Below, in pieces: positions 1-64,000 of a stretch of 64,000 bases of DNA (position 1 is its first letter; each line of letters opens with the position of its first letter). The notes under the pieces are model-generated. The model saw only the letters and a program-made list of their open reading frames with translations. It made no database searches and was not told where the DNA came from. The DNA lies in the NCBI GenBank assembly GCA_023380935.1, contig JAMCST010000011.1, positions 124,001 to 188,000 of the forward strand. The letters run 5' to 3'. The translations under genes and the position numbers were made by a program. The stretch is from Patescibacteria group bacterium. Its GTDB lineage: Bacteria > Patescibacteriota > Microgenomatia > UBA1406 > GWC2-37-13.

Positions 1-281
1 GAACGGTTACTTTCTTCATTGACTTTCCCCTGAATTTGCAGGCCGATTTTTTTAGCGGTGACCTTTTGACTGGAGTCGGCAATATTTACCGCAACTTGAG
101 AATTACGACGGGTATTTTGAATATGCGTAGTGGTGGATTCGCTGACAAAGAATAAATTAAAATCGTCATCCACCACATAATATACCGAGCACGACCAGAG
201 GCCGGTTGGCCCGGTGGTCGTCAGCGTCATTAAACGCTGTGATCTAAGATAGTCCAGTAAAGTCTGTTTGTCTTGCGTCAT
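1..281 (-). CDS. pyridoxamine 5'-phosphate oxidase-like (PPOX/FMN-binding split barrel) protein, truncated by window start
   Basis: Reverse-strand frame from ATG at 281: MTQDKQTLLDYLRSQRLMTLTTTGPTGLWSCSVYYVVDDDFNLFFVSESTTHIQNTRRNSQVAVNIAD..., typical PPOX pattern; open at window edge. Confidence 0.7.
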   Translation of the reverse strand, partial: MTQDKQTLLDYLRSQRLMTLTTTGPTGLWSCSVYYVVDDDFNLFFVSESTTTHIQNTRRNSQVAVNIADSSQKVTAKKIGLQIQGKVNEESNR

Positions 282-282
282 A

Positions 283-588
283 TTATGACGGTTTTTTCTT
301 GTCCAGCTTGTCCAAACGTAACAACTTGACGCCGTAATAAACCACCAGAGCAATCACCAGAAAATCAATCAGGTTGCTGATAAAATTACCCACCATAAAT
401 TTGGCCGGTCCCAGTTTAACGGTAGCCGTGTCCAGTCCTTTGGCCAATCCCAGTACCAACCCCAGAATCGGGTTGATCAAATCAGTGACTAAAGCGCTGA
501 CTAGCTTGGCAACGGCGCCGCCCAGGATAAATCCAACCGCCAGACCGACCACGCCCTGTTCCCGGATAAAATGAATAAATCCTTTCAT
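283..588 (-). CDS. mscL: large-conductance mechanosensitive channel MscL
   Basis: MKGFIHFIREQGVVGLAVGFILGGAVAKLVSALVTDLINPILG; MscL TM1 signature and length. Confidence 0.93.
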   Translation of the reverse strand: MKGFIHFIREQGVVGLAVGFILGGAVAKLVSALVTDLINPILGLVLGLAKGLDTATVKLGPAKFMVGNFISNLIDFLVIALVVYYGVKLLRLDKLDKKKPS

Positions 589-608
589 TAACTATAACTA
601 ACCACTTG

Positions 609-1898
609 TTAATCTAAAACAAACGGGAACTTCGGCATTAGCGCCCGCGTCTGCAGTTCGCGTTCGATCGTCATCAACCGGTTGTACTTGGCTACCCGTT
701 CGCTGCGGCAGGGAGCTCCGGTTTTGATCTGTCCGGTCCCCATCGCCACCACCAAATCGGCGATAAAGCTGTCCTCGGTCTCGCCGCTGCGATGGGAAAC
801 GACGGCGGTCATATGGTGTTGACGCGCCAGCAAAATCGCCTTGATCGTTTCGGTCAAGGTGCCGATCTGGTTCACCTTGATCAAAATCGAGTTGGTGGTG
901 GACTCGGCAATGCCCCGCTGCAGGCGCTTGATGTTCGTGACGTAAAGATCGTCGCCGACGACCTGAATTTTTCCCTTGGTCCGGTTGGTCGTCTCGGCAA
1001 AGCCCGTCCAGTCATCCTGATCGAAAATATCCTCCAGGGAAATAATCGGATACCGCTTGAGCAGATCCTGATAAAACTCAACCAGCCCGAAACTATCAAC
1101 CACCCGGTGGTCCTTTTTCAGTTGATACTGGCCGTCACGGAAAAACTCCGAGGCGGCCGCGTCGATTCCCAGCTGTACGTCTTTGCCCGGTTGGTAACCG
1201 GCGGCTACCACTGCTTCGTTGATCAGGCCGAACGGCTCTTCGTTATTTGCCACGCGCGGGGCAAACCCGCCTTCGTCGCCGACGCTGATCGAATATCCTT
1301 TGCTCTTGAGGCGTTGTTTTAACTGCTGGTAGATTTCCGCTCCCATCTGGACTGCCTGACACACCGAAGTCGCTCCCACCGGAATCACCATAAACTCCTG
1401 AATGTCGGTGGCCCAGTCGGCGTGCTTTCCTCCGTTCATGATGTTGAACTGGGGAAACGGCATGGTATACCGACCGGAAAAATCCGGATTAAAACGGCTT
1501 AAATAGGCGTAAAGCGGTTGCTTCAAAGAGGCGGCGGCAGCACGCGCTACAGCCATGGAGACGGCCAAAATGGCGTTGGCTCCGAGACTGGCTTTGTTTG
1601 CCGTTCCGTCCAGTCCGATCATGGTTTCGTCAACCGCCCGCTGGTCTTGGACATCCAGTCCGATCAGGGCCGGAGCGATTTTTTGGTTGACGTTGGCGGC
1701 GGCCGTCAACACGCCCAAACCGCCGTAGCGTTTTTGGTCGCCGTCACGCAGTTCGACCGCTTCATACTTGCCGGTTGAGGCTCCGGAAGGCACGGCGGCC
1801 CAACCAACTGACTGGTCGTCCAACCCCACGGTGGCGGCCACGGTCGGATTACCGCGGCTGTCCAGAATTTCCTCGGCGTGAATCGCCCTGATTTTCAT
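609..1898 (-). CDS. eno: enolase (phosphopyruvate hydratase)
   Basis: Full-length; IHAEEILDSRGNPTV, SLEDIFDQDDW, LIKVNQIGTLTET, VSHRSGETEDSFIADL. Confidence 0.97.
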   Translation of the reverse strand: MKIRAIHAEEILDSRGNPTVAATVGLDDQSVGWAAVPSGASTGKYEAVELRDGDQKRYGGLGVLTAAANVNQKIAPALIGLDVQDQRAVDETMIGLDGTANKASLGANAILAVSMAVARAAAASLKQPLYAYLSRFNPDFSGRYTMPFPQFNIMNGGKHADWATDIQEFMVIPVGATSVCQAVQMGAEIYQQLKQRLKSKGYSISVGDEGGFAPRVANNEEPFGLINEAVVAAGYQPGKDVQLGIDAAASEFFRDGQYQLKKDHRVVDSFGLVEFYQDLLKRYPIISLEDIFDQDDWTGFAETTNRTKGKIQVVGDDLYVTNIKRLQRGIAESTTNSILIKVNQIGTLTETIKAILLARQHHMTAVVSHRSGETEDSFIADLVVAMGTGQIKTGAPCRSERVAKYNRLMTIERELQTRALMPKFPFVLD

Positions 1899-1946
1899 AC
1901 GGTATAATCATAACAAATTATCGGCGGGGTTTGGTTCTAACCAACC

Positions 1947-1969
1947 TAACCAACCTGGCAGGTTGGTTA
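1947..1969. repeat. palindromic hairpin TAACCAACCT-GGC-AGGTTGGTTA
   Basis: 10-bp perfect stem, 3-nt loop; related shorter copy CAACCTGCCAGGTTG at 55926-55940. Confidence 0.7.
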
Positions 1970-2011
1970 ACGGGTTAATAGAAAACTCTCGAACAAGCGG
2001 GCTTTTTATAT

Positions 2012-2350
2012 TTATTTGTTTTTATGGGAAGATAACTGCCGATCAGTTATATGGGTAGCCAAACAACCGGTTAAGCAATAAGCACCTATAGCCACACCAG
2101 GAACCTTAGTCATTCCGCCGACACAAATGGTTAATAAAGCAAATCGCAATGCTTCCAATAAAAAATATGGCGCCAGGTCTTTTGCTTCAAACACCTGACT
2201 AGGTAAATCGGCTTCACTAATATAGTTATCCACAGGACCAATCATCGACCCAAACGGCATCAAACCATAACCTAGGGTTTCCAAGGTCTTTCTTATTTTG
2301 TCGACTGATTTCATCCTTTGGGGTTGTTGCTCAACGCCACGATTTGCCAT
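2012..2350 (-). CDS. hypothetical protein (possible membrane segment)
   Basis: 112-aa ORF with hydrophobic C-terminal half; no family recognised. Confidence 0.5.
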   Translation of the reverse strand: MANRGVEQQPQRMKSVDKIRKTLETLGYGLMPFGSMIGPVDNYISEADLPSQVFEAKDLAPYFLLEALRFALLTICVGGMTKVPGVAIGAYCLTGCLATHITDRQLSSHKNK

Positions 2351-2362
2351 CCGTATATTATA

Positions 2363-3361
2363 CTATAGGTTTGTAAAAAAGTCAGCCGTGCGCTGCATCA
2401 CCAGCGGCCAACTGCCCTGGGAGAAGTTATGATCCTCACCCGGATAGGTAAAGTACTCCACCTTCACCTGCTTCTGCTGCAGGTTATGATATAGGTCATT
2501 TGACCAGGCAAGCGGGACCGATGGATCAGTCTCTCCTTGGTGCAGCTGGATCGGCGCCCTGATCCAGCCGAGGTAGTTGGTCAGCGAGTAGTTCTCCGCG
2601 TTGTAGTTCTTTTCAAAATCCGCCACCAGTTTGCGCAGGGCTTTGCCGTGATCGTCCACGTCGTCGGTATAATACAGAATCGAGTAAGGAAACGGCTTGG
2701 ACACCGGCGCCCAGAGCACCGTCGGATAAGGTTTTCCCGATATCTCCAGTACCGACAACACGATCTGACCGCCGTTGCTGTGGCCCCACAGCCCAATCTT
2801 GCTCGCATCGACCCGGGCGGGAAGACCGGCGGCCTCCAACCCGGCGTTGAGATTTTGCACCGAGGCCAACAGCTGCAAAACGGTCGTGTAGGTAAGAAAA
2901 CGCTCCTCCAACGCACCGACATTGGGAGCGTCTGACTCGCCATAACCTAAAAAGTCGGGCGCCAGGGTAATAAAACCGTTTTGGGCCAAATACTCCCCGC
3001 CGTGCTGGGTACCGACGCCGGTCTGGTAGATTTTCGGATCGACATAACCCCTTACCATCACGATTATCGGCCGGTCGCCGCTCTGATCAGGCAGGTTGAT
3101 TAAACCGCTCACCTTTTTGCCGTCTACCCGAAAGTAAAACAGTCTCGAACGGTAACCGTCACCGTTGCGGATTACTTTATCTATCGTGATCGGGCTGCCG
3201 GAAAACCGCGTCTGCTTCAGATTGGCATAGGTATATTTTTCTAAAGGAAGCGCCTTCTGGACCGTTGGTTTGCCCAACGGACTGATACAACCACACGATC
3301 GCAGTAACAATACAATCACCGTTACCGCCAATCCCGCCGTAATAATGCCCAACCATTTCAT
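2363..3361 (-). CDS. alpha/beta hydrolase, prolyl-oligopeptidase-like, N-terminal membrane anchor
   Basis: GLWGHSNGGQIVL nucleophile elbow, GETDPSVPL, GEDHNF; N-terminal hydrophobic segment. Confidence 0.88.
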   Translation of the reverse strand: MKWLGIITAGLAVTVIVLLLRSCGCISPLGKPTVQKALPLEKYTYANLKQTRFSGSPITIDKVIRNGDGYRSRLFYFRVDGKKVSGLINLPDQSGDRPIIVMVRGYVDPKIYQTGVGTQHGGEYLAQNGFITLAPDFLGYGESDAPNVGALEERFLTYTTVLQLLASVQNLNAGLEAAGLPARVDASKIGLWGHSNGGQIVLSVLEISGKPYPTVLWAPVSKPFPYSILYYTDDVDDHGKALRKLVADFEKNYNAENYSLTNYLGWIRAPIQLHQGETDPSVPLAWSNDLYHNLQQKQVKVEYFTYPGEDHNFSQGSWPLVMQRTADFFTNL

Positions 3362-3395
3362 ATGTTAATTTTGGCCGGCAATGTATAAAAACCGG

Positions 3396-4220
3396 TCAGG
3401 GAAACAGGTCGCGTTGCACCGGGTTCTGGTCAGCATGATGCCGCTGGTTTTCTACCGAACTGACGGCCTGGCGATAAGCACAATAGTCGCAGTCCGGTCC
3501 CACAGCGGGAAGATCATCCTGATCCAGCGTTTTTTTCATCGCCACCAGGGCTTCCTCCACCCAACCGTCATCGCCGGTATAAGGAATCAGTTTGACCGCA
3601 AACTCCAGTTTGCCATCTAGCCCTGATCGGTCAGTCTGGCCGTTGCAATAAACAAAATAGCCGGTGGAGCTGACCCGGAAACGGTTGCGCCGCAGCAACC
3701 ACTGGTATACTTCCATCTGGCGCTTGTAACCCAACTGCCAGTCGCTGTCGAGATTGACCTCGTGATTTTTGGCCGTCGCTTTGTAATCAACCACGATCAG
3801 TTGTCCGTCACGCTCAACCCACACGTCGTCAATCGCTCCGGTAATCAGAAGGTTGGTCGACGGATCAAGATACTCCACCCCGCCCTTGAGCGCGTCACGC
3901 CATTGATCGAGTTGGGGGTGGGCAAACGGCACGGCATTGATACGGTAATGTTCCATCAGCGGATGCGGTTGGTTTTTCCGGCGATACTGGTCAAACTCCT
4001 TTTTTAACAACTTGTCCACCGCCGCGTTCAGGGTAAAAGGAAAACCAGGAGGTTGGGACACGCCCAAACGCCGATCAAGATAAAAACACCGGGGACAGTT
4101 GAGAAACAAATCGATCTTGCTCCGGCTGATGCGGAAAGGCCAGCGTTCATCGGGCCGATACAGTCCCCGACTCCGGCGGGATCTATAGTACTGCGACATA
4201 GAAGATAGTATAGCACGCAT
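3396..4220 (-). CDS. PD-(D/E)XK nuclease family protein (RecB/Cas4-like, probable Fe-S cluster cysteines)
   Basis: CPRCFYLDRRLG N-terminal, GAIDDVWVERDGQLIVVDYKAT active-site motif, C-terminal CDYCAYR. Confidence 0.82.
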   Translation of the reverse strand: MRAILSSMSQYYRSRRSRGLYRPDERWPFRISRSKIDLFLNCPRCFYLDRRLGVSQPPGFPFTLNAAVDKLLKKEFDQYRRKNQPHPLMEHYRINAVPFAHPQLDQWRDALKGGVEYLDPSTNLLITGAIDDVWVERDGQLIVVDYKATAKNHEVNLDSDWQLGYKRQMEVYQWLLRRNRFRVSSTGYFVYCNGQTDRSGLDGKLEFAVKLIPYTGDDGWVEEALVAMKKTLDQDDLPAVGPDCDYCAYRQAVSSVENQRHHADQNPVQRDLFP

Positions 4221-4232
4221 GACAACCGGAGC

Positions 4233-4265
4233 AAAAAAAAAGGGAGCCGAAGCTCCCCTTTTTTT
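4233..4265. terminator. Rho-independent terminator downstream of RRM gene (symmetrical)
   Basis: aaaaaaaaagggagccgaagctcccctttttt: GGGAGC/GCTCCC stem with A/T tracts on both sides. Confidence 0.85.
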
Positions 4266-4291
4266 GTTAACTTGGTTAAGTTTCGGTCAGA

Positions 4292-4597
4292 TCAAGCATC
4301 TTTGTTAAAGTCTTGACGATAACCGCCACCGCGATTGCCGCGTTCCTCACGTGGCCGGGCAACGTTGACGACGATTTTCCTGCCTCCAACTTCCTTTTCT
4401 GCCATCTCGGCGACTGCCTTTTCGGCGTCGGCCTCGTTGACAAAGGTGACGAAACCAAAGCCTTTCGAGCGACCCGAGTAACGGTCAGTAATCACCACCG
4501 CTTCGCTAATCTCTCCGTAGGCGGCGAACATCTCTTTGAGCGAGTCGTTGTTGACTGACCAAGGCAAATTACCTATATACAGTTTCTTTTTGTCCAT
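4292..4597 (-). CDS. RRM-type RNA-binding protein
   Basis: KKLYIGNLPW (RNP2), RSKGFGFVTF (RNP1), Gly/Arg-rich tail. Confidence 0.95.
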   Translation of the reverse strand: MDKKKLYIGNLPWSVNNDSLKEMFAAYGEISEAVVITDRYSGRSKGFGFVTFVNEADAEKAVAEMAEKEVGGRKIVVNVARPREERGNRGGGYRQDFNKDA

Positions 4598-4718
4598 TAA
4601 TTATTTCACCCCCTTTGCTGTTGAACTGAGATTGTTAAGCATTAATATTACGAATAGAGCCTGGAAGAGCAAAACTTCGCCATCGCAGATTCTATAGGGA
4701 ATATTATAGCATAATTTG

Positions 4719-5768
4719 TCAAATCCACAACAATGTCACCACTACCACCTGGGTCACGACAATAATCCAATACAGATAGCGCCGGCTTTGTTTGGGGAGC
4801 GAAAGCACCGGATTCGAATGAGTGGGGGTCGCGGCGGCACCGGTTTGGGCTCCCAGTACCTGAGCGCCGGTCGGCGCGGGCGATGTGGCGCGATTGCCGT
4901 CCCCACCCAACACCGTAACCGCCAGTTCGTTGGAAACCGGACCAAGCGCGCAACCGTTGACCGCACGCAGGGAAAAATAATAGCGCCCGCCTTGGCTTAA
5001 TCCCATTACCATATAACTGGTGGCTTCCCGGCCGCCGGCATTGGGATTAGTGTCGGAATATTGACCCGGCAATGAACCATAATATAGAAAATATCCGGTC
5101 ACCGGATCGGCCGCATTTTCCCAATTCAAAGTAACGCTGCCCTTGCCGGCCAGCGCCGACAGCAACGTCGGTGCCGTGGCCGGAGCCGTGTCCTGACAGG
5201 GAGCGGCGCTAACGGTGATTGGGTCGTTGTCATGTCTCACTGGTGGCCGCGGCGGGGCTGTGCCGGAAAAGATCAACTGGAGGGCAAACGCGCTTGAACG
5301 CCCCTGACACTCGTTACCGCTGGCCTGGTCAAAACTGATTAGATAACGGAAGTCGGCCACGCCGCCGGGAGGAAAGTCGGCCAGAATAATTGGGTTGGCG
5401 GCGTTAAAAAAATCAAACACGCTCCCGGCCCAGACGGTTTCCGGGACAGCGCCGGGACTGATTTTGGTAATCGAGATCAGCAGGTGTCGGTCAAGCCGGC
5501 AGGCGGTGTCGTCCTGTTCCAAACTCGCCGCTTTGGTGATTACCTGTAGATATTGTTTATCGTTGTTGTTCCTGACGGTAATCGTCTTGGCCTCCCAGTC
5601 TCCCGGCGACCAGTTGGTAGACCGCTGGAACAGTGCCCGATCGGGAATTTCCGAACAGTCTTTACCGTCGCAGCTGATTTCCAGGTCGGCTGCCCTGACC
5701 GGGCGAACGGTCATCACCAACCCTACCCAGATTACCAACAACACCAGGCTGATTTTTCTTATCGTCAT
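4719..5768 (-). CDS. secreted/anchored protein with fibronectin type III-like domain
   Basis: N-terminal signal-like segment, APTLLSALAGKGSVTLNWENAADPVTGYFLYYG...YYFSLRAVNGCALGPVSNELAVTV, C-terminal TM. Confidence 0.7.
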   Translation of the reverse strand: MTIRKISLVLLVIWVGLVMTVRPVRAADLEISCDGKDCSEIPDRALFQRSTNWSPGDWEAKTITVRNNNDKQYLQVITKAASLEQDDTACRLDRHLLISITKISPGAVPETVWAGSVFDFFNAANPIILADFPPGGVADFRYLISFDQASGNECQGRSSAFALQLIFSGTAPPRPPVRHDNDPITVSAAPCQDTAPATAPTLLSALAGKGSVTLNWENAADPVTGYFLYYGSLPGQYSDTNPNAGGREATSYMVMGLSQGGRYYFSLRAVNGCALGPVSNELAVTVLGGDGNRATSPAPTGAQVLGAQTGAAATPTHSNPVLSLPKQSRRYLYWIIVVTQVVVVTLLWI

Positions 5769-6574
5769 GCCAGCAGCATTCCTCCGTCAACCACAATTTG
5801 ACTTCCGGTTAGATAAGACGCCATTTCCGACGCCAAAAACAATACCACCTTGCCGATGTCGTCCGGTTCGCCCAACCGCTTCATCGGGATTTTGGCCAGC
5901 GACATCTCGATGATCTTGGCCGGATCAATGCCCGGCGGACTCATGGCCGTCTGCATCTTAGCCACGCCCGGAGTGGATATGCCGCCGGGCGCCACCGCGT
6001 TGACCCAGATCCGGTGGGGCGCCAGTTCCAGGGCAACGTTTTTGGTCAGGCCCCAGACTCCGTGTTTCGACGCATCATAGGCGGCCAGCCCGATCATCGA
6101 CGGGTGCAAGGCGTCAATCGAGGTAACGTTGATAATCCGTCCCCCCTTTCCCGCAGCAATCATTTTTTCCGCCGCGTACTTGATGGTCAAAAACACACCT
6201 TTGAGATTAATTGTCAGCACACGTTCGAACTCGGACAGACTCATCTGGGTAACCGGAATGCTCGGATAGATCCCGGCATTGTTCACCAAAATGTCAATCG
6301 CACCATAGGTGCCGATTGTTTGCTCGATCAGTGTCTTGATTTCCTGTTCGTTGGTCACGTCGGTTTTGATCGCTTTCAGTTTCCAGCCGAACGCCGACAA
6401 TTTGGTAACAATCGCCTCGGCTTCGGCCTGGTTGCGGTTGGCCACGACGACATTGGCGCCGGCCTCGGCCAAACGATAAACAATTCCGGCGCCGATCCCT
6501 ATCGAACCGCCGGTCACGATGGCCGTTTTTCCGTTCAAATCCAAGAGTTTGTTCCCTGGCACAAGATTTTCCAT
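5765..6574 (-). CDS. short-chain dehydrogenase/reductase (SDR)
   Basis: TGGSIGIGAGI, NNAG, YDASKHG, C-terminal YLTGSQIVVDGG. Confidence 0.93.
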   Translation of the reverse strand: MENLVPGNKLLDLNGKTAIVTGGSIGIGAGIVYRLAEAGANVVVANRNQAEAEAIVTKLSAFGWKLKAIKTDVTNEQEIKTLIEQTIGTYGAIDILVNNAGIYPSIPVTQMSLSEFERVLTINLKGVFLTIKYAAEKMIAAGKGGRIINVTSIDALHPSMIGLAAYDASKHGVWGLTKNVALELAPHRIWVNAVAPGGISTPGVAKMQTAMSPPGIDPAKIIEMSLAKIPMKRLGEPDDIGKVVLFLASEMASYLTGSQIVVDGGMLLA

Positions 6575-6600
6575 AATCGTTAATAATTAATAAATAATAA

Positions 6601-8748
6601 CTAATAATTAATTAATACTTTCGCATCAACGGCAAAGGTGTCATGACGCGTCACGATCACCGGATTGATCTCCATTTCCTTGATCTGCGGCTCCGCCATT
6701 ATCAACTGGCCTAATCGGACAATCAACTCGTCAAGCCGCCCCAAGGCATAGGGCAATCCGCCGCGGTAGCCCTTGAGCAAGGCGTAGATTTTTGACCGCT
6801 CGACCAGCTTGGCCGCTTGACTCAATGTGATCGGCAACAACTGAAGATTACGGTCGACAATCAACTCGGCCAGGGTACCGCCCGCCCCAAACAGGAGCAC
6901 CGGACCAAAGGTCGAGTCGCGCTTGGCGCCGACAATCACCTCCACTCCGTTAACCACATCTTCCTGAATCTGGATTGTCACCTGGGGCTGAAGCGATACT
7001 TCCAGCCGTTTGATATTTGCGTTTAAGCTGTCCCAAGCCTGCAGCAGCTCGCGGCTGTTTTTGATGTCGGTCATCACTCCGCCGACTTCGGTTTTATGCA
7101 ACAGTCCGGGGGCGGAAAGTTTCAGCACCACCGGCCAGTCGTACTTTTGACAGAAGCGTGTTGCCTCGTCATAGCCGTCTACCGTGGCCGTCACTGGCGT
7201 CGTGATGCCGGCGGCCGCCAACAGCCGGCTGGTCGCCTCGGCGTCGAGCATGGCCGATTGGTTAAGCTTGGCATGCTGGATAACGCTTTCGACCGCCACT
7301 TGATTAATCAAAATGGCCGGTGGTTTGGCGGGGGCAGCCGCCGTGTCCTTCGACCGGCTGCGCCACTGCCACATCGCCGCCACCGCCCTGATCGCCTGTT
7401 CCGGAAAGCGAAACGACGGAATCCGTGCCTGATTGAGTTTTTTTTCGCCCTCGGCGATCAGACTGCCGCCGATAAACGAGCAAAAAATCGGCTGATGGTA
7501 GCGGGCAGACAAATCTCCGATTAACCCGGCCGTCTTTTCAATCTGCGTCATGATTTGCGGGGTAAGAATAACGATGAGGACGTCGGCTTGCTGTTTTGCC
7601 AAAATAATCTCGGCTGCCTTGGCTACCCGGTCGGCCAGGGCATCTCCGAGCACGTCAACCGGATTCAAGATGCTGGCCGAACGCGGCAACAGTTGCGCCA
7701 GCGCCTGTTTTGTCTCGTTGCTCAACTCGGCCATTGTCAAACCGGACCGGATCACCGCGTCGGCACTGATCACCGCCGGACCGCCAGCGTTGGAAACAAT
7801 CGCTACCCGCGGACCGTCCGGGGCGTTTTCCCAGGCAAACGCCCGCGCTAGATCAAAGAACTCCTCCAAAGTCTGGCAACGGATCACGCCGCTCTGCGCC
7901 AGGGCCGCCTCCAGAACCGCGTCCTCGCCGGCAATGGCGCCGGTGTGCGAACGCATCGCCTGCCTGGCGGCCGACGAGCGACCGGGCTTGATGATAAAAA
8001 CCGGATTGACCCGGCTAACGCTTTTGGCGATCCGGATAAACTCCCGGCCGGCGCTGATTGACTCGAGATAAAAACCGATGGGGTCGCAGTCTGCCAATCC
8101 AACTCGTTCCGCTTTGGTAAGCGTTACTTTAGCCCGATCATGCAGATAACGCAACACGTCGTTTTCCTGGACCACCGCCTTGTTACCCAACGTCACGCAC
8201 TGGGCCAGTCCCAGCTCGGTTGCCTGACACCAGTCAAATAAACTGGAGGCGATCGCCCCGGACTGGGAAACAAAACGCAGATTGCCCGGCCGGCGCGAGA
8301 CCGCCGCAAAGGTGGCGTTTAAGGAACACGACGCGTTGACAAATCCGAGACAGTTGGGGCCGAGGATATTTATGGAAAACCGGTCGGCCAGCTGTATCAA
8401 CTGCTGCTCCAGCCGCGCCCCCGCCTCCCCGGCTTCCTTAAAACCGGCCGCATAGACCAAGGCGTTTTTTACTCCCTTGACTCCGGCCTGCTCGATCACG
8501 GTCAAGGCGACGGCGGCCGGAACCGCCACGATCACCAGGTCGGGCACCCGCTCCAGAGACGCGAGATCAGGATAACAGCGTCTATCGTCGATCTGATCGA
8601 GGTTTGGGTTAACGGGATATAGTTCGCCAGCATAACCACCGCGGCTTATATTCTTCCACACGATTGCCCCCACCTTGTCCGGATGACGCGATACGCCGAC
8701 CACTGCAACCGTTTTCGGAGAAAACATCCGCTCCAGATCCTTAATCAT
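6601..8748 (-). CDS. acyl-CoA (acetate) ligase, ADP-forming, fused alpha-beta
   Basis: CoA-binding domain (PKTVAVVGVSRHPDKVG), ILGPNCLGF, SQSGAIASSLFDW, SHTGAIAGED, C-terminal ATP-grasp (PVVLKLSAPGLLHKTEVGGV). Confidence 0.93.
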   Translation of the reverse strand: MIKDLERMFSPKTVAVVGVSRHPDKVGAIVWKNISRGGYAGELYPVNPNLDQIDDRRCYPDLASLERVPDLVIVAVPAAVALTVIEQAGVKGVKNALVYAAGFKEAGEAGARLEQQLIQLADRFSINILGPNCLGFVNASCSLNATFAAVSRRPGNLRFVSQSGAIASSLFDWCQATELGLAQCVTLGNKAVVQENDVLRYLHDRAKVTLTKAERVGLADCDPIGFYLESISAGREFIRIAKSVSRVNPVFIIKPGRSSAARQAMRSHTGAIAGEDAVLEAALAQSGVIRCQTLEEFFDLARAFAWENAPDGPRVAIVSNAGGPAVISADAVIRSGLTMAELSNETKQALAQLLPRSASILNPVDVLGDALADRVAKAAEIILAKQQADVLIVILTPQIMTQIEKTAGLIGDLSARYHQPIFCSFIGGSLIAEGEKKLNQARIPSFRFPEQAIRAVAAMWQWRSRSKDTAAAPAKPPAILINQVAVESVIQHAKLNQSAMLDAEATSRLLAAAGITTPVTATVDGYDEATRFCQKYDWPVVLKLSAPGLLHKTEVGGVMTDIKNSRELLQAWDSLNANIKRLEVSLQPQVTIQIQEDVVNGVEVIVGAKRDSTFGPVLLFGAGGTLAELIVDRNLQLLPITLSQAAKLVERSKIYALLKGYRGGLPYALGRLDELIVRLGQLIMAEPQIKEMEINPVIVTRHDTFAVDAKVLINY

Positions 8749-8813
8749 TAACTTAGGGTAATTAATTTTTCCCGACTTGTCAAAGCGGGTTGATTTTACT
8801 ATGATTATTAATC

Positions 8814-9335
8814 ATGGAAGACAGAACCACACCGATTACCGTATCTTTGCCGATTTACCTGGACATTGCCCTGCCGGCCCTGGCATTTGCCATCCCTTTT
8901 TTTGTTTCCGGCCCCCAGTGGTTGACCGGAACCGCGGTTAATACCTTGCTTTACCTGGTGGCCTTGACCAACCGACCGCAGCGCGTCTGGATCGGCGTCA
9001 GTCTTCTCCCCAGTCTGGCCGCGTTTTCCCACGGACTGGTGTTTGGCCCGGCCACCTTTTTCCTGATCTATTTCTTACCTGTCATCTGGGTCGGAAACTA
9101 TATTATGATGAAGACATTCAGCGGGTGCCCGGCCCGCTTTAATAATCCGGCGCGTTTGCTGTTGAGCGCCGCCGCCAAAGCCGGCCTCTTGTTTATTTCC
9201 GCTTTATTTTATTATCAGCTGAAACTGGTGCCGCCGGCCTTTTTGACCGCCATGGGGATTATTCAGTTGGCCACGGCCATTGCCGGAGGCATCCTTGCCT
9301 TTCAGGTCACCACCGCCACCAATCATCATGAATGA
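8814..9335 (+). CDS. small integral membrane protein, translationally coupled to H-cluster-like protein
   Basis: Multiple hydrophobic segments; stop overlaps next start (ATGAATGA, 9328-9335). Confidence 0.75.
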   Translation: MEDRTTPITVSLPIYLDIALPALAFAIPFFVSGPQWLTGTAVNTLLYLVALTNRPQRVWIGVSLLPSLAAFSHGLVFGPATFFLIYFLPVIWVGNYIMMKTFSGCPARFNNPARLLLSAAAKAGLLFISALFYYQLKLVPPAFLTAMGIIQLATAIAGGILAFQVTTATNHHE

Positions 9336-10137
9336 ACTGAATCAGTTACGGGAACTATTAAGACAAAAAGCCAAACTGGTGGCCATGCTGGCGCCGTCTT
9401 TTCCGATAATGTTTAACTATCCCACTATTGTTTCCCGGTTAAAACAACTGGGGTTCGGTTACGTGGTGGAGGTGGCGGTGGGAGCGGAGCGAACCAACGC
9501 GGCCGTGGCCCAACTACTTAGGGACGATCCCCAGACGCGCTTCATTACCAGCCCCTGCCCCAGCTTTGTGCGCTACATCAGAACCAAACATCCCGAACTG
9601 ATTCCTTACCTTGCCTTTAAGGCCGACTCGCCGATGGTGGCGACGGCGCGGATCGTCAACCAAACCTATTCCGGCTACCGGCCGGTATTTATCGGTCCGT
9701 GCATCGTGAAAAAACGCGAGGCAAGCGAAGATTATCCCCAGCTTAACATTTTAGTAATCACCTACAAAGAACTATTGTCATCATTCCCTCAACTCGCAGA
9801 CGCCGCTCCCGCCACCGGGGCGGCCGGCGACGGCTTTGATATGACGGCCGGCATCACGCGCATCTACCCGATGGACGGCGGACTCACCTTTAGCGGCGGC
9901 ATCAATGCCATTCTTAAGGAAGAAGAAATCCGGATCGTCTCGGGCTGGAAAAACATCGAGATCGTGCTTGAAGAATTTAAAAAAGACTGCTCTATCCGGT
10001 TTGTCGATGCCCTGTTTTGCGACGGCGGCTGCATCAACGGTCCGGGAATTACCAGCCCGTTAACCACCGAGGAACGCCAACAAAAAGTGCTACAGTTTCA
10101 GAAAACGAATCAGGTGGTAACCTCCCGAAGCCAGTAA
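9328..10137 (+). CDS. stand-alone [FeFe]-hydrogenase large-subunit C-terminal (H-cluster-like) domain protein
   Basis: ITSPCPSFVRYI, FIGPCIVKKREA, ALFCDGGCINGPG; no N-terminal ferredoxin domain; ATG at 9328. Confidence 0.82.
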   Translation: MNELNQLRELLRQKAKLVAMLAPSFPIMFNYPTIVSRLKQLGFGYVVEVAVGAERTNAAVAQLLRDDPQTRFITSPCPSFVRYIRTKHPELIPYLAFKADSPMVATARIVNQTYSGYRPVFIGPCIVKKREASEDYPQLNILVITYKELLSSFPQLADAAPATGAAGDGFDMTAGITRIYPMDGGLTFSGGINAILKEEEIRIVSGWKNIEIVLEEFKKDCSIRFVDALFCDGGCINGPGITSPLTTEERQQKVLQFQKTNQVVTSRSQ

Positions 10138-10635
10138 CACCGAGCCGAAGAAATTCGTCACCATGGTCGTCCATAAATAAAGTTTTATCTCCACCCGCTC
10201 CATCCCGGCCATGACGCTGATGATCTTGCCGCCATATCCGGGAATCAGTCGCCCCAAAATCAAGAACCAGGGAGAGTTGACCGGTAAACGGTGCAGACCA
10301 AACGGCAGAATGTTTTTCGTTAACCTCCTTTTGGTAATCCGGCTGATGTGGCTGCCGAAATAGTACTCGACCGTCGCCGCCGTCATATTCCCCACCCAGC
10401 TGATGATGATGCCGAACCAGGGTCCGAACATCACGCCGCTGATTATGGTCAGCGGATCGGTGGACACCGGGGTTAAGGCAAACAAACCGTAAAAAAATAC
10501 CAGCACCAGCGGCGCGGCCAAACCGGCCCGTTGTACCACGTTATCCACGTCGTGAATATTTTTCACCAACAGATAGATCAGGGGGATAAACAGAATTAAG
10601 GTTAAAATAGCCGTGACTTTTTCGGTTTTTTTCAT
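10090..10635 (-). CDS. VTT/DedA-TVP38-like membrane protein
   Basis: GVMFGPWFGIIISWVGNMTAATVEYYFG...LGRLIPGYGGKIISVMAGM; overlaps 3' end of convergent gene. Confidence 0.75.
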   Translation of the reverse strand: MKKTEKVTAILTLILFIPLIYLLVKNIHDVDNVVQRAGLAAPLVLVFFYGLFALTPVSTDPLTIISGVMFGPWFGIIISWVGNMTAATVEYYFGSHISRITKRRLTKNILPFGLHRLPVNSPWFLILGRLIPGYGGKIISVMAGMERVEIKLYLWTTMVTNFFGSVLLASGGYHLIRFLKL

Positions 10636-10648
10636 GACTAGGGCGGAA

Positions 10649-12061
10649 TTAAAACTTCGGGTAGGCTTGGTAAGTGATCTTGTTCCAGTATAATCCCGCT
10701 TGCTGTGATCCGCTGACTGACAAGCGGTAACATAAATATATTTTGTTTTCCGTGACTAAACCGGCATCGGAAGCGATCGTTTGAAAATCGCTGGAGTCGA
10801 ACAGACGATAGCCGTCGGCATAGGTAAATGCCGCATCGGTTCCCACCGAATTTGCCAACGTATAACCAAACCCGTTATTGGAGGCCGTTGACCAAGCGGC
10901 GGCCGTCGTGGTCGAACAGGACCCGTCACAGGTTCCGTCGCCGATCGACGGACTGCTGCCGTCTTTTTTTAACGAACCGTCCGACTTCACCTGCAATACG
11001 TAACCGCCGGTGGTGTTGGTGGTAATGGTATGAAGATGGGCGGCGTCAAAAAAAGTGTTGGAGGCGTAGACCGTTCCGAACGGTACGCTGGTCGCGGTCG
11101 TCGCCACCGAGGTGGTGGTGTTACACACCGAACTGCTTGCCGCCACACTGCTGATTGTCCAGGTGACCGAGATCGGAATGTAGGCGCTCACCATAATGCC
11201 GTCGTTGGCGGTGATGCCGGTGTCGGCCTTTTCGATGATGTTATTGCTCGAATCCTCGGTCTGGACCGTTACCACCAGTTTGTCACCGACGCCGCGGGTG
11301 TGCGAGGTGCCTGACGGAGCCGGGTTGATGAAGCGGTCGGCGACGGTCGAGGCGTGGCCCAAGGTAACGGTGTATACCCTTGAAGCGCTCCAGGAACCGC
11401 CGGCGGTCGCCGTGATCATGTGGTAGGTCTGTCCGGCAATGGTGGTGGTGGAGTAGGCGGGGGAGGTGAGGGTTTCGCTGCCGGCACAGCTGGCGCTACA
11501 GGACAAAGATACCACTCCGGCCGAGGCGATGTCCGTATCCAAAGTATTGGCGTCAAATTTGCCCGAGTCAGGTATGCCGTCACCGCTACTTGATGAGGCA
11601 GCCGGCACGTAGATTCGGATGTGGTCGAGGTTGGCCACGGTGGTGGGCTGAAAGGTGATGGCCATTCTCGCCGACTGGCTGGCCACCACCCGGTCACCGG
11701 GCTGCAGCCCGCCGGTGACGCCGCTGCTGACGGAAAAGTCGGTACTGTCCAGTACGTTGGACACCGTATAGGTAGTCTGGCTGTTGCAGCCGTTGCTGTT
11801 GGGGTTATTAAAACAGACTCCGTCGCCGTTGAACAGATTGCCGGTGTCGTTGTCCGGCTCGCCGCTGGACTTGACGACGACGTCGCTGCCGCCGGTCGCT
11901 ACGGCCGTATTTACCGAGCCGTAGTAGGAAAAACGCGAGTTGGTCAAGGTCGTATAGGCTTGTTGCGGTACCCCAAGCGCCAATGCCTGACGTTGCCCTC
12001 CGGAAATAAATATAGCGGTCGCAAAAAATCCGGTCAACAATAATAAGCTTAGTCTTCTCAC
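10649..12061 (-). CDS. secreted protein, Ser/Thr/Ala-rich, likely cell-surface
   Basis: Signal peptide MRRLSLLLLTGFFATAIFISGGQRQALA; low-complexity beta-rich body. Confidence 0.7.
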   Translation of the reverse strand: MRRLSLLLLTGFFATAIFISGGQRQALALGVPQQAYTTLTNSRFSYYGSVNTAVATGGSDVVVKSSGEPDNDTGNLFNGDGVCFNNPNSNGCNSQTTYTVSNVLDSTDFSVSSGVTGGLQPGDRVVASQSARMAITFQPTTVANLDHIRIYVPAASSSSGDGIPDSGKFDANTLDTDIASAGVVSLSCSASCAGSETLTSPAYSTTTIAGQTYHMITATAGGSWSASRVYTVTLGHASTVADRFINPAPSGTSHTRGVGDKLVVTVQTEDSSNNIIEKADTGITANDGIMVSAYIPISVTWTISSVAASSSVCNTTTSVATTATSVPFGTVYASNTFFDAAHLHTITTNTTGGYVLQVKSDGSLKKDGSSPSIGDGTCDGSCSTTTAAAWSTASNNGFGYTLANSVGTDAAFTYADGYRLFDSSDFQTIASDAGLVTENKIYLCYRLSVSGSQQAGLYWNKITYQAYPKF

Positions 12062-12150
12062 GCGGATATGCCTGTTGGGAATCTGTAATCGATAGCTATG
12101 GTATTATTATATAAACTGTATATCATTACGGCATTAATTGCAATTACCCG

Positions 12151-13335
12151 ATGAGTGATGTATTTGCCGCCGCTTTAAAACTGCACCGCCGTTTCCAGGG
12201 AAAACTGGCGGTTACCGAAACGGTAGCGCTGAATAACCGCCGCGATCTTTCCCTTCTTTATACCCCCGGTGTCGCCGAACCTTGCCGTGTTATTGCCCGC
12301 CACCCGGACCAGGCCTATGATTTAACTTGGAAAGGTCGAACCGTCGCGGTGATCTCCGACGGGTCGGCGGTTTTGGGATTGGGGAACATCGGGCCGGCGG
12401 CCGCCTTACCGGTAATGGAGGGTAAGGCGCTGCTGTTAAAAAGATTCGCCGATGTCGATGCCGTCCCCCTGGTGATCAACACCCAGGAACCGGATGAAAT
12501 CGTCCGTTTCGTCCGCCAGATCGCTCCATCTTTCGCCGGCATCAATCTTGAGGACATCTCGGCTCCCCGCTGTTTCCAGATTGAGGAAGAACTGCAAACG
12601 CTGGGCATTCCGGTTTTTCACGACGACCAACACGGCACCGCAATCGTGGTGGCGGCGGCGCTGCATAACGCCGCCAAAGTCGTAAACAAATCTTACCAAA
12701 CGTTGCGCGTGGTAATTGTCGGCGCGGGGGCGGCCGGCCTGGCGGTGGCGCGCATGCTGCTGGGGCTAAACTGTTCGGCCAATGTCTGCCAGTATATTCC
12801 GGGTCTCCCCCGCGTCAAAGACGTGGTGGTGGTTGACCGCGAAGGCGCGCTGGTGCTTGGCCGGGTCAAGATGAACCTTTACAAACAGGCGGTCGCCGCC
12901 GTTTCCAATCACGACAAAAAAGCCGGGACGCTGGACAACGTAATCAAAAACGCCGACGTGGTGATCGGTGTTTCCGCTCCCGGCCTCGTCAAACCGACGA
13001 TGATTAAGGCAATGGCGCCGGCGGCGATTGTTTTCAGCCTGGCCAACCCGATCCCCGAAATCATGCCGGACGCCGCCCGGGCGGCCGGAGCCGCCGTGGT
13101 CGCCAGCGGCCGCAGCGATTTCCCCAATCAGATCAATAACGTGCTCGCCTTTCCGGGAATTTTCCGGGCGGTAATCAAAGGCCGTCTGACGCAGATCAAT
13201 CAGGCAATGAAGGTGGCGGCAGTCAGGGCGCTGGCCAACATGATCAAAACACCCGGGCCGGAAAACATCATTCCCGATGTTTTTACTCCCAAACTGGCGG
13301 AAAAAATTGCCCAGGCCGTCTTAACCCAGGCTTGA
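12151..13335 (+). CDS. NAD(P)-dependent malic enzyme
   Basis: LYTPGVAEPC, ISDGSAVLGLGNIGP, NLEDISAPRCF, VFHDDQHGTAIV, GAGAAGLA; bacterial short form. Confidence 0.95.
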   Translation: MSDVFAAALKLHRRFQGKLAVTETVALNNRRDLSLLYTPGVAEPCRVIARHPDQAYDLTWKGRTVAVISDGSAVLGLGNIGPAAALPVMEGKALLLKRFADVDAVPLVINTQEPDEIVRFVRQIAPSFAGINLEDISAPRCFQIEEELQTLGIPVFHDDQHGTAIVVAAALHNAAKVVNKSYQTLRVVIVGAGAAGLAVARMLLGLNCSANVCQYIPGLPRVKDVVVVDREGALVLGRVKMNLYKQAVAAVSNHDKKAGTLDNVIKNADVVIGVSAPGLVKPTMIKAMAPAAIVFSLANPIPEIMPDAARAAGAAVVASGRSDFPNQINNVLAFPGIFRAVIKGRLTQINQAMKVAAVRALANMIKTPGPENIIPDVFTPKLAEKIAQAVLTQA

Positions 13336-13346
13336 TAAAATATAGC

Positions 13347-14525
13347 GTGGCAAAAAAAATCTTTCTCACCCTGATTCTGTTTACTGGGATAGCCACGGGC
13401 TATCTGATGGGCAACGCCGCCACGACTCATTCTTTGCCGGATCTGACATTAACCGAAATTCTCTCTCCGTTGGCCGGCGCCAAACGCCAGGTCATCGGCT
13501 TTTTACCTTACTGGCTGCTTGACCGCGCCCAAACCGATTACAGCCGGTTCATCAATCAGCTCGACTATTTCGGGTTAACAGCGGCGCCGGATGGCACCAT
13601 TGTCAAGGAACTCAACCCGGGCGAAGCCGAACCGGGATGGTACAATCTGAACTCCGGCAAACTCGACCCTTTTTTCCAAAACGCCAAAGACCACCAAATC
13701 AAGTTGGGACTGGTGGTATTTTCCAGCGACGAAACCGCCATCGGCCAGCTTATCAGTCAACCGGCCAACCATGCCCATAAACTGGTGGAAGCGGTTGGCC
13801 CGTTAATGAAACAGTACGGTTTTTCCGAACTGAATCTGGATATTGAAAGCGTACTGACCGCCTCGGATGAGGCGCGGCAAAACTTTACCACGCTGGTTAA
13901 AACCATCAGACAGGACATGACCGAGCAAAATCTGGGCCGGCTAAGCATCGACGTCAGCCCGATTGTTTTGGTCAAACCTTATCTGGTCGACGTAGCGGCG
14001 GTCGCACCGACGGTAGACGCGGTTATTCTCATGACCTATGATTACCATTATGCCGGTTCGATCGTCACCGGACCGGTGGCGCCGGTCAACGGCGCCGGCA
14101 CCGAGGCCGAGTTTGACACGGCCACCGCCATTGCCTTGGCGCGCAAGATCTTGCCACCGGAAAAGATCATTCTCGGATTGCCGCTTTACGGCTACCGCTG
14201 GGAAACCCTGACCGATAATCCGCGATCCGCCGTCTTGGTCGGTTCCGGTATCAGCATCAGCAACCAAAAAGCCGAAGAATTTATCGCTTCGTGCGCTTCC
14301 TGCAGCGCCCAAATCGACCATTACGGTCAGGAAAGCTATGTGATTTACCGCGACCAGGACACCGATACTTACTATCAGTTGTTTTATCCTGACCAGATGG
14401 CGACCGCGGCCAAGCTCAAACTGGCCGAAAGCGGTCGCCTCGGCGGTGTGGCGCTCTGGGCGTTGGGCTACGAAGGTAAAACCATTTTGACGCCATTGGA
14501 AAATTACCGCAGTACCTGGCGTTAA
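13347..14525 (+). CDS. glycoside hydrolase family 18-like (YaaH/spore germination type) protein
   Basis: VIGFLPYWLLD, SELNLDIES, MTYDYHYAGSIVTGPVAP, GLPLYGYRW; GTG start at 13347 after malic enzyme stop (alternative TTG at 13332). Confidence 0.85.
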   Translation: MAKKIFLTLILFTGIATGYLMGNAATTHSLPDLTLTEILSPLAGAKRQVIGFLPYWLLDRAQTDYSRFINQLDYFGLTAAPDGTIVKELNPGEAEPGWYNLNSGKLDPFFQNAKDHQIKLGLVVFSSDETAIGQLISQPANHAHKLVEAVGPLMKQYGFSELNLDIESVLTASDEARQNFTTLVKTIRQDMTEQNLGRLSIDVSPIVLVKPYLVDVAAVAPTVDAVILMTYDYHYAGSIVTGPVAPVNGAGTEAEFDTATAIALARKILPPEKIILGLPLYGYRWETLTDNPRSAVLVGSGISISNQKAEEFIASCASCSAQIDHYGQESYVIYRDQDTDTYYQLFYPDQMATAAKLKLAESGRLGGVALWALGYEGKTILTPLENYRSTWR

Positions 14526-14531
14526 ATTATT

Positions 14532-15179
14532 TCATTCAACTGCCCCCTCCCGCCGGTCGTTGTCAAAAACAAACCGTTCACCCGGTTGCAGCGAAATCAC
14601 CTGGCTGTTGAGGTCGCGGTCGTTATATCCCACCCTTACCTCTCCTTTAATCACCGTTACCGCGATTATCCCAGTGTCCGGATCGATCGCCAGACGTGTC
14701 TCTCCGGTGCCGATCACCGTTACCAACCGCATAGTTTTAACCGACCAGGGCGCCTTGTCTTCGTTGCGATAATCAATGCCGCCGGCGCTTTGGTCAAACA
14801 CAAACCGCGCCGGCAGAGTCTGGACAAACTCGACCTTGGCGTTGTCCGCCAGCGCCAGCTTTCCCTGGGTGGGAAACACCACGGTCGCTTGGCCGACCTT
14901 TCCGGTCATCAGAGTTTCTCCCTGCTGGATCACCCGTCCGGACCGGAGACGGGCCGGTTGGGTAGCGACACGCGACTGCCAAGCAACCTCACCGCTTAAG
15001 CTGGTTAACTTGGCTTTAACCGCGTCCAGCGGCGGCTGGGCAACGCTAAAACTGGTCTGGTCGACCCCACCGGTTAGGGCTACGGGACTGATAATTGACG
15101 ATGACGGTCTAACGTTAAGTATTACTCCCGCCACTAAACCAACTAATAGTACTAATACCAATTGTATTAATAGTCGCAT
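14532..15179 (-). CDS. FecR-like domain protein, N-terminal TM anchor
   Basis: LTSLSGEVAWQ...GETLMTGKVGQATVVFPTQGKLALADNAKVEF...ISLQPGERFVFDN. Confidence 0.72.
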   Translation of the reverse strand: MRLLIQLVLVLLVGLVAGVILNVRPSSSIISPVALTGGVDQTSFSVAQPPLDAVKAKLTSLSGEVAWQSRVATQPARLRSGRVIQQGETLMTGKVGQATVVFPTQGKLALADNAKVEFVQTLPARFVFDQSAGGIDYRNEDKAPWSVKTMRLVTVIGTGETRLAIDPDTGIIAVTVIKGEVRVGYNDRDLNSQVISLQPGERFVFDNDRREGAVE

Positions 15180-15192
15180 ATAGCTAATTTAT

Positions 15193-16563
15193 CTATCGGT
15201 TGAAGTAATCGGTGGCATCGCTTGGCGTCGCCCCCACATATATTCGTTTTGGTCGCCCTTTCTTGTTAAACTCGAATCTGACTTCCTGACCGATGCAACC
15301 GTTTCCCGGCCCTTTTACTGCCAGAAAGCGATTTCTACCCAGGTAGCTTAACCGGCAAAGACCAGCCATCGGTTTTAAACCCGGGTTAATTAACGCCAGT
15401 TGACGATTAACAACCACCGATTCGGTTGCTCCCCAGATATTTAAAAACGTGCCTTCAAACTGCTTCAGCGATTTTGTCGATGCTTTGGAATCGGTAAAAC
15501 TACCATACTGGCGGAAAAGTTGGTCTAAGGTGTGAAAAAATGTCTGGGCAAAAATAACCGGATCAACATTAATGGCATTAGTGAGAATTACAATCCCAAT
15601 CTGTTTAGTCGCATTAAGGGCAATGATCGTTTTAAATCCCTGGAAACCGCCGGAATGACTGTAAATCGTCTGATCGCCCATTTTCCATGACCGAAATCCC
15701 ACCTCCTGCCGTACACCATCTTCGTCATCTAGCCACTGAATTCTCCGTAACTCCCGTTTACTCTCCTCAGTCAATAAAGTCTGATTGCCCGTAAACTGAG
15801 CGCTGATAAACTTGGCCAAATCAATGATGCATGACGTGTAACCGGTAGCTGCCGCCATCCCGGCAGTGGTGATAGTGGGGAAAATCGGTCGAGGACGGTC
15901 GGGAAAACGCAGGCCGTAACCGATCGCCAACGTTAAGTCGTCGATTTTTTCAACGTCAACACTGGTTTTGTCCATTGCCAGTTTGGAGAAGATATTGGCT
16001 TTTATGTAATCGGCATAGCCCTGTCCTGTTACTGTTGCAATCAACTCGCCCAGTATGGCATAACCGAGATTGGAGTATTTCCATCTTTGATTCGGATCGA
16101 AACAAAGAGTGGCAGATTTAATGTATGTTTTTATCTGGATAACAGTAGGAAAACACATTGTTACCCAATGCGTTGTATTACCATCACGCGATAATCCCGC
16201 CGTATGGGTCAATAGTTGACGGATGGTAATTCTTTCCAAACGTCTGTCTTTTTTTGAGCGAAACCAAGGCAAATGTTCAACCACATAGTCGTCTAACCTA
16301 ATTAAACGACGTTCAACCAACTGCATTACCGCTGTAGCGGTGAAGGTTTTAGAGATCGACGCGATGCGAAAACCGGTGACGGCGGTAGGTTTAACTTTGG
16401 TCTTACGGTTGGCATAACCGTAATTCCCCGTAAAAATCAGTTTGTCTTGATGGACAACCCCGTAGGAAAAGGCGGGAATGTCTCTGATGCGCGCCTGGAA
16501 ACGAAACGATCGGGAAACAATGTTGGTCGCTGTCGATAACACCGCCATCGTCTTATTCTCCAT
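15193..16563 (-). CDS. serine hydrolase, beta-lactamase/D-Ala-D-Ala carboxypeptidase class C family
   Basis: SISKTFTATAVMQLVE (SxxK), YSNLGYAILGELIATVTG (YxN), HSGGFQGFKT. Confidence 0.92.
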   Translation of the reverse strand: MENKTMAVLSTATNIVSRSFRFQARIRDIPAFSYGVVHQDKLIFTGNYGYANRKTKVKPTAVTGFRIASISKTFTATAVMQLVERRLIRLDDYVVEHLPWFRSKKDRRLERITIRQLLTHTAGLSRDGNTTHWVTMCFPTVIQIKTYIKSATLCFDPNQRWKYSNLGYAILGELIATVTGQGYADYIKANIFSKLAMDKTSVDVEKIDDLTLAIGYGLRFPDRPRPIFPTITTAGMAAATGYTSCIIDLAKFISAQFTGNQTLLTEESKRELRRIQWLDDEDGVRQEVGFRSWKMGDQTIYSHSGGFQGFKTIIALNATKQIGIVILTNAINVDPVIFAQTFFHTLDQLFRQYGSFTDSKASTKSLKQFEGTFLNIWGATESVVVNRQLALINPGLKPMAGLCRLSYLGRNRFLAVKGPGNGCIGQEVRFEFNKKGRPKRIYVGATPSDATDYFNR

Positions 16564-16572
16564 ATAGTCAGA

Positions 16573-17145
16573 TTACCTTACCAATCCCAACGGCATGTAC
16601 CAGGTAAACGGTTTGGTGCAGACCGGGCATTTGGCCGGCGGGGTCTTGCCTTTGTGGATATAGCCGCAGTTGACGCATTTCCATTCCAGCTCGACATTGG
16701 AGTTATAGAGGGTGTCCTGATCGATTTTTTTGGCCAGGATAATGTACCGTTCTTCGTGCTTCTCTTCCACCTTTTTCAGCTGACCGAACAACCGGATGGC
16801 TTCGGGAATCTTTTCCTCGATCGCCACCTTTTCAAAGTCCGGATACATGCTCGTCCATTCGTAATGCTCGCCTTCGGCCGCTGCCTTGAGGTTGTCCAAC
16901 GTCTTGGCAAAGGGCTTGATGCTTAAATCACCAGTAAAGGCAAGGGGCTGGCTGATCTGCTCGAATAACTCCTCGGCATGGGCCCGTTCGTTGTCGGCGG
17001 TTTCTTCAAAGACGCGCGCCACCCATTCAAGTCCGTCTTTACGCGCCGTTTTGGCATACATATGGTATTTATTCCGCGCCATACTTTCTCCGGCAAACGC
17101 CCGCAGCAAATTCTCCTGGGTTTGTGATGTGCTAGAATGTTTCAT
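16573..17145 (-). CDS. rubrerythrin
   Basis: Diiron ferritin-like domain plus C-terminal rubredoxin CVNCGYIHKGKTPPAKCPVCTKPF. Confidence 0.95.
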   Translation of the reverse strand: MKHSSTSQTQENLLRAFAGESMARNKYHMYAKTARKDGLEWVARVFEETADNERAHAEELFEQISQPLAFTGDLSIKPFAKTLDNLKAAAEGEHYEWTSMYPDFEKVAIEEKIPEAIRLFGQLKKVEEKHEERYIILAKKIDQDTLYNSNVELEWKCVNCGYIHKGKTPPAKCPVCTKPFTWYMPLGLVR

Positions 17146-17173
17146 ATATCAGTATTATAAAAAAATTCGCTTA

Positions 17174-17692
17174 ATGAAACAAGTTCATCTTCTCCGTCAT
17201 GCCCCAAAACATGCCACCGGTGCACTGACCGACGCGGGGAAAAAACTGGCGCAGGAGCGAAAAAAACAAATGGACCATTATGATTTGATTATTGCTTCCG
17301 ATAAACCGCGAGCCGTGGAAACCGCAGTCTTATTAACCGGAAAAACGCCGTTGATTGATAAACGGGCTGGCACGCCGGCCTTTACCCCCGAACAGATGCG
17401 CCAACTCCACCTGGCTGGAGAAAAACATCCATTCGGCGTTGCCGGAGTCATCTTCGATCATCCCCAATACCGACCGATGATTATCACCCAGGCCAAACAA
17501 TTGACGCGGCTGATCGAAGAACTAATGAATAAATTGCCTGCTGACGGAAAAGCCCTAATCATCTCCCATGACGGCGTCATGGTAGCAACGGAAAAACTAT
17601 TGAAAAAACTCCCCCTTGATCGAGCCGACAAAACTTATCCGCCCCTCCATGGATTTTCAATAGACGCTGAAGGAAAAGTTATAAATCTTTAG
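17174..17692 (+). CDS. histidine phosphatase (SixA/phosphoglycerate mutase-like)
   Basis: VHLLRHAPKHATGALTDAGKKLA; ALIISHDGVM; ATG at 17174. Confidence 0.82.
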   Translation: MKQVHLLRHAPKHATGALTDAGKKLAQERKKQMDHYDLIIASDKPRAVETAVLLTGKTPLIDKRAGTPAFTPEQMRQLHLAGEKHPFGVAGVIFDHPQYRPMIITQAKQLTRLIEELMNKLPADGKALIISHDGVMVATEKLLKKLPLDRADKTYPPLHGFSIDAEGKVINL

Positions 17693-17730
17693 CCCGCAAC
17701 ACCTACTTAATAAGCTTAAAAATACTGAAA

Positions 17731-18084
17731 TTGCTCGAGCCTGTCGACTCCGATAATTTACAAAGACGTTTAGAAAAAAGAAAACTAGGGATTAGCCATA
17801 TTCCTTTGGTACCAGGAAATTTCGATAATTTGTTACACTTTGCCCACTATCAAACACCTAACATTCCCGATCTACTTCATAAATTGAGTTTTTACCATGT
17901 AGCGTGGTTTGTACCAACTCAAGCTGACCATCCCTTTGTCCAGCTAAGCGGCAATATCGAAGCCGATGACCAAAATACATTGATACTTTACGACGACTTT
18001 CCTCAATTGCCAAACGGGTCTGTCAAGCCGAATTTGTTGGCTGTATGTTGTTTAAATATCAGCGTTTTAGATAAATCCGATTGA
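17731..18084 (+). CDS. hypothetical protein
   Basis: 117-aa ORF, no family recognised. Confidence 0.4.
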   Translation: MLEPVDSDNLQRRLEKRKLGISHIPLVPGNFDNLLHFAHYQTPNIPDLLHKLSFYHVAWFVPTQADHPFVQLSGNIEADDQNTLILYDDFPQLPNGSVKPNLLAVCCLNISVLDKSD

Positions 18085-18198
18085 TCCCAACAAAACCAAC
18101 CAAAAAAGGGTTTCGTATTTGAAACGAGACAGTTCCAAACTACCAGATTCAGAGACGAAAGAGAGATGATGCATTGGATTTATCAAATATAATGAGAG

Positions 18199-18420
18199 TT
18201 GTTTCTTCACTTTTTGGAACAAACGGCGCTGGTTATGTCATCGGCTCACCGCATCCCATACGTCACTATTGAAGAGAGCGGTTATCTGGACAGAAAGCGG
18301 GCCAGACTGATAGCGGAGCGCGTATTAAAACGGCCACCGACTGACGCCGAAATCGATGCGGAAAAAATTGAGGTAAAAAGACAGCGAGCCTTATTTGCCC
18401 AGCGCCTTGGCTACTTCTGA
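18199..18420 (+). CDS. hypothetical small protein (start possibly 18235)
   Basis: Charged helical ORF, MSSAHRIPYVTIEESGYLDRKRARLIAERVL. Confidence 0.4.
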   Translation: MFLHFLEQTALVMSSAHRIPYVTIEESGYLDRKRARLIAERVLKRPPTDAEIDAEKIEVKRQRALFAQRLGYF

Positions 18421-18585
18421 ATTAGTACAAATTTCAAGTCTTTGGGGTAGTAATAAACACTTGGCGTATGGAAAAAAACTGGAAAGTATAAAGACTGATC
18501 AAAATCTGCAGCGCGTCCTTGCCCCTTTGTTTATCGAATAACCAAGATAAAAAACGGTCTTAATTAGAGTAACAATCACAAAGCT

Positions 18586-19224
18586 TTACGGCCTTAAGAC
18601 AACGGCCGCGGACACCACCAGGAAGATCCCGATCGAGTTGAGAATGAAGGAAAGCAACAAAAACTGATAGGGCTTGAGTCGGGAAATCCCCATCAGGCTG
18701 ACTCCCAGTTCGTCGGGCAACGGTGAGGCGATGATCAAAGCACCCAGCACCGGTAAAGTCCAACTGAAGTACTTGGTGTGAAGCAAATGGGAGATTTTGT
18801 CGCCGCCGAAGTACTCGAAAAAATGCTTGATTTCGTCAACCAAACCCCGGTTGCGGATGTAGTGGAAAATGGTATAGTCGGAAAACACCGCTCCCAGCCC
18901 GGCAATCAAACCGATCTCCATCGGGTTGAGCGTCTCGGCCAGCAACAGCAAAATCACCGTCCCGATGGAAACGGTAAAGGTCGATACAAACAGCATGCCG
19001 CCGAAAAACGCACCCACATAACCCAAACCGCCCAACTTCTCCATAACTGTCCTGAACTGAGGTAAACTCAACAAAATTAACGCGATCAACAATCCGCATC
19101 CCAGATAGGTAAGGTTCTTGTAGCGATAACGATGCCATCTTTTTTTCATCAGGTCCATAGTCACACTATAACAGAACCGATCGACGATTTTGTATAATAA
19201 GACTGCGGCGGCAGATGTCCCCAT
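18586..19224 (-). CDS. integral membrane protein
   Basis: Hydrophobic segments, SPLPDELGVSLMGISRLKPYQF; YqaA/VTT-like appearance. Confidence 0.65.
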   Translation of the reverse strand: MGTSAAAVLLYKIVDRFCYSVTMDLMKKRWHRYRYKNLTYLGCGLLIALILLSLPQFRTVMEKLGGLGYVGAFFGGMLFVSTFTVSIGTVILLLLAETLNPMEIGLIAGLGAVFSDYTIFHYIRNRGLVDEIKHFFEYFGGDKISHLLHTKYFSWTLPVLGALIIASPLPDELGVSLMGISRLKPYQFLLLSFILNSIGIFLVVSAAVVLRP

Positions 19225-19273
19225 TTTGCCTGTATCGCTTTGCCGTCACACATAAACTATTATTGATCATCCG

Positions 19274-19636
19274 ATGGAAACACCCAAAATCAAAGCGCCA
19301 AAAAAAGAGTCGACCAAGATGCATACTCCGTTCGGGAAGTATTTTATGCTGCTTGACCAGGTTGACCGGACAATTAAGCATAGTGATGAATTCGGTTCGT
19401 TCCTGATTTTGAGCCTGGTGGAGGAGGTCGGCGAAATGGCCCGGGCCTACCTGGCTAAGCACGGCCGCAAGGAAACCAACTTGGCCGCCCAACGCGATGA
19501 AAAATACGAACAGGAACTGGGTGATATTCTGCTGGCGATTATCCGCTTCGCCCGAATTAAAAACATTAATCTGCATAAAAGAATTATGTACTCACTTAGG
19601 AAGATCAGGAACAGGAAAACCCATCCGAAAGAATAA
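19274..19636 (+). CDS. MazG-like nucleotide pyrophosphohydrolase
   Basis: LVEEVGEMARAYLA, ELGDILLAIIRFA. Confidence 0.75.
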   Translation: METPKIKAPKKESTKMHTPFGKYFMLLDQVDRTIKHSDEFGSFLILSLVEEVGEMARAYLAKHGRKETNLAAQRDEKYEQELGDILLAIIRFARIKNINLHKRIMYSLRKIRNRKTHPKE

Positions 19637-19644
19637 AACGATTC

Positions 19645-20061
19645 CTAATGGTTATAGACCGGATAAGTATGTGGAGTTAGATGAAAATCGACATCAAGAT
19701 GCGCCCTTTGAACGTTTCTTAAATGATGACGGTAGAGAATAACATGCTTGACTCCGTTTTTTATTAGTATGGCCCTTTGTTTGTGTTTAGGATCATCATC
19801 GCTGCCAAAATCTGCTTCGTCGCAGTCACTAATCGTAATTTCCACGTATATCCCAGACGAGTCGGGCTTACGAGTATTAATTATTAAAAAATCAGGAATA
19901 GTAACACGTGGTCTTCCTTCAATCTCGGCACGCATCCTTTCCGGCTCGTGATAAACCTCTAGATGTCCAACCGCTAATAATATTTGGGCAAACGCCCGTT
20001 CCGCTAAGTTATGAATACCCGGTAAATCGGCGGTTGTCAGTCTTTTTCGCTGGTCTTCCAC
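19645..20061 (-). CDS. hypothetical protein (possible nuclease-like fold)
   Basis: 138-aa ORF with RPRVTIPDFLIINTRKPDSSGIYVEIT pattern. Confidence 0.5.
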   Translation of the reverse strand: MEDQRKRLTTADLPGIHNLAERAFAQILLAVGHLEVYHEPERMRAEIEGRPRVTIPDFLIINTRKPDSSGIYVEITISDCDEADFGSDDDPKHKQRAILIKNGVKHVILYRHHLRNVQRAHLDVDFHLTPHTYPVYNH

Positions 20062-20182
20062 TCTCGTTTTGATCTTACCGCGTCAGAATACCTTTTTCAA
20101 CTTATCAAACTGATTCATAATAACACAAATGTGCAACTCCGATTGACAAACCGTCTTATCTATATTAAACTTACATATAGTT

Positions 20183-20563
20183 ATGAGACGATCATGCGGT
20201 CAGGTGGTGGTGGAGAATTTTTTTGAGCCGTGCGTTTTGTACCTGCTCATGGAGCAACCGGGCTACGGATACGAATTGATGCGCCGGTTAAAAACCCACT
20301 GTTCCTGTACGGTCAACATCGGCAATCTCTACCGGGGACTGGGACGTCTGATAAAAAACAAAAGCATTACCAAAAAAACCGTCAAGAGCGCTTTGGGACC
20401 AAAAAAAATCGTTTACACCATTACCCCTAGAGGACGATTGCAGCTGCAGCAATGGATCGCCGGACTGGAAACGCAAAACAAAACCTTATCGAGGTTAATT
20501 ACAAATTACAAAAAAAAATATGATTCAGGTAACGCAAAAAAACTTCAAAGACGAAGTGGTTAA
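20183..20563 (+). CDS. PadR-family transcriptional regulator
   Basis: LYLLMEQPGYGYELMRRL...NIGNLYRGLGRLIKN...YTITPRGRLQLQQW; overlaps next gene by 44 bp. Confidence 0.88.
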   Translation: MRRSCGQVVVENFFEPCVLYLLMEQPGYGYELMRRLKTHCSCTVNIGNLYRGLGRLIKNKSITKKTVKSALGPKKIVYTITPRGRLQLQQWIAGLETQNKTLSRLITNYKKKYDSGNAKKLQRRSG

Positions 20564-21098
20564 CTTTAAAGGTATTGTCGCCGCCGACTTCTTCGCCGAC
20601 TGGTGTGGTCCGTGTCAAATGCTCTCTCCCCTGATGGAGGAGATGAGCCGGGAAAATAAAGACGAGGACGTAAAATTCGTTAAGGTTAATGTCGACGAGG
20701 AACAGGAACTGGCCGGTCTATTTGGCGTTATGAGCATCCCGACGGTAATCGTGTTTAACCGCGGCCGGGTAGTTAACCAACAGGTCGGCGTCGCGTCCAA
20801 AACCACTTATCAAAACCTCATTGACCAGGCAAATGTCAAACCCTCTGATCACATAAAAGACAACGACAACCAGGTGATCGTCTTTACCACCCCGACCTGT
20901 CCCTACTGCCATATGCTAAAGGACTATCTGCGCCAAAAACGGGTTGAGTTTAAGGAGATTAACGTTGCCCAGGATGGCGCCTGGGCCAAAAAAATGGTGG
21001 AAAAATCCGGACAGATGGGGGTACCGCAATTATGGATTAACGGTCAGGTCGTCGTCGGGTTCAACCGCCCCCGTCTCGAGACGCTGATTGAACCTTAA
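20520..21098 (+). CDS. thioredoxin-glutaredoxin (NrdH-like) fusion protein
   Basis: FFADWCGPCQMLSP (Trx) and FTTPTCPYCHMLKDYLRQ (Grx) in one ORF. Confidence 0.92.
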   Translation: MIQVTQKNFKDEVVNFKGIVAADFFADWCGPCQMLSPLMEEMSRENKDEDVKFVKVNVDEEQELAGLFGVMSIPTVIVFNRGRVVNQQVGVASKTTYQNLIDQANVKPSDHIKDNDNQVIVFTTPTCPYCHMLKDYLRQKRVEFKEINVAQDGAWAKKMVEKSGQMGVPQLWINGQVVVGFNRPRLETLIEP

Positions 21099-22806
21099 GA
21101 TCGTCCGATTCTGCCGCCCCATTGCAACGACTACCGATGGCGGCGGCCATAAAGGCGACGAATAAAGGGTGCGGCTGCAACGGCCGCGATTTATACTCCG
21201 GATGGCCTTGGATCCCGACGTAAAACGGATGGTCTTTTTGCGCCAGTTCAATAATCTCCACCAGGCGCTCGAGTTTTGACCGGGCGGAAATCGTCAAACC
21301 ATTTTTTTCAAACAACGGCGCGTAGGCGCTGTTGAACTCGTAACGGTGCCGGTGGCGTTCGCTGATCAGGTGTTTTTCTCGATCTAAGAATCTGCCGTTA
21401 CGTTCATAGGCGCGCGCCACGATCGTTCCCGGTTTCAAATAAGCTTCCCAGGCGCCCAATCTCATAGTGCCGCCATATGCCCGTCTTTCCAGTAGTTTTT
21501 TTTGCCCGGCAATCAGATGGATGACCGGATGCTTAGTCTGCGGTGCAACCTCGGTGGTATTGGCGTCTTTTAACCCTAACACGTCGCGGGCAAACGCGAC
21601 CACGGCCAACTGCATACCGTAACACAATCCCAGATAGGGCAGTTTTTTCCGGCGGGCATAACTGGCGGCCGCGATCATCCCCTCGGCTCCCCGCGGTCCC
21701 CAACCGATCGGCACCACCAGACCGTCAAGTCCATGAATATGTTTTTCAACTCCATCCCGCTCCACCTGTTCGGCATCGATCCAAACCGTTTTAACGCGAT
21801 AACCGTGATACCAAGTCGCGTGCTGGAGGGCGTCAAAAAGTGCGGCGTAAGAATCGCGCAGTTGATACTCGCCGGTGGCAAAATACTTGCCGACGATGCC
21901 GATCGTTACCAATCTGTTTCCCTTTTTAATTTTGTCTACCTGATGGATAAAGGTTTTCCAGGTGGCCGAACCGTCCTGTTTTTTGGCCAAGCCAAACTTT
22001 TCCAGGATGCGTGCGTCCAACCGCTGTTTTTGCAACAGTAAAGGCACCGTATAGATATTGTCTACGTCGGGTGCCGAGATGATGTCTTCTGGCAACACGT
22101 TGCAAAAAAGGGCAAATCGTTCTTTTCTGCGTTTGTCCAATACCCGGTCCGACCGGGCAATGATAAAATCCGGCTGAATACCCATCGAGCTCAAGGTGCG
22201 CACCGACAGCTGGATTGGTTTGGTTTTCGGTTCTCCCAAGTGGGCCGGAGCCGGCATATAGCCGACATGGACGTGTAGTACTTTGCCCGGGTGTTTTAGC
22301 TCAAGAATGCGCGAGGCCTCATAGTAAAAAATATTCTGGTACTCGCCGGTGGTACCGCCCAGTTCGACGACGACGACCTCGGCGTTTTCCGCGGCTCCGA
22401 CCGCTTCCCAGCGCCGCTGCATCTCGTCGGTGATATAGGGAATCGCCTCCACGTCCTCACCCTGATACTCAAACCGCCTTTCCCGGTCGATCACGGTTTT
22501 ATAGATCTGGCCCATGGTGATAAAATTCGCCCGGCCCAAATTCTTATCGAGGAATTTTTCATAGGTGCCGATATCCATATCGGCTTCGGTACCGTCTTCA
22601 CACAAAAACGGGTCGCCGTGCTCAATCGGATTAATCGTGCCGGCGTCGATATTCAGGTAGTTTTCGCATTTTACCGAAGTCACCCGATAACCGGCCCACT
22701 GAAGAAGAGAAGCGATGGAAGCTGATACGACTCCTTTGCCGACCCCGGAGATCACGCCGCCGGAAACAAATATGTACTTCAGCTTCACGGTCTCAATTAT
22801 ATGCAT
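21061..22806 (-). CDS. pyrG: CTP synthase
   Basis: KYIFVSGGVISGVGKGVVSASIA, YLNIDAGTINPIEHGDPFLCEDGTEADMDIG, GLCYGMQLAVVAFARDV. Confidence 0.97.
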   Translation of the reverse strand: MHIIETVKLKYIFVSGGVISGVGKGVVSASIASLLQWAGYRVTSVKCENYLNIDAGTINPIEHGDPFLCEDGTEADMDIGTYEKFLDKNLGRANFITMGQIYKTVIDRERRFEYQGEDVEAIPYITDEMQRRWEAVGAAENAEVVVVELGGTTGEYQNIFYYEASRILELKHPGKVLHVHVGYMPAPAHLGEPKTKPIQLSVRTLSSMGIQPDFIIARSDRVLDKRRKERFALFCNVLPEDIISAPDVDNIYTVPLLLQKQRLDARILEKFGLAKKQDGSATWKTFIHQVDKIKKGNRLVTIGIVGKYFATGEYQLRDSYAALFDALQHATWYHGYRVKTVWIDAEQVERDGVEKHIHGLDGLVVPIGWGPRGAEGMIAAASYARRKKLPYLGLCYGMQLAVVAFARDVLGLKDANTTEVAPQTKHPVIHLIAGQKKLLERRAYGGTMRLGAWEAYLKPGTIVARAYERNGRFLDREKHLISERHRHRYEFNSAYAPLFEKNGLTISARSKLERLVEIIELAQKDHPFYVGIQGHPEYKSRPLQPHPLFVAFMAAAIGSRCNGAAESDDLKVQSASRDGGG

Positions 22807-22914
22807 TAATTACCAAATGTCAATTAATATTTTCCCGGACGGTTTTAAGCCAATCGTCAGCATTCTCCGTTATGCTGTCATCAGGCTTTTTAAAAGAAAG
22901 GGGGTGGTAACAAT

Positions 22915-23469
22915 ATGAACAAAAAACCGTGGCTTTCCCTCATCGCCGTTGTCCTGGTGACGGGAACAATACTGTCGGTGTCGCAGCCGGCTTATGCGGC
23001 CAACGGTTGGCTGGGTAATAACAATGTCTTTTCCCGCCTGGTCGAGTTCATCTCCCAGAAATTCGGCCTGGACAAGACCCAGGTGCAAAACGCGGTCAAC
23101 GACTTCAAGCAGCAGGAAAAGGCCAAGATTACCCCGCGGCCGACCATGACTCCCGAAGACCAACAGGCGCGCGAAAAAAAACGGCTGGATAATTCTGTCT
23201 CTCAAGGCAAAATTACCCAGGCGCAGGAGGACGCGATCATTGCCGAACTGAACGCCTTAAAAACCAAATACCCCTTCAGCTCCACCACGACGGCTGACCA
23301 GCGCAAAACCCAGATGCAAAACCTGCAGAACGAACTGCAGTCCTGGGCTCAGGCGAACGGGATCAATGCCAAACTGATCTGGCCGATCGGCGTCGGAGGC
23401 GGATTTGTCGGGGAAATGAGAGGAATGGGACGAGGTAGATTCGCACCTAAATCCAGCCCGACTCCGTAG
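22915..23469 (+). CDS. secreted helical protein
   Basis: Signal peptide ...SVSQPAYAANG; strong SD AAAGGGGGTGG upstream. Confidence 0.65.
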   Translation: MNKKPWLSLIAVVLVTGTILSVSQPAYAANGWLGNNNVFSRLVEFISQKFGLDKTQVQNAVNDFKQQEKAKITPRPTMTPEDQQAREKKRLDNSVSQGKITQAQEDAIIAELNALKTKYPFSSTTTADQRKTQMQNLQNELQSWAQANGINAKLIWPIGVGGGFVGEMRGMGRGRFAPKSSPTP

Positions 23470-23480
23470 ACCTACGATAC

Positions 23481-23520
23481 GCCAAAAAAACGCTCCGGCA
23501 ACACGGGGCGTTTTTTTGGC
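23481..23520 (+). terminator. Rho-independent terminator
   Basis: gccaaaaaaacgctccggcaacacggggcgtttttttggc. Confidence 0.88.
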
Positions 23521-23546
23521 GGGTTGTGTTATGCTTATAGTTACCT

Positions 23547-24365
23547 ATGAACATCGGCGTGTTTGACTCCGGTCTGGGCGGCCTGACAATCTTCAAGGCG
23601 CTGCTGCAGCAACTGCCCCAATACAACTACGTCTATCTGGGCGACAACGCCCGGGTGCCTTACGGCAACCGCTCGGCAGAGACGATTTACCAGTTTACTA
23701 AGCAGGCGCTGGAGTTTTTGTTTAAACACGACTGCCTGTTGATCATTATCGCCTGCAACACCTCCACCGCCACGACACTGCGCCGCATCCAGACCGAGTT
23801 GTTACCCCAACACCATCCCGACAAACACGTACTAGGAATCATCAAGCCGGTGGTCGAAACGGTGGCGGCCTCAACCGCCCGGCGGGTGGGCGTCATCGCC
23901 ACGCGGGCCACGGTTGAATCCGGCAGCTTCATCCGCGAACTGAAAAAAGAGAATCCGGCCGTTGCCGTATTCCAGAATGCCGGCCCCCTGCTCGTCCCGT
24001 TTATCGAAGAAGGGGAACTAAAAGGACCGGTGCTTCAGACCGTACTGAAACGCTATATTGACCCGCTCCTGCGCCACGGCATTGACCACCTTATTCTCGG
24101 TTGCACCCACTACGGTCTGATCAAACCTGCGGTGCAACAGGCAATCGGGAACAAGGTTAAGGTCATGACCGAGGAAGAGGTAGTGGCGCAAAAGCTGCGC
24201 TCATACTTAAAAAAACACCCCGAGGTGGAAACCAAACTGGGAAAAACCACCCAACGCCGCTTCTTCATCACCGACTACAGCCCCCGCTACCAAAATCTGG
24301 TACGGTTGTTCCTGGGCAACCACTTCCAAGACCACCACCGGCTGGAACTGGTCAAACTGACATAA
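23547..24365 (+). CDS. murI: glutamate racemase
   Basis: IGVFDSGLGGLTIFKAL, YLGDNARVPYG, IIACNTSTATTL, LILGCTHYGL. Confidence 0.97.
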   Translation: MNIGVFDSGLGGLTIFKALLQQLPQYNYVYLGDNARVPYGNRSAETIYQFTKQALEFLFKHDCLLIIIACNTSTATTLRRIQTELLPQHHPDKHVLGIIKPVVETVAASTARRVGVIATRATVESGSFIRELKKENPAVAVFQNAGPLLVPFIEEGELKGPVLQTVLKRYIDPLLRHGIDHLILGCTHYGLIKPAVQQAIGNKVKVMTEEEVVAQKLRSYLKKHPEVETKLGKTTQRRFFITDYSPRYQNLVRLFLGNHFQDHHRLELVKLT

Positions 24366-24420
24366 TCACCAAAACCCTCGTCTGTCACTATTTTTGCGCA
24401 TATCGTATATACTGAAATTA

Positions 24421-24897
24421 ATGAACCGGTTATCTAAACTGCTGCTGGCAATCGTGATCTGTGAGGGAGTCGGCCTGATCAGCGCACCTTTTACCAGCGC
24501 CGCCATTCCCACTTGGTATGCCGGGCTGGAGAAACCCGTTTTCTCTCCACCCAACTGGCTGTTTGCGCCGGTCTGGACGAGTTTGTATTTGCTGATGGCC
24601 TTGTCCGCCTACCGCGTCTGGATCAGGGGTACGCGGGCAAAAAAAGTCCGAGTGGCGCTGCTGTTTTTCCTGATTCAACTGCTGCTGAATTTTCTTTGGT
24701 CACCTCTGTTTTTCGGACTGCGCGCGCCGCTGCTCGCTTTGGTGGAGATCGGCCTCCTTTGGGTGGCGATCATTATTACGATCTTCAATTTCCACCGAGT
24801 GGATCACCGCGCCGCCTATTTGTTGCTTCCCTACCTGATCTGGGTCAGCTTTGCCATGCTGCTTAACTTCTCCATTGTGATGCTTAATCCGGCTTAG
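24421..24897 (+). CDS. TspO/MBR family protein
   Basis: WYAGLEKPVFSPPNWLFAPVWTSLYLLMALSAYRVW; ATG 24421. Confidence 0.92.
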   Translation: MNRLSKLLLAIVICEGVGLISAPFTSAAIPTWYAGLEKPVFSPPNWLFAPVWTSLYLLMALSAYRVWIRGTRAKKVRVALLFFLIQLLLNFLWSPLFFGLRAPLLALVEIGLLWVAIIITIFNFHRVDHRAAYLLLPYLIWVSFAMLLNFSIVMLNPA

Positions 24898-24936
24898 CCC
24901 ACCACATCACGCCGTTTTTGCCTTATAATTACCACC

Positions 24937-26418
24937 ATGATTAAAGCCAGCCATATCAGTTTTGCCTATACCGATTCCCCGCTTTTTCAAGACGGCGGTT
25001 TTACGGTTGGTCCGGGAATGAAGGCGGGTCTGGTCGGGCCAAACGGCGCCGGTAAGTCGACTTTACTCGCGTTGATCTGCGGCAAACAACGACCGGACCG
25101 CGGCCGCATCGAAACCACCGGAGCGGTGGCTCTGGTCCCGCAGGAAGTAAAATACGACGCGGCAATGGAAACCGCCCCGGCCATCCGCGCCTATATCGAT
25201 CCCGACCATGCTCATGAAGATTTTCAACTGCGGCAGATGCTGGCCGGGCTGGAATTAGATTCCTTAAACCTTTTGTCTTCACCCCGCGGTCTCAGCGGTG
25301 GCCAAAAAACCAAACTCGCCCTGATCCGCGCTTTACTGCAGGAACCGGACGTTCTTCTTTTGGACGAACCAACCAACTTCGTGGACGTGAACGGAAAAAA
25401 ATGGGTGGCGCATCGCTTAGGCCGTTATCCGAAAACCCTGTTGTTGATTTCCCATGATTTGGCGCTGATGAACAAATATATCGACAAGGTGATCGCGATC
25501 GACCCATTGACCAAGACAATTACCGAACACAACGGCAACTATACCACCTATCTTACCCTGAAAAAACAAAGAGAGGAATTGATGAGAAGGAAAATCATCA
25601 GCGAAAAAAAACACATCGTACGGATGAAAAAAGGCCTGAAAAAAATGGACCGCTACACTTCGGAAAAAGGCGTAAGACAACGCACCCGGCTCAAAAAAAG
25701 AATTGAGGCGCTCGAACTGGCGCTTCCGCCTTTACCGCAGGAAGTCAGGTCGATCAAATTCAAACTGCTAGCACCGGCCCGGATCGGGGAGGTTCCGATT
25801 GTCGCCCGCCATATCCGCAAAAGTTACGGAAACCGTCTCGTGCTAGACGATGTCTCGTTGATACTCCAACGCTATGAACGGATGATCCTGATTGGTAAGA
25901 ACGGCGTTGGTAAAAGCACCTTAATCAAGATTCTCATGGGCATAATTCCCTATGACGCTGGCGAGATTGTTAAAGACGAAAAATTAAAGGTCGGTTATTA
26001 TTCTCAGGAGTTCGAAACGTTTGCCATGGAGCGAACACTCATCGACACGGTGTACCGTTATACCGAAGCCAACGATACCTATGTCCGCCCGCTATTGGCT
26101 CGTCTCCTTTTCCGGGGCGACAAGATTTTCCAGACTGTGGACTCCCTTTCCGGCGGGGAAAAAACCCGTCTGGCCCTGGCGCTGTTATTGCTGCGCGACT
26201 TTAATCTTTTGATGCTCGACGAACCGACTACCTACCTTGATGTCATGTCGCAACGCGTCATTCTCGAGGCGTTGAGGGGGTACCAAGGGACGATATTGCT
26301 TGTCAGCCACAGCCGCGATTTTGTCAAAGAGTTAAAACCAACCAAAGCACTGCTTTTACCGGAAAACGGCCTGGTTGACTGGAACGACGACCTGCTGGGA
26401 AGAATCAGTGAGATATAA
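24937..26418 (+). CDS. ABC-F family ATP-binding protein
   Basis: Two NBDs: GPNGAGKSTLL/LSGGQKTKLAL/LLLDEPTNFVD and GKNGVGKSTLI/LSGGEKTRLAL/LMLDEPTTYLD; no TM domain. Confidence 0.93.
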   Translation: MIKASHISFAYTDSPLFQDGGFTVGPGMKAGLVGPNGAGKSTLLALICGKQRPDRGRIETTGAVALVPQEVKYDAAMETAPAIRAYIDPDHAHEDFQLRQMLAGLELDSLNLLSSPRGLSGGQKTKLALIRALLQEPDVLLLDEPTNFVDVNGKKWVAHRLGRYPKTLLLISHDLALMNKYIDKVIAIDPLTKTITEHNGNYTTYLTLKKQREELMRRKIISEKKHIVRMKKGLKKMDRYTSEKGVRQRTRLKKRIEALELALPPLPQEVRSIKFKLLAPARIGEVPIVARHIRKSYGNRLVLDDVSLILQRYERMILIGKNGVGKSTLIKILMGIIPYDAGEIVKDEKLKVGYYSQEFETFAMERTLIDTVYRYTEANDTYVRPLLARLLFRGDKIFQTVDSLSGGEKTRLALALLLLRDFNLLMLDEPTTYLDVMSQRVILEALRGYQGTILLVSHSRDFVKELKPTKALLLPENGLVDWNDDLLGRISEI

Positions 26419-26422
26419 CTCG

Positions 26423-26701
26423 CTATTTTCTTTCGATCCTAATGGCCTTACCTTTAATCAGCGCTTCGGCGATTTTTTTCATGGCGCCATCAAGAATGCG
26501 GGCAAAGGTCGGTTGCGATACGTTCATCTTTTTGGCGCAGGCGGTTTGATCCAGTCCGTCGAGTTCGTAGAGTTTCAGCGCCTCCAGTTCGTCGGGAAAC
26601 AACACCATTTCCTCCAACGCCCGCAACGGAATCCCGCGCGGTTTAAAATAGTAGACGTCAGGCTGAAAACGCAGCCGCCGTTTTATCTTTGGTCTGGGCA
26701 T
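26423..26701 (-). CDS. DUF134-family HTH protein
   Basis: MPRPKIKRRLRFQPDVYYFKPRGIPL...LDGLDQTACAKKMNVSQPTFARIL. Confidence 0.88.
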   Translation of the reverse strand: MPRPKIKRRLRFQPDVYYFKPRGIPLRALEEMVLFPDELEALKLYELDGLDQTACAKKMNVSQPTFARILDGAMKKIAEALIKGKAIRIERK

Positions 26702-26844
26702 AAAGGAAACTCTCCGGTGTTATTTTACCCTCCTTCGCGACAAGCTTCAATCGTCAAATCGGGGAACAGACAGAAAGGTGCTCCTAACGTAGTCAAGCTC
26801 AACTTGACGCAGTGGAGTACGCTTCGGAAGGGTTGCGATGAGCC

Positions 26845-27048
26845 TCACTCCGACTGGGCCACACCGAGCAACTCTTTTTCCACTTGTTTCAACTCCGCCG
26901 TCAACTCCTTGCGGTAGTCTTCCAGGTCCGCTTTTGTCCAGCGCCGGTTGCGTCCGAAAAAGCGCCTTAAACCCCTACCGCATGGTCCCATTCCCCGACC
27001 GGTAAACCGACCGGCGCCTTGTGGTCCAGTTTCATCAAAACCAGGCAT
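26845..27048 (-). CDS. DUF5320-like small protein
   Basis: MPGFDETGPQGAGRFTGRGMGPCGRGLRR plus C-terminal coiled helix. Confidence 0.8.
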   Translation of the reverse strand: MPGFDETGPQGAGRFTGRGMGPCGRGLRRFFGRNRRWTKADLEDYRKELTAELKQVEKELLGVAQSE

Positions 27049-27135
27049 AGTGTTTCACCCCGCAATCATAGCCACTAATAATGAATACATATTCATTTTA
27101 AAATCGCCTGTTCGTTTTGTCAAGCCGGTACATTT

Positions 27136-27396
27136 TTATCTTACAGAAGAGCTCTGAAACAGCGCCGCTTTTTTCGCTCGCGGCCAGCGCTTGACCTGCG
27201 CCTCGCGCCGCAGCGCCTCCGATTGGCCGGGATATTTTTCCCAATAAACCAGCCGGGCCGGCGTCCGCCCCCTTAAATATTTGGCTGACCGGTTCCGGTC
27301 AAAATTATGCTCGCGCACCCGCCGTTTCAGATCGTTGGTCTGGCCGCAGTAAAACGTACCGTCGACGCACCGGAGCATATAGAAGTAATGGGTCAT
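27136..27396 (-). CDS. GIY-YIG endonuclease superfamily protein
   Basis: FYMLRCVDGTFYCGQTNDLKRRVREHN...SAKYLRGRTPARLVYWEKY. Confidence 0.93.
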   Translation of the reverse strand: MTHYFYMLRCVDGTFYCGQTNDLKRRVREHNFDRNRSAKYLRGRTPARLVYWEKYPGQSEALRREAQVKRWPRAKKAALFQSSSVR

Positions 27397-27404
27397 AGAC
27401 TATT

Positions 27405-27962
27405 TTACCTAACCACCAACGTCCCCCACATTCCCTTTTGCCGGTGGCCGGGAACGCTGCAGTAATAGACAAATGTGCCGGCCTTGTCCGCGACAAAACT
27501 GACGGTAATCGTGTCGGCGGTGGACACCGGTTCGGAAGTCACGTTGAATTCGTCGATCATGATGTTGTGCCGGCCGCCGGCGTTGGTCATGATTAAAGTC
27601 ACCTTATCGCCCTTGTTAACCGTGATTTGGTTGGGGGCGAAATAAAAGTTGCCGCCGGTGATATTGAAAGTTTTCTCCGTGGTTGATTTGTCGGTGCCGG
27701 CCGCGATCTGCTGTTGCTGCTGGTCGCTTAAGGCCGGCGGCGTCACGGCCGCCATCGCCATCCCGGTGGTAGTCCGCGCCGGCGTCCCCGTCTCACCGTT
27801 TCCGCGGCTGCTGCCCGCCTTACCCGACCCCACGGCCTCCTGTGTCGCTTGAGTCATACGCATCAACTTACCCTGAAAATAGTAATACTCGCCGATCAAA
27901 CCGAGCACCAATACGGCGATAATCAGCAGATAAGTTGAAGCCGATCCGGTACGTTTGTTCAT
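27405..27962 (-). CDS. membrane-anchored cupredoxin-domain protein
   Basis: NFYFAPNQITVNKGDKVTLIMTNAGGRHNIMIDE...TFVYYCSVPGHRQKGMWGTLVV; type-1 Cu ligands present. Confidence 0.9.
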   Translation of the reverse strand: MNKRTGSASTYLLIIAVLVLGLIGEYYYFQGKLMRMTQATQEAVGSGKAGSSRGNGETGTPARTTTGMAMAAVTPPALSDQQQQQIAAGTDKSTTEKTFNITGGNFYFAPNQITVNKGDKVTLIMTNAGGRHNIMIDEFNVTSEPVSTADTITVSFVADKAGTFVYYCSVPGHRQKGMWGTLVVR

Positions 27963-28068
27963 ATGATAATTTAATATATTTAATACTTAACTTATATCAC
28001 GTAGGTAATAGTTTGTAAAGGGGTAATTGCACCGGAAAAAGAAGTTTTAGCAGCGACTTTTTATCCCT

Positions 28069-29154
28069 TTAGAATTTAAAATAGGCAAACACTTCTTCCA
28101 TTGCCTTTTTTCCGCGGACAATATTTTGCCTCATCGTAGTAGAAGGATCAATGGTCGCGCGTTTAGTTCTCAAATGCATTTTGGAAATCAGGTAACGCAG
28201 TTTGAACAATTGAAATTTATCTTCGTTGTTTTCCAGCTGACCAATCTGCCGATAGCCTTCTTTAAACCAAGTCAGGCGCGGTTCGCCGAAAAACAGATTA
28301 TAAGCCGCCACTTCCATTAACGGATCGCCGGAAAAACACTCGTCCCAGTCCATCATGCCGGTAATGTGTTCGCCCTCACATAGTTCGTTCCAGTCGGCAA
28401 TGTCGTTATGAATCAGGGCTCCCGGCCGACAGCCCATCAACGCGTCGCTTCCGGCAAACAATCCCTCGATGGATCGACACTGCTTTTGAGCCAGTACGCC
28501 GGCATCGACCAGATAGCGAAGATCCAGCCCTAAGGCCGCCAGCAGATGTTGTTTAAACGCCCAATACTGGCCACGTAACCGCCCGGTCTTTTTGGCTAGT
28601 TGATTGTCAAAAAAACCAAACCCATCTGGCTTGACGGTATGGATTAACGCCGCATACTTTCCGGTTTCTCTGACCAGTTTTTTTTCCAGTTCCGTCGGTA
28701 AGGGGCTGCAGTCGGCCATCGGTTTGCCGGGAACCGCGGTCATGATCATGAACTCAAACGGCACGACTGATTGCGAATCGTCGATATGCACGGTTTCGTA
28801 GGTCGGCACTCCTAATTTTCTGGCGGCATCGGTAGCCGCTTTCTCCGCCCAGAAATAACCGTTTTTTACCTGTTTGGGATGAATACGTAAAATGACTTTC
28901 CGACCGCTTTGCAAGACAACCGGAATGACCGAGTTGACCGAACCCCGCCTGATGATCGGATTGATTGCGGCAATTTTTCGATCGTTTTTCCCAAATCCGG
29001 CTGATTTCATGCCATGATCAACCATCATGCACAACACTGCATCCTCCAGTTGCTCATGTCTTTCAATAAATACTCTTTTAGTTTCTGCCGCAGTCAAAGG
29101 ACGATTGGTCTGCCAGTAAAACATGTTTTTCCGGCTGGAGAGATCGATTGGCAT
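28069..29154 (-). CDS. APH-family phosphotransferase (small-molecule kinase fold)
   Basis: ALIHNDIADWNELCEGEHITGMMDWDECFSGDP. Confidence 0.82.
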   Translation of the reverse strand: MPIDLSSRKNMFYWQTNRPLTAAETKRVFIERHEQLEDAVLCMMVDHGMKSAGFGKNDRKIAAINPIIRRGSVNSVIPVVLQSGRKVILRIHPKQVKNGYFWAEKAATDAARKLGVPTYETVHIDDSQSVVPFEFMIMTAVPGKPMADCSPLPTELEKKLVRETGKYAALIHTVKPDGFGFFDNQLAKKTGRLRGQYWAFKQHLLAALGLDLRYLVDAGVLAQKQCRSIEGLFAGSDALMGCRPGALIHNDIADWNELCEGEHITGMMDWDECFSGDPLMEVAAYNLFFGEPRLTWFKEGYRQIGQLENNEDKFQLFKLRYLISKMHLRTKRATIDPSTTMRQNIVRGKKAMEEVFAYFKF

Positions 29155-29204
29155 GCGATAAGTATAGCAAAGATAAATTCTGGTCTACGTAAAAAGCGGG
29201 TTGA

Positions 29205-29867
29205 TTATGGCCAATTCTCCCTAAATCCGTTGAAAAACACCCTCTTTTGATCGCCGACCAGTTTGTAGCGGTCGCCTTTGACCAGAATGGCCTGGCGGTC
29301 ATTGAGAGCGACGACCGGATATTTGGTCGTCGGCGCCGCCCGCTCAATTATTGGTCTATACGCCTCTGTGTAATGGGCGGTGATCAAAAACGGCACCAGT
29401 CCCAAACCGGTCAAGTCGGTCAACCCGACTTTGTTCCTGTCCTGGTGTTTCCAGTTTGACTGCTCAATGGTCGGACAAACAATGTAACTGCCGGCGCTGA
29501 TCCCGATGTATAATTTTCCCGCTCTCAACAGCGGCTGAACCAATCGATCAAAACCGCTTTTCCTGACCCAATCAAGCAGGTAAAAACTGTTGCCGCCGTT
29601 GACAAAGATGATGTCTTTGGCATCTAAAATCCGGCTCAGTTCTTGGGCTGTTTTTCCCCTCAGATCCAGGTCTTCAACCTGGCTGATGCCATAATCCCTT
29701 AACTGATCCCGGTAGACCTGTAACCAGGGAGGATTAGCTTCTTCACCGTAAGCCGCCGTAGTAATAAAACTCACCTTGATGTCTTTGGCCGGTTTGACCA
29801 GCAGCGAGACAAATACATCTTTCAACGTATCAGGTAGTCCCTGGGAAGTTAACAACAAAGTTTCCAT
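29205..29867 (-). CDS. peptidase E-like (S51) class I glutamine amidotransferase-fold protein
   Basis: DIIFVNGGNSFYLLDWVR, YIGISAGSYIVCPTIE. Confidence 0.85.
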   Translation of the reverse strand: METLLLTSQGLPDTLKDVFVSLLVKPAKDIKVSFITTAAYGEEANPPWLQVYRDQLRDYGISQVEDLDLRGKTAQELSRILDAKDIIFVNGGNSFYLLDWVRKSGFDRLVQPLLRAGKLYIGISAGSYIVCPTIEQSNWKHQDRNKVGLTDLTGLGLVPFLITAHYTEAYRPIIERAAPTTKYPVVALNDRQAILVKGDRYKLVGDQKRVFFNGFRENWP

Positions 29868-29882
29868 TCTTAGACTAGTATA

Positions 29883-30677
29883 TCAGGACAAATTACTTAA
29901 TCGTACCACTGCTCCCAAAGCAGTCAGTATTGCCCGGTCAACACTGGCTTCGGCTTCGCTGGTGGCGATTTTGGTATTGGGAGTATCAAAACTAAATTTA
30001 CCAAACATAATTTCCTTTAACGGCTCCGGGTTCGAGTTAACCGCCAACACCGCTCCAGTCATTACTCCTCTTAAGGTCCCGATAATAAACAAAGGCGCAC
30101 ACTCCATTTCGGAGCTGATCAACGGATAATTCCAGTCTTTCATTCTTGGGTTTAAATATACCTTGCCCCAGCTTTTGATATTCTGCGCCTGCCCGTAAAA
30201 AGCGTCATGAGTGCGATTAATTCCGAGATAATAACGATAACCCGCCTGTTGAGCGCTGTTTTTTAACGCCTGAATGACCTGATAGTCAGCCACTGCCGGA
30301 AACTCCGGCGCGATATATTCCTTGGTAGTTCCCTCTTCACGGATGGCGGCGGTCGGGATAATCACCGCCCCGGCTTTGATTTGTTTTTTTAAGGCGCCGC
30401 CGCAGGTGCCGACCCGGATAAGAAGTTTGGCACCACAGTTGATCAACTCTTCAACAGCGATCGCGGTTGAAGGGCTACCGATACCGGTCGAGGTTACGGT
30501 AATTTTTACCTTTTTGTAAGTGCCGGTATAAGTAACAAACTCCCGGTTTTGAGCGACAAACACCGGATTACTCAGGTACTTTTCAGCAATATACTTGGCC
30601 CGGCCGGGATCACCCGGCAATAAACAAGCTTGGGCAACGGTTTTTTTGGTACACAGAATGTGTGACTGTCTCTGCAT
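29883..30677 (-). CDS. nucleoside phosphorylase (PNP/UDP family)
   Basis: LLPGDPGRAKYIAEKYL, TSTGIGSPSTAIAVEELINCGAKLLIRVGTCGG, SSEMECAPLFIIGTLRG. Confidence 0.93.
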   Translation of the reverse strand: MQRQSHILCTKKTVAQACLLPGDPGRAKYIAEKYLSNPVFVAQNREFVTYTGTYKKVKITVTSTGIGSPSTAIAVEELINCGAKLLIRVGTCGGALKKQIKAGAVIIPTAAIREEGTTKEYIAPEFPAVADYQVIQALKNSAQQAGYRYYLGINRTHDAFYGQAQNIKSWGKVYLNPRMKDWNYPLISSEMECAPLFIIGTLRGVMTGAVLAVNSNPEPLKEIMFGKFSFDTPNTKIATSEAEASVDRAILTALGAVVRLSNLS

Positions 30678-30682
30678 AGTTT

Positions 30683-31582
30683 TTACCTCCGATTCTCTAA
30701 AATTTGTCTGATAATATAGTTGGCTCCGGCGGCCAGCGGCAAAGACGACGCGGCAACCAAACCATTGGTTGTTCTGGCGGCGTCTTTGAGCTCATCCGAG
30801 GCATTATTTTTTCCGCAGGTGGTAATCTGACCACCTAACGCCGTCATTGAGTCGGCCGAACTATCGCCGATCATGTAATAAGATAAACCGGCGGGCAGTT
30901 GATCTATTACCTGCCGGACCGCATTGGGTTTATTAACTGTTGGGTCCTTGACCAAACAACTACCCAGTTGAGGGTATCTTTTGCAAACCAGTTGGCTGTT
31001 TGAACCAAGTTGACGATTTAACACCGCCTTGGTCTGCCGCGTTAACTGGTCATCGACCACCAACCTGCCCCGTTGATCGGCTCGCCTGGTATAGACCCCG
31101 TAACTGCATTCTCGGGTGGTATTGATTAAATAAACCAGCTCGCCCGGTATACCGGTTATCTGATTTGTTCGCACCATGGCGGTGGCATCACCGGCGACGA
31201 CTCGGGAAGACGGACTGTTTGTTTTTAACGCTTCCGTTGCCTTGGAACGGAAAGCGCTAAAAAAAGGTCTTGCTTTGATAAAGTACTGTTTCAGGCCGAC
31301 ATCGGGCAGGTAAAAAACCGCGCCGTTCTCGCCGATGACCATTGGACTACACGCAAGCTCTCTGGCAAACGCCGCCAAACCGTCACTACCCGTGTCTGAA
31401 ACCAGTACCACCCAGTAACCGGCGGTTTTCGCCTCGCTGATAACCGCCAGGTCGCGCTTGGGCGCGGCTGCAAAGTTGGCGCCTTCGTCGAACCACACGC
31501 CATCCAGATCGGAAAAAATAATTCCTCGTTTTGGCACACCTAATAATTCCGGAATATTAATGCTCTCTTCTTGATCAATCAT
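30683..31582 (-). CDS. HAD-superfamily phosphatase (Cof/SPP type)
   Basis: GIIFSDLDGVWFDEG, VIGENGAVFYL, YMIGDSSADSMTALGGQITTCGKNNASDELK. Confidence 0.85.
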   Translation of the reverse strand: MIDQEESINIPELLGVPKRGIIFSDLDGVWFDEGANFAAAPKRDLAVISEAKTAGYWVVLVSDTGSDGLAAFARELACSPMVIGENGAVFYLPDVGLKQYFIKARPFFSAFRSKATEALKTNSPSSRVVAGDATAMVRTNQITGIPGELVYLINTTRECSYGVYTRRADQRGRLVVDDQLTRQTKAVLNRQLGSNSQLVCKRYPQLGSCLVKDPTVNKPNAVRQVIDQLPAGLSYYMIGDSSADSMTALGGQITTCGKNNASDELKDAARTTNGLVAASSLPLAAGANYIIRQILENRR

Positions 31583-32439
31583 GGTTGTCCTTTCTCCGGC
31601 ACCATCTGCCTTAACTGTTGTACCATTTCCGTAAAGATCGGTTGATCGATTACAAAATCATTTATATATCTGTTTCTCACCGCCACTGATTTTTCGGACG
31701 TACCGATCAAAGTCGAAACACTGTTAACCGCCGGAATTCCGGCGGTTCCCTGATAAACCGTCGGGGCAATAATTGAACCATATCCGGCCAAACCGCTTGG
31801 ACCGGCGGCTCGGCTGCGGTTTTGCAGCGGCGAAAGCATCAGTAAACTGCCTGAGAAATTGTTATCTGGTTTTACCGGAAACGCTGCCCGGATCGCGCTG
31901 GCCGTCGCACCGGTAGCAATCACGTCATCCAACACCAAAAAGGTGTTAAATTTTCCGTCGGCGATCAGCTTCCGGATTTTTGTCACGTCAGCCACCGTCA
32001 CCCCCTTAACCGTTTTTGTCCGGGCGTCGACTTCCCGCCTGACCGGCAGATCAACCGCCATCAAACCAGATAACAATTTCTCAGGCAGCTGCTCTTTAAC
32101 TGCTTGGGCGCCGTCGCCGGGAAAAATCGCCAGCGTTTTTTTGCGATCCAGCACGGTCATTAAACGCACCAGTTTTTCCACCAACTTTTGACCCTGTCTT
32201 CTTACGTCGTAAGAGACGATCTCACCCGAACAAGCGACAAACAGAAACTCCAGGGCTTCGGCAATCGATTGCCTGGCTTTCCAGGAAAGATCATCGACGG
32301 CGATCCGGGTGGACGGCGTTTCGATTAGGACTGACTCATCTTTGTACAGCTTGGGGAAATCGCGTTCAAGTTTGCCGTCCATTTCCTGTTTCAACGCAGC
32401 TAATCGGCAAGCTCTTTGCGTTTCTTGATAATTATTCAT
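31579..32439 (-). CDS. phosphoribosyltransferase-like protein
   Basis: PRPP loop FLVLDDVIATGATASAIRAAF; start assigned to ATG at 32439 because the upstream extension would run through the terminator hairpin; ATGA overlap with HAD gene. Confidence 0.75.
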   Translation of the reverse strand: MNNYQETQRACRLAALKQEMDGKLERDFPKLYKDESVLIETPSTRIAVDDLSWKARQSIAEALEFLFVACSGEIVSYDVRRQGQKLVEKLVRLMTVLDRKKTLAIFPGDGAQAVKEQLPEKLLSGLMAVDLPVRREVDARTKTVKGVTVADVTKIRKLIADGKFNTFLVLDDVIATGATASAIRAAFPVKPDNNFSGSLLMLSPLQNRSRAAGPSGLAGYGSIIAPTVYQGTAGIPAVNSVSTLIGTSEKSVAVRNRYINDFVIDQPIFTEMVQQLRQMVPEKGQP

Positions 32440-32445
32440 ATGTAT

Positions 32446-32468
32446 AAAAAAACCCGCCTGTCGGCGGG
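32446..32468 (-). terminator. intrinsic terminator/attenuator 6 nt upstream of PRTase-like start
   Basis: Minus strand CCCGCC-GACA-GGCGGG-TTTTTTT then ATACAT-ATG. Confidence 0.82.
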
Positions 32469-32505
32469 GTCGGTAATCGCTAACTGCACCAAAATTACCC
32501 CGCCG
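32462..32505 (-). promoter_or_regulatory. putative antiterminator: CGGCGGGGT (32505-32497) pairs with ACCCCGCCG (32470-32462)
   Basis: Perfect 9-bp complementarity; shares 32462-32468 with terminator stem, so the two are mutually exclusive. Confidence 0.7.
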
Positions 32506-32557
32506 CGGCGAGGTAGTGATGCGCAAACACCTGATCGTTCATGACTAGGTTTTTCAT
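32495..32557 (-). CDS. putative attenuator leader peptide MKNLVMNDQVFAHHYLAAAG
   Basis: 20-codon ORF between predicted promoter and terminator; last codons contain the 5' antiterminator arm; absent from supplied ORF list (below size cut-off). Confidence 0.65.
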   Translation of the reverse strand: MKNLVMNDQVFAHHYLAAAG

Positions 32558-32569
32558 GGTTAATGTATT

Positions 32570-32593
32570 AATGTGTTAATATATTAACACATT
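32570..32593. promoter_or_regulatory. perfect 24-bp palindromic operator AATGTGTTAATATATTAACACATT
   Basis: Exact self-reverse-complement; overlaps -10 of minus operon promoter and first bases of -35 of regulator promoter. Confidence 0.85.
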
Positions 32594-32609
32594 GATATTT
32601 GTTTGTCAA
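32581..32609 (-). promoter_or_regulatory. promoter of PRTase operon: TTGACA-17-TAATAT
   Basis: Minus strand -35 at 32609-32604, -10 at 32586-32581, spacer 17. Confidence 0.65.
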
Positions 32610-32620
32610 CCCGATATAAT
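32592..32620 (+). promoter_or_regulatory. promoter of TrpR-like gene: TTGATA-17-TATAAT
   Basis: -35 32592-32597, -10 32615-32620, 8 nt before ATG. Confidence 0.78.
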
Positions 32621-32628
32621 TTACCCAT

Positions 32629-32961
32629 ATGGCCAACGCCAGAAAATTGCAAACCACCAAGTTTCGGAAAACCGAAACCTATGTTCCGCGTAACGAGCGG
32701 GAAAAACTACTGACAAAGGTAATTAAAGGATTGAAAACCGATCAGGAAGTGGCTTCCCTATTGCGCGACCTGATGACGCCATCGGAGATCGCCGAGTTTG
32801 CCAACCGGATAACCATTGCCCAAAAACTGCTGGAAGGCGAAGCGTACCAAAAGATCGCCCGGGAGATTGGCACCTCGACCACGACCGTTACCCGGGTCGC
32901 CCACTGGCTCTTTTCCGGCTGCGGCGGGTATCATAAGGCCTTAGGCAGAAAAAAAACTTAG
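32629..32961 (+). CDS. TrpR-superfamily (YerC/YecD-like) transcriptional regulator
   Basis: LLRDLMTPSEIAEFANRITIAQKLLEGEAYQKIAREIGTSTTTVTRVAHWL. Confidence 0.92.
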   Translation: MANARKLQTTKFRKTETYVPRNEREKLLTKVIKGLKTDQEVASLLRDLMTPSEIAEFANRITIAQKLLEGEAYQKIAREIGTSTTTVTRVAHWLFSGCGGYHKALGRKKT

Positions 32962-32967
32962 AAACAA

Positions 32968-33723
32968 TTATTGGTTCAACGCAAACTTTTCCAGCACGTC
33001 GACAATCCCTTCTTGGTCGACGCCGGGCGCGATATAATCGGCGACTGCTTTGATCTCGTCAACCGCGTTGGCCATGGCGACTTTCAGGCCGCTTTCCAAC
33101 AACATGACTTTATCGTTGTTGCCGTCACCTACGCCGATCACTGCGGTTTTTTTCACCTGCAACATTTCCATCAGCTTGTGCACCCCGCAGGCCTTGGTGC
33201 CAAACCGATCAGTAATATAGATTGTATTGCCGCTCCGGTCCCGGTTAACCGCAAACGCCAGATCGGTGCAAGACGATAACCTTTTTTTGACTGAATCGAC
33301 CTGCGTTTGGTTTAATTCATAGAGCAAAACCGCGGTAATCTTGTCCGGGTGTAAAACAGGGATCTTGTTGACATATTCAACCCCGTCAACGACAATGGAA
33401 AAAGCGGTCTTGATCGTCTTTAATATTGCCAATATCCGGTCGCTTGACGCTTGACTGATGTACCGGACCCATAAAGTATTCCCTTGCACATCAATGATCT
33501 TTGCCCCACCCTCAATGATTTGCGGTGATTTTAACCGGAGTTTTTTACAGATCATAATCACGGTGTCTTTGTCTCTACCCGTACACAAACTGACATTGAT
33601 CTTGGTGACGGCGGTTTTGAACGCGTCAAGCACGCGTTGGGAAGGAGAATATTTGCATGGCGGCAAACCCAGATTGGGGGTTAAAGTGCCATCAATATCC
33701 ACCAGCAGCAACTTATATTTCAT
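32968..33723 (-). CDS. HAD-superfamily Cof-type phosphatase
   Basis: KYKLLLVDIDGTLTPN, GVGDGNNDKVMLLESGLKVAMANA; start ATG at 33723. Confidence 0.9.
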   Translation of the reverse strand: MKYKLLLVDIDGTLTPNLGLPPCKYSPSQRVLDAFKTAVTKINVSLCTGRDKDTVIMICKKLRLKSPQIIEGGAKIIDVQGNTLWVRYISQASSDRILAILKTIKTAFSIVVDGVEYVNKIPVLHPDKITAVLLYELNQTQVDSVKKRLSSCTDLAFAVNRDRSGNTIYITDRFGTKACGVHKLMEMLQVKKTAVIGVGDGNNDKVMLLESGLKVAMANAVDEIKAVADYIAPGVDQEGIVDVLEKFALNQ

Positions 33724-33777
33724 GAACAAATTATAGCAAGCTAATTGATCAACAAAAAAACGATATATAATATAAAC

Positions 33778-34308
33778 ATGATCGTCGGCATTATTTCTGA
33801 CACGCACGATAATCTTTACGGTTTGAAAAAGGCCATCCAGGTCTTCAAGGAACGCCAGATCGAGATGTTGATCCACTGCGGCGACTGGGTCTCCCCCTTT
33901 GCCCTGGAGTTTTTTGACCGGCAGATGCAGGGTCTGAAGATCCCGATCAAAAGCGTAGTCGGCAACAATCCCGGCGACATCAAGCGCGTCATAATGAACA
34001 ACGTCAAGATGCACAACCCCATTGATTGGGCAAAAAAGTTAATGATGGTGATAGATATTGACGGTAAACAGGCGGCGGTTTACCACGGCGACGACCATGA
34101 GATATTGCGCACTTTGATTGACAGCCAAAAATACGACGTGGTATTTACCGGCCACACTCATACCGTCAGAAACGAAAAGGTCGGGAAAACTCTGGTGCTT
34201 AACCCCGGCACCACCAGTTATGCCAGCGAGGGAGAAATCATCGACAAAGCCACCGTGGCGATCTACAACTCCCAAACCAACTCGGCAGAGATTGTGTCTT
34301 TTTCTTAA
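33778..34308 (+). CDS. YfcE/MJ0936-type metallophosphodiesterase
   Basis: MIVGIISDTHDNLYGL, IHCGDWV, VVGNNPGD, VFTGHTHTVRNEKVGKTLVLNPG. Confidence 0.93.
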   Translation: MIVGIISDTHDNLYGLKKAIQVFKERQIEMLIHCGDWVSPFALEFFDRQMQGLKIPIKSVVGNNPGDIKRVIMNNVKMHNPIDWAKKLMMVIDIDGKQAAVYHGDDHEILRTLIDSQKYDVVFTGHTHTVRNEKVGKTLVLNPGTTSYASEGEIIDKATVAIYNSQTNSAEIVSFS

Positions 34309-34373
34309 TAAATAAAGTCAGGACTTTTCTAGCGCGGTCAAACGAAAGACGCAATAATGATATACTTACCTAT

Positions 34374-35567
34374 ATGTCTTTGGAAGCGGCGCCCGGGCTG
34401 CCTAAACATAGAACAAGAACCCCCAGTCCTTTAAAAGGGGCTTTATCCGGCCTTGGAGAACCAGAAAAAGCTGCATTATTGGATCAACTGAGAGTCCAAC
34501 TTATCAGACTCGGAGGCGTATATCCGTCTGCCTTAACGCCGCAGCAACAAATTGACGCGGTAATGCAAATCGAAGTATCGGGTTCCCCGATCATAGAAGT
34601 AACACGAAATACCCAACCTAACAGAACAACAAAAGTTGTTAAAGATGCCAGAAAAAACGTCCACTCGGCCCTTTACTTTGTAAAACCGAACAGTCGACCT
34701 GATACGGGACAACTTCCTAGGGATGAATCGACAAAGATGGAACATCTAATAAGATTGGAGAAACAGGCTGAAGAGATAAGAAGGATTGTGTCGGATCCTG
34801 CGGTAGTTCAGGCTCTTAAACCCGCCCCTCATATTGGGTATTTACTGCACGCGTTCGCCGATAACGCCACCCTCCAACCGGTTATAGACGCGTATAAAAT
34901 TCCTCTTGGCCTCAAAGGAGTCGACTACGTAAACAGGTTAGCGAAACGATTCCTTTTTTCTGATTCTGTCGACGAGGGGTTATTGAACTTGGCCACCAAA
35001 GTGTTATTTGCCAAATGGGCAAAAAACGGGGTGAACTGGTATGACGAAGACCCGGAGCTGACAATGATCAGAGTGGCGCAACAGTTGTTTAGTACAAACT
35101 TATCAAAAAGAGAAGGCTATCTACTTTCGATGCGAACTTTTTGGGAGGAAATAATAAAAGTCGAGTCTGCCAAACATAAAGCCACACCATTGGCAAGAGA
35201 TAGTAACGGCACAGTTACTCCCCTACCTCGGATCGCCCGAGACGAATCTGTCTCAATCGGGGATAGTTTAATCGAATATGCAAGATATAATACAATACCG
35301 CCAACCCTACTTGAATTTGCCCGATCAGTGGTTCAGGGAACTCCGAGAAAAGAATTGGCTGCACAAATGTTTCAAGGCTTAGGATATAAAGAACACAGCA
35401 AAAGCCTCATAATCTCAGCCGGAATTAGTTTTATTGAAAGAGTCTTACTAACACCGTGTTTCGGTAATAATATTGGTAATATGACCGGTTGGATTGATGC
35501 GCTAAACACTAACAAGAGATTGACAGTAATCAGAGATATTCACCGCGCCATTAGAGCAACAAGATGA
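34374..35567 (+). CDS. hypothetical protein, orphan
   Basis: 397-aa ORF; TATACT 7 nt before ATG; no family recognised. Confidence 0.6.
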   Translation: MSLEAAPGLPKHRTRTPSPLKGALSGLGEPEKAALLDQLRVQLIRLGGVYPSALTPQQQIDAVMQIEVSGSPIIEVTRNTQPNRTTKVVKDARKNVHSALYFVKPNSRPDTGQLPRDESTKMEHLIRLEKQAEEIRRIVSDPAVVQALKPAPHIGYLLHAFADNATLQPVIDAYKIPLGLKGVDYVNRLAKRFLFSDSVDEGLLNLATKVLFAKWAKNGVNWYDEDPELTMIRVAQQLFSTNLSKREGYLLSMRTFWEEIIKVESAKHKATPLARDSNGTVTPLPRIARDESVSIGDSLIEYARYNTIPPTLLEFARSVVQGTPRKELAAQMFQGLGYKEHSKSLIISAGISFIERVLLTPCFGNNIGNMTGWIDALNTNKRLTVIRDIHRAIRATR

Positions 35568-35682
35568 AATTGAGCGTCTGAAAAAAACCATCTTCAACTA
35601 AACCTTGATGCAAGAAGTATATCAAAGACTCCGCGCATTAACCCATTGACAACTTATACTAAAATGGTATAAGATTAACGCC

Positions 35683-36117
35683 ATGACCGACACTAGCAAA
35701 AAAACCACCAAGAAAAGCCAAGGGTTCTCGGATGAGGAACGCGCCTCGATGAAGGAGCGTTACCAAGAACTGAACCAGAGCAGGACGGATGGCGAAAGCG
35801 CCGTACTGGCGAAGATCGCCGCCATGCCCGAACCGGATCGCACCATGGCCAAGCGACTTCACGAAGTCATCAGGGCCACCGCACCCACCCTATCGCCCAA
35901 AACCTGGTACGGCATGCCCGCCTATGCCAAGGACGGCAAGATCGTTTGCTTCTTCCAAACCGCTCAAAAGTTCAAAACCAGATATGCCACGTTCGGCTTC
36001 AGCGACCAGGCCAAGCTCGATGAGGGCTTCATGTGGCCGACCGCCTTCGCGCTGAAGCGGTTAACTCCTGCCGAAGAGGCAAGAATCGCTGCACTTATCA
36101 AGCAGGCGGTAGGTTAA
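35683..36117 (+). CDS. DUF1801-domain protein
   Basis: [45 protein letters not shown]. Confidence 0.85.
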
Positions 36118-36143
36118 TGACTCCGTATCGCGATTCGCTCGTT

Positions 36144-36707
36144 TCAAACGCGGTTCGTATCATTTAACCTTTTCGTCCAATCAACCAGGGACTCCAAAAG
36201 CTGCTTTATTTTTTCCTTTGTGTAAGCGTCCGTCAAATTACCCTGACCGTCGAACTTTTCCTGGGCATTAGGGATCATCACTTCGGGACGGTTTAGCGGA
36301 AACATATTCAAAAAAACAAATACTTGTCTAAGGTGGTATTGCGCTCTTGCCGTACCGACGATCCCAACAGACGCCCCCATTATCGCAACGGGTTTGCCTT
36401 CCCAAGCGCTATCTCCATATGGACGTGACGCCCAATCAATCGCGTTCTTCAATACTCCTGGTATGGAATAATTGTACTCGGGAGTAGCAAACAGAACAGC
36501 ATCCGACCTTCTTATGGCCGATTTAAACCGTTTGACTACTTCTGGCAGATTGGTTTCCTGATCTTGGTTAAAGGGAGGCATGTCCTTTAAGGACGCAAAA
36601 ATATCGAGAGTGGCATTTTTAGGCACTAAGTCCTGTGCCGCTCTGAGCGCCGCTTGGTTGATCGACCCCTTCCTTAAACTACCCGCTATTCCTAAGATTT
36701 TAATCAT
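36144..36707 (-). CDS. NAD(P)H-dependent FMN reductase
   Basis: GIAGSLRKGSINQAALRAA, FATPEYNYSIPGVLKNAIDWASRP. Confidence 0.94.
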   Translation of the reverse strand: MIKILGIAGSLRKGSINQAALRAAQDLVPKNATLDIFASLKDMPPFNQDQETNLPEVVKRFKSAIRRSDAVLFATPEYNYSIPGVLKNAIDWASRPYGDSAWEGKPVAIMGASVGIVGTARAQYHLRQVFVFLNMFPLNRPEVMIPNAQEKFDGQGNLTDAYTKEKIKQLLESLVDWTKRLNDTNRV

Positions 36708-36809
36708 ATATGGTTTAATTTTTAATAATCCTTAAGAACCACAACGTGATTGTGTTTTTCATCTTAAGTTCTGCAAACAAGAATAACATACATTGCTTAA
36801 GTTTTTCAT

Positions 36810-36914
36810 AACCCCGGCGCCACCAACTATGCCAGTGAGGGAGAAATCATCGATAAGGCTACCGTAGCGATCTGCAATTCCCAGACTAATTCAGCGAAGA
36901 TTATTAGTTCCTAG
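36810..36914 (+). pseudogene. 3'-terminal remnant of a YfcE-like phosphodiesterase paralog
   Basis: NPGATNYASEGEIIDKATVAICNSQTNSAKIISS* vs intact NPGTTSYASEGEIIDKATVAIYNSQTNSAEIVSFS at 34203-34308. Confidence 0.88.
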
Positions 36915-36937
36915 TCGCTGTTGATATAATATTTTCA

Positions 36938-37546
36938 ATGAATCGCGTTAAGTTTATCTACTTTGATGTCGGAGGGGTTCTGGTTGACTGGTCAAGGGCA
37001 TTTCACACTGCCGCCAACCGTTTTCACCTGAAAATCGAGGATATCGGCGCCGTCTTTGACGAGCATCATGACCAAATCACTAAGGGATTAATCACGTCAC
37101 AGGAATTATGGTCAAGCTGCGTTAAAAAATACCATATCCAAAACGGTGACGTATTTAATTTTGTTGCTTCCTGGGTCAGCGACTACCGGCCGATCGTTGA
37201 GATGCACGACTTGGTAAAAAAACTTGCAGCTGTGTATAAAATCGGTCTTTTGTCAAACATATACCAGGGCATGCTGCCGCTTCTTCTCAAAAACGAAGTG
37301 ATTCCCAAAATCGGCTATGACCGAATCATTTTGTCCTGCGATGTGGGCCTGATGAAACCCGAAACGGATATTTACGAATTGGCCCAAGAGAAAACCGGAG
37401 TTAAGGCAAACAATATCCTACTTGTCGATGACCGGCCGGACTTCCTGTCACCGGCGCAACAATTAGGCTGGCACACTTTTTTGTTCGATAACAAAAGGAT
37501 CGATAAATCGGTCGATAAAATCAGGAAGTACTTGCAAACGGCTTAA
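36938..37546 (+). CDS. HAD-IA family hydrolase
   Basis: FIYFDVGGVLVDWSRAF, IGLLSNIYQGM, LMKPETDIYELAQEKTG, ILLVDDRPDFL. Confidence 0.9.
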   Translation: MNRVKFIYFDVGGVLVDWSRAFHTAANRFHLKIEDIGAVFDEHHDQITKGLITSQELWSSCVKKYHIQNGDVFNFVASWVSDYRPIVEMHDLVKKLAAVYKIGLLSNIYQGMLPLLLKNEVIPKIGYDRIILSCDVGLMKPETDIYELAQEKTGVKANNILLVDDRPDFLSPAQQLGWHTFLFDNKRIDKSVDKIRKYLQTA

Positions 37547-37641
37547 TTATTCCCTGACTATTATTAAGTAGTTTGAGCATTTCTTCACTGCCTCGGGTCG
37601 ACGATAGCTTAATCGGATAAAAACATGGTATAATTCAGGCA

Positions 37642-38073
37642 ATGAGAAATTTTAAAAGGGGTGGTGGTCCACGAAGAAGCTATGGTGGCGGTTTTGGCAG
37701 AAACGACCGGCACATGTTTAACGTGGTTTGCGGTAACTGCGGCAAAGATTGCCAGGTGCCTTTTAGGCCCACCGGCGATAAACCCGTGTACTGCAGTGAC
37801 TGTTTTGGAAAAATGGGAAATAGAGGCAATAGGAGATCTTTCGATCAACCAAGGTTTGGAGAAGGAAAATATCAAAATGACCAATACAAACCTCAGTTTG
37901 AGACACTTAATACCAAACTGGACAAGATACTGAATTTGCTCCGTCCAAAATCCGTTCCACGATCCTCTACACCGATCAAGATTCCAGCCGCAACCCCAAT
38001 TGGGGAAACGGAAACTAAAACCCCCAAGGCAGAACACCGCCCTAAGAAGCAAGTTTCAGAAGAAAAAGAATAA
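37642..38073 (+). CDS. CxxC-x17-CxxC zinc-binding domain protein
   Basis: VVCGNCGKDCQVPFRPTGDKPVYCSDCF with Gly/Arg-rich N-terminus. Confidence 0.82.
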   Translation: MRNFKRGGGPRRSYGGGFGRNDRHMFNVVCGNCGKDCQVPFRPTGDKPVYCSDCFGKMGNRGNRRSFDQPRFGEGKYQNDQYKPQFETLNTKLDKILNLLRPKSVPRSSTPIKIPAATPIGETETKTPKAEHRPKKQVSEEKE

Positions 38074-38410
38074 CCTTTTGACGATCGTCGAAGTGCAACT
38101 TCAGTCATCTTACGGAAAAACGGTCGAATAGTTGCCTTTCGGTTGTAGCCGAACCAATCCGGCCGACATGTGTTTTGGCGGATGACCATATTGCCGCTTC
38201 TGACTTATTTCTTTCCCTTCCTTCGTCTGATAAGTTTTCTTACGGCACCGTGCATCTTTTTTTTCAATAGAGACTTGGCTTTGCGCCTTGCGCCTCTTTT
38301 TAGTCTGGCCATATGGGGTCTGGGCCGGTGGTATTGATATTGACCACGACACAATTACTAACACGTTCTTTCCGGCAACGTATGCATGATCGATTCACGC
38401 TCGGCTTTTA

Positions 38411-38707
38411 TTAATAATGCCTTCTGTCGTCTCGTCTAAATCCTCCCCCATCTCTTTTTTCCCGGGGTTTGGCGATATTAACAACGATTGTTCGTCCTTC
38501 GACCTCTTTACCACTCATTTCCAGCGCTTTTTGTGCACTTTCCTCATTGGCAAAGGTAACAAATCCGAATCCTTTCGATCTTCCTGTTTGTCTGTCGGTA
38601 ATGACGATTGCTTCGGTAATTTCTCCGTATTGAGAAAAGAGTTCTTTTAATGAACTCTCGTTGATAGACCAAGGCAAGCTTCCAACAAATAGTTTATTTT
38701 TGTCCAT
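38411..38707 (-). CDS. RRM-type RNA-binding protein (paralog of 4292-4597)
   Basis: NKLFVGSLPWSINESSLKELFSQYGE, GRSKGFGFVTFANEE; AGGAGG upstream of ATG 38707. Confidence 0.95.
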   Translation of the reverse strand: MDKNKLFVGSLPWSINESSLKELFSQYGEITEAIVITDRQTGRSKGFGFVTFANEESAQKALEMSGKEVEGRTIVVNIAKPREKRDGGGFRRDDRRHY

Positions 38708-39074
38708 GTATATAACACCTCCTTTCAAAGTTTCTTTCAAAGTTTTATAGGTTATGAAGTATTTATGATCTTTTGTTATGTTATAACGCAGCTAAATAAT
38801 TCTCACCTGTCTAAGACAGTATACCACAATACTATGTCTTTTTTATATCAGTCGTCGATTGCCGCATTTAGACCATATAACTAAGATAGTGTAGATATGG
38901 CATGCGGTCCGAGTCCGGTCGTGCTGACAATTCCGTAGCCTTAACGAAGGATCGTTGAGCGGATCAGTCAAGACTTAAACCGTCCTGTAATTTCAATTCA
39001 ATTGAATCACTTCTCCAGGTTGTTGTCCTGAGCGAGGCCGAAGGAAAATGAGACGTCTGGGACAGTGTAAAAAG

Positions 39075-39737
39075 CTACAGTTTCTTACCGCATTCACCAC
39101 AAAATCGTGTTCCGGCGATATTCTTAGCCCCGCATTTGGGACACTTTTTCATGGCTAACGGCTCGCCGCAATTGTTGCAAAACTTGCCGTTGCCGGCCGG
39201 CTTGCCGCAACTGGGGCACATCGTTTGTTTTGCTTCGATATCGCCGGTAAAGACTTGGGTTCCTTTCGCCTTTGTTTCAATATCTTCCGCTTTTTTCTTA
39301 GCCCGGGCAGCGGCGACCTCCACCGATTCACGGGGCGCGCATTCAACACATAACCCTTCCTGCTCGTTCCAGTCGTTTTCGCAGTACCATTTCTTGCATT
39401 TGGCGCAACGGTGAAAGTGGCCTTTTGCTTCATTCTGTGCCAATTCGAAAGCGGCATCGTGCTCTTTTTGCCACTCGGGAGACATACCGCTGAACCGCTC
39501 ACTGATGGCGTCGGTACCTCGCTCCAGACCATAACCAATATTATATTTGCCGGTTAGTTGGGCAGCGGCGCTCAGTATCCCTCCAACACTTTTTAAGAAT
39601 TTGCCTTTCCCATAGGACTTGGATTCGATAAACTTGGACTTGTATCCCTCCTTACACGACTCGCAAAAAAAAGTGAACTGGAAACCCGCCTCGGTACTGT
39701 TGTCGGCAAAGTTATCCGTAAAAGGCTGCATGGTCAT
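39075..39737 (-). CDS. zinc-ribbon protein
   Basis: CESC, CAKC..CVEC, CPSCGKPAGNGKFCNNCGEP, CPKCGAKNIAGTRFCGECGKKL. Confidence 0.85.
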   Translation of the reverse strand: MTMQPFTDNFADNSTEAGFQFTFFCESCKEGYKSKFIESKSYGKGKFLKSVGGILSAAAQLTGKYNIGYGLERGTDAISERFSGMSPEWQKEHDAAFELAQNEAKGHFHRCAKCKKWYCENDWNEQEGLCVECAPRESVEVAAARAKKKAEDIETKAKGTQVFTGDIEAKQTMCPSCGKPAGNGKFCNNCGEPLAMKKCPKCGAKNIAGTRFCGECGKKL

Positions 39738-39739
39738 AC

Positions 39740-41137
39740 TTATTTTTTATTAATTAATAACGGTTTCTTGCATTTTTTGCACGTATCGCCGATTGGCGGT
39801 TGCTCTGTTTTGCAATTGGGACATTTTACAAGCAACCGCTTATCGCAGTGTTCGCAATAATCACCGAAAAAAGTCGTTTTCCCGCAATGAGGACACTTAA
39901 CCGATAAGGGAAAGTTGCATTGGTCGCAGACCTTCCACCCCTTTTCGATCGGCGTGTTGCATTTCGGGCATCTGATTGGTCCCTGGGGATTGGCTTTCCC
40001 GCAAAAAGGACAACTGCGGGAATTGGGGGGAATCAGTTTGTCGCAATACACACAGGGGTGCTTGTACCCGACCGTTGATTTATCGGCTGCCGGACTACCG
40101 GAATTCATCGGCGGACCATCTTTCTCCGGCGGCTTCCGGCGCAGAAGAAAAACCACCGCTATAATTACCGCTAAAACCGTTCCAATAATGATCAATAAGA
40201 ATGTTTGATCACGCTCGTTGGCCATCAATGAATTGGCGGTTAAGGGAGCGGTTGACGGTGAAACGACCGATTCCGGAGCCGTTGTCGGCTGACCGACGCC
40301 AGGGGCTTCTGTCACCATCAGACCGCCACCGGTGGGGAGCGCTGCACCACCAACCTCCATTTTATAAGCAATGATTTTTTCGCAGCCGAATGAGCATTTG
40401 ACGTCAAGGTAATAATTACCGTCGTTGGCCGGCACAAAAGATAGGGTGGTAATCGCTCCGGGATTGGCTGCCTGCTGTTCATCAAGTTTCGTTCGGTTGA
40501 CATCGTAAAGCGCCACATCCAAACCGCCTTGACCAGGAGGACTTATTTTTACCGAAGCCCTATCCCCCTTTTTTAACACTAACTTGTAATAATCATCCGT
40601 ATCGTTTCCCTGATCGCCCGACAGATATCCGTCGTAAGTACCGACGACTATCGGCAAAGCCTGATCGACCGTTTTCCCGGCGTCGGTCTGGGAACCGGCG
40701 TCAAAATAATCGACCAGTTTCAAGTCTAAGGACAGGTTGGTGGCCTGATTGATAGCGTCGTTTTTTAAGAGGAGGTAAAAAGTTCCCGGTGTCGAGGTTA
40801 GCCACGTCAGTGTTTCCATGTCGTTCTCGCCGCCGTAAACGTGAGTCAGGTCATTTTTATTGCTGTCGTAAAGAACAAAATCGACGTTCGTATTTCCGGA
40901 AAATCTGACCCCACCGACAATCGCCTGACCGCTTTTAACGTTATTTAAATAATACGCTTGTTGGGTCTTGCCCCCCTCTTCCCAATCAAGTTGGCCTCCT
41001 TGATATTGGCCGGGCGCAATCTCGACGGCCGTATCCAGGCTGCTGCCGCCCGCAGGAAAAGACAACTGGGCGAAAACGGGACGGAAAGGAATAAGAATAA
41101 GGAGACCGAGAATAAACCAATAGATATTTTTTTTCAT
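39740..41137 (-). CDS. membrane protein: signal peptide, PPC-like extracellular domains, TM, cytoplasmic zinc-ribbon array
   Basis: Start ATG 41137; two PPC-like blocks (GTFYLLLKND, DGNYYLDVKC), TM TFLLIIIGTVLAVIIAVVFLLRRK, eight CxxC motifs at C-terminus. Confidence 0.8.
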   Translation of the reverse strand: MKKNIYWFILGLLILIPFRPVFAQLSFPAGGSSLDTAVEIAPGQYQGGQLDWEEGGKTQQAYYLNNVKSGQAIVGGVRFSGNTNVDFVLYDSNKNDLTHVYGGENDMETLTWLTSTPGTFYLLLKNDAINQATNLSLDLKLVDYFDAGSQTDAGKTVDQALPIVVGTYDGYLSGDQGNDTDDYYKLVLKKGDRASVKISPPGQGGLDVALYDVNRTKLDEQQAANPGAITTLSFVPANDGNYYLDVKCSFGCEKIIAYKMEVGGAALPTGGGLMVTEAPGVGQPTTAPESVVSPSTAPLTANSLMANERDQTFLLIIIGTVLAVIIAVVFLLRRKPPEKDGPPMNSGSPAADKSTVGYKHPCVYCDKLIPPNSRSCPFCGKANPQGPIRCPKCNTPIEKGWKVCDQCNFPLSVKCPHCGKTTFFGDYCEHCDKRLLVKCPNCKTEQPPIGDTCKKCKKPLLINKK

Positions 41138-42303
41138 GGGTTTACGGAAATTAATAATTTGTCGACGTTTTTTTGCCAAGTTTCAGTGGAAGTGTGGATA
41201 ACCCGTCCGATAAATAGCGATCTTAGTCTTTTCAGTTCTGGTATTTTTTTAAGGGCAATCTCATATGGAGTGCCGCTGATTTTTTCATCGGGGAAATAAA
41301 CCGGTTCCCGCTTAAAATTAGATTTGATCATGGCATCGTTTATTTCGGCAAGCGTTTCGTCAACGCGGCCTTTCTCGGTCCTGAAAAAATAGGTTGCCTT
41401 GCCGTCGTCTTCGGCGGTTGCCGATTCCAAAGCGATCACTTTCTTGTCAATCGGTATTAAAAACCAAATAAATTCAATTCCGTTATCTTTTTTTAAACCG
41501 ATGCTGACAAGGTCTTTCGCCGCCTTAGCGCACAAATAGTCATATTCTTCCTTTACTCCCAACCGTCCTAATTTCTTTTCCATTTCCTCCCAGATTTTTG
41601 GCGATATTTTTTCAATATCGGCTTTTTTTGCGGTCCGGCCCTCTTTAAGAAGTCGCGACGCTGACCGGATAAGTGAAGGATTGATCGTTGGGAATAACTC
41701 CTGGAGCGTTTGTTGAATATTCGCCGATGAGGCGTTGATAACTTCAGATAATAGGTTGACGATTTGGTCATGGCGCTCGCCGAGCTGAAGCAGCTTTACA
41801 GTTATTTCTTTGGCCGCAATCGAAATGGAAAAATCTTTATCTTCAACTTTAACGACTTCGTTTAAATAGATTTTTACCGGTTCTTGATTTTTGGGGATCA
41901 TAACCAACTTGTCGCCGTATATTTTAAGCTCACATTCGCCCTTACCCCGGCGTTTTCCACTTATAGATTCATATTGAATGTCACTGAATGTTTTTTTCGC
42001 TTCCTCTTTAATAAGTTCGTCCGATAGGACCATACGGTTTCTTTCTTTGAGAAGTTGCCGCAGGAAATCCTCGTATTGGTAACCCAGGTCGGCCAAAACA
42101 AGCGTTTCGTTCGAGGTTAAAGAAAGCGTAATTCTATAGTTCTCTTGCGTCACTTTGACGATATCCCGAAGGGAAAAATAAATGGGCTCGCCGAGTTTGG
42201 GCAGAATGGTCAACGAATCTTTGGAAAGATCACATTTTGCCTCACCCTGGGAGGACACTTCACCAACGCTCGATTTTAAACAAAACGTTAAAGCAAATGT
42301 CAT
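41134..42303 (-). CDS. hypothetical protein with duplicated PH-like N-terminal module
   Basis: LGEPIYFSLRDIVKVTQENYRITL and NQEPVKIYLNEVVKVEDKDFSISI repeats; ATGA overlap with next gene. Confidence 0.65.
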   Translation of the reverse strand: MTFALTFCLKSSVGEVSSQGEAKCDLSKDSLTILPKLGEPIYFSLRDIVKVTQENYRITLSLTSNETLVLADLGYQYEDFLRQLLKERNRMVLSDELIKEEAKKTFSDIQYESISGKRRGKGECELKIYGDKLVMIPKNQEPVKIYLNEVVKVEDKDFSISIAAKEITVKLLQLGERHDQIVNLLSEVINASSANIQQTLQELFPTINPSLIRSASRLLKEGRTAKKADIEKISPKIWEEMEKKLGRLGVKEEYDYLCAKAAKDLVSIGLKKDNGIEFIWFLIPIDKKVIALESATAEDDGKATYFFRTEKGRVDETLAEINDAMIKSNFKREPVYFPDEKISGTPYEIALKKIPELKRLRSLFIGRVIHTSTETWQKNVDKLLISVNP

Positions 42304-42396
42304 CTAGTCCTCAGTATAGCAAATAAACCAACGCATGTTATATGCACTAGTTTAGTTGACTTTCAGCTGATTTTTATCTATACATATATATTAATA

Positions 42397-42993
42397 ATGG
42401 CTGATGATTCCAAACCGATTATTGTTGCTGTTATATGCATCATCGCAAGCGCCTTCATTTCGGGGGTAGTTGTTTATAACCGGATTCATACATACCGACA
42501 AGGATATTCCGATACGCAACTGACTCCTAGCGTTCCTCCCCATGCCGCGTCCCCGACTCTCGGCAATCCCATGCCGACAGCCGCCATTACTATTCCGGCA
42601 GCCGGCGGCCCGCAGTCTCAAGCAAAAACAGTCCTTGAGAGTTTTTTTACGCTGGCCAACAAAGGCGATTACGAAAAAGCCGCCAACTTACTAGGATGGG
42701 ACAATATGGAAACGGCGGACCTGAACCAATGGCCGGGACCGACTTACGCCAAAACGCTGGAGAATTATTGCAAGGCAGTAGGAACCTGCTTAAAAATAAA
42801 GAATGCCGCCGGCGAGAAAATATCCGACGACAAATACCGTTTTGCCGTTTCTTTTCAAAATAACGACGGATCGGATTTTGTCATCAATCCGCCCAGCGGG
42901 ATGGCCGGTGTACCGACGACCACTTTTATTTTTACAGTTAAAAAAATTAACGGTGTTTTTAAACTGTTAACACCGCCGATTTTCCGATCGTGA
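42397..42993 (+). CDS. membrane-anchored hypothetical protein
   Basis: N-terminal TM IIVAVICIIASAFISGVVVY, proline-rich linker. Confidence 0.6.
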   Translation: MADDSKPIIVAVICIIASAFISGVVVYNRIHTYRQGYSDTQLTPSVPPHAASPTLGNPMPTAAITIPAAGGPQSQAKTVLESFFTLANKGDYEKAANLLGWDNMETADLNQWPGPTYAKTLENYCKAVGTCLKIKNAAGEKISDDKYRFAVSFQNNDGSDFVINPPSGMAGVPTTTFIFTVKKINGVFKLLTPPIFRS

Positions 42994-43007
42994 ATTAAAA
43001 AACAAAT

Positions 43008-43481
43008 ATGAATAAAAGGAGCGTCTTAATAATCGCCGTTGCCTGTGTCGTTACCGCGATTCTTGTGGGATTTGAGGTTTATGTTTGGCAGGGGGCAACG
43101 GCGCTGAGTTTCATTCCCGGCACTGCCTTGCCCGCTGGCAATGTTAAACTCAATAATGCTCCGGTTACCAAACCAAACGCGAATTACGACGAAATCAAAA
43201 CCAAGGAAGAAGGAATTGCCGCTTGTGAATATAATCGTTCATATGCCAAGACTGTCACCGATATCGAACAAAAAAAGGCAGCGGAAGCAATGGTTGACTA
43301 CTGTTACGCCATCATCGCCGGCAAATTCAATGATGCAAGTTTATGCCAAAGGACCGTTGATAAAGCTGGCTGCCAACAGACGGCCCAAGAACTTATTAAC
43401 ATGGGAAAAGAAATCCAAAATATGCCGGCTGAGCAAAGACAACAAATGCAGGATGCGTTTAAGAATTTTTACAAGCAATAA
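43008..43481 (+). CDS. membrane-anchored hypothetical protein, Cys-containing extracellular domain
   Basis: N-terminal TM; CEYN...CYA...CQRTVDKAGCQQ. Confidence 0.6.
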   Translation: MNKRSVLIIAVACVVTAILVGFEVYVWQGATALSFIPGTALPAGNVKLNNAPVTKPNANYDEIKTKEEGIAACEYNRSYAKTVTDIEQKKAAEAMVDYCYAIIAGKFNDASLCQRTVDKAGCQQTAQELINMGKEIQNMPAEQRQQMQDAFKNFYKQ

Positions 43482-43545
43482 TCGGGCTTTTTAGCCTATT
43501 TTCTGAAGGGAGGACCCCCATTCCCCTGCCTATCAAGCTTGCAGA

Positions 43546-43791
43546 ATGTGCTACCATAAGATTATGTTGAAAAAATCCCGACTGCTGTTTGCCTCCATAA
43601 TTTCAATCATTTTACTGTTTTATGCTTTTAACTATATTCCTAGAAATGTGGCGATCATTTCCTCAAGGACTTTGAGTAGGAAGATGGTTGATTACGTGTT
43701 GAACTTTGTATTATTCGATACCGTCATTTATTTGATACTAAGTCTGCTGGCTTATATCCGCAATAAAATCTTTCTTCGGAATAATAAGTAG
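43546..43791 (+). CDS. small two-TM hypothetical protein
   Basis: Two hydrophobic segments. Confidence 0.4.
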   Translation: MCYHKIMLKKSRLLFASIISIILLFYAFNYIPRNVAIISSRTLSRKMVDYVLNFVLFDTVIYLILSLLAYIRNKIFLRNNK

Positions 43792-43918
43792 GTAAAGAGT
43801 CGTCTGTCGTCGCATTTGCGATGTTTCAATGTCCGGTTCTTTTCGTCTGGGTCCAATCGCGTTGCCGCATTGCGATTAGAACATCTTTATGATACCATCA
43901 GGTGAGATTTTCTATTTT

Positions 43919-45025
43919 TTACACTAATTCTCCCAAAAAACTTTTTCCGTCTTTGATTTTGTCGGCGATCCCAAAATTATCCGCAACAGTTGCCGCAATA
44001 TCTGCAAAAGTATCTCTTGCGCCAAGATCAATCGCGCCCTTTATTCTTGGACTATAAACCAAAACGGGAACGTTTTCACTCGTATGATTAGTGTGGCTCG
44101 TTTGAGTTGGATCATGCCTTGCAAAATCATCTACTATTGCCCGCAACCTTTGTTCGTCAGTATCCAGTTTTTGAACATTATCACGATTTACTCCGTGGTA
44201 ATTAAGCATGCTCAAGGCTTTCCCGACTCCATAAACTGGAATTCCTAATTCTTTTAAGTGATCTATTAAGGTTGAGCCTTCTGGATCAACCCCGTAATCT
44301 CTTCTGTCTTTAGATATTCTCTCAAACTGTCCGGCGCTTGGCCCCCCTACGAATGGTCTCATGACTATCCTTCCGATTTTATATCCCGCTTCATCAACGG
44401 CTTTTCTTACGGCTTTACCAATCTCTTCAATTTTTGCTTGCGGGACAACCCCCTGGTGGAGAGGAATTTGTATTAAACTCTCACTGGATGCATATATTGG
44501 TATCATTAAAGGACCATCTTCTGCTTGCCCACTATGAAAATGCAGGTCTCCAATGCCTGGCGTATTTATAAATTTGACGCCGTTGATATCGTCTGTTTCG
44601 GGATTCCTGACTATTTGGACATCTCTTTTCATAACTTCTTTAATCGTTTCCTCCACCAATTTAACTACTTCGGGAGGAAAACCTGTTTTATCAAAAAACA
44701 TAAACTCTTCTGTTGTATTACAGCCCATTAATGCTTGATGACCCTCTGGACTGCCTTTACCAGCGTATCTTGGAATGGCGGCACCAAAAGCTCCTTTTAC
44801 CTCAATATCACTAGGTTGAACCATCTGTAGACCTTCTAGCCCAGGGACTCTTTGAATGCCAATCGAAGCAAGAGCCAAGGCGTCATAAGGTTTTCTTTGC
44901 GAGGCATGAAGAAGGCTGTTGGCACCTACGTCTTCAGGATTTTGTTCTCTTTTATTAACCGCCTCTCCACAACCGGCACCATCGATCACCGTTACCCTGA
45001 CGTTTTTGAAAATGGGGCGTTCCAT
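43919..45025 (-). CDS. phosphopentomutase-like (DeoB family) protein with divergent active-site loop
   Basis: VTVIDGAGCGEA, DVGANSLLHAS, HTSENVPVLVYSPRIKGAIDLGARDTFADIAATVADNFGI; ATG 45025. Confidence 0.85.
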   Translation of the reverse strand: MERPIFKNVRVTVIDGAGCGEAVNKREQNPEDVGANSLLHASQRKPYDALALASIGIQRVPGLEGLQMVQPSDIEVKGAFGAAIPRYAGKGSPEGHQALMGCNTTEEFMFFDKTGFPPEVVKLVEETIKEVMKRDVQIVRNPETDDINGVKFINTPGIGDLHFHSGQAEDGPLMIPIYASSESLIQIPLHQGVVPQAKIEEIGKAVRKAVDEAGYKIGRIVMRPFVGGPSAGQFERISKDRRDYGVDPEGSTLIDHLKELGIPVYGVGKALSMLNYHGVNRDNVQKLDTDEQRLRAIVDDFARHDPTQTSHTNHTSENVPVLVYSPRIKGAIDLGARDTFADIAATVADNFGIADKIKDGKSFLGELV

Positions 45026-45148
45026 TAGGGTATTATATAATATGCACCGATTTATACCCAATAATTTCAATTTAGGCAGAACAACATTTTGCATTCAGAC
45101 TATAAATCCATCTGACCCGAATTCGGACATTGTCTTTAAGTTGAGATA

Positions 45149-45799
45149 CTAAACCAACCCTGAGTAAATCATTGCGGCACCGACATTATTCGACGCTTTA
45201 ACAAGGGCATCCATCGAGCAACTCAAGCTTCTACCATGCGCTGGATCATGATAAAAAACCATGTCGTCGTCTACCTTATATATCAGAATTGAATGGAACG
45301 CGCGTTTCTTACCTGGATAAAGTTTGTGGAGCTTGATAGATGTCTGTACCAGACGACCCTTCGACATAGATGATTTGGTTCTGGCTGTGGTTAGTTTTCC
45401 ATAAATACACTTACATCCCAATTCCAACGCTCTAGACATTTCTTTATATGCTAGTGGTAATGGCTCCGTCGACTCATCTTTGTCTTTTGGATGTTCATAT
45501 TTCTTGTAGTTCATCGTTTCCGGATTGTTTTTAAACTCGGACAATGCTTTCGGATAAATATCTTTTTTGAAAAGGGGCCACGCCGCACACATGGTGGTAT
45601 TTATTCCATACTGTCTCGCTAGTTTAGCCATGGTCGGGTTCCAGAGATTTTTAAAATTCATGCCGTAATCTTTCCCGACTCTATTAATAAGTTCAGCCTC
45701 TGAGGCTTCTATCCCATAAAATGCTAAAACCATTCTAAGCACTGCCAGTGAGCAGGTATACGGATTATTCTGCTTAAAATATTTTGGTATTTTGTTCAT
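45149..45799 (-). CDS. C39-like (papain-fold) peptidase family protein
   Basis: YFKQNNPYTCSLAVLRMVLAFYG (Gln/Cys), FHSILIYKVDDD (His), FYHDPAHGR (Asp). Confidence 0.75.
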   Translation of the reverse strand: MNKIPKYFKQNNPYTCSLAVLRMVLAFYGIEASEAELINRVGKDYGMNFKNLWNPTMAKLARQYGINTTMCAAWPLFKKDIYPKALSEFKNNPETMNYKKYEHPKDKDESTEPLPLAYKEMSRALELGCKCIYGKLTTARTKSSMSKGRLVQTSIKLHKLYPGKKRAFHSILIYKVDDDMVFYHDPAHGRSLSCSMDALVKASNNVGAAMIYSGLV

Positions 45800-46025
45800 A
45801 ACGTGAGTTTTAATTCAGGAAACTTTCTTGTAAAAATTGATGTTTGTTTTCGTGTGATTTTAATCACCCAATAATAGCGTTAGTTACACCAATATATAAA
45901 TTTTTCTGGTTGTAAAGAAATATATAAATATACCATGGTTGATTCGTTATGGTAGTTGGCTTGCACTAAGCTTGCCGAAGTGCTGACACTGGGACTATGT
46001 GGGAACTTTTTATGAGAGATTACCT

Positions 46026-47231
46026 CTACATTCTTCTCCTTGATCGGATTGGATGAGGTAAGAATTTAGGCATAACACGCCTCATATATTCGTCAAACTT
46101 AGGTACAGTGAAAGAGGTGTCTCCATGTTGTTGTGAGAAAATCATACCTTTAGTAATCAAATTCGATCGGAAAGGAGCCACGCCTTCGACAGCTCTCCCT
46201 AGTTTTGAGGCGATATCACCAGAACGGTGTGGTCCTTTCCCAAGTTCCGCCATTGCTCGAAGATAATCTTTTTCAATTGGCGTTAATCTGTCAAATCTAA
46301 CTCGGAAGAATCCTGTATCCAGTGTTGATATCGCATTTCGAGTTGCCGTTTTAACATCGTCTTCGTTTATTGGCGATTTTTTTGCAGTTCTCCAAACGTG
46401 AGCTCCCCATTCTTGTAAAAAGTATGGGTATCCTTCTGTTTCTCTAAGTAATATTTTCAGAGCACCTGTATTAATAATAACGTTTTCTCTTGCTAAAGGA
46501 TCCTGTATGGCTTTTATTGCGTCTTTTGTTTCAAGCGCTCCAATTTCTTGAAACTCAAATAAACGTTCTGCATAAGATTTAGCCTCACCAGATAATCCAG
46601 CAAGTTGTGGTAAACCAGCGCCAAATAGAACGAATGGCAGTTGCAATTGACTTATTCTATGTAACCCAGCAAATAATGCTGCCAACTCTTCCTTTTCTAC
46701 ATATTGAAGCTCGTCAATAAATATCGCTACAGCGGAATTACTCTCAGTAGCAGCTTCTCCGACAGAAACTAGCAGATCTACGAGATCTTGATCCAAATTT
46801 CCGCTGTCTGCTATTCCTGCGGGACCTTTAACCTCGATGTTTATTTCTCCTATTTTTATCTTAAAAGCAGCGGCAAAAGACCTTAAAGCATTAGCAGCAA
46901 TTTTTATTTTTTCCTTTGCTCCTTCTTTTGAATCCATCAGTAATAATATTTTTCTTAATCCAGGAATAATAAGTTTAGCTAAGGATGCGTCTTCAGGAGA
47001 CTCAATAAAAAATGTATAATATTTTTGTTCGTCAGCCATTTGATTGATCTTATTTAGAAGTACAGTTTTTCCCACTCCACGAAGCCCAGTAAATATTGAG
47101 CTCCTATCACTTCTTCCCGCTTTGAACCTTTGTAATATTATAGATGCTCGTTCCAAATTGGCATTTCGGCCTGCAAGCTCTGGCGGTTTTTTACCAGCAC
47201 CGGGAGAAAACGGATTGTTAAGCTCTTTCAT
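46026..47231 (-). CDS. AAA/STAND-like ATPase (archaeal-ATPase/Cdc6-like) with C-terminal winged-helix
   Basis: FTGLRGVGKTVLL Walker A, VAIFIDELQYVEKEELAAL Walker B; HTH-like C-terminus. Confidence 0.82.
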   Translation of the reverse strand: MKELNNPFSPGAGKKPPELAGRNANLERASIILQRFKAGRSDRSSIFTGLRGVGKTVLLNKINQMADEQKYYTFFIESPEDASLAKLIIPGLRKILLLMDSKEGAKEKIKIAANALRSFAAAFKIKIGEINIEVKGPAGIADSGNLDQDLVDLLVSVGEAATESNSAVAIFIDELQYVEKEELAALFAGLHRISQLQLPFVLFGAGLPQLAGLSGEAKSYAERLFEFQEIGALETKDAIKAIQDPLARENVIINTGALKILLRETEGYPYFLQEWGAHVWRTAKKSPINEDDVKTATRNAISTLDTGFFRVRFDRLTPIEKDYLRAMAELGKGPHRSGDIASKLGRAVEGVAPFRSNLITKGMIFSQQHGDTSFTVPKFDEYMRRVMPKFLPHPIRSRRRM

Positions 47232-47458
47232 AATATTGAATTATATCATTCTTTGTAACACTAAGATATACTAAGATTAGTTAAGTTTTTTAAGTTTCTA
47301 TCTTTTAGAGTTGATTTTGATGAATAAAACAAGCAGATTTGCATGTTTTTTAACTTAATAAAAAACAATCTTGTGGATTATGGAGTTCGTAAGCAGTCAG
47401 CAAGCGCTATCAGTGTTTGTTGGATGTGTTGGCCTAGACTCTTAACATCCCTATAGTC

Positions 47459-48016
47459 TTATTTTTTCTTTTCCATTATTGCCTTACTTCCATCTGAAAA
47501 AGTTACCTCAACTTTTGTAAACACGTCTGTTGGATGTAAATCTTTTTGGTCAAAAGCGAGTCTTTTAATATCGGGTTCAATAAATATTTCAGTTTTTTCA
47601 TTCCTACCTCTTTCTCCGGCAAAAACAACTAATCGTTTTCCAACTTTTGATTCAAAAAGTGTTGCGGTAATAAAATATTTTCCATCTTTTGTAGATTTTT
47701 TAACTTCTGCAATAGGTGTTGCTTCATTGTCAAAATTAATGAATCTCATTCCTTTAAAAATCTTTGAATCAATTTTATCTATAACATAGTTTCTTTCTTC
47801 TGCGATACTTCTTGGAATATGATGTAAAGATTTACAATCTTCACATTTTAGAGTCCTAGAATTAACGGGATAATCATAGGAATTAGAGTAAATATCTTTA
47901 ATTGGTCTCAAACGTAAATTATGAATGAGGCAAAGTGGCTGTGCGTATCTATCGCTGCCTGTTTGATTAAATATCCACCATTTTATTTTATCGATTGTAA
48001 TATATTGATTATCCAT
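47459..48016 (-). CDS. hypothetical protein
   Basis: 185-aa ORF; CLIH...CEDC possible metal site. Confidence 0.5.
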   Translation of the reverse strand: MDNQYITIDKIKWWIFNQTGSDRYAQPLCLIHNLRLRPIKDIYSNSYDYPVNSRTLKCEDCKSLHHIPRSIAEERNYVIDKIDSKIFKGMRFINFDNEATPIAEVKKSTKDGKYFITATLFESKVGKRLVVFAGERGRNEKTEIFIEPDIKRLAFDQKDLHPTDVFTKVEVTFSDGSKAIMEKKK

Positions 48017-48061
48017 ATATTTAAATTTGTTTTATTTTATTAAACATGTTCCATTCAATAA

Positions 48062-49118
48062 TCTAACGCAACACTAATGGCATTATACGCCAAAAGATGA
48101 TACGTTAGGCTATGAAAACATATACACGATTGAGTGCAATGGAACGGGAGGAAATTAGTAGGATGCTTGCGCAGAGAAAGTCGTTAAGAACCATTGCTAC
48201 AGTACTCCATCGCTATGCAAGTACGATTAGTCGAGAGGTTGCCGCTGGAAGTTGTAACAAATATACCTACCGTGCACAGAAGGCGCATAAGAGGGCTTTG
48301 CGTAATATGAGAAAAAGAAAAGAAGGCCAGTTCTTGTTAAGAAGCAATGTCCGACTGAGAGATTATGTATACGAGAAATTGAGGATAAAATGGTCACCTA
48401 TTCAGATTGCAGAAACCTTAAAGAAGCAGTATCCTACGGATACTACCATGCGCATAACTCATGAAACCATCTATACATACCTGTACGTTTTGCCCAGAGG
48501 AGAGTTAAAAAAAGAATTACTCGCTTGTTTGAGGCAGAACAGAAAACATAGATGTACCCAACGAAGAGGTGTATTAGCCTCAAGAAAGATAGAGGATATG
48601 CTCAGTATTGAGGAGAGACCAGCAGAAGTTGCAGAAAGGACTATTCCTGGCCACTGGGAAGGAGATTTAATTGTGGGTAAGTACAATCAATCAGCCCTTG
48701 GAACATTGGTAGAACGAACCACACGGACAACACTTCTTATCCCTGTTAAAAGCAAGGGGGCTGAAGATGTAACACGGGCATTTGCAAAAGAGGTGAAAAA
48801 CCTCCCAAAACAAATGAAACGTACCATGACCTATGACCAGGGACGAGAGATGGCAGAGCATAAATTGTTCACCAACATTACAGGAGTGAAGGTATACTTT
48901 GCCCATCCGAGGAATCCATGGGAGAGAGGAACAAATGAAAACACCAACGGTCTTATAAGACAATACTTTCCCAAAGGAACAGACTTTACCAAAGTGTCGC
49001 GAAGAAAGGTGAAGAGAGTTCAAGACCAGTTAAATGGAAGGCCAAGAAAAGTGTTACAATTTAGAACACCATTTGAAGTTTTTGAGGAGTTAGTTACCAG
49101 TTAGTGTGTTGCGTTAGA
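48062..49118 (+). mobile_element. IS30-family insertion sequence with terminal inverted repeats
   Basis: TCTAACGCAACACTA (48062-48076) vs inverted TAGTGTGTTGCGTTAGA (49102-49118), flanking intact transposase. Confidence 0.9.
48112..49104 (+). CDS. IS30-family transposase
   Basis: LSAMEREEISRMLAQRKSLRTIA HTH, GHWEGDLIVG, TYDQGREMAEH, NPWERGTNENTNGLIRQYFPKG (DDE). Confidence 0.97.
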   Translation: MKTYTRLSAMEREEISRMLAQRKSLRTIATVLHRYASTISREVAAGSCNKYTYRAQKAHKRALRNMRKRKEGQFLLRSNVRLRDYVYEKLRIKWSPIQIAETLKKQYPTDTTMRITHETIYTYLYVLPRGELKKELLACLRQNRKHRCTQRRGVLASRKIEDMLSIEERPAEVAERTIPGHWEGDLIVGKYNQSALGTLVERTTRTTLLIPVKSKGAEDVTRAFAKEVKNLPKQMKRTMTYDQGREMAEHKLFTNITGVKVYFAHPRNPWERGTNENTNGLIRQYFPKGTDFTKVSRRKVKRVQDQLNGRPRKVLQFRTPFEVFEELVTS

Positions 49119-49164
49119 AAGTTGAATCCAAGCATTCTGTCTTTCTTTTTTATGTCCAATCGTG

Positions 49165-49236
49165 CTGGGGAGCAAGGATTCGAACCTTGAGTAACTTGCT
49201 CCAAAGGCAAGTGTGTTACCGTTACACCACTCCCCA
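49165..49236 (-). tRNA. tRNA-Gln (anticodon TTG)
   Basis: TGGGGAG/CTCCCCA acceptor, CTTGC-CTTTGGA-GCAAG anticodon arm, CAAGG-TTCGAAT-CCTTG T-arm; CCA not encoded. Confidence 0.95.
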
Positions 49237-49282
49237 ATTTGGTGGAATCTGATGAATATTTTATCAAAAAATGAGGCCGAAG

Positions 49283-50785
49283 TTACATTTCCATCATTAC
49301 CGCTTCCTGACCGCTGCGGCGTTCTTCGCCTTCTTTGATAAATAGCGCCGAGATGGCACCCGCCAGCATCACCACGGCCGCGGTGGAAAAAACCGAGCCA
49401 AAAGACAGGATGTTGGCTTTGAGCGCGGCCAGGCCGGCCACCAGCAGATTGACCTGGGGCGAGGCGACGTTAACCACGCTGAAACGACCCAACGCCTCAA
49501 GTTGTAAGTTGTAACTGTTGGTCAAAATGGTGGCAAAAATGGCGATACCGAAGGCGCCGGCAATGTTGCGCGCCAGGGCGAGCACCGATGAGGCAATCCC
49601 CACTTCCTTGATCGGCACGGTCGAAGTGGCGGCGGTGGTCAGCGGCGACATGCCCAATCCCAAGCCGGCGGCCATCATAAACATGCGCCAGGCGATATCC
49701 CAACCACTCCATTTGATGTCGATACCGGTGAAAAGGTAAAGCACCAGAGCGCCCCAGGCCATGCCGAATGCCACCAGGTAACGCGCCGGGATTTTGGCCG
49801 ACAGTTTGCCTCCGAGCGGGGCCGCCACCATCATTCCGAGCGCCATCGGGATAAACAACAGTCCGGTCTGGGTCACCGAATAACCCAAGTAGGTTTGGAT
49901 GAAGATCGGCAGGACAAACATGCCGCCCATCAGCCCCATGAACGAGATGAACGAGGTAATGATGGAAGCGGAAAAAGTCGGGATGCGGAAAAACTTCAGG
50001 TCAACCACCGGTTCTTTGACCCGGCTCTCCACCCGGATGAACCATAAAAAAGAGATGATGACAATCGCGTAGACGATCAAGCTGGTATGGCTGAGCCAAC
50101 CCCAACCCTGACCCTGGTCAAGCACCAATACCAAGGCGCCCAGCGACAGACCAAGCAGCAAGGCGCCGCCGATGTCGAAGTCTTTCAACCCCTTGATTTT
50201 TTTCACCGGTTCTTCGATGAACCGCAGCGCCATATAGGTCCCGAGCAGTCCGAGTGGCAGGTTGATGTAAAACACTGCGCGCCAGGAAAAAATGTCGATC
50301 AGCGGGCCGCCGATCAGCGGGCCGAACACGGCCGCCACGGCAAAGATGGCCGACCACAGGCCCATCGCCTGGGCGCGCTCGTCGTGCTCCTGAAAGGTAA
50401 AGGCAATGATCGACAGAGCGATCGGATAGTCGATCGAAACCATCACTCCCTGTAAAGTACGAAACAGCACCATTGATTGTAAATTAAACGCCAGGCCGGC
50501 AAGCATTGAGGTAAGGGTAAATCCCAAAATGCCGGTGACGTACAGCAGTTTTCTCCCCATCAAGTCACCCAGTTTGCCGAAGATCGGCACGAAGATGGCG
50601 TTAGCGATGATATAGGCGGTCGAGATCCAGCTCGCCTGGGAAACCGTAATGCCGAACTCCTTGATGATCTTCGGGGTGGCCAGGTTGACGATGGTGCCGT
50701 CGAGCCGGCCGAGAAAGCTGGCAATCATTACCGTCACCAGCACCATCCAGCGGTTGGTAGACGCGCCGGCGCGCTTGGCTGCCAT
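49283..50785 (-). CDS. MFS transporter, DHA2 (EmrB/QacA-like, 14 TM)
   Basis: MVLVTVMIASFLGRLDGTIVNLATPKI, GKLGDLMGRK. Confidence 0.94.
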   Translation of the reverse strand: MAAKRAGASTNRWMVLVTVMIASFLGRLDGTIVNLATPKIIKEFGITVSQASWISTAYIIANAIFVPIFGKLGDLMGRKLLYVTGILGFTLTSMLAGLAFNLQSMVLFRTLQGVMVSIDYPIALSIIAFTFQEHDERAQAMGLWSAIFAVAAVFGPLIGGPLIDIFSWRAVFYINLPLGLLGTYMALRFIEEPVKKIKGLKDFDIGGALLLGLSLGALVLVLDQGQGWGWLSHTSLIVYAIVIISFLWFIRVESRVKEPVVDLKFFRIPTFSASIITSFISFMGLMGGMFVLPIFIQTYLGYSVTQTGLLFIPMALGMMVAAPLGGKLSAKIPARYLVAFGMAWGALVLYLFTGIDIKWSGWDIAWRMFMMAAGLGLGMSPLTTAATSTVPIKEVGIASSVLALARNIAGAFGIAIFATILTNSYNLQLEALGRFSVVNVASPQVNLLVAGLAALKANILSFGSVFSTAAVVMLAGAISALFIKEGEERRSGQEAVMMEM

Positions 50786-50788
50786 AGG

Positions 50789-51427
50789 TTAAGGAGTGTT
50801 GGTATAAACGGTCAACTTGGCCGACATGCCGTTTTTGATCTGGGGATAGGCGCGGGCGGGAAAACGCACGTAAACGACAAACTGCTGGGTTGGCCGCTCG
50901 CTGGAAATGGAAAAGGTCAGCTGGGTCTGTTTGGCCGTGGCAGCGATCTCGTCAACGTAGCCCCAGAAAATTTTGCCGGGCAACGCGTCGACGGTAAATG
51001 CGGCCACCTGACCAATCTTGATTTGGTTAAGACCCTTATTTTCGTCAATCGTGCCGCTGATGCGCATCTGAGCCGGATCGATCATCTTAACCGGCGGAGT
51101 TTGCGCGCTGACCATCGCTCCCAGTTCTCCGCTGGCCTCGACAATCAGACCGTCAGTATAGGCGCGCAGGTATTCGCTGCCGACCGTAGCCACAATGTCG
51201 CCTTTTTTTACCGGTTGACCGACGCTGACATTGACTGCGGCCAGTTTACCGACTGTTTGAGGAGAAATTGACACAATCGGCGCCTCGACCAGCGAGTTGT
51301 CGATCTTGACCCGGCCTTCGTGGGTGGCATAAAACCAGGCGGCCGCAATTAACAGAATCACCAGCATTATTCCACCAACGGTACGCTGCACCAGCGGTTG
51401 CTTCAGGCGGTTAAGGATATTTTTCAT
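50789..51427 (-). CDS. HlyD/EmrA-family efflux adaptor
   Basis: TM anchor; VSISPQTVGKLAAVNVSVGQPVKKGDIVATV lipoyl-like; ATG 51427. Confidence 0.87.
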   Translation of the reverse strand: MKNILNRLKQPLVQRTVGGIMLVILLIAAAWFYATHEGRVKIDNSLVEAPIVSISPQTVGKLAAVNVSVGQPVKKGDIVATVGSEYLRAYTDGLIVEASGELGAMVSAQTPPVKMIDPAQMRISGTIDENKGLNQIKIGQVAAFTVDALPGKIFWGYVDEIAATAKQTQLTFSISSERPTQQFVVYVRFPARAYPQIKNGMSAKLTVYTNTP

Positions 51428-51441
51428 AGGTATAAATTTAC

Positions 51442-52551
51442 TTACAGCAGCCAATAACGGCTGGCGGCCACGGCGGCCGGATTAGTAATCAACCGATCAT
51501 CGGGTGACAACCCCTTAACGACCTCGGTTTGATCACCGATCGTTACCCCGACCTGGACTGGCTGCAGTTGGGCCTTACCGCGACGCTCCACCCAGACGGC
51601 TTGCTTATCCAGCACCAGCCAACTCGGCACCAGAATCATACTATGGTCGTATCTATTGTCAATCGCCACCACGCCGTCCTGCTTCCATTGGGCCAGATCT
51701 TTGAGTCCGTCACACAGCACGTCGACCTGATAGGCGCCTTCGCCGTTGGCCAGGGTGATTTTTTCCGGATAGATGCGCTCAACCACGCCGGCCAGTTTTT
51801 TTCCGCTGCCTGACAACTGCACGGTTGCCCGGCTGCCGAGCGAGACAAAGTTGATATCGGTTTCCGAGACCATCGCCCGGAACACCAAGGCATCCGGATC
51901 AATCACCACGAACGAGTTTTGCGGCGAGACCATCACCGAGGGCGTAGTCACATCCAGATGGGTAACCACTCCGGTAAACGGTGCGCTTAAACTGGATAGT
52001 GTCAGGGCGTAATTGGCCAGTTCCACTTGGATCACGGCATTGTCCAGACCGGCCTGGCTCTGGTCAGCCAGCCGCTTGATCATGTCGTTGACGGCGTTGG
52101 TCTTGTCGTTGCCACCAATACCCGCCAGATTGAAGTAGTTGTACGGATATGGATTGGCCTGTTGGGCATCAAGATAGTTATTCTTGCTGTTGTCCTGGAA
52201 CTGGTCGAAATTGTCACGCACCACGCGAAAGTTGTTCAATGCCGCAGTCAACTGTTTCTGCAGTGTGTAGGTATCGAGACTGGCGATGGTCTGACCCGCG
52301 CGCACCCGGTCACCCTCCTTAACCGGCAGGTAAACCAGCTTGCCGCCCACGGCAAAGTGGAGATTGACCTCGCTGGAAGAGCGCACCGTTCCGCTGGCCA
52401 GTACCCGGGCGTCAAGCGCGCGCACGCGCGGCGCCACGGTTTGCAGTGACTGCCTCCGGTTTGGATACAACTGCCGACCGACCACGGCCATTACCAACAA
52501 TGACAATCCGGTGACGGCAACGACGATCATTCTCGATTTAGGCTTTTTCAT
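51442..52551 (-). CDS. HlyD-family efflux adaptor (second)
   Basis: VRSSSEVNLHFAVGGKLVYLPVKEGDRVRAGQTIASLD; ATG 52551. Confidence 0.87.
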   Translation of the reverse strand: MKKPKSRMIVVAVTGLSLLVMAVVGRQLYPNRRQSLQTVAPRVRALDARVLASGTVRSSSEVNLHFAVGGKLVYLPVKEGDRVRAGQTIASLDTYTLQKQLTAALNNFRVVRDNFDQFQDNSKNNYLDAQQANPYPYNYFNLAGIGGNDKTNAVNDMIKRLADQSQAGLDNAVIQVELANYALTLSSLSAPFTGVVTHLDVTTPSVMVSPQNSFVVIDPDALVFRAMVSETDINFVSLGSRATVQLSGSGKKLAGVVERIYPEKITLANGEGAYQVDVLCDGLKDLAQWKQDGVVAIDNRYDHSMILVPSWLVLDKQAVWVERRGKAQLQPVQVGVTIGDQTEVVKGLSPDDRLITNPAAVAASRYWLL

Positions 52552-52987
52552 GTTGGATTTCCAGTTGGTGCAATAAATTAACGATGACCTTGAACAGCAA
52601 CTGTTTTTCTCTGATGCCAATCAGCGCCAGCAAGCGGTTAGTACGTTTGTTCTTGTCACGCAACCCTTCGCTGACCAGTTTTTTGCCTTTGGCGCTGAGC
52701 GACACTAGGATGGCGCGCCGGTCACGGGTCTGACGCACGCGCTTGATTAGGTGCAGACGTGCCAGATGATTAAGATGCACCGAGGCCGTGGACTTGTTGA
52801 CGTGAAAATACTCGGCCAGCGCCTGGGGAAACGCCTGTTTTACCCGGTGCAGGTAAATGAGAATTTCCAACTGAAGCAGAGACAACCGGGCAACGCGCGA
52901 ACTCAAACTCATCTCCTGGCGGACAATCCGGCTGATGCGGAAGATAGCGTCGAGCAATTGACGATTGAGTTGGTTTTCCTTTTCCAT
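52538..52987 (-). CDS. MarR-family transcriptional regulator
   Basis: LLQLEILIYLHR...FHVNKSTASVHLNHLARLHLIKRVRQTRDRRAILVSLSAKG. Confidence 0.92.
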   Translation of the reverse strand: MEKENQLNRQLLDAIFRISRIVRQEMSLSSRVARLSLLQLEILIYLHRVKQAFPQALAEYFHVNKSTASVHLNHLARLHLIKRVRQTRDRRAILVSLSAKGKKLVSEGLRDKNKRTNRLLALIGIREKQLLFKVIVNLLHQLEIQHEKA

Positions 52988-53066
52988 ATTGGCTTAAAAA
53001 AGAATAGTTTGATATTCTAACAGATGTCTGCCTAAATTGCAACTAGCGTTGTGATACAATATGGCG

Positions 53067-53951
53067 ATGAATCAGTCTAAAAGAAAATTCGGCCGGGTGC
53101 TGCTGGTCGGGAGACCGAACGTGGGCAAATCCACTTTCGTCAATAATCTGATCGGCCAGAAAGTGGCCATCACCTCGCCCAAGGCCCAAACCACCCGGTT
53201 TCCCATCCATGCCCTTTACCATGACGAACGGGGCAGGATTATTTTTGTCGACACGCCGGGAATCTTCAATAAAGCCGAAGACGCCCTGGCCAAAATTATC
53301 AACCACAAAACCATGCAGGCAATCAAAGAAGCGGTTGACGTAGTTGTTTATATGGTCGACCAGTCGCGCCGGCGCGATTTTGAAGAGGGCCGCGTCCTGG
53401 GAATCGTGCGCAAAATCGATCGACCCAAGATTCTCGTAATCAACAAAATCGATCAGGGCGAACGCTATCTGGCCCAGTATAAATTCCTCGAAGACGAATT
53501 CAAGGATGTCTTTGTCGTTTCCGCGCTTAAACACCAGCATACCAAACCCCTGATGGACAAGATTTTTTCGCTATTGCCGGAAGAAAAGGCCGGCGACGCC
53601 CAACAAGAAAATCTGACCGTTCCCTACCCGTTGCTTAATCTTGACAGCAAGACTTTTATTGCCGAACTGATCCGGGAAAAAGTGCTTCTGATGACGGGGG
53701 AGGAAATCCCCTACCGCACCACCGTGGTCGTTGAGGAGATCAAGGAACGCAACGATAAGCTTACCTATATCAAGGCGAAGATTTTAACCACGGAAGACCG
53801 TTATAAACGGATGCTGGTCGGCAGCGGCGGCCGCAAAATCAAGGAAATCGGCGCTTACGCGCGCAAGGAAATCGCGCTGGCCACCAGCAAGAAAATCTAC
53901 CTTGACCTGAAAGTGGAAACCGACCCGCATTGGCAGGAAACATACTATTAA
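53067..53951 (+). CDS. era: GTPase Era
   Basis: LLVGRPNVGKSTFVNNLIGQKVAITSPKAQTTR, FVDTPGI, KH domain; start at 53067 favoured by TACAAT at 53055-53060. Confidence 0.95.
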   Translation: MNQSKRKFGRVLLVGRPNVGKSTFVNNLIGQKVAITSPKAQTTRFPIHALYHDERGRIIFVDTPGIFNKAEDALAKIINHKTMQAIKEAVDVVVYMVDQSRRRDFEEGRVLGIVRKIDRPKILVINKIDQGERYLAQYKFLEDEFKDVFVVSALKHQHTKPLMDKIFSLLPEEKAGDAQQENLTVPYPLLNLDSKTFIAELIREKVLLMTGEEIPYRTTVVVEEIKERNDKLTYIKAKILTTEDRYKRMLVGSGGRKIKEIGAYARKEIALATSKKIYLDLKVETDPHWQETYY

Positions 53952-53960
53952 AATTTATGG

Positions 53961-53990
53961 GTTTAGAAGGTTTAGAGGGTTAAAAAGTTA
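53961..53990 (+). repeat. degenerate GTTTAGARG array, left of four-helix-bundle gene
   Basis: gtttagaag gtttagagg gttaaaaa gtta. Confidence 0.65.
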
Positions 53991-54374
53991 TTTATTTTGA
54001 TCTCTTTTGGTCTTTCGCAAATAGTTGAGGAGTTTCCCGATTTGACAAGACAAGTTATAAAACCGTTGGTTTAGGTCGGCGTATTTTTCTTTATCTAGGT
54101 ATTTTATTTCCGCGGCTATATATAGTTGGGTTCTCACCTCGCCGGTGGAAGCTTTAGCGATCCGTAAGAACTGGATAAACTCGTTATTATTGTTTCTTTC
54201 AAATCCTTCGGCGATATTGGAACTAATCGAGACGACTGCCCGCCTGATCTGATCTCGCAAAGCATAGTCTCTGGCAAACAAATTAAACGAAGTGGCTCGG
54301 TAAATTTCCTTGGCCAGTTCAACACTGGCTTTCCATATTTTTAACTCTTCATACTTCCCTATTTTCATAATCAC
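53988..54374 (-). CDS. four-helix-bundle protein (23S rRNA IVS/S23 family), free-standing
   Basis: YEELKIWKASVELAKEIYRAT, LRDQIRRAVVSISSNIAEGFER. Confidence 0.95.
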   Translation of the reverse strand: MIMKIGKYEELKIWKASVELAKEIYRATSFNLFARDYALRDQIRRAVVSISSNIAEGFERNNNNEFIQFLRIAKASTGEVRTQLYIAAEIKYLDKEKYADLNQRFYNLSCQIGKLLNYLRKTKRDQNK

Positions 54375-54375
54375 T

Positions 54376-54441
54376 CTTTAACTCCCCCCACTCTTAAACT
54401 CTCCAACTTTCTAAACCCTCTAAACTCGCTAACTTTCTAAC
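54376..54441 (-). repeat. degenerate array in inverted orientation, right of four-helix-bundle gene
   Basis: actctccaactttctaaaccctctaaactcgctaactttctaac; reverse complement carries GTTTAGAGG-GTTTAGAAAGTT. Confidence 0.65.
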
Positions 54442-54504
54442 ATATAGTTTGTTTCCTTATTTAAGTCAACCGTCTATACTCGACAAAACCGCACCGATAA
54501 GTGG

Positions 54505-55896
<1,392 letters not shown>

Positions 55897-55919
55897 GAAA
55901 ATATTATATCACCAACCCG

Positions 55920-55940
55920 AAAAACCAACCTGCCAGGTTG
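55920..55940 (-). terminator. hairpin terminator after ABC transporter gene
   Basis: Minus strand CAACCT-GGC-AGGTTG-GTTTTT; T-tract then gltX promoter. Confidence 0.6.
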
Positions 55941-55955
55941 ACCGTTATGGTTAAA

Positions 55956-57755
55956 TTAGTTATATGCCTTTGCCTGCAGGCTAAACATCTGCGCATATTC
56001 GCCGTTTGCCTTCATTAAAGCCTGATGGTTCCCCCGCTCGATCATTTTTCCCTGTTTTAAAACAACAATCTCGTCAGCGTGGCGAACGGTGGAAAAGCGA
56101 TGAGAAACCATAATAACGGTTTTATTTTTGATCAAAGTCATTACCTTATTGAAGATCTCATTTTCGGTTTTGGCGTCAACGGCCGCGGTCGGTTCGTCCA
56201 AAATCATGATTGGACTGTTGCGCATAAAAGCCTTGGCGAGGGCAATCCTCTGCCACTGGCCGATCGAGAGCTGCTCTCCGTTGGTAAACGCCGTCCCCAA
56301 CTGTTGACGGTATCGGTCGGGCAGAGTGTTGATAAACTCATCGGCGCCGGCCATTAAAGCGGCGTGTCTTACTGTTCGTTGATTCGCCAACTGGTCGATT
56401 CTTCCCATCGCAATATTCTCCATGACGGTTAAGTCATAACCCACGTAATCCTGGAACAACACCGCCAACCGCGACCGCAGCTGCACTAGCGGAACCTTTC
56501 TGATATCCACTCCATTAACCGTTATTGAACCTTTTTGGACGTCGTAAAATCGGCACAGCAACTTAATCAGGGTAGTTTTTCCCGATCCGTTTTCCCCGAC
56601 CAAGGCGATTTTCTGGTTGGGAGCAATCCGCAAAGAGAAATTGGAAAATAACCTACGCTTGCTATTGGGATAACTAAAACTAATGTTTTTAAACTCGATC
56701 TCACCATCGTCATTTGCCATTTTCGCTCCCGACCCGTTTTTAACCTTGGCATCTATCTGCAAAAACCGCCGGATTTCTTTAATGTACAAATTGACCTCAT
56801 AGCCGTAGTTAATATTTTTAACCAGATTGGATAGCGCCGCGGAAAAGGCAGCCAAGTTACTTAGATAGAAGGTTAACAAACCGGGGCTGATCTCCTTTCT
56901 AACCAACATTAACAGAAGATTGACCGTAATGTACAACCCCGGCAAGTTAGAAAGAAAAATCCCCCCGAAGCCGTAAATTACTCTTTTTCGTTCAATCTTT
57001 TTTTGACGCGCGTGGAAATGTCCCATTAAGGCGTTAATTTTTCCAATAAAATATCCGCCCACGTTATACAGAGCAAATTCCTTGACGTAAGCCAGATTTT
57101 CAAACAGACTGGAAAAGTACTGGAATTTTCTCCTGGTGGTCGAATCCGCCTCCCAAATATTCCAGGCCGACTGGCCGAGCTTAATAAGAATGATCAGGGA
57201 AGGGATCTGAAACATAAAAAGCAGCGATAACCAGAGATAGTTCAAGCGGGCAATGATGGTGCTTTGGATAACGATCTGTAATAAGTTATACAGGCTCCAA
57301 AAAGCAATATTGAGCATCTCGGTTGGGCGCCAGGTATACGTATCCAGCGCCTTTTGCTTCAGATCCAGAAAATCACTGTTTTCAAAAAACTCGAGATCCA
57401 GCCTGTTTAGTTGCATCACTATTTTTTCGGCAAAATAGGCCTCCAGATCAAAACGCATAATCTTGAACATCCCCTCAAGAAAGGTGTCGAGAAAATACCA
57501 CCCCACGTCAAAACTGATTTTCAGGGCAATCAGATAGATTATCGGTTTAACGCTTGCATAGTCACTTGACCGCAACGCCAGAGCCGAGTCGATGATTTGT
57601 TTCAGAAACCAGTAGGAAACGATGGGGAAAACGGCATAAAGGATGGTTGTAACTATTCGAATAATGAATTTGGGCCGATTAATCGCGTAGCTAATCCGTA
57701 GAATCCAGACAAGATTTCGGACTAATTGGAATAATTTGATCAATCGTTGTTTCAT
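55956..57755 (-). CDS. ABC transporter, fused permease/ATP-binding (exporter type)
   Basis: GENGSGKTTLIKLLCRFYD, LSIGQWQRIALAKAFMRNSPIMILDEPTAAVDA. Confidence 0.94.
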   Translation of the reverse strand: MKQRLIKLFQLVRNLVWILRISYAINRPKFIIRIVTTILYAVFPIVSYWFLKQIIDSALALRSSDYASVKPIIYLIALKISFDVGWYFLDTFLEGMFKIMRFDLEAYFAEKIVMQLNRLDLEFFENSDFLDLKQKALDTYTWRPTEMLNIAFWSLYNLLQIVIQSTIIARLNYLWLSLLFMFQIPSLIILIKLGQSAWNIWEADSTTRRKFQYFSSLFENLAYVKEFALYNVGGYFIGKINALMGHFHARQKKIERKRVIYGFGGIFLSNLPGLYITVNLLLMLVRKEISPGLLTFYLSNLAAFSAALSNLVKNINYGYEVNLYIKEIRRFLQIDAKVKNGSGAKMANDDGEIEFKNISFSYPNSKRRLFSNFSLRIAPNQKIALVGENGSGKTTLIKLLCRFYDVQKGSITVNGVDIRKVPLVQLRSRLAVLFQDYVGYDLTVMENIAMGRIDQLANQRTVRHAALMAGADEFINTLPDRYRQQLGTAFTNGEQLSIGQWQRIALAKAFMRNSPIMILDEPTAAVDAKTENEIFNKVMTLIKNKTVIMVSHRFSTVRHADEIVVLKQGKMIERGNHQALMKANGEYAQMFSLQAKAYN

Positions 57756-57775
57756 AACTGTGACTCGTCAATCCA

Positions 57776-60055
57776 TTAATCATTAATTAACAGCCGTCTC
57801 AAAAACTGCCCCGTGTAGGACTCTTTTGATCGCATTACGTCACCAACCGTTCCTTTAGCAACCACCCCGCCGCCCCGACGGCCGCCTTCCGGCCCCAGGT
57901 CGATGATCCAGTCGGACTGACGGATCACGTCGAGATTGTGTTCAATGACGATCACCGTATTACCGTTATTCACCAGATTCTTCAAAATTATGATGAGTTT
58001 CTCGATATCGGCCATGTGTAAACCGGTGGTCGGTTCATCCAAGATATAGACGTTGCCGGTCTTGTGTAACTGGCTGGCCAGCTTGACCCGCTGCGCCTCG
58101 CCGCCCGACAGGGTGTCGAGTGACTGCCCCAGGCGCAAATAATCCAAACCGACCGCCGTCAAGATTCCCAGCCGCCGGACGATCTCGTCGTCGTTAAAAA
58201 ACCCGACCGCCTCACTGACCGTCATCTCCAGCACGTCGGCGATTGACTTTCCCCGATACAGATAACGCAACACTTCCTGGCGGTAACGCTTCCCTTCACA
58301 CTCCGAACAGACCAGCGTAACGCTGCTTAAAAAGTGCATATCCACCTCCCGATACCCCAGCCCCTGACATTTTTCGCAGGCGCCGATCGAGTTAAAACTG
58401 AAGTTGCCGATGCTCTTCCCGGTTGCCTGGGCAAACCGGCGGCGGATCCGGTCAAACACCCCGGTGTAGGTGGCGGGGTTGCCCCGGTTCATGGCGCCAA
58501 TCGGCGACTGGTCGATCACCACCGCCTGGGGATGCTGGGGCAAAAAACCGTCAAAGACCAGCGAGCTTTTGCCCGAGCCGGCCACGCCGGTGATGCAGCT
58601 TAATTTCCCGATCGGAAGCTTGACGTTGATATGCTTTAGGTTGTTGGCCGCCGCGTCGGCGATCGTCAACCAACCGACGGGCACGGCTAAAGGAGACGAC
58701 GTGACCGTGATCGATCGAGATCGCCGCCGATTCAAATATGTAGCCGTAAGTGACGTCTTATTTTTTGCCAATGCTTCCGGCGGACCGGCAAAAATCAACT
58801 CCCCGCCCTTTTCCCCGGCCAGCGGCCCGATATCTATTACATAATCGGCGGCCCGGATGACTTCCGGGTCATGCTCCACCACCAAGACGCTGTTGCCCTT
58901 GTCACGGATCTTTTTTAACAACCTGATCATCTGGCCGATGTCGCGCGGGTGCAAACCCACGGTCGGCTCGTCCAAGATATACAGCATCTCGATCAGGTTG
59001 CAGCCCAGCTGCCGGGCCAGCTTGACCCGCTGCGCCTCGCCGCCGGACAGACTGCGCACCGACCGGCTCAGCGACAAATAACCCAGCCCGATCTCTTTTA
59101 GTCCACCGACCATCTCCAGCATCTTATCGACGATCGGCCTGGCCAACGGATGGTCGATATCTTTGAAAAACTCATACAGATCATCCAACTCCATATTCAC
59201 CAGTTCCACGATGTTCTTTTTTTTCACCAACACCGCGCGGGCACGCGCATTTAACCGCGTTCCCTGACATACCCGACAGTGAGACAGCTTAAAAAATCGG
59301 TGGTCGCGGCCCAACGTATTCGATGACAGTCCGCGCCGGTCGGCACGACGGCGCAAAATGCCGGTAACCACTCCCTCAAAAGAGAAACGCTGGACAAACC
59401 CCTGGCTTTTGTCACTCAACTCAATTCTCTGACTATACAATAACTTATCCAGCATCGCGCGACTGAAGTACTTGAGCGGTTGATAAACGTCAACTAGTTT
59501 ACTGGCGATAATAATATTGGTACGACGACCACCGGGGCGATAGTCGGAGTGTCTGATCCCACCTTGGGAGATCGACTTTTCCCAATCAAACAAACGGTCT
59601 TCGTCTATCTTCAGCTCCTCGCCCAGTCCTTTGCAGTTTTCGCAGGCTCCCTCCGGGTTGTTGAACGAAAACAGGTTGGAATCACCGATGGTCGGTAGAC
59701 CATATCGGCTGAATAACAAACGCAGATAGGTATAGATCTCGGTGACCGTTCCCACCGTGGAGCGCGGATTGGTACCCAGGCGTTTTTGGTCAATCACGAT
59801 CGCCGGTGAGATACCGTTGATTTCATCGGCCTTGGGCCGGCCGATCTTCGGCAACGAGCGACGGGCATAAGTACTTAAACTCTCCAGGTACTGACGCTGA
59901 CATTCGGCATAGACCACATCAAAAACTAACGACGATTTACCCGCGCCGGACAGACCGGTAAACACCACCAACCGGTTGCGCGGTATATCGACGTCAAGAT
60001 GCTTAAGATTATGCTCGTAAGCATTGCGGACCGTGATAATCATATGAACGGGCAT
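57776..60055 (-). CDS. UvrA-like ABC protein, class II (UvrA2-type; UvrB-binding domain absent)
   Basis: FTGLSGAGKSSLVFD, GTVTEIYTYLRLLFSRYGLPTIGDSNLFSFNNPEGACENCKGLG, two LSGGEAQRVKLA motifs; 759 aa. Confidence 0.92.
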   Translation of the reverse strand: MPVHMIITVRNAYEHNLKHLDVDIPRNRLVVFTGLSGAGKSSLVFDVVYAECQRQYLESLSTYARRSLPKIGRPKADEINGISPAIVIDQKRLGTNPRSTVGTVTEIYTYLRLLFSRYGLPTIGDSNLFSFNNPEGACENCKGLGEELKIDEDRLFDWEKSISQGGIRHSDYRPGGRRTNIIIASKLVDVYQPLKYFSRAMLDKLLYSQRIELSDKSQGFVQRFSFEGVVTGILRRRADRRGLSSNTLGRDHRFFKLSHCRVCQGTRLNARARAVLVKKKNIVELVNMELDDLYEFFKDIDHPLARPIVDKMLEMVGGLKEIGLGYLSLSRSVRSLSGGEAQRVKLARQLGCNLIEMLYILDEPTVGLHPRDIGQMIRLLKKIRDKGNSVLVVEHDPEVIRAADYVIDIGPLAGEKGGELIFAGPPEALAKNKTSLTATYLNRRRSRSITVTSSPLAVPVGWLTIADAAANNLKHINVKLPIGKLSCITGVAGSGKSSLVFDGFLPQHPQAVVIDQSPIGAMNRGNPATYTGVFDRIRRRFAQATGKSIGNFSFNSIGACEKCQGLGYREVDMHFLSSVTLVCSECEGKRYRQEVLRYLYRGKSIADVLEMTVSEAVGFFNDDEIVRRLGILTAVGLDYLRLGQSLDTLSGGEAQRVKLASQLHKTGNVYILDEPTTGLHMADIEKLIIILKNLVNNGNTVIVIEHNLDVIRQSDWIIDLGPEGGRRGGGVVAKGTVGDVMRSKESYTGQFLRRLLIND

Positions 60056-60109
60056 TATAAACTGTGACGTTGGGGCATACGCAAATTGGCGATGCGGTAT
60101 AATGATGAC

Positions 60110-60898
60110 GTGTTAAAAACCAAGGCGTTTGCCGAGATCTGCGATACCTCAAAACGCACCATTATCCATTACGACCGGATCGGCCTGCTCAAACCCCACC
60201 GGCGCCGGGGCATCTTCCGGCTTTATGAACCGCGTCAGGCGTTAACCTTTCAAAAAGTCGCGCTGCTGAAAAGCTTCGGAATGAGCCTGAGGGAAATTAA
60301 GGGCTATCTGCGGCGCAATGATTTATTATTGTCTTTATTCGAAAAAAAAGAACGACAGTTGACGGCCGAAAAGAATCGGCTGTCCCTCCAGATTAAAAAA
60401 GCCCAGGAGTTTATTGCTTCCTTAAAAACCGACCGCCTACTCATCTCCCCCAAGGTAAAACCGGTCAATCCCTACTGGCTTTATACTTTGGAAAAACAGG
60501 GCCGCTATGTGGACATCGCCAGCCATCAACGGGAAATTTTCCAACGCGTCGGCGACCCCGCTTATCATTTTCCCGGCATCACCATTTTCCATAATCAGAA
60601 ATACTCGCCTCATGATTCGCGCATGACCACCGGGGTTTATCTGGGTGACAGTGAACCGCCGCCGATCGCCGGCGTGCGCATCGTCCATGTTCCCACCCAC
60701 CAGGTGCTTTCTTATATGCACATCGGTTCGTATTCTTATCTGTCATATATCTGGCAGTTCATGGATCAATACATTATTAACTACCATCTCAGGCGCCATT
60801 CCCAACTCGACTGCCGGGAGATCTACTGGCACGGGGAACTGACCAAGGCAGACGAAAACGATCTGGTGACCGAACTGCAGATTCCGATTCTGCCCTAG
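60110..60898 (+). CDS. MerR-family regulator with GyrI-like effector domain
   Basis: LKTKAFAEICDTSKRTIIHYDRIGLLKPHRR; GTG start 6 nt after TATAAT. Confidence 0.88.
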   Translation: MLKTKAFAEICDTSKRTIIHYDRIGLLKPHRRRGIFRLYEPRQALTFQKVALLKSFGMSLREIKGYLRRNDLLLSLFEKKERQLTAEKNRLSLQIKKAQEFIASLKTDRLLISPKVKPVNPYWLYTLEKQGRYVDIASHQREIFQRVGDPAYHFPGITIFHNQKYSPHDSRMTTGVYLGDSEPPPIAGVRIVHVPTHQVLSYMHIGSYSYLSYIWQFMDQYIINYHLRRHSQLDCREIYWHGELTKADENDLVTELQIPILP

Positions 60899-60949
60899 CT
60901 GACCGGCTGTTTTTTACATTTGCTTGATTTTTCGCTATAATACTTAGTC

Positions 60950-61165
60950 GTGGTCGCCGATGTTCTCGTCCGGCTGGGCAAAAACCTAAAACGGCGGCGC
61001 GTCCGCCATAAACTTTCCCAGGAAAAGCTGGCCGGTCAGGCGTTTGTGAGTGTGCTCCACCTTAGGCGAATCGAAAACGGCCGCGCCAACCCGTCACTCA
61101 AGGTGCTTCACAAACTGACGAAGATTCTGAAAATCAGCCTGCGCCTGCTTTTTTTAGGATTATGA
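60950..61165 (+). CDS. small XRE-family HTH protein
   Basis: LGKNLKRRRVRHKLSQEKLAGQAFVSVLHLRRIENGRANPSLKVLHKLTKIL. Confidence 0.92.
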   Translation: MVADVLVRLGKNLKRRRVRHKLSQEKLAGQAFVSVLHLRRIENGRANPSLKVLHKLTKILKISLRLLFLGL

Positions 61166-61168
61166 GAT

Positions 61169-62623
61169 CTAGCGGCGCCGCATCAACCGGTATGCCCCGA
61201 AGATTGCCAACACCAGCGGCAGCAGGAGAATGTTGGCGTATTTGAAAAGATCCATCTGGGTCGCCGTCAGCGTCGGCAACGGATACAGGGAAACCGAGCG
61301 GGAACGGATGCCGGACAGGGCGCCGCCGGCCGCCAGATCATTCACCAGATTAAGGGTAAAGTCCAGATTATTGGAGGTTTGGCTCAAAAACCGGTCGAGG
61401 ATAAACCGGGAACTGGCTACGACCACCAACTTACCATTGGTTTTTTGGTTCTGCGCCAACGCCGCCACCGTAAAGCTTTTGAAGTTATTATTGGCCGGGG
61501 CGCTAATGTCCTGCGGATTCAGACTAAAGTTACTTGTCTCTTCCCACGATTGGTTTTCGGTCTTGACCAGGACGCTGGTCTGCCAGCCGGCCGGATTGGT
61601 CAGGCGCAGCGCCGACGTCCAGGGAAAGGTCAACCGGGAAACGTTGTTGAAAAAGGGCTGTGTCTGATTAAACGCCGTGGTCGTCAGCCAGAAGGGATAC
61701 GGCGCAAAAAACTGGACCGTGCCGTTGCCAAAGTTGACCATCTCGGCCGCGCTCGACAACAACAGATCTTTATTCAGGACAACGCCGTCGCTGGCCAGCC
61801 AGGTAAACAGATTGTGTTCGGTCGGACTGGTGGTCAAATCTTCGTTCACCGTTACCCCATCGGCGAACACCACGATCTTTCCTCCGTGACTTAAATAGGT
61901 CTTCAATGCATTAATATCGGCGTCGCTGAATTTTTCCCCGGGCAGCGCCAGCACCAACAAAGTCTGGTAGTCGGTAGTCAAGGGCAACTGGGTCGTCTCG
62001 ACGACAAACTGCTGCTCCATGACTTTTTTTAACGTATTCAGGGTCTCGGTCTGGCTGGTGCCGGCGGTTTCGCCGTAGATCCCGATCGTCACCGGCGTTT
62101 TCCTGGTGACTTTGTAGATTGCCGAGGTCAGATTATACTCCAGGCTGTTGATGTCGGTAATCTGGGGAATCACCTCGGTTTTGCTGCCGTAACTGACCGC
62201 CACGCCGAAAAAAGCGGTGGACACCGCATACTTGTCTTTTTCCAGCTGGGAAAACTGCAACTCCGGAATGCCGGCGGACTTGGCTTCGCTTAGGCTCGGC
62301 GCGTCTTTTTTCGGATCGATGATCTTAATATTAATCTGCTTTGACAGCCGGCCATACTCTTTGATCAGATCGACCGCGTCGTTTTTCAACGGCAGCAGGC
62401 GCGTGGGCAAATCAGAAGACAAATAAAGCTTGACATTGACCAGATCGTCAAGATTATGCAGGATAGTTTTGGTCGCCGGTGCCAAAGTATAGGCCTGGCC
62501 CGGTGACAGATCCAGGCGCAGCGCCACGGAGCCGATCGCCAGATTGACCAGCACCACCACCGCGATCGCCAACCCGACGATCGCCTGGTAGGTCAGACGG
62601 CTGAATTGCAGTTTTTTTAACAT
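61169..62623 (-). CDS. GldG/ABC-associated auxiliary transport protein
   Basis: LRLDLSPGQAYTLAPATKTILHNLDDLVNVKLYLSSDLPTRLLPL; C-terminal TM; operon with permease and ATPase. Confidence 0.85.
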   Translation of the reverse strand: MLKKLQFSRLTYQAIVGLAIAVVVLVNLAIGSVALRLDLSPGQAYTLAPATKTILHNLDDLVNVKLYLSSDLPTRLLPLKNDAVDLIKEYGRLSKQINIKIIDPKKDAPSLSEAKSAGIPELQFSQLEKDKYAVSTAFFGVAVSYGSKTEVIPQITDINSLEYNLTSAIYKVTRKTPVTIGIYGETAGTSQTETLNTLKKVMEQQFVVETTQLPLTTDYQTLLVLALPGEKFSDADINALKTYLSHGGKIVVFADGVTVNEDLTTSPTEHNLFTWLASDGVVLNKDLLLSSAAEMVNFGNGTVQFFAPYPFWLTTTAFNQTQPFFNNVSRLTFPWTSALRLTNPAGWQTSVLVKTENQSWEETSNFSLNPQDISAPANNNFKSFTVAALAQNQKTNGKLVVVASSRFILDRFLSQTSNNLDFTLNLVNDLAAGGALSGIRSRSVSLYPLPTLTATQMDLFKYANILLLPLVLAIFGAYRLMRRR

Positions 62624-62624
62624 A

Positions 62625-63326
62625 TCAACGGCGTTTTTCCAAATCCACCACTGTTAAAAACAGAAAAACCGCGGTCAGGGAAACAAAATAGAACAGCGAA
62701 CGCAGGTCAATCACCCCTTTGGTGAAATTTTGCAGATGGTAAAGCGGCGTCACCGTCAAAAGATTGTCCTGGATGAATTTGGGCAGCAGCGCGGCGAAAA
62801 AGTCCGAGCCGAGCACCAGCAAACAAAACAACGCCACCACCGAGATGAGAAAGGCCGTCACCTGGTTTTTCGTCAGTGCCGAAATGAACAGGGCGACGCT
62901 CACCAGGGCTGCCACCAGCAAGATCTGGCCGAGGTAACCGACCAGGATCCCGGGATAATACAGTTTGGTCAACAGCGATAAAGACACCGGCAGACCGAAG
63001 GTCAAGGCGATCCCGATGGTTGTCCAGGTGAGCAGGGCGAAAAACTTGGCCATCACGATCTCGGTCTCGGTAAGCGGCAGCGTCAACAACACCTCAAGGG
63101 TGTTGGTACGTTTTTCCTCGGCAAAGGCACGCATGACGAGAGCCGGGACGAAAATGAGCATCAACCAGGGAAGGGTGTCAAACAACGGCCCCAACGAGGC
63201 CGACCCGACCACAAATATGTCTTTGACAAACAGAAAGTTGGCAAACACGGCGAATAGAATCAAAACGATGTAGCCGAGCGCATTGTTCAGGTAATAACCC
63301 AGTTCTTTTTTGTATAAAGTGAACAT
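62625..63326 (-). CDS. ABC-2 type permease (GldF-like)
   Basis: MFTLYKKELGYYLNNALGYIVLILFAVFANFLF...AFAEEKRTNTLEVLLTLPLTETEIVMAKF. Confidence 0.9.
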   Translation of the reverse strand: MFTLYKKELGYYLNNALGYIVLILFAVFANFLFVKDIFVVGSASLGPLFDTLPWLMLIFVPALVMRAFAEEKRTNTLEVLLTLPLTETEIVMAKFFALLTWTTIGIALTFGLPVSLSLLTKLYYPGILVGYLGQILLVAALVSVALFISALTKNQVTAFLISVVALFCLLVLGSDFFAALLPKFIQDNLLTVTPLYHLQNFTKGVIDLRSLFYFVSLTAVFLFLTVVDLEKRR

Positions 63327-63341
63327 ATTGTTATGGCTATC

Positions 63342-64000
63342 CTAGTACCCAACCAACTTTTTAAACAGCTTTTCCACCGCCCCCCTGCCTTTGGGTTTTT
63401 TACCATCGAAAACGATGCGTCCGTGGTTGATGATCATCAGTCTGGTGGCGACGTCCTCGACCTCGGACAAAATGTGGGTGGAAAAAATGATAATTTTGTT
63501 CTTGGCGATCTGACGGATTAACCGGCGGATTTTATCCTGCTCCAGCGGATCCAGTCCGGAGGTGGGTTCGTCCAACACCAGGATTTGGGGATCACCCAAC
63601 AGCGCCGCGGCCAGACCGACGCGCTGCTTGTAGCCGCGCGACAGCTCTTCAATTTTCTTATCCAGCATCTCTTCCAGACCGACCGCCCGGACTTTGTCCG
63701 CGATCGTCGGAACCGATTTGACCGCCGCGACAAACTGCAGATACTCATTGACGCGCATCTCGGTATAGAGAGGATTGTTTTCCGGAAGGTAACCCATCAG
63801 GCGCAACACCGCCATCCTTTGGTCACGCGGATCTCGGCCGGAGATTTCAATCTTGCCCCGGGTCGGCGCCAGATAACCGAGCAGCAGCCGCATGGTTGTG
63901 GTCTTGCCGGCGCCGTTGGGACCGAGAAAACCGATGATCTCTCCGGTTTTGGCGCGAAAGCTCAACTCGGCCACCGCGACCTTCCCGGCAAACGTTTTTT
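63342..64000 (-). CDS. ABC transporter ATP-binding protein (GldA-like), truncated at window end
   Basis: GFLGPNGAGKTTTMRLLLGYLAPT, LSRGYKQRVGLAAALLGDPQILVLDEPTSGLD; frame continues upstream as KTFAGKVAVAELSF. Confidence 0.94.
   Translation of the reverse strand, partial: KTFAGKVAVAELSFRAKTGEIIGFLGPNGAGKTTTMRLLLGYLAPTRGKIEISGRDPRDQRMAVLRLMGYLPENNPLYTEMRVNEYLQFVAAVKSVPTIADKVRAVGLEEMLDKKIEELSRGYKQRVGLAAALLGDPQILVLDEPTSGLDPLEQDKIRRLIRQIAKNKIIIFSTHILSEVEDVATRLMIINHGRIVFDGKKPKGRGAVEKLFKKLVGY

Follow-up and report, generated by a model that had tools for sequence, protein, structure and literature searches.

Gene regulation in Patescibacteria is almost uncharted, and no relevant report of attenuators or leader peptides in this group was found in the literature searched. 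From the window, that is, the whole stretch of 64,000 nucleotides analysed here, an unannotated leader peptide followed by alternative hairpins had been proposed to control a nucleobase-type operon on the minus strand. The locus raises the questions of whether such a switch is present, which signal it reads and which genes it serves. According to the evidence presented below, the locus is very probably a histidine-sensing double switch of the trp-operon kind, in which a HisR-like repressor is combined with a ribosome-mediated attenuator.

Organisation of the leader region

The leader ORF (32557-32495), the terminator (32468-32446) and the ATG of the first gene (32439) lie exactly at the minus-strand positions given in the original prediction, and the predicted promoter upstream of the leader lies at 32609-32581. 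The leader region contains the following elements:

32557-32495, minus strand: leader peptide ORF MKNLVMNDQVFAHHYLAAAG (20 codons), with orthologous leaders in relatives
32516-32521, minus strand: regulatory codons CAT CAC (His-His), a pair that is constant across the aligned leaders, with differing residues after it
32515-32506, minus strand: arm 1 TACCTCGCCG, directly 3' of the His codons and forming 8 pairs with arm 2
32505-32496, minus strand: arm 2 CGGCGGGGTA, overlapping the leader stop codon, with either arm 1 or arm 3 as partner
32470-32462, minus strand: arm 3 ACCCCGCCG, pairing with arm 2 in the antiterminator and serving as terminator 5' arm
32453-32458, minus strand: arm 4 GGCGGG, terminator 3' arm
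32452-32446, minus strand: T7 tract of the intrinsic terminator

The leader ORF begins about 17 nt past the predicted transcription start site, and no Shine-Dalgarno sequence is seen ahead of it in the window. The terminator stem-loop CCCGCC-GACA-GGCGGG occupies 32468-32453 on the minus strand, with the T7 tract directly 3' of it. The 9-bp complementarity between CGGCGGGGT (32505-32497) and ACCCCGCCG (32470-32462) is perfect, as had been claimed, and the antiterminator and the intrinsic terminator are mutually exclusive. The earlier two-hairpin scheme holds in this respect but was incomplete, an additional 1:2 hairpin being present; the three-way set 1:2, 2:3 and 3:4, known from the trp operon, is complete in the leader RNA. 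This RNA (131 nt) folds with −43.2 kcal/mol, compared with −31.7 kcal/mol for shuffled sequences (z = −3.1). Coordinate geometry, together with folding in which the ribosome footprint was masked, places the codons such that a ribosome stalled with its A site at the second His codon would cover arm 1 and leave arm 2 free, whereas one at the stop codon would cover arm 2.

Promoters, operator and divergent regulator

The original prediction had overlooked arm 1 and also two elements upstream of the leader, namely a palindrome over the -10 box and a divergent gene of the TrpR/YerC family:

32609-32581, minus strand: predicted operon promoter TTGACA-17-TAATAT (10/12) with extended -10 TG
32592-32620, plus strand: predicted promoter of the regulator gene, TTGATA-17-TATAAT (11/12), by consensus match only
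32591-32572, minus strand: putative operator, a perfect 20-bp palindrome TGTGTTAATATATTAACACA over the operon -10 box
32629-32961, plus strand: divergent TrpR/YerC-family (HisR-like) regulator, 110 aa (PF01371, 2.7e-17)

The 20-bp palindrome is nested in a palindrome of 32 bp (32566-32597; repeats 8 bp apart) that extends to the -35 of the divergent promoter. Because the operon -10 box lies inside the palindromic operator, the predicted repressor site and the attenuator would share one promoter. The regulator scores 47.3 bits with TIGR02531 (yecD_yerC), above the cut-off of 42.2, and 35.4 bits with the TrpR equivalog TIGR01321, below the cut-off of 67.25. Among named organisms, Candidatus Roizmanbacteria and further Microgenomates (Patescibacteria) have the proteins closest to it, by which the genome of the window is placed.

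HisR is a TrpR-family regulator of histidine genes in Firmicutes and other phyla that uses 20-bp palindromes with lineage-specific motifs, and the phyla covered by that study do not include Patescibacteria (PMC9413887). The protein encoded here resembles HisR in belonging to the PF01371/YerC family, in the 20-bp palindromes and in adjacency to his genes and hutH. The operator is TATGTTAACATATTAACATG-like instead of the common HisR consensus cacTTTAnnnnnnTAAAgtg, and owing to this difference we call the protein HisR-like, not HisR. Its family and position suggest that it acts as a repressor at the operator, probably with histidine as co-repressor, as judged from the target genes and the leader codons. 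The best-scoring 20-mer of the TATGTTAACATATTAACATG-like motif was found at the corresponding place in all 14 regulator-divergent regions, the score margin being inflated since the matrix was trained on these same regions. It overlaps the -10 region in most of them and, as in the window, stands directly past a TTGAC -35. Distant TrpR-family homologues at three loci (L023, L024, L028) carry canonical HisR operators upstream, for instance CACTTTAGTATACTAAAGTG; therefore two HisR-type operator classes coexist in the lineage.

Conservation of the locus in relatives

Homologues of the first operon gene, which is PRTase-like, were almost entirely absent as a route to orthologous leaders, and these were traced instead through the neighbouring regulator gene. 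Regulator homologues are divergent from hisG-hisD-hisC operons (L037, L043, L050), from hutH (L044, L045), from an amino-acid ABC transporter (L049) and from nucleoside hydrolase-HAD-PRTase genes (L033), the hisG and hutH identities having been confirmed with curated models. Leaders ending in HH..AG-stop and followed by terminators were found in 11 regulator-divergent regions of relatives, examples being MIENKVSNFEVNHHYPASAG, MKSLTLQTSKIVHHNLAPAG, MLINKTDWISTINHHFLAKAG and MTLNITFNIFHHSPAFAG. In the alignments of these with the window (A1/A2, 12 regions) the leaders share this ending and the GC terminator after it, the ORF of L044 continuing a few codons beyond, while the N-terminal halves are not conserved. 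Under strict criteria (terminator, His-His leader and arm complementarity) the full attenuator was present in 9 of 14 regions, comprising the window and 13 relatives, versus none of 5,600 dinucleotide-shuffled regions (400 × 14).

A covariance model built from the 12 leaders (R1) matched 58 of the 72 genomes and 27 of the 34 genera of the family at E ≤ 0.01, part of the weak matches being chance or reverse-strand echoes. At E ≤ 1e-5 the class was sampled with 374 genomes, of which 33 gave matches, eight of these lying outside the order. The R1 source sequences were placed by their His pair, so that the position of His within the hits is partly circular; the shuffle test above and the locus test on DAHP-synthase and hisS genes described below, which does not use the model, are free of this circularity.

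Variants of the arrangement were also seen. In three genera outside that of the window (G048, G019, G234) the His leader is seemingly the C-terminus of the regulator gene itself, the proteins (L053:10688-11056, L056:6577-6653, L241) ending in ...NSHHAPA, ...NSLHHHRR and ...MNHHHSPLVAE, respectively, before the stop codon; downstream come the arms of the attenuator and a gene that is PRTase-like or racemase-like. The genome of the window contains one more His leader, MDRAINYDREQHHHPRCGG, located at the end of a contig (G000:C14:144-217, L174), the downstream genes perhaps forming a racemase-hisS operon as in G001. It also contains a candidate aromatic leader, MTVLTVNKFYFYFTRLKGGEIC (G000:C17:7835-7914, L228), 263 nt before an unidentified gene.

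Covariation and folding of the arms

In a set of 51 His leaders, pairing of the 2:3 helix amounts to 98.6% and 23 cells show a double change, a covariation reached by none of 500 shuffles and not approached by slid controls. In all three helices an arm pairs better with its own partner than with one taken from another genome (z = 8.1 for 1:2, 6.6 for 2:3 and 5.9 for 3:4). The hisS-type leaders show a coordinated change from GCGGGG/CCCCGC to GGAGGG/CCCTCC, and in G048 (L053) wholly different arms, GTTGGTTGGTGA and TCACCAGCCAAC, are found with the layout unchanged. Both checks that bear on the ribosome-mediated attenuation originally proposed, conservation of the HH..AG leader ORF on the one hand and of the arms with their covariation on the other, came out in its favour, as did the shuffle test.

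These data bear on the possibility that control lies solely with the HisR-like protein bound to the palindrome, the hairpin being a constitutive promoter-proximal terminator and the ORF having arisen by chance. Such control would account for the operator being present in 14 of 14 regions, including L041, which lacks the attenuator, and L049, whose attenuator is degenerate with a single His in the leader. However, it leaves the conservation of the leader, of its His codons and of three covarying arms unexplained, and His leaders occur also at hisS, apart from the divergent regulator locus. We therefore consider repression as the sole control very improbable and retain the combination of repressor and attenuator.

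With the ribosome masked up to the stop codon, the terminator folded in 42 of 42 cases. In the window, stalling at either His codon allowed the antiterminator to fold, at −22.2 kcal/mol for the second. At minimum free energy no more than 26-31 of 49 leaders formed the antiterminator in the stalled state, and 35 of 49 formed it (2:3) also without a ribosome when folded from the His codons. The ribosome-free outcome varies with the starting point of folding; the window leader folded from the transcript start formed 1:2 and 3:4. The order of co-transcriptional folding must decide between the alternative structures.

The signal read by the leader codons

Stalling had been proposed to occur near His-His-Tyr. 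The two His codons are the only constant ones across leaders, HHY, HHN, HHF, HHP, HHS, HHL and HHR all being found in relatives; because nothing but His-His is conserved, the signal is taken to be histidine. The His-His part of the proposal thus stands and Tyr, replaced by N, F, P, S, T, L or R elsewhere, was rejected as a signal. A C-terminal Ala-Gly or Gly-Gly is conserved as well. It was rejected as a stalling motif, as arm 2 (GCGGGG or GGAGGG before the stop) encodes exactly these residues.

The short leader ORF, predicted to be translated, has a tandem of codons for the amino acid with which the downstream genes are associated. HH leaders lie upstream of hisG, hutH and hisS genes scoring above curated cut-offs, and also upstream of histidine-racemase-like genes, which score below the cut-off. 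Weaker R1 matches show other codons at other genes, namely FYFYFY upstream of DAHP synthase and ADTH synthase, NWQNWN upstream of a TrpB-like enzyme, LVIIVILI upstream of ilvE (Ile/Val/Leu), ITTT upstream of thrS and Leu upstream of 2-isopropylmalate synthase. With a generic attenuator detector of relaxed criteria, a stricter one having overlooked known cases, and without R1, a leader with four consecutive aromatic residues and a terminator was found at 7 of 10 DAHP-synthase loci and a His-His leader at 6 of the 30 hisS loci sampled, only about a fifth; swapped criteria, the reverse strand and shuffles gave no leaders in this locus test.

One might suppose that the leader senses something other than the charging of His-tRNA, be it Tyr, the C-terminal Ala-Gly or slow termination, given the Tyr after His-His in the window and the conserved Ala-Gly/Gly-Gly. 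But the residues past His-His vary freely, AG/GG is explained by the pairing of arm 2, and at that very place the leaders of genes for aromatic amino acids, Thr, Trp and branched-chain amino acids show codons for the amino acid concerned. We regard another signal as extremely unlikely and continue with histidine.

Several recurrent targets were noted in addition. DapF-like proteins follow HH/HHH leaders at L141, L186-L189, L191, L056 and L241, the best NCBIfam hits of several being histidine racemases, below cut-off, and aspartate-racemase-family genes do so at L170, L178 and L221. At L168, L175, L177 and L222 aromatic leaders with stretches of F and Y stand before transaldolase-family and PfkB-kinase genes, perhaps a branch feeding the shikimate pathway. 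Genes for histidine ammonia-lyase stand behind His leaders at L140, L150, L159, L160 and L162 (G016, G020, G073, G062, G058).

Proposed mechanism and comparison with known systems

According to our model, a repressor of the TrpR/YerC family, probably with histidine as co-repressor, would bind the palindrome over the -10 box and shut off both the operon and its own divergent gene. Transcripts started despite the repressor would then reach the attenuator. When His-tRNA is charged, the ribosome would proceed to the stop codon inside arm 2 and the 3:4 terminator would form. When it is scarce, the ribosome would stall at CAT CAC and cover arm 1, leaving arm 2 free for the 2:3 antiterminator, and RNA polymerase would continue into the PRTase-HAD-phosphorylase operon. 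If the leader is not translated, 1:2 and 3:4 would form. The hutH target fits poorly with induction on histidine shortage; histidine degradation induced by shortage makes little sense, and the histidine ammonia-lyase may act otherwise here.

An additional action in trans, of the leader peptide or of the short attenuated RNA, would have a precedent in what is reported for peTrpL of Sinorhizobium (PMC7298713), and a stable short RNA would arise from attenuation. A trans-acting peptide is unlikely in view of the non-conserved N-terminal halves of the leaders, and we attach next to no probability to this addition to the attenuator acting in cis.

In the E. coli trp operon, the TrpR repressor at a promoter-overlapping operator is combined with the trpL attenuator. 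In common with it the locus has a predicted TrpR-family repressor whose operator would overlap the promoter, a leader peptide in which the regulatory codons form a tandem pair, and the 1:2, 2:3 and 3:4 arms; it differs in having His instead of Trp codons, a divergent and adjacent regulator gene, another operator sequence, an unrelated host and a target that is no tryptophan operon. The best cmscan match is Rfam RF00513 Trp_leader (24.8 bits, E = 0.0042), below the gathering cut-off of 41, so that the leader would work like this family and is not a member of it. No Rfam family reached threshold in the leader, and neither His_leader nor T-box gave a match, be it at the gathering cut-offs or with E values as high as 10.

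Like the Proteobacterial his leader and the His attenuators of Firmicutes, the locus combines a tandem-His leader peptide, a terminator and an antiterminator before histidine genes. The Firmicutes attenuators have 3-5 His codons in a row and were sought in genomes without HisR (PMC9413887), whereas the leaders here contain two or three and a predicted repressor and attenuator are found on one promoter. Unlike in Firmicutes and Proteobacteria, the targets include hutH, hisS, racemase-like and nucleoside/PRTase operons.

The attenuation mechanism itself is textbook knowledge. As far as the literature searched shows, its presence in Patescibacteria, the pairing with a HisR-like repressor on one promoter, the use of several amino acids and the targets are new. 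The locus leads to a network of codon-read attenuators in an uncultured lineage of reduced genomes and would, with repressor and attenuator on a single promoter, provide a histidine counterpart to the trp paradigm. The leader codons further predict an amino-acid assignment for downstream genes of unknown function.

The downstream operon

The genes following the leader, all on the minus strand, are:

31579-32439, minus strand: first operon gene, divergent PRTase-like protein, 286 aa (ATG at 32439; PRPP-loop-like motif FLVLDDVIATGAT)
30683-31582, minus strand: HAD-family hydrolase
29883-30677, minus strand: nucleoside phosphorylase, PNP/UDP family (PF01048, 3.2e-35)
29205-29867, minus strand: S51-family peptidase, PepE-like (PF03575, 1.3e-32; PepE model below cut-off)
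28069-29154, minus strand: APH-family kinase-like protein (PF01636, 1.3e-18)

Strand and spacing suggest that the S51 peptidase belongs to the operon. The APH-family gene is probably the last member, less certainly so, with a 50-bp gap before it. The PRTase-like protein gave weak matches to PF00156 (E = 0.021) and XPRT, and its AlphaFold2 model from a three-sequence alignment (mean pLDDT 37) was discarded.

The description as a nucleobase-type operon undersells a target that has histidine-type control. Distant PRTase-like relatives sit in operons behind His leaders (L240, L087, L033; genomes G033, G087, G160). In G048 the order is regulator, PRTase-like gene, phosphorylase and hisS; the phosphorylase of the window is 64% identical to the PNP of this operon, and the PRTase-like gene, which resembles that of G160, is probably related to that of the window. 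Searches of five drafts of 83-96% completeness (the window's genome, G033, G087, G048 and G160) yielded no hisG, and those of the first four no hisA/F. With neither hisG nor hisA/F found in those four, a role of the operon in disposal of AICAR from histidine synthesis is disfavoured. Within genus g13 the genes behind this regulator-attenuator locus differ, being hisG in G013, G084 and G086 and nucleoside hydrolase-HAD-PRTase in G087. Given this alternation, and with no hisG found in the five module-bearing genomes, we tentatively suggest, as a possibility still open to considerable doubt, that the PRTase-HAD-nucleosidase module takes the place of the hisG operon and constitutes a histidine-linked pathway not recognised so far, be it for supply, salvage or nucleotide recycling. 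A nucleoside/PRTase module would thereby be tied to histidine metabolism in genomes showing no hisG.

Behind the switch in G026, a genome with no hisG, lies the gene of a large protein whose HAD match is weak and nucleotidase-like (L038:3447-6278). The further genes of that operon appear by eye to be of the LOG and PfkB types, another nucleotide-type module under His control.
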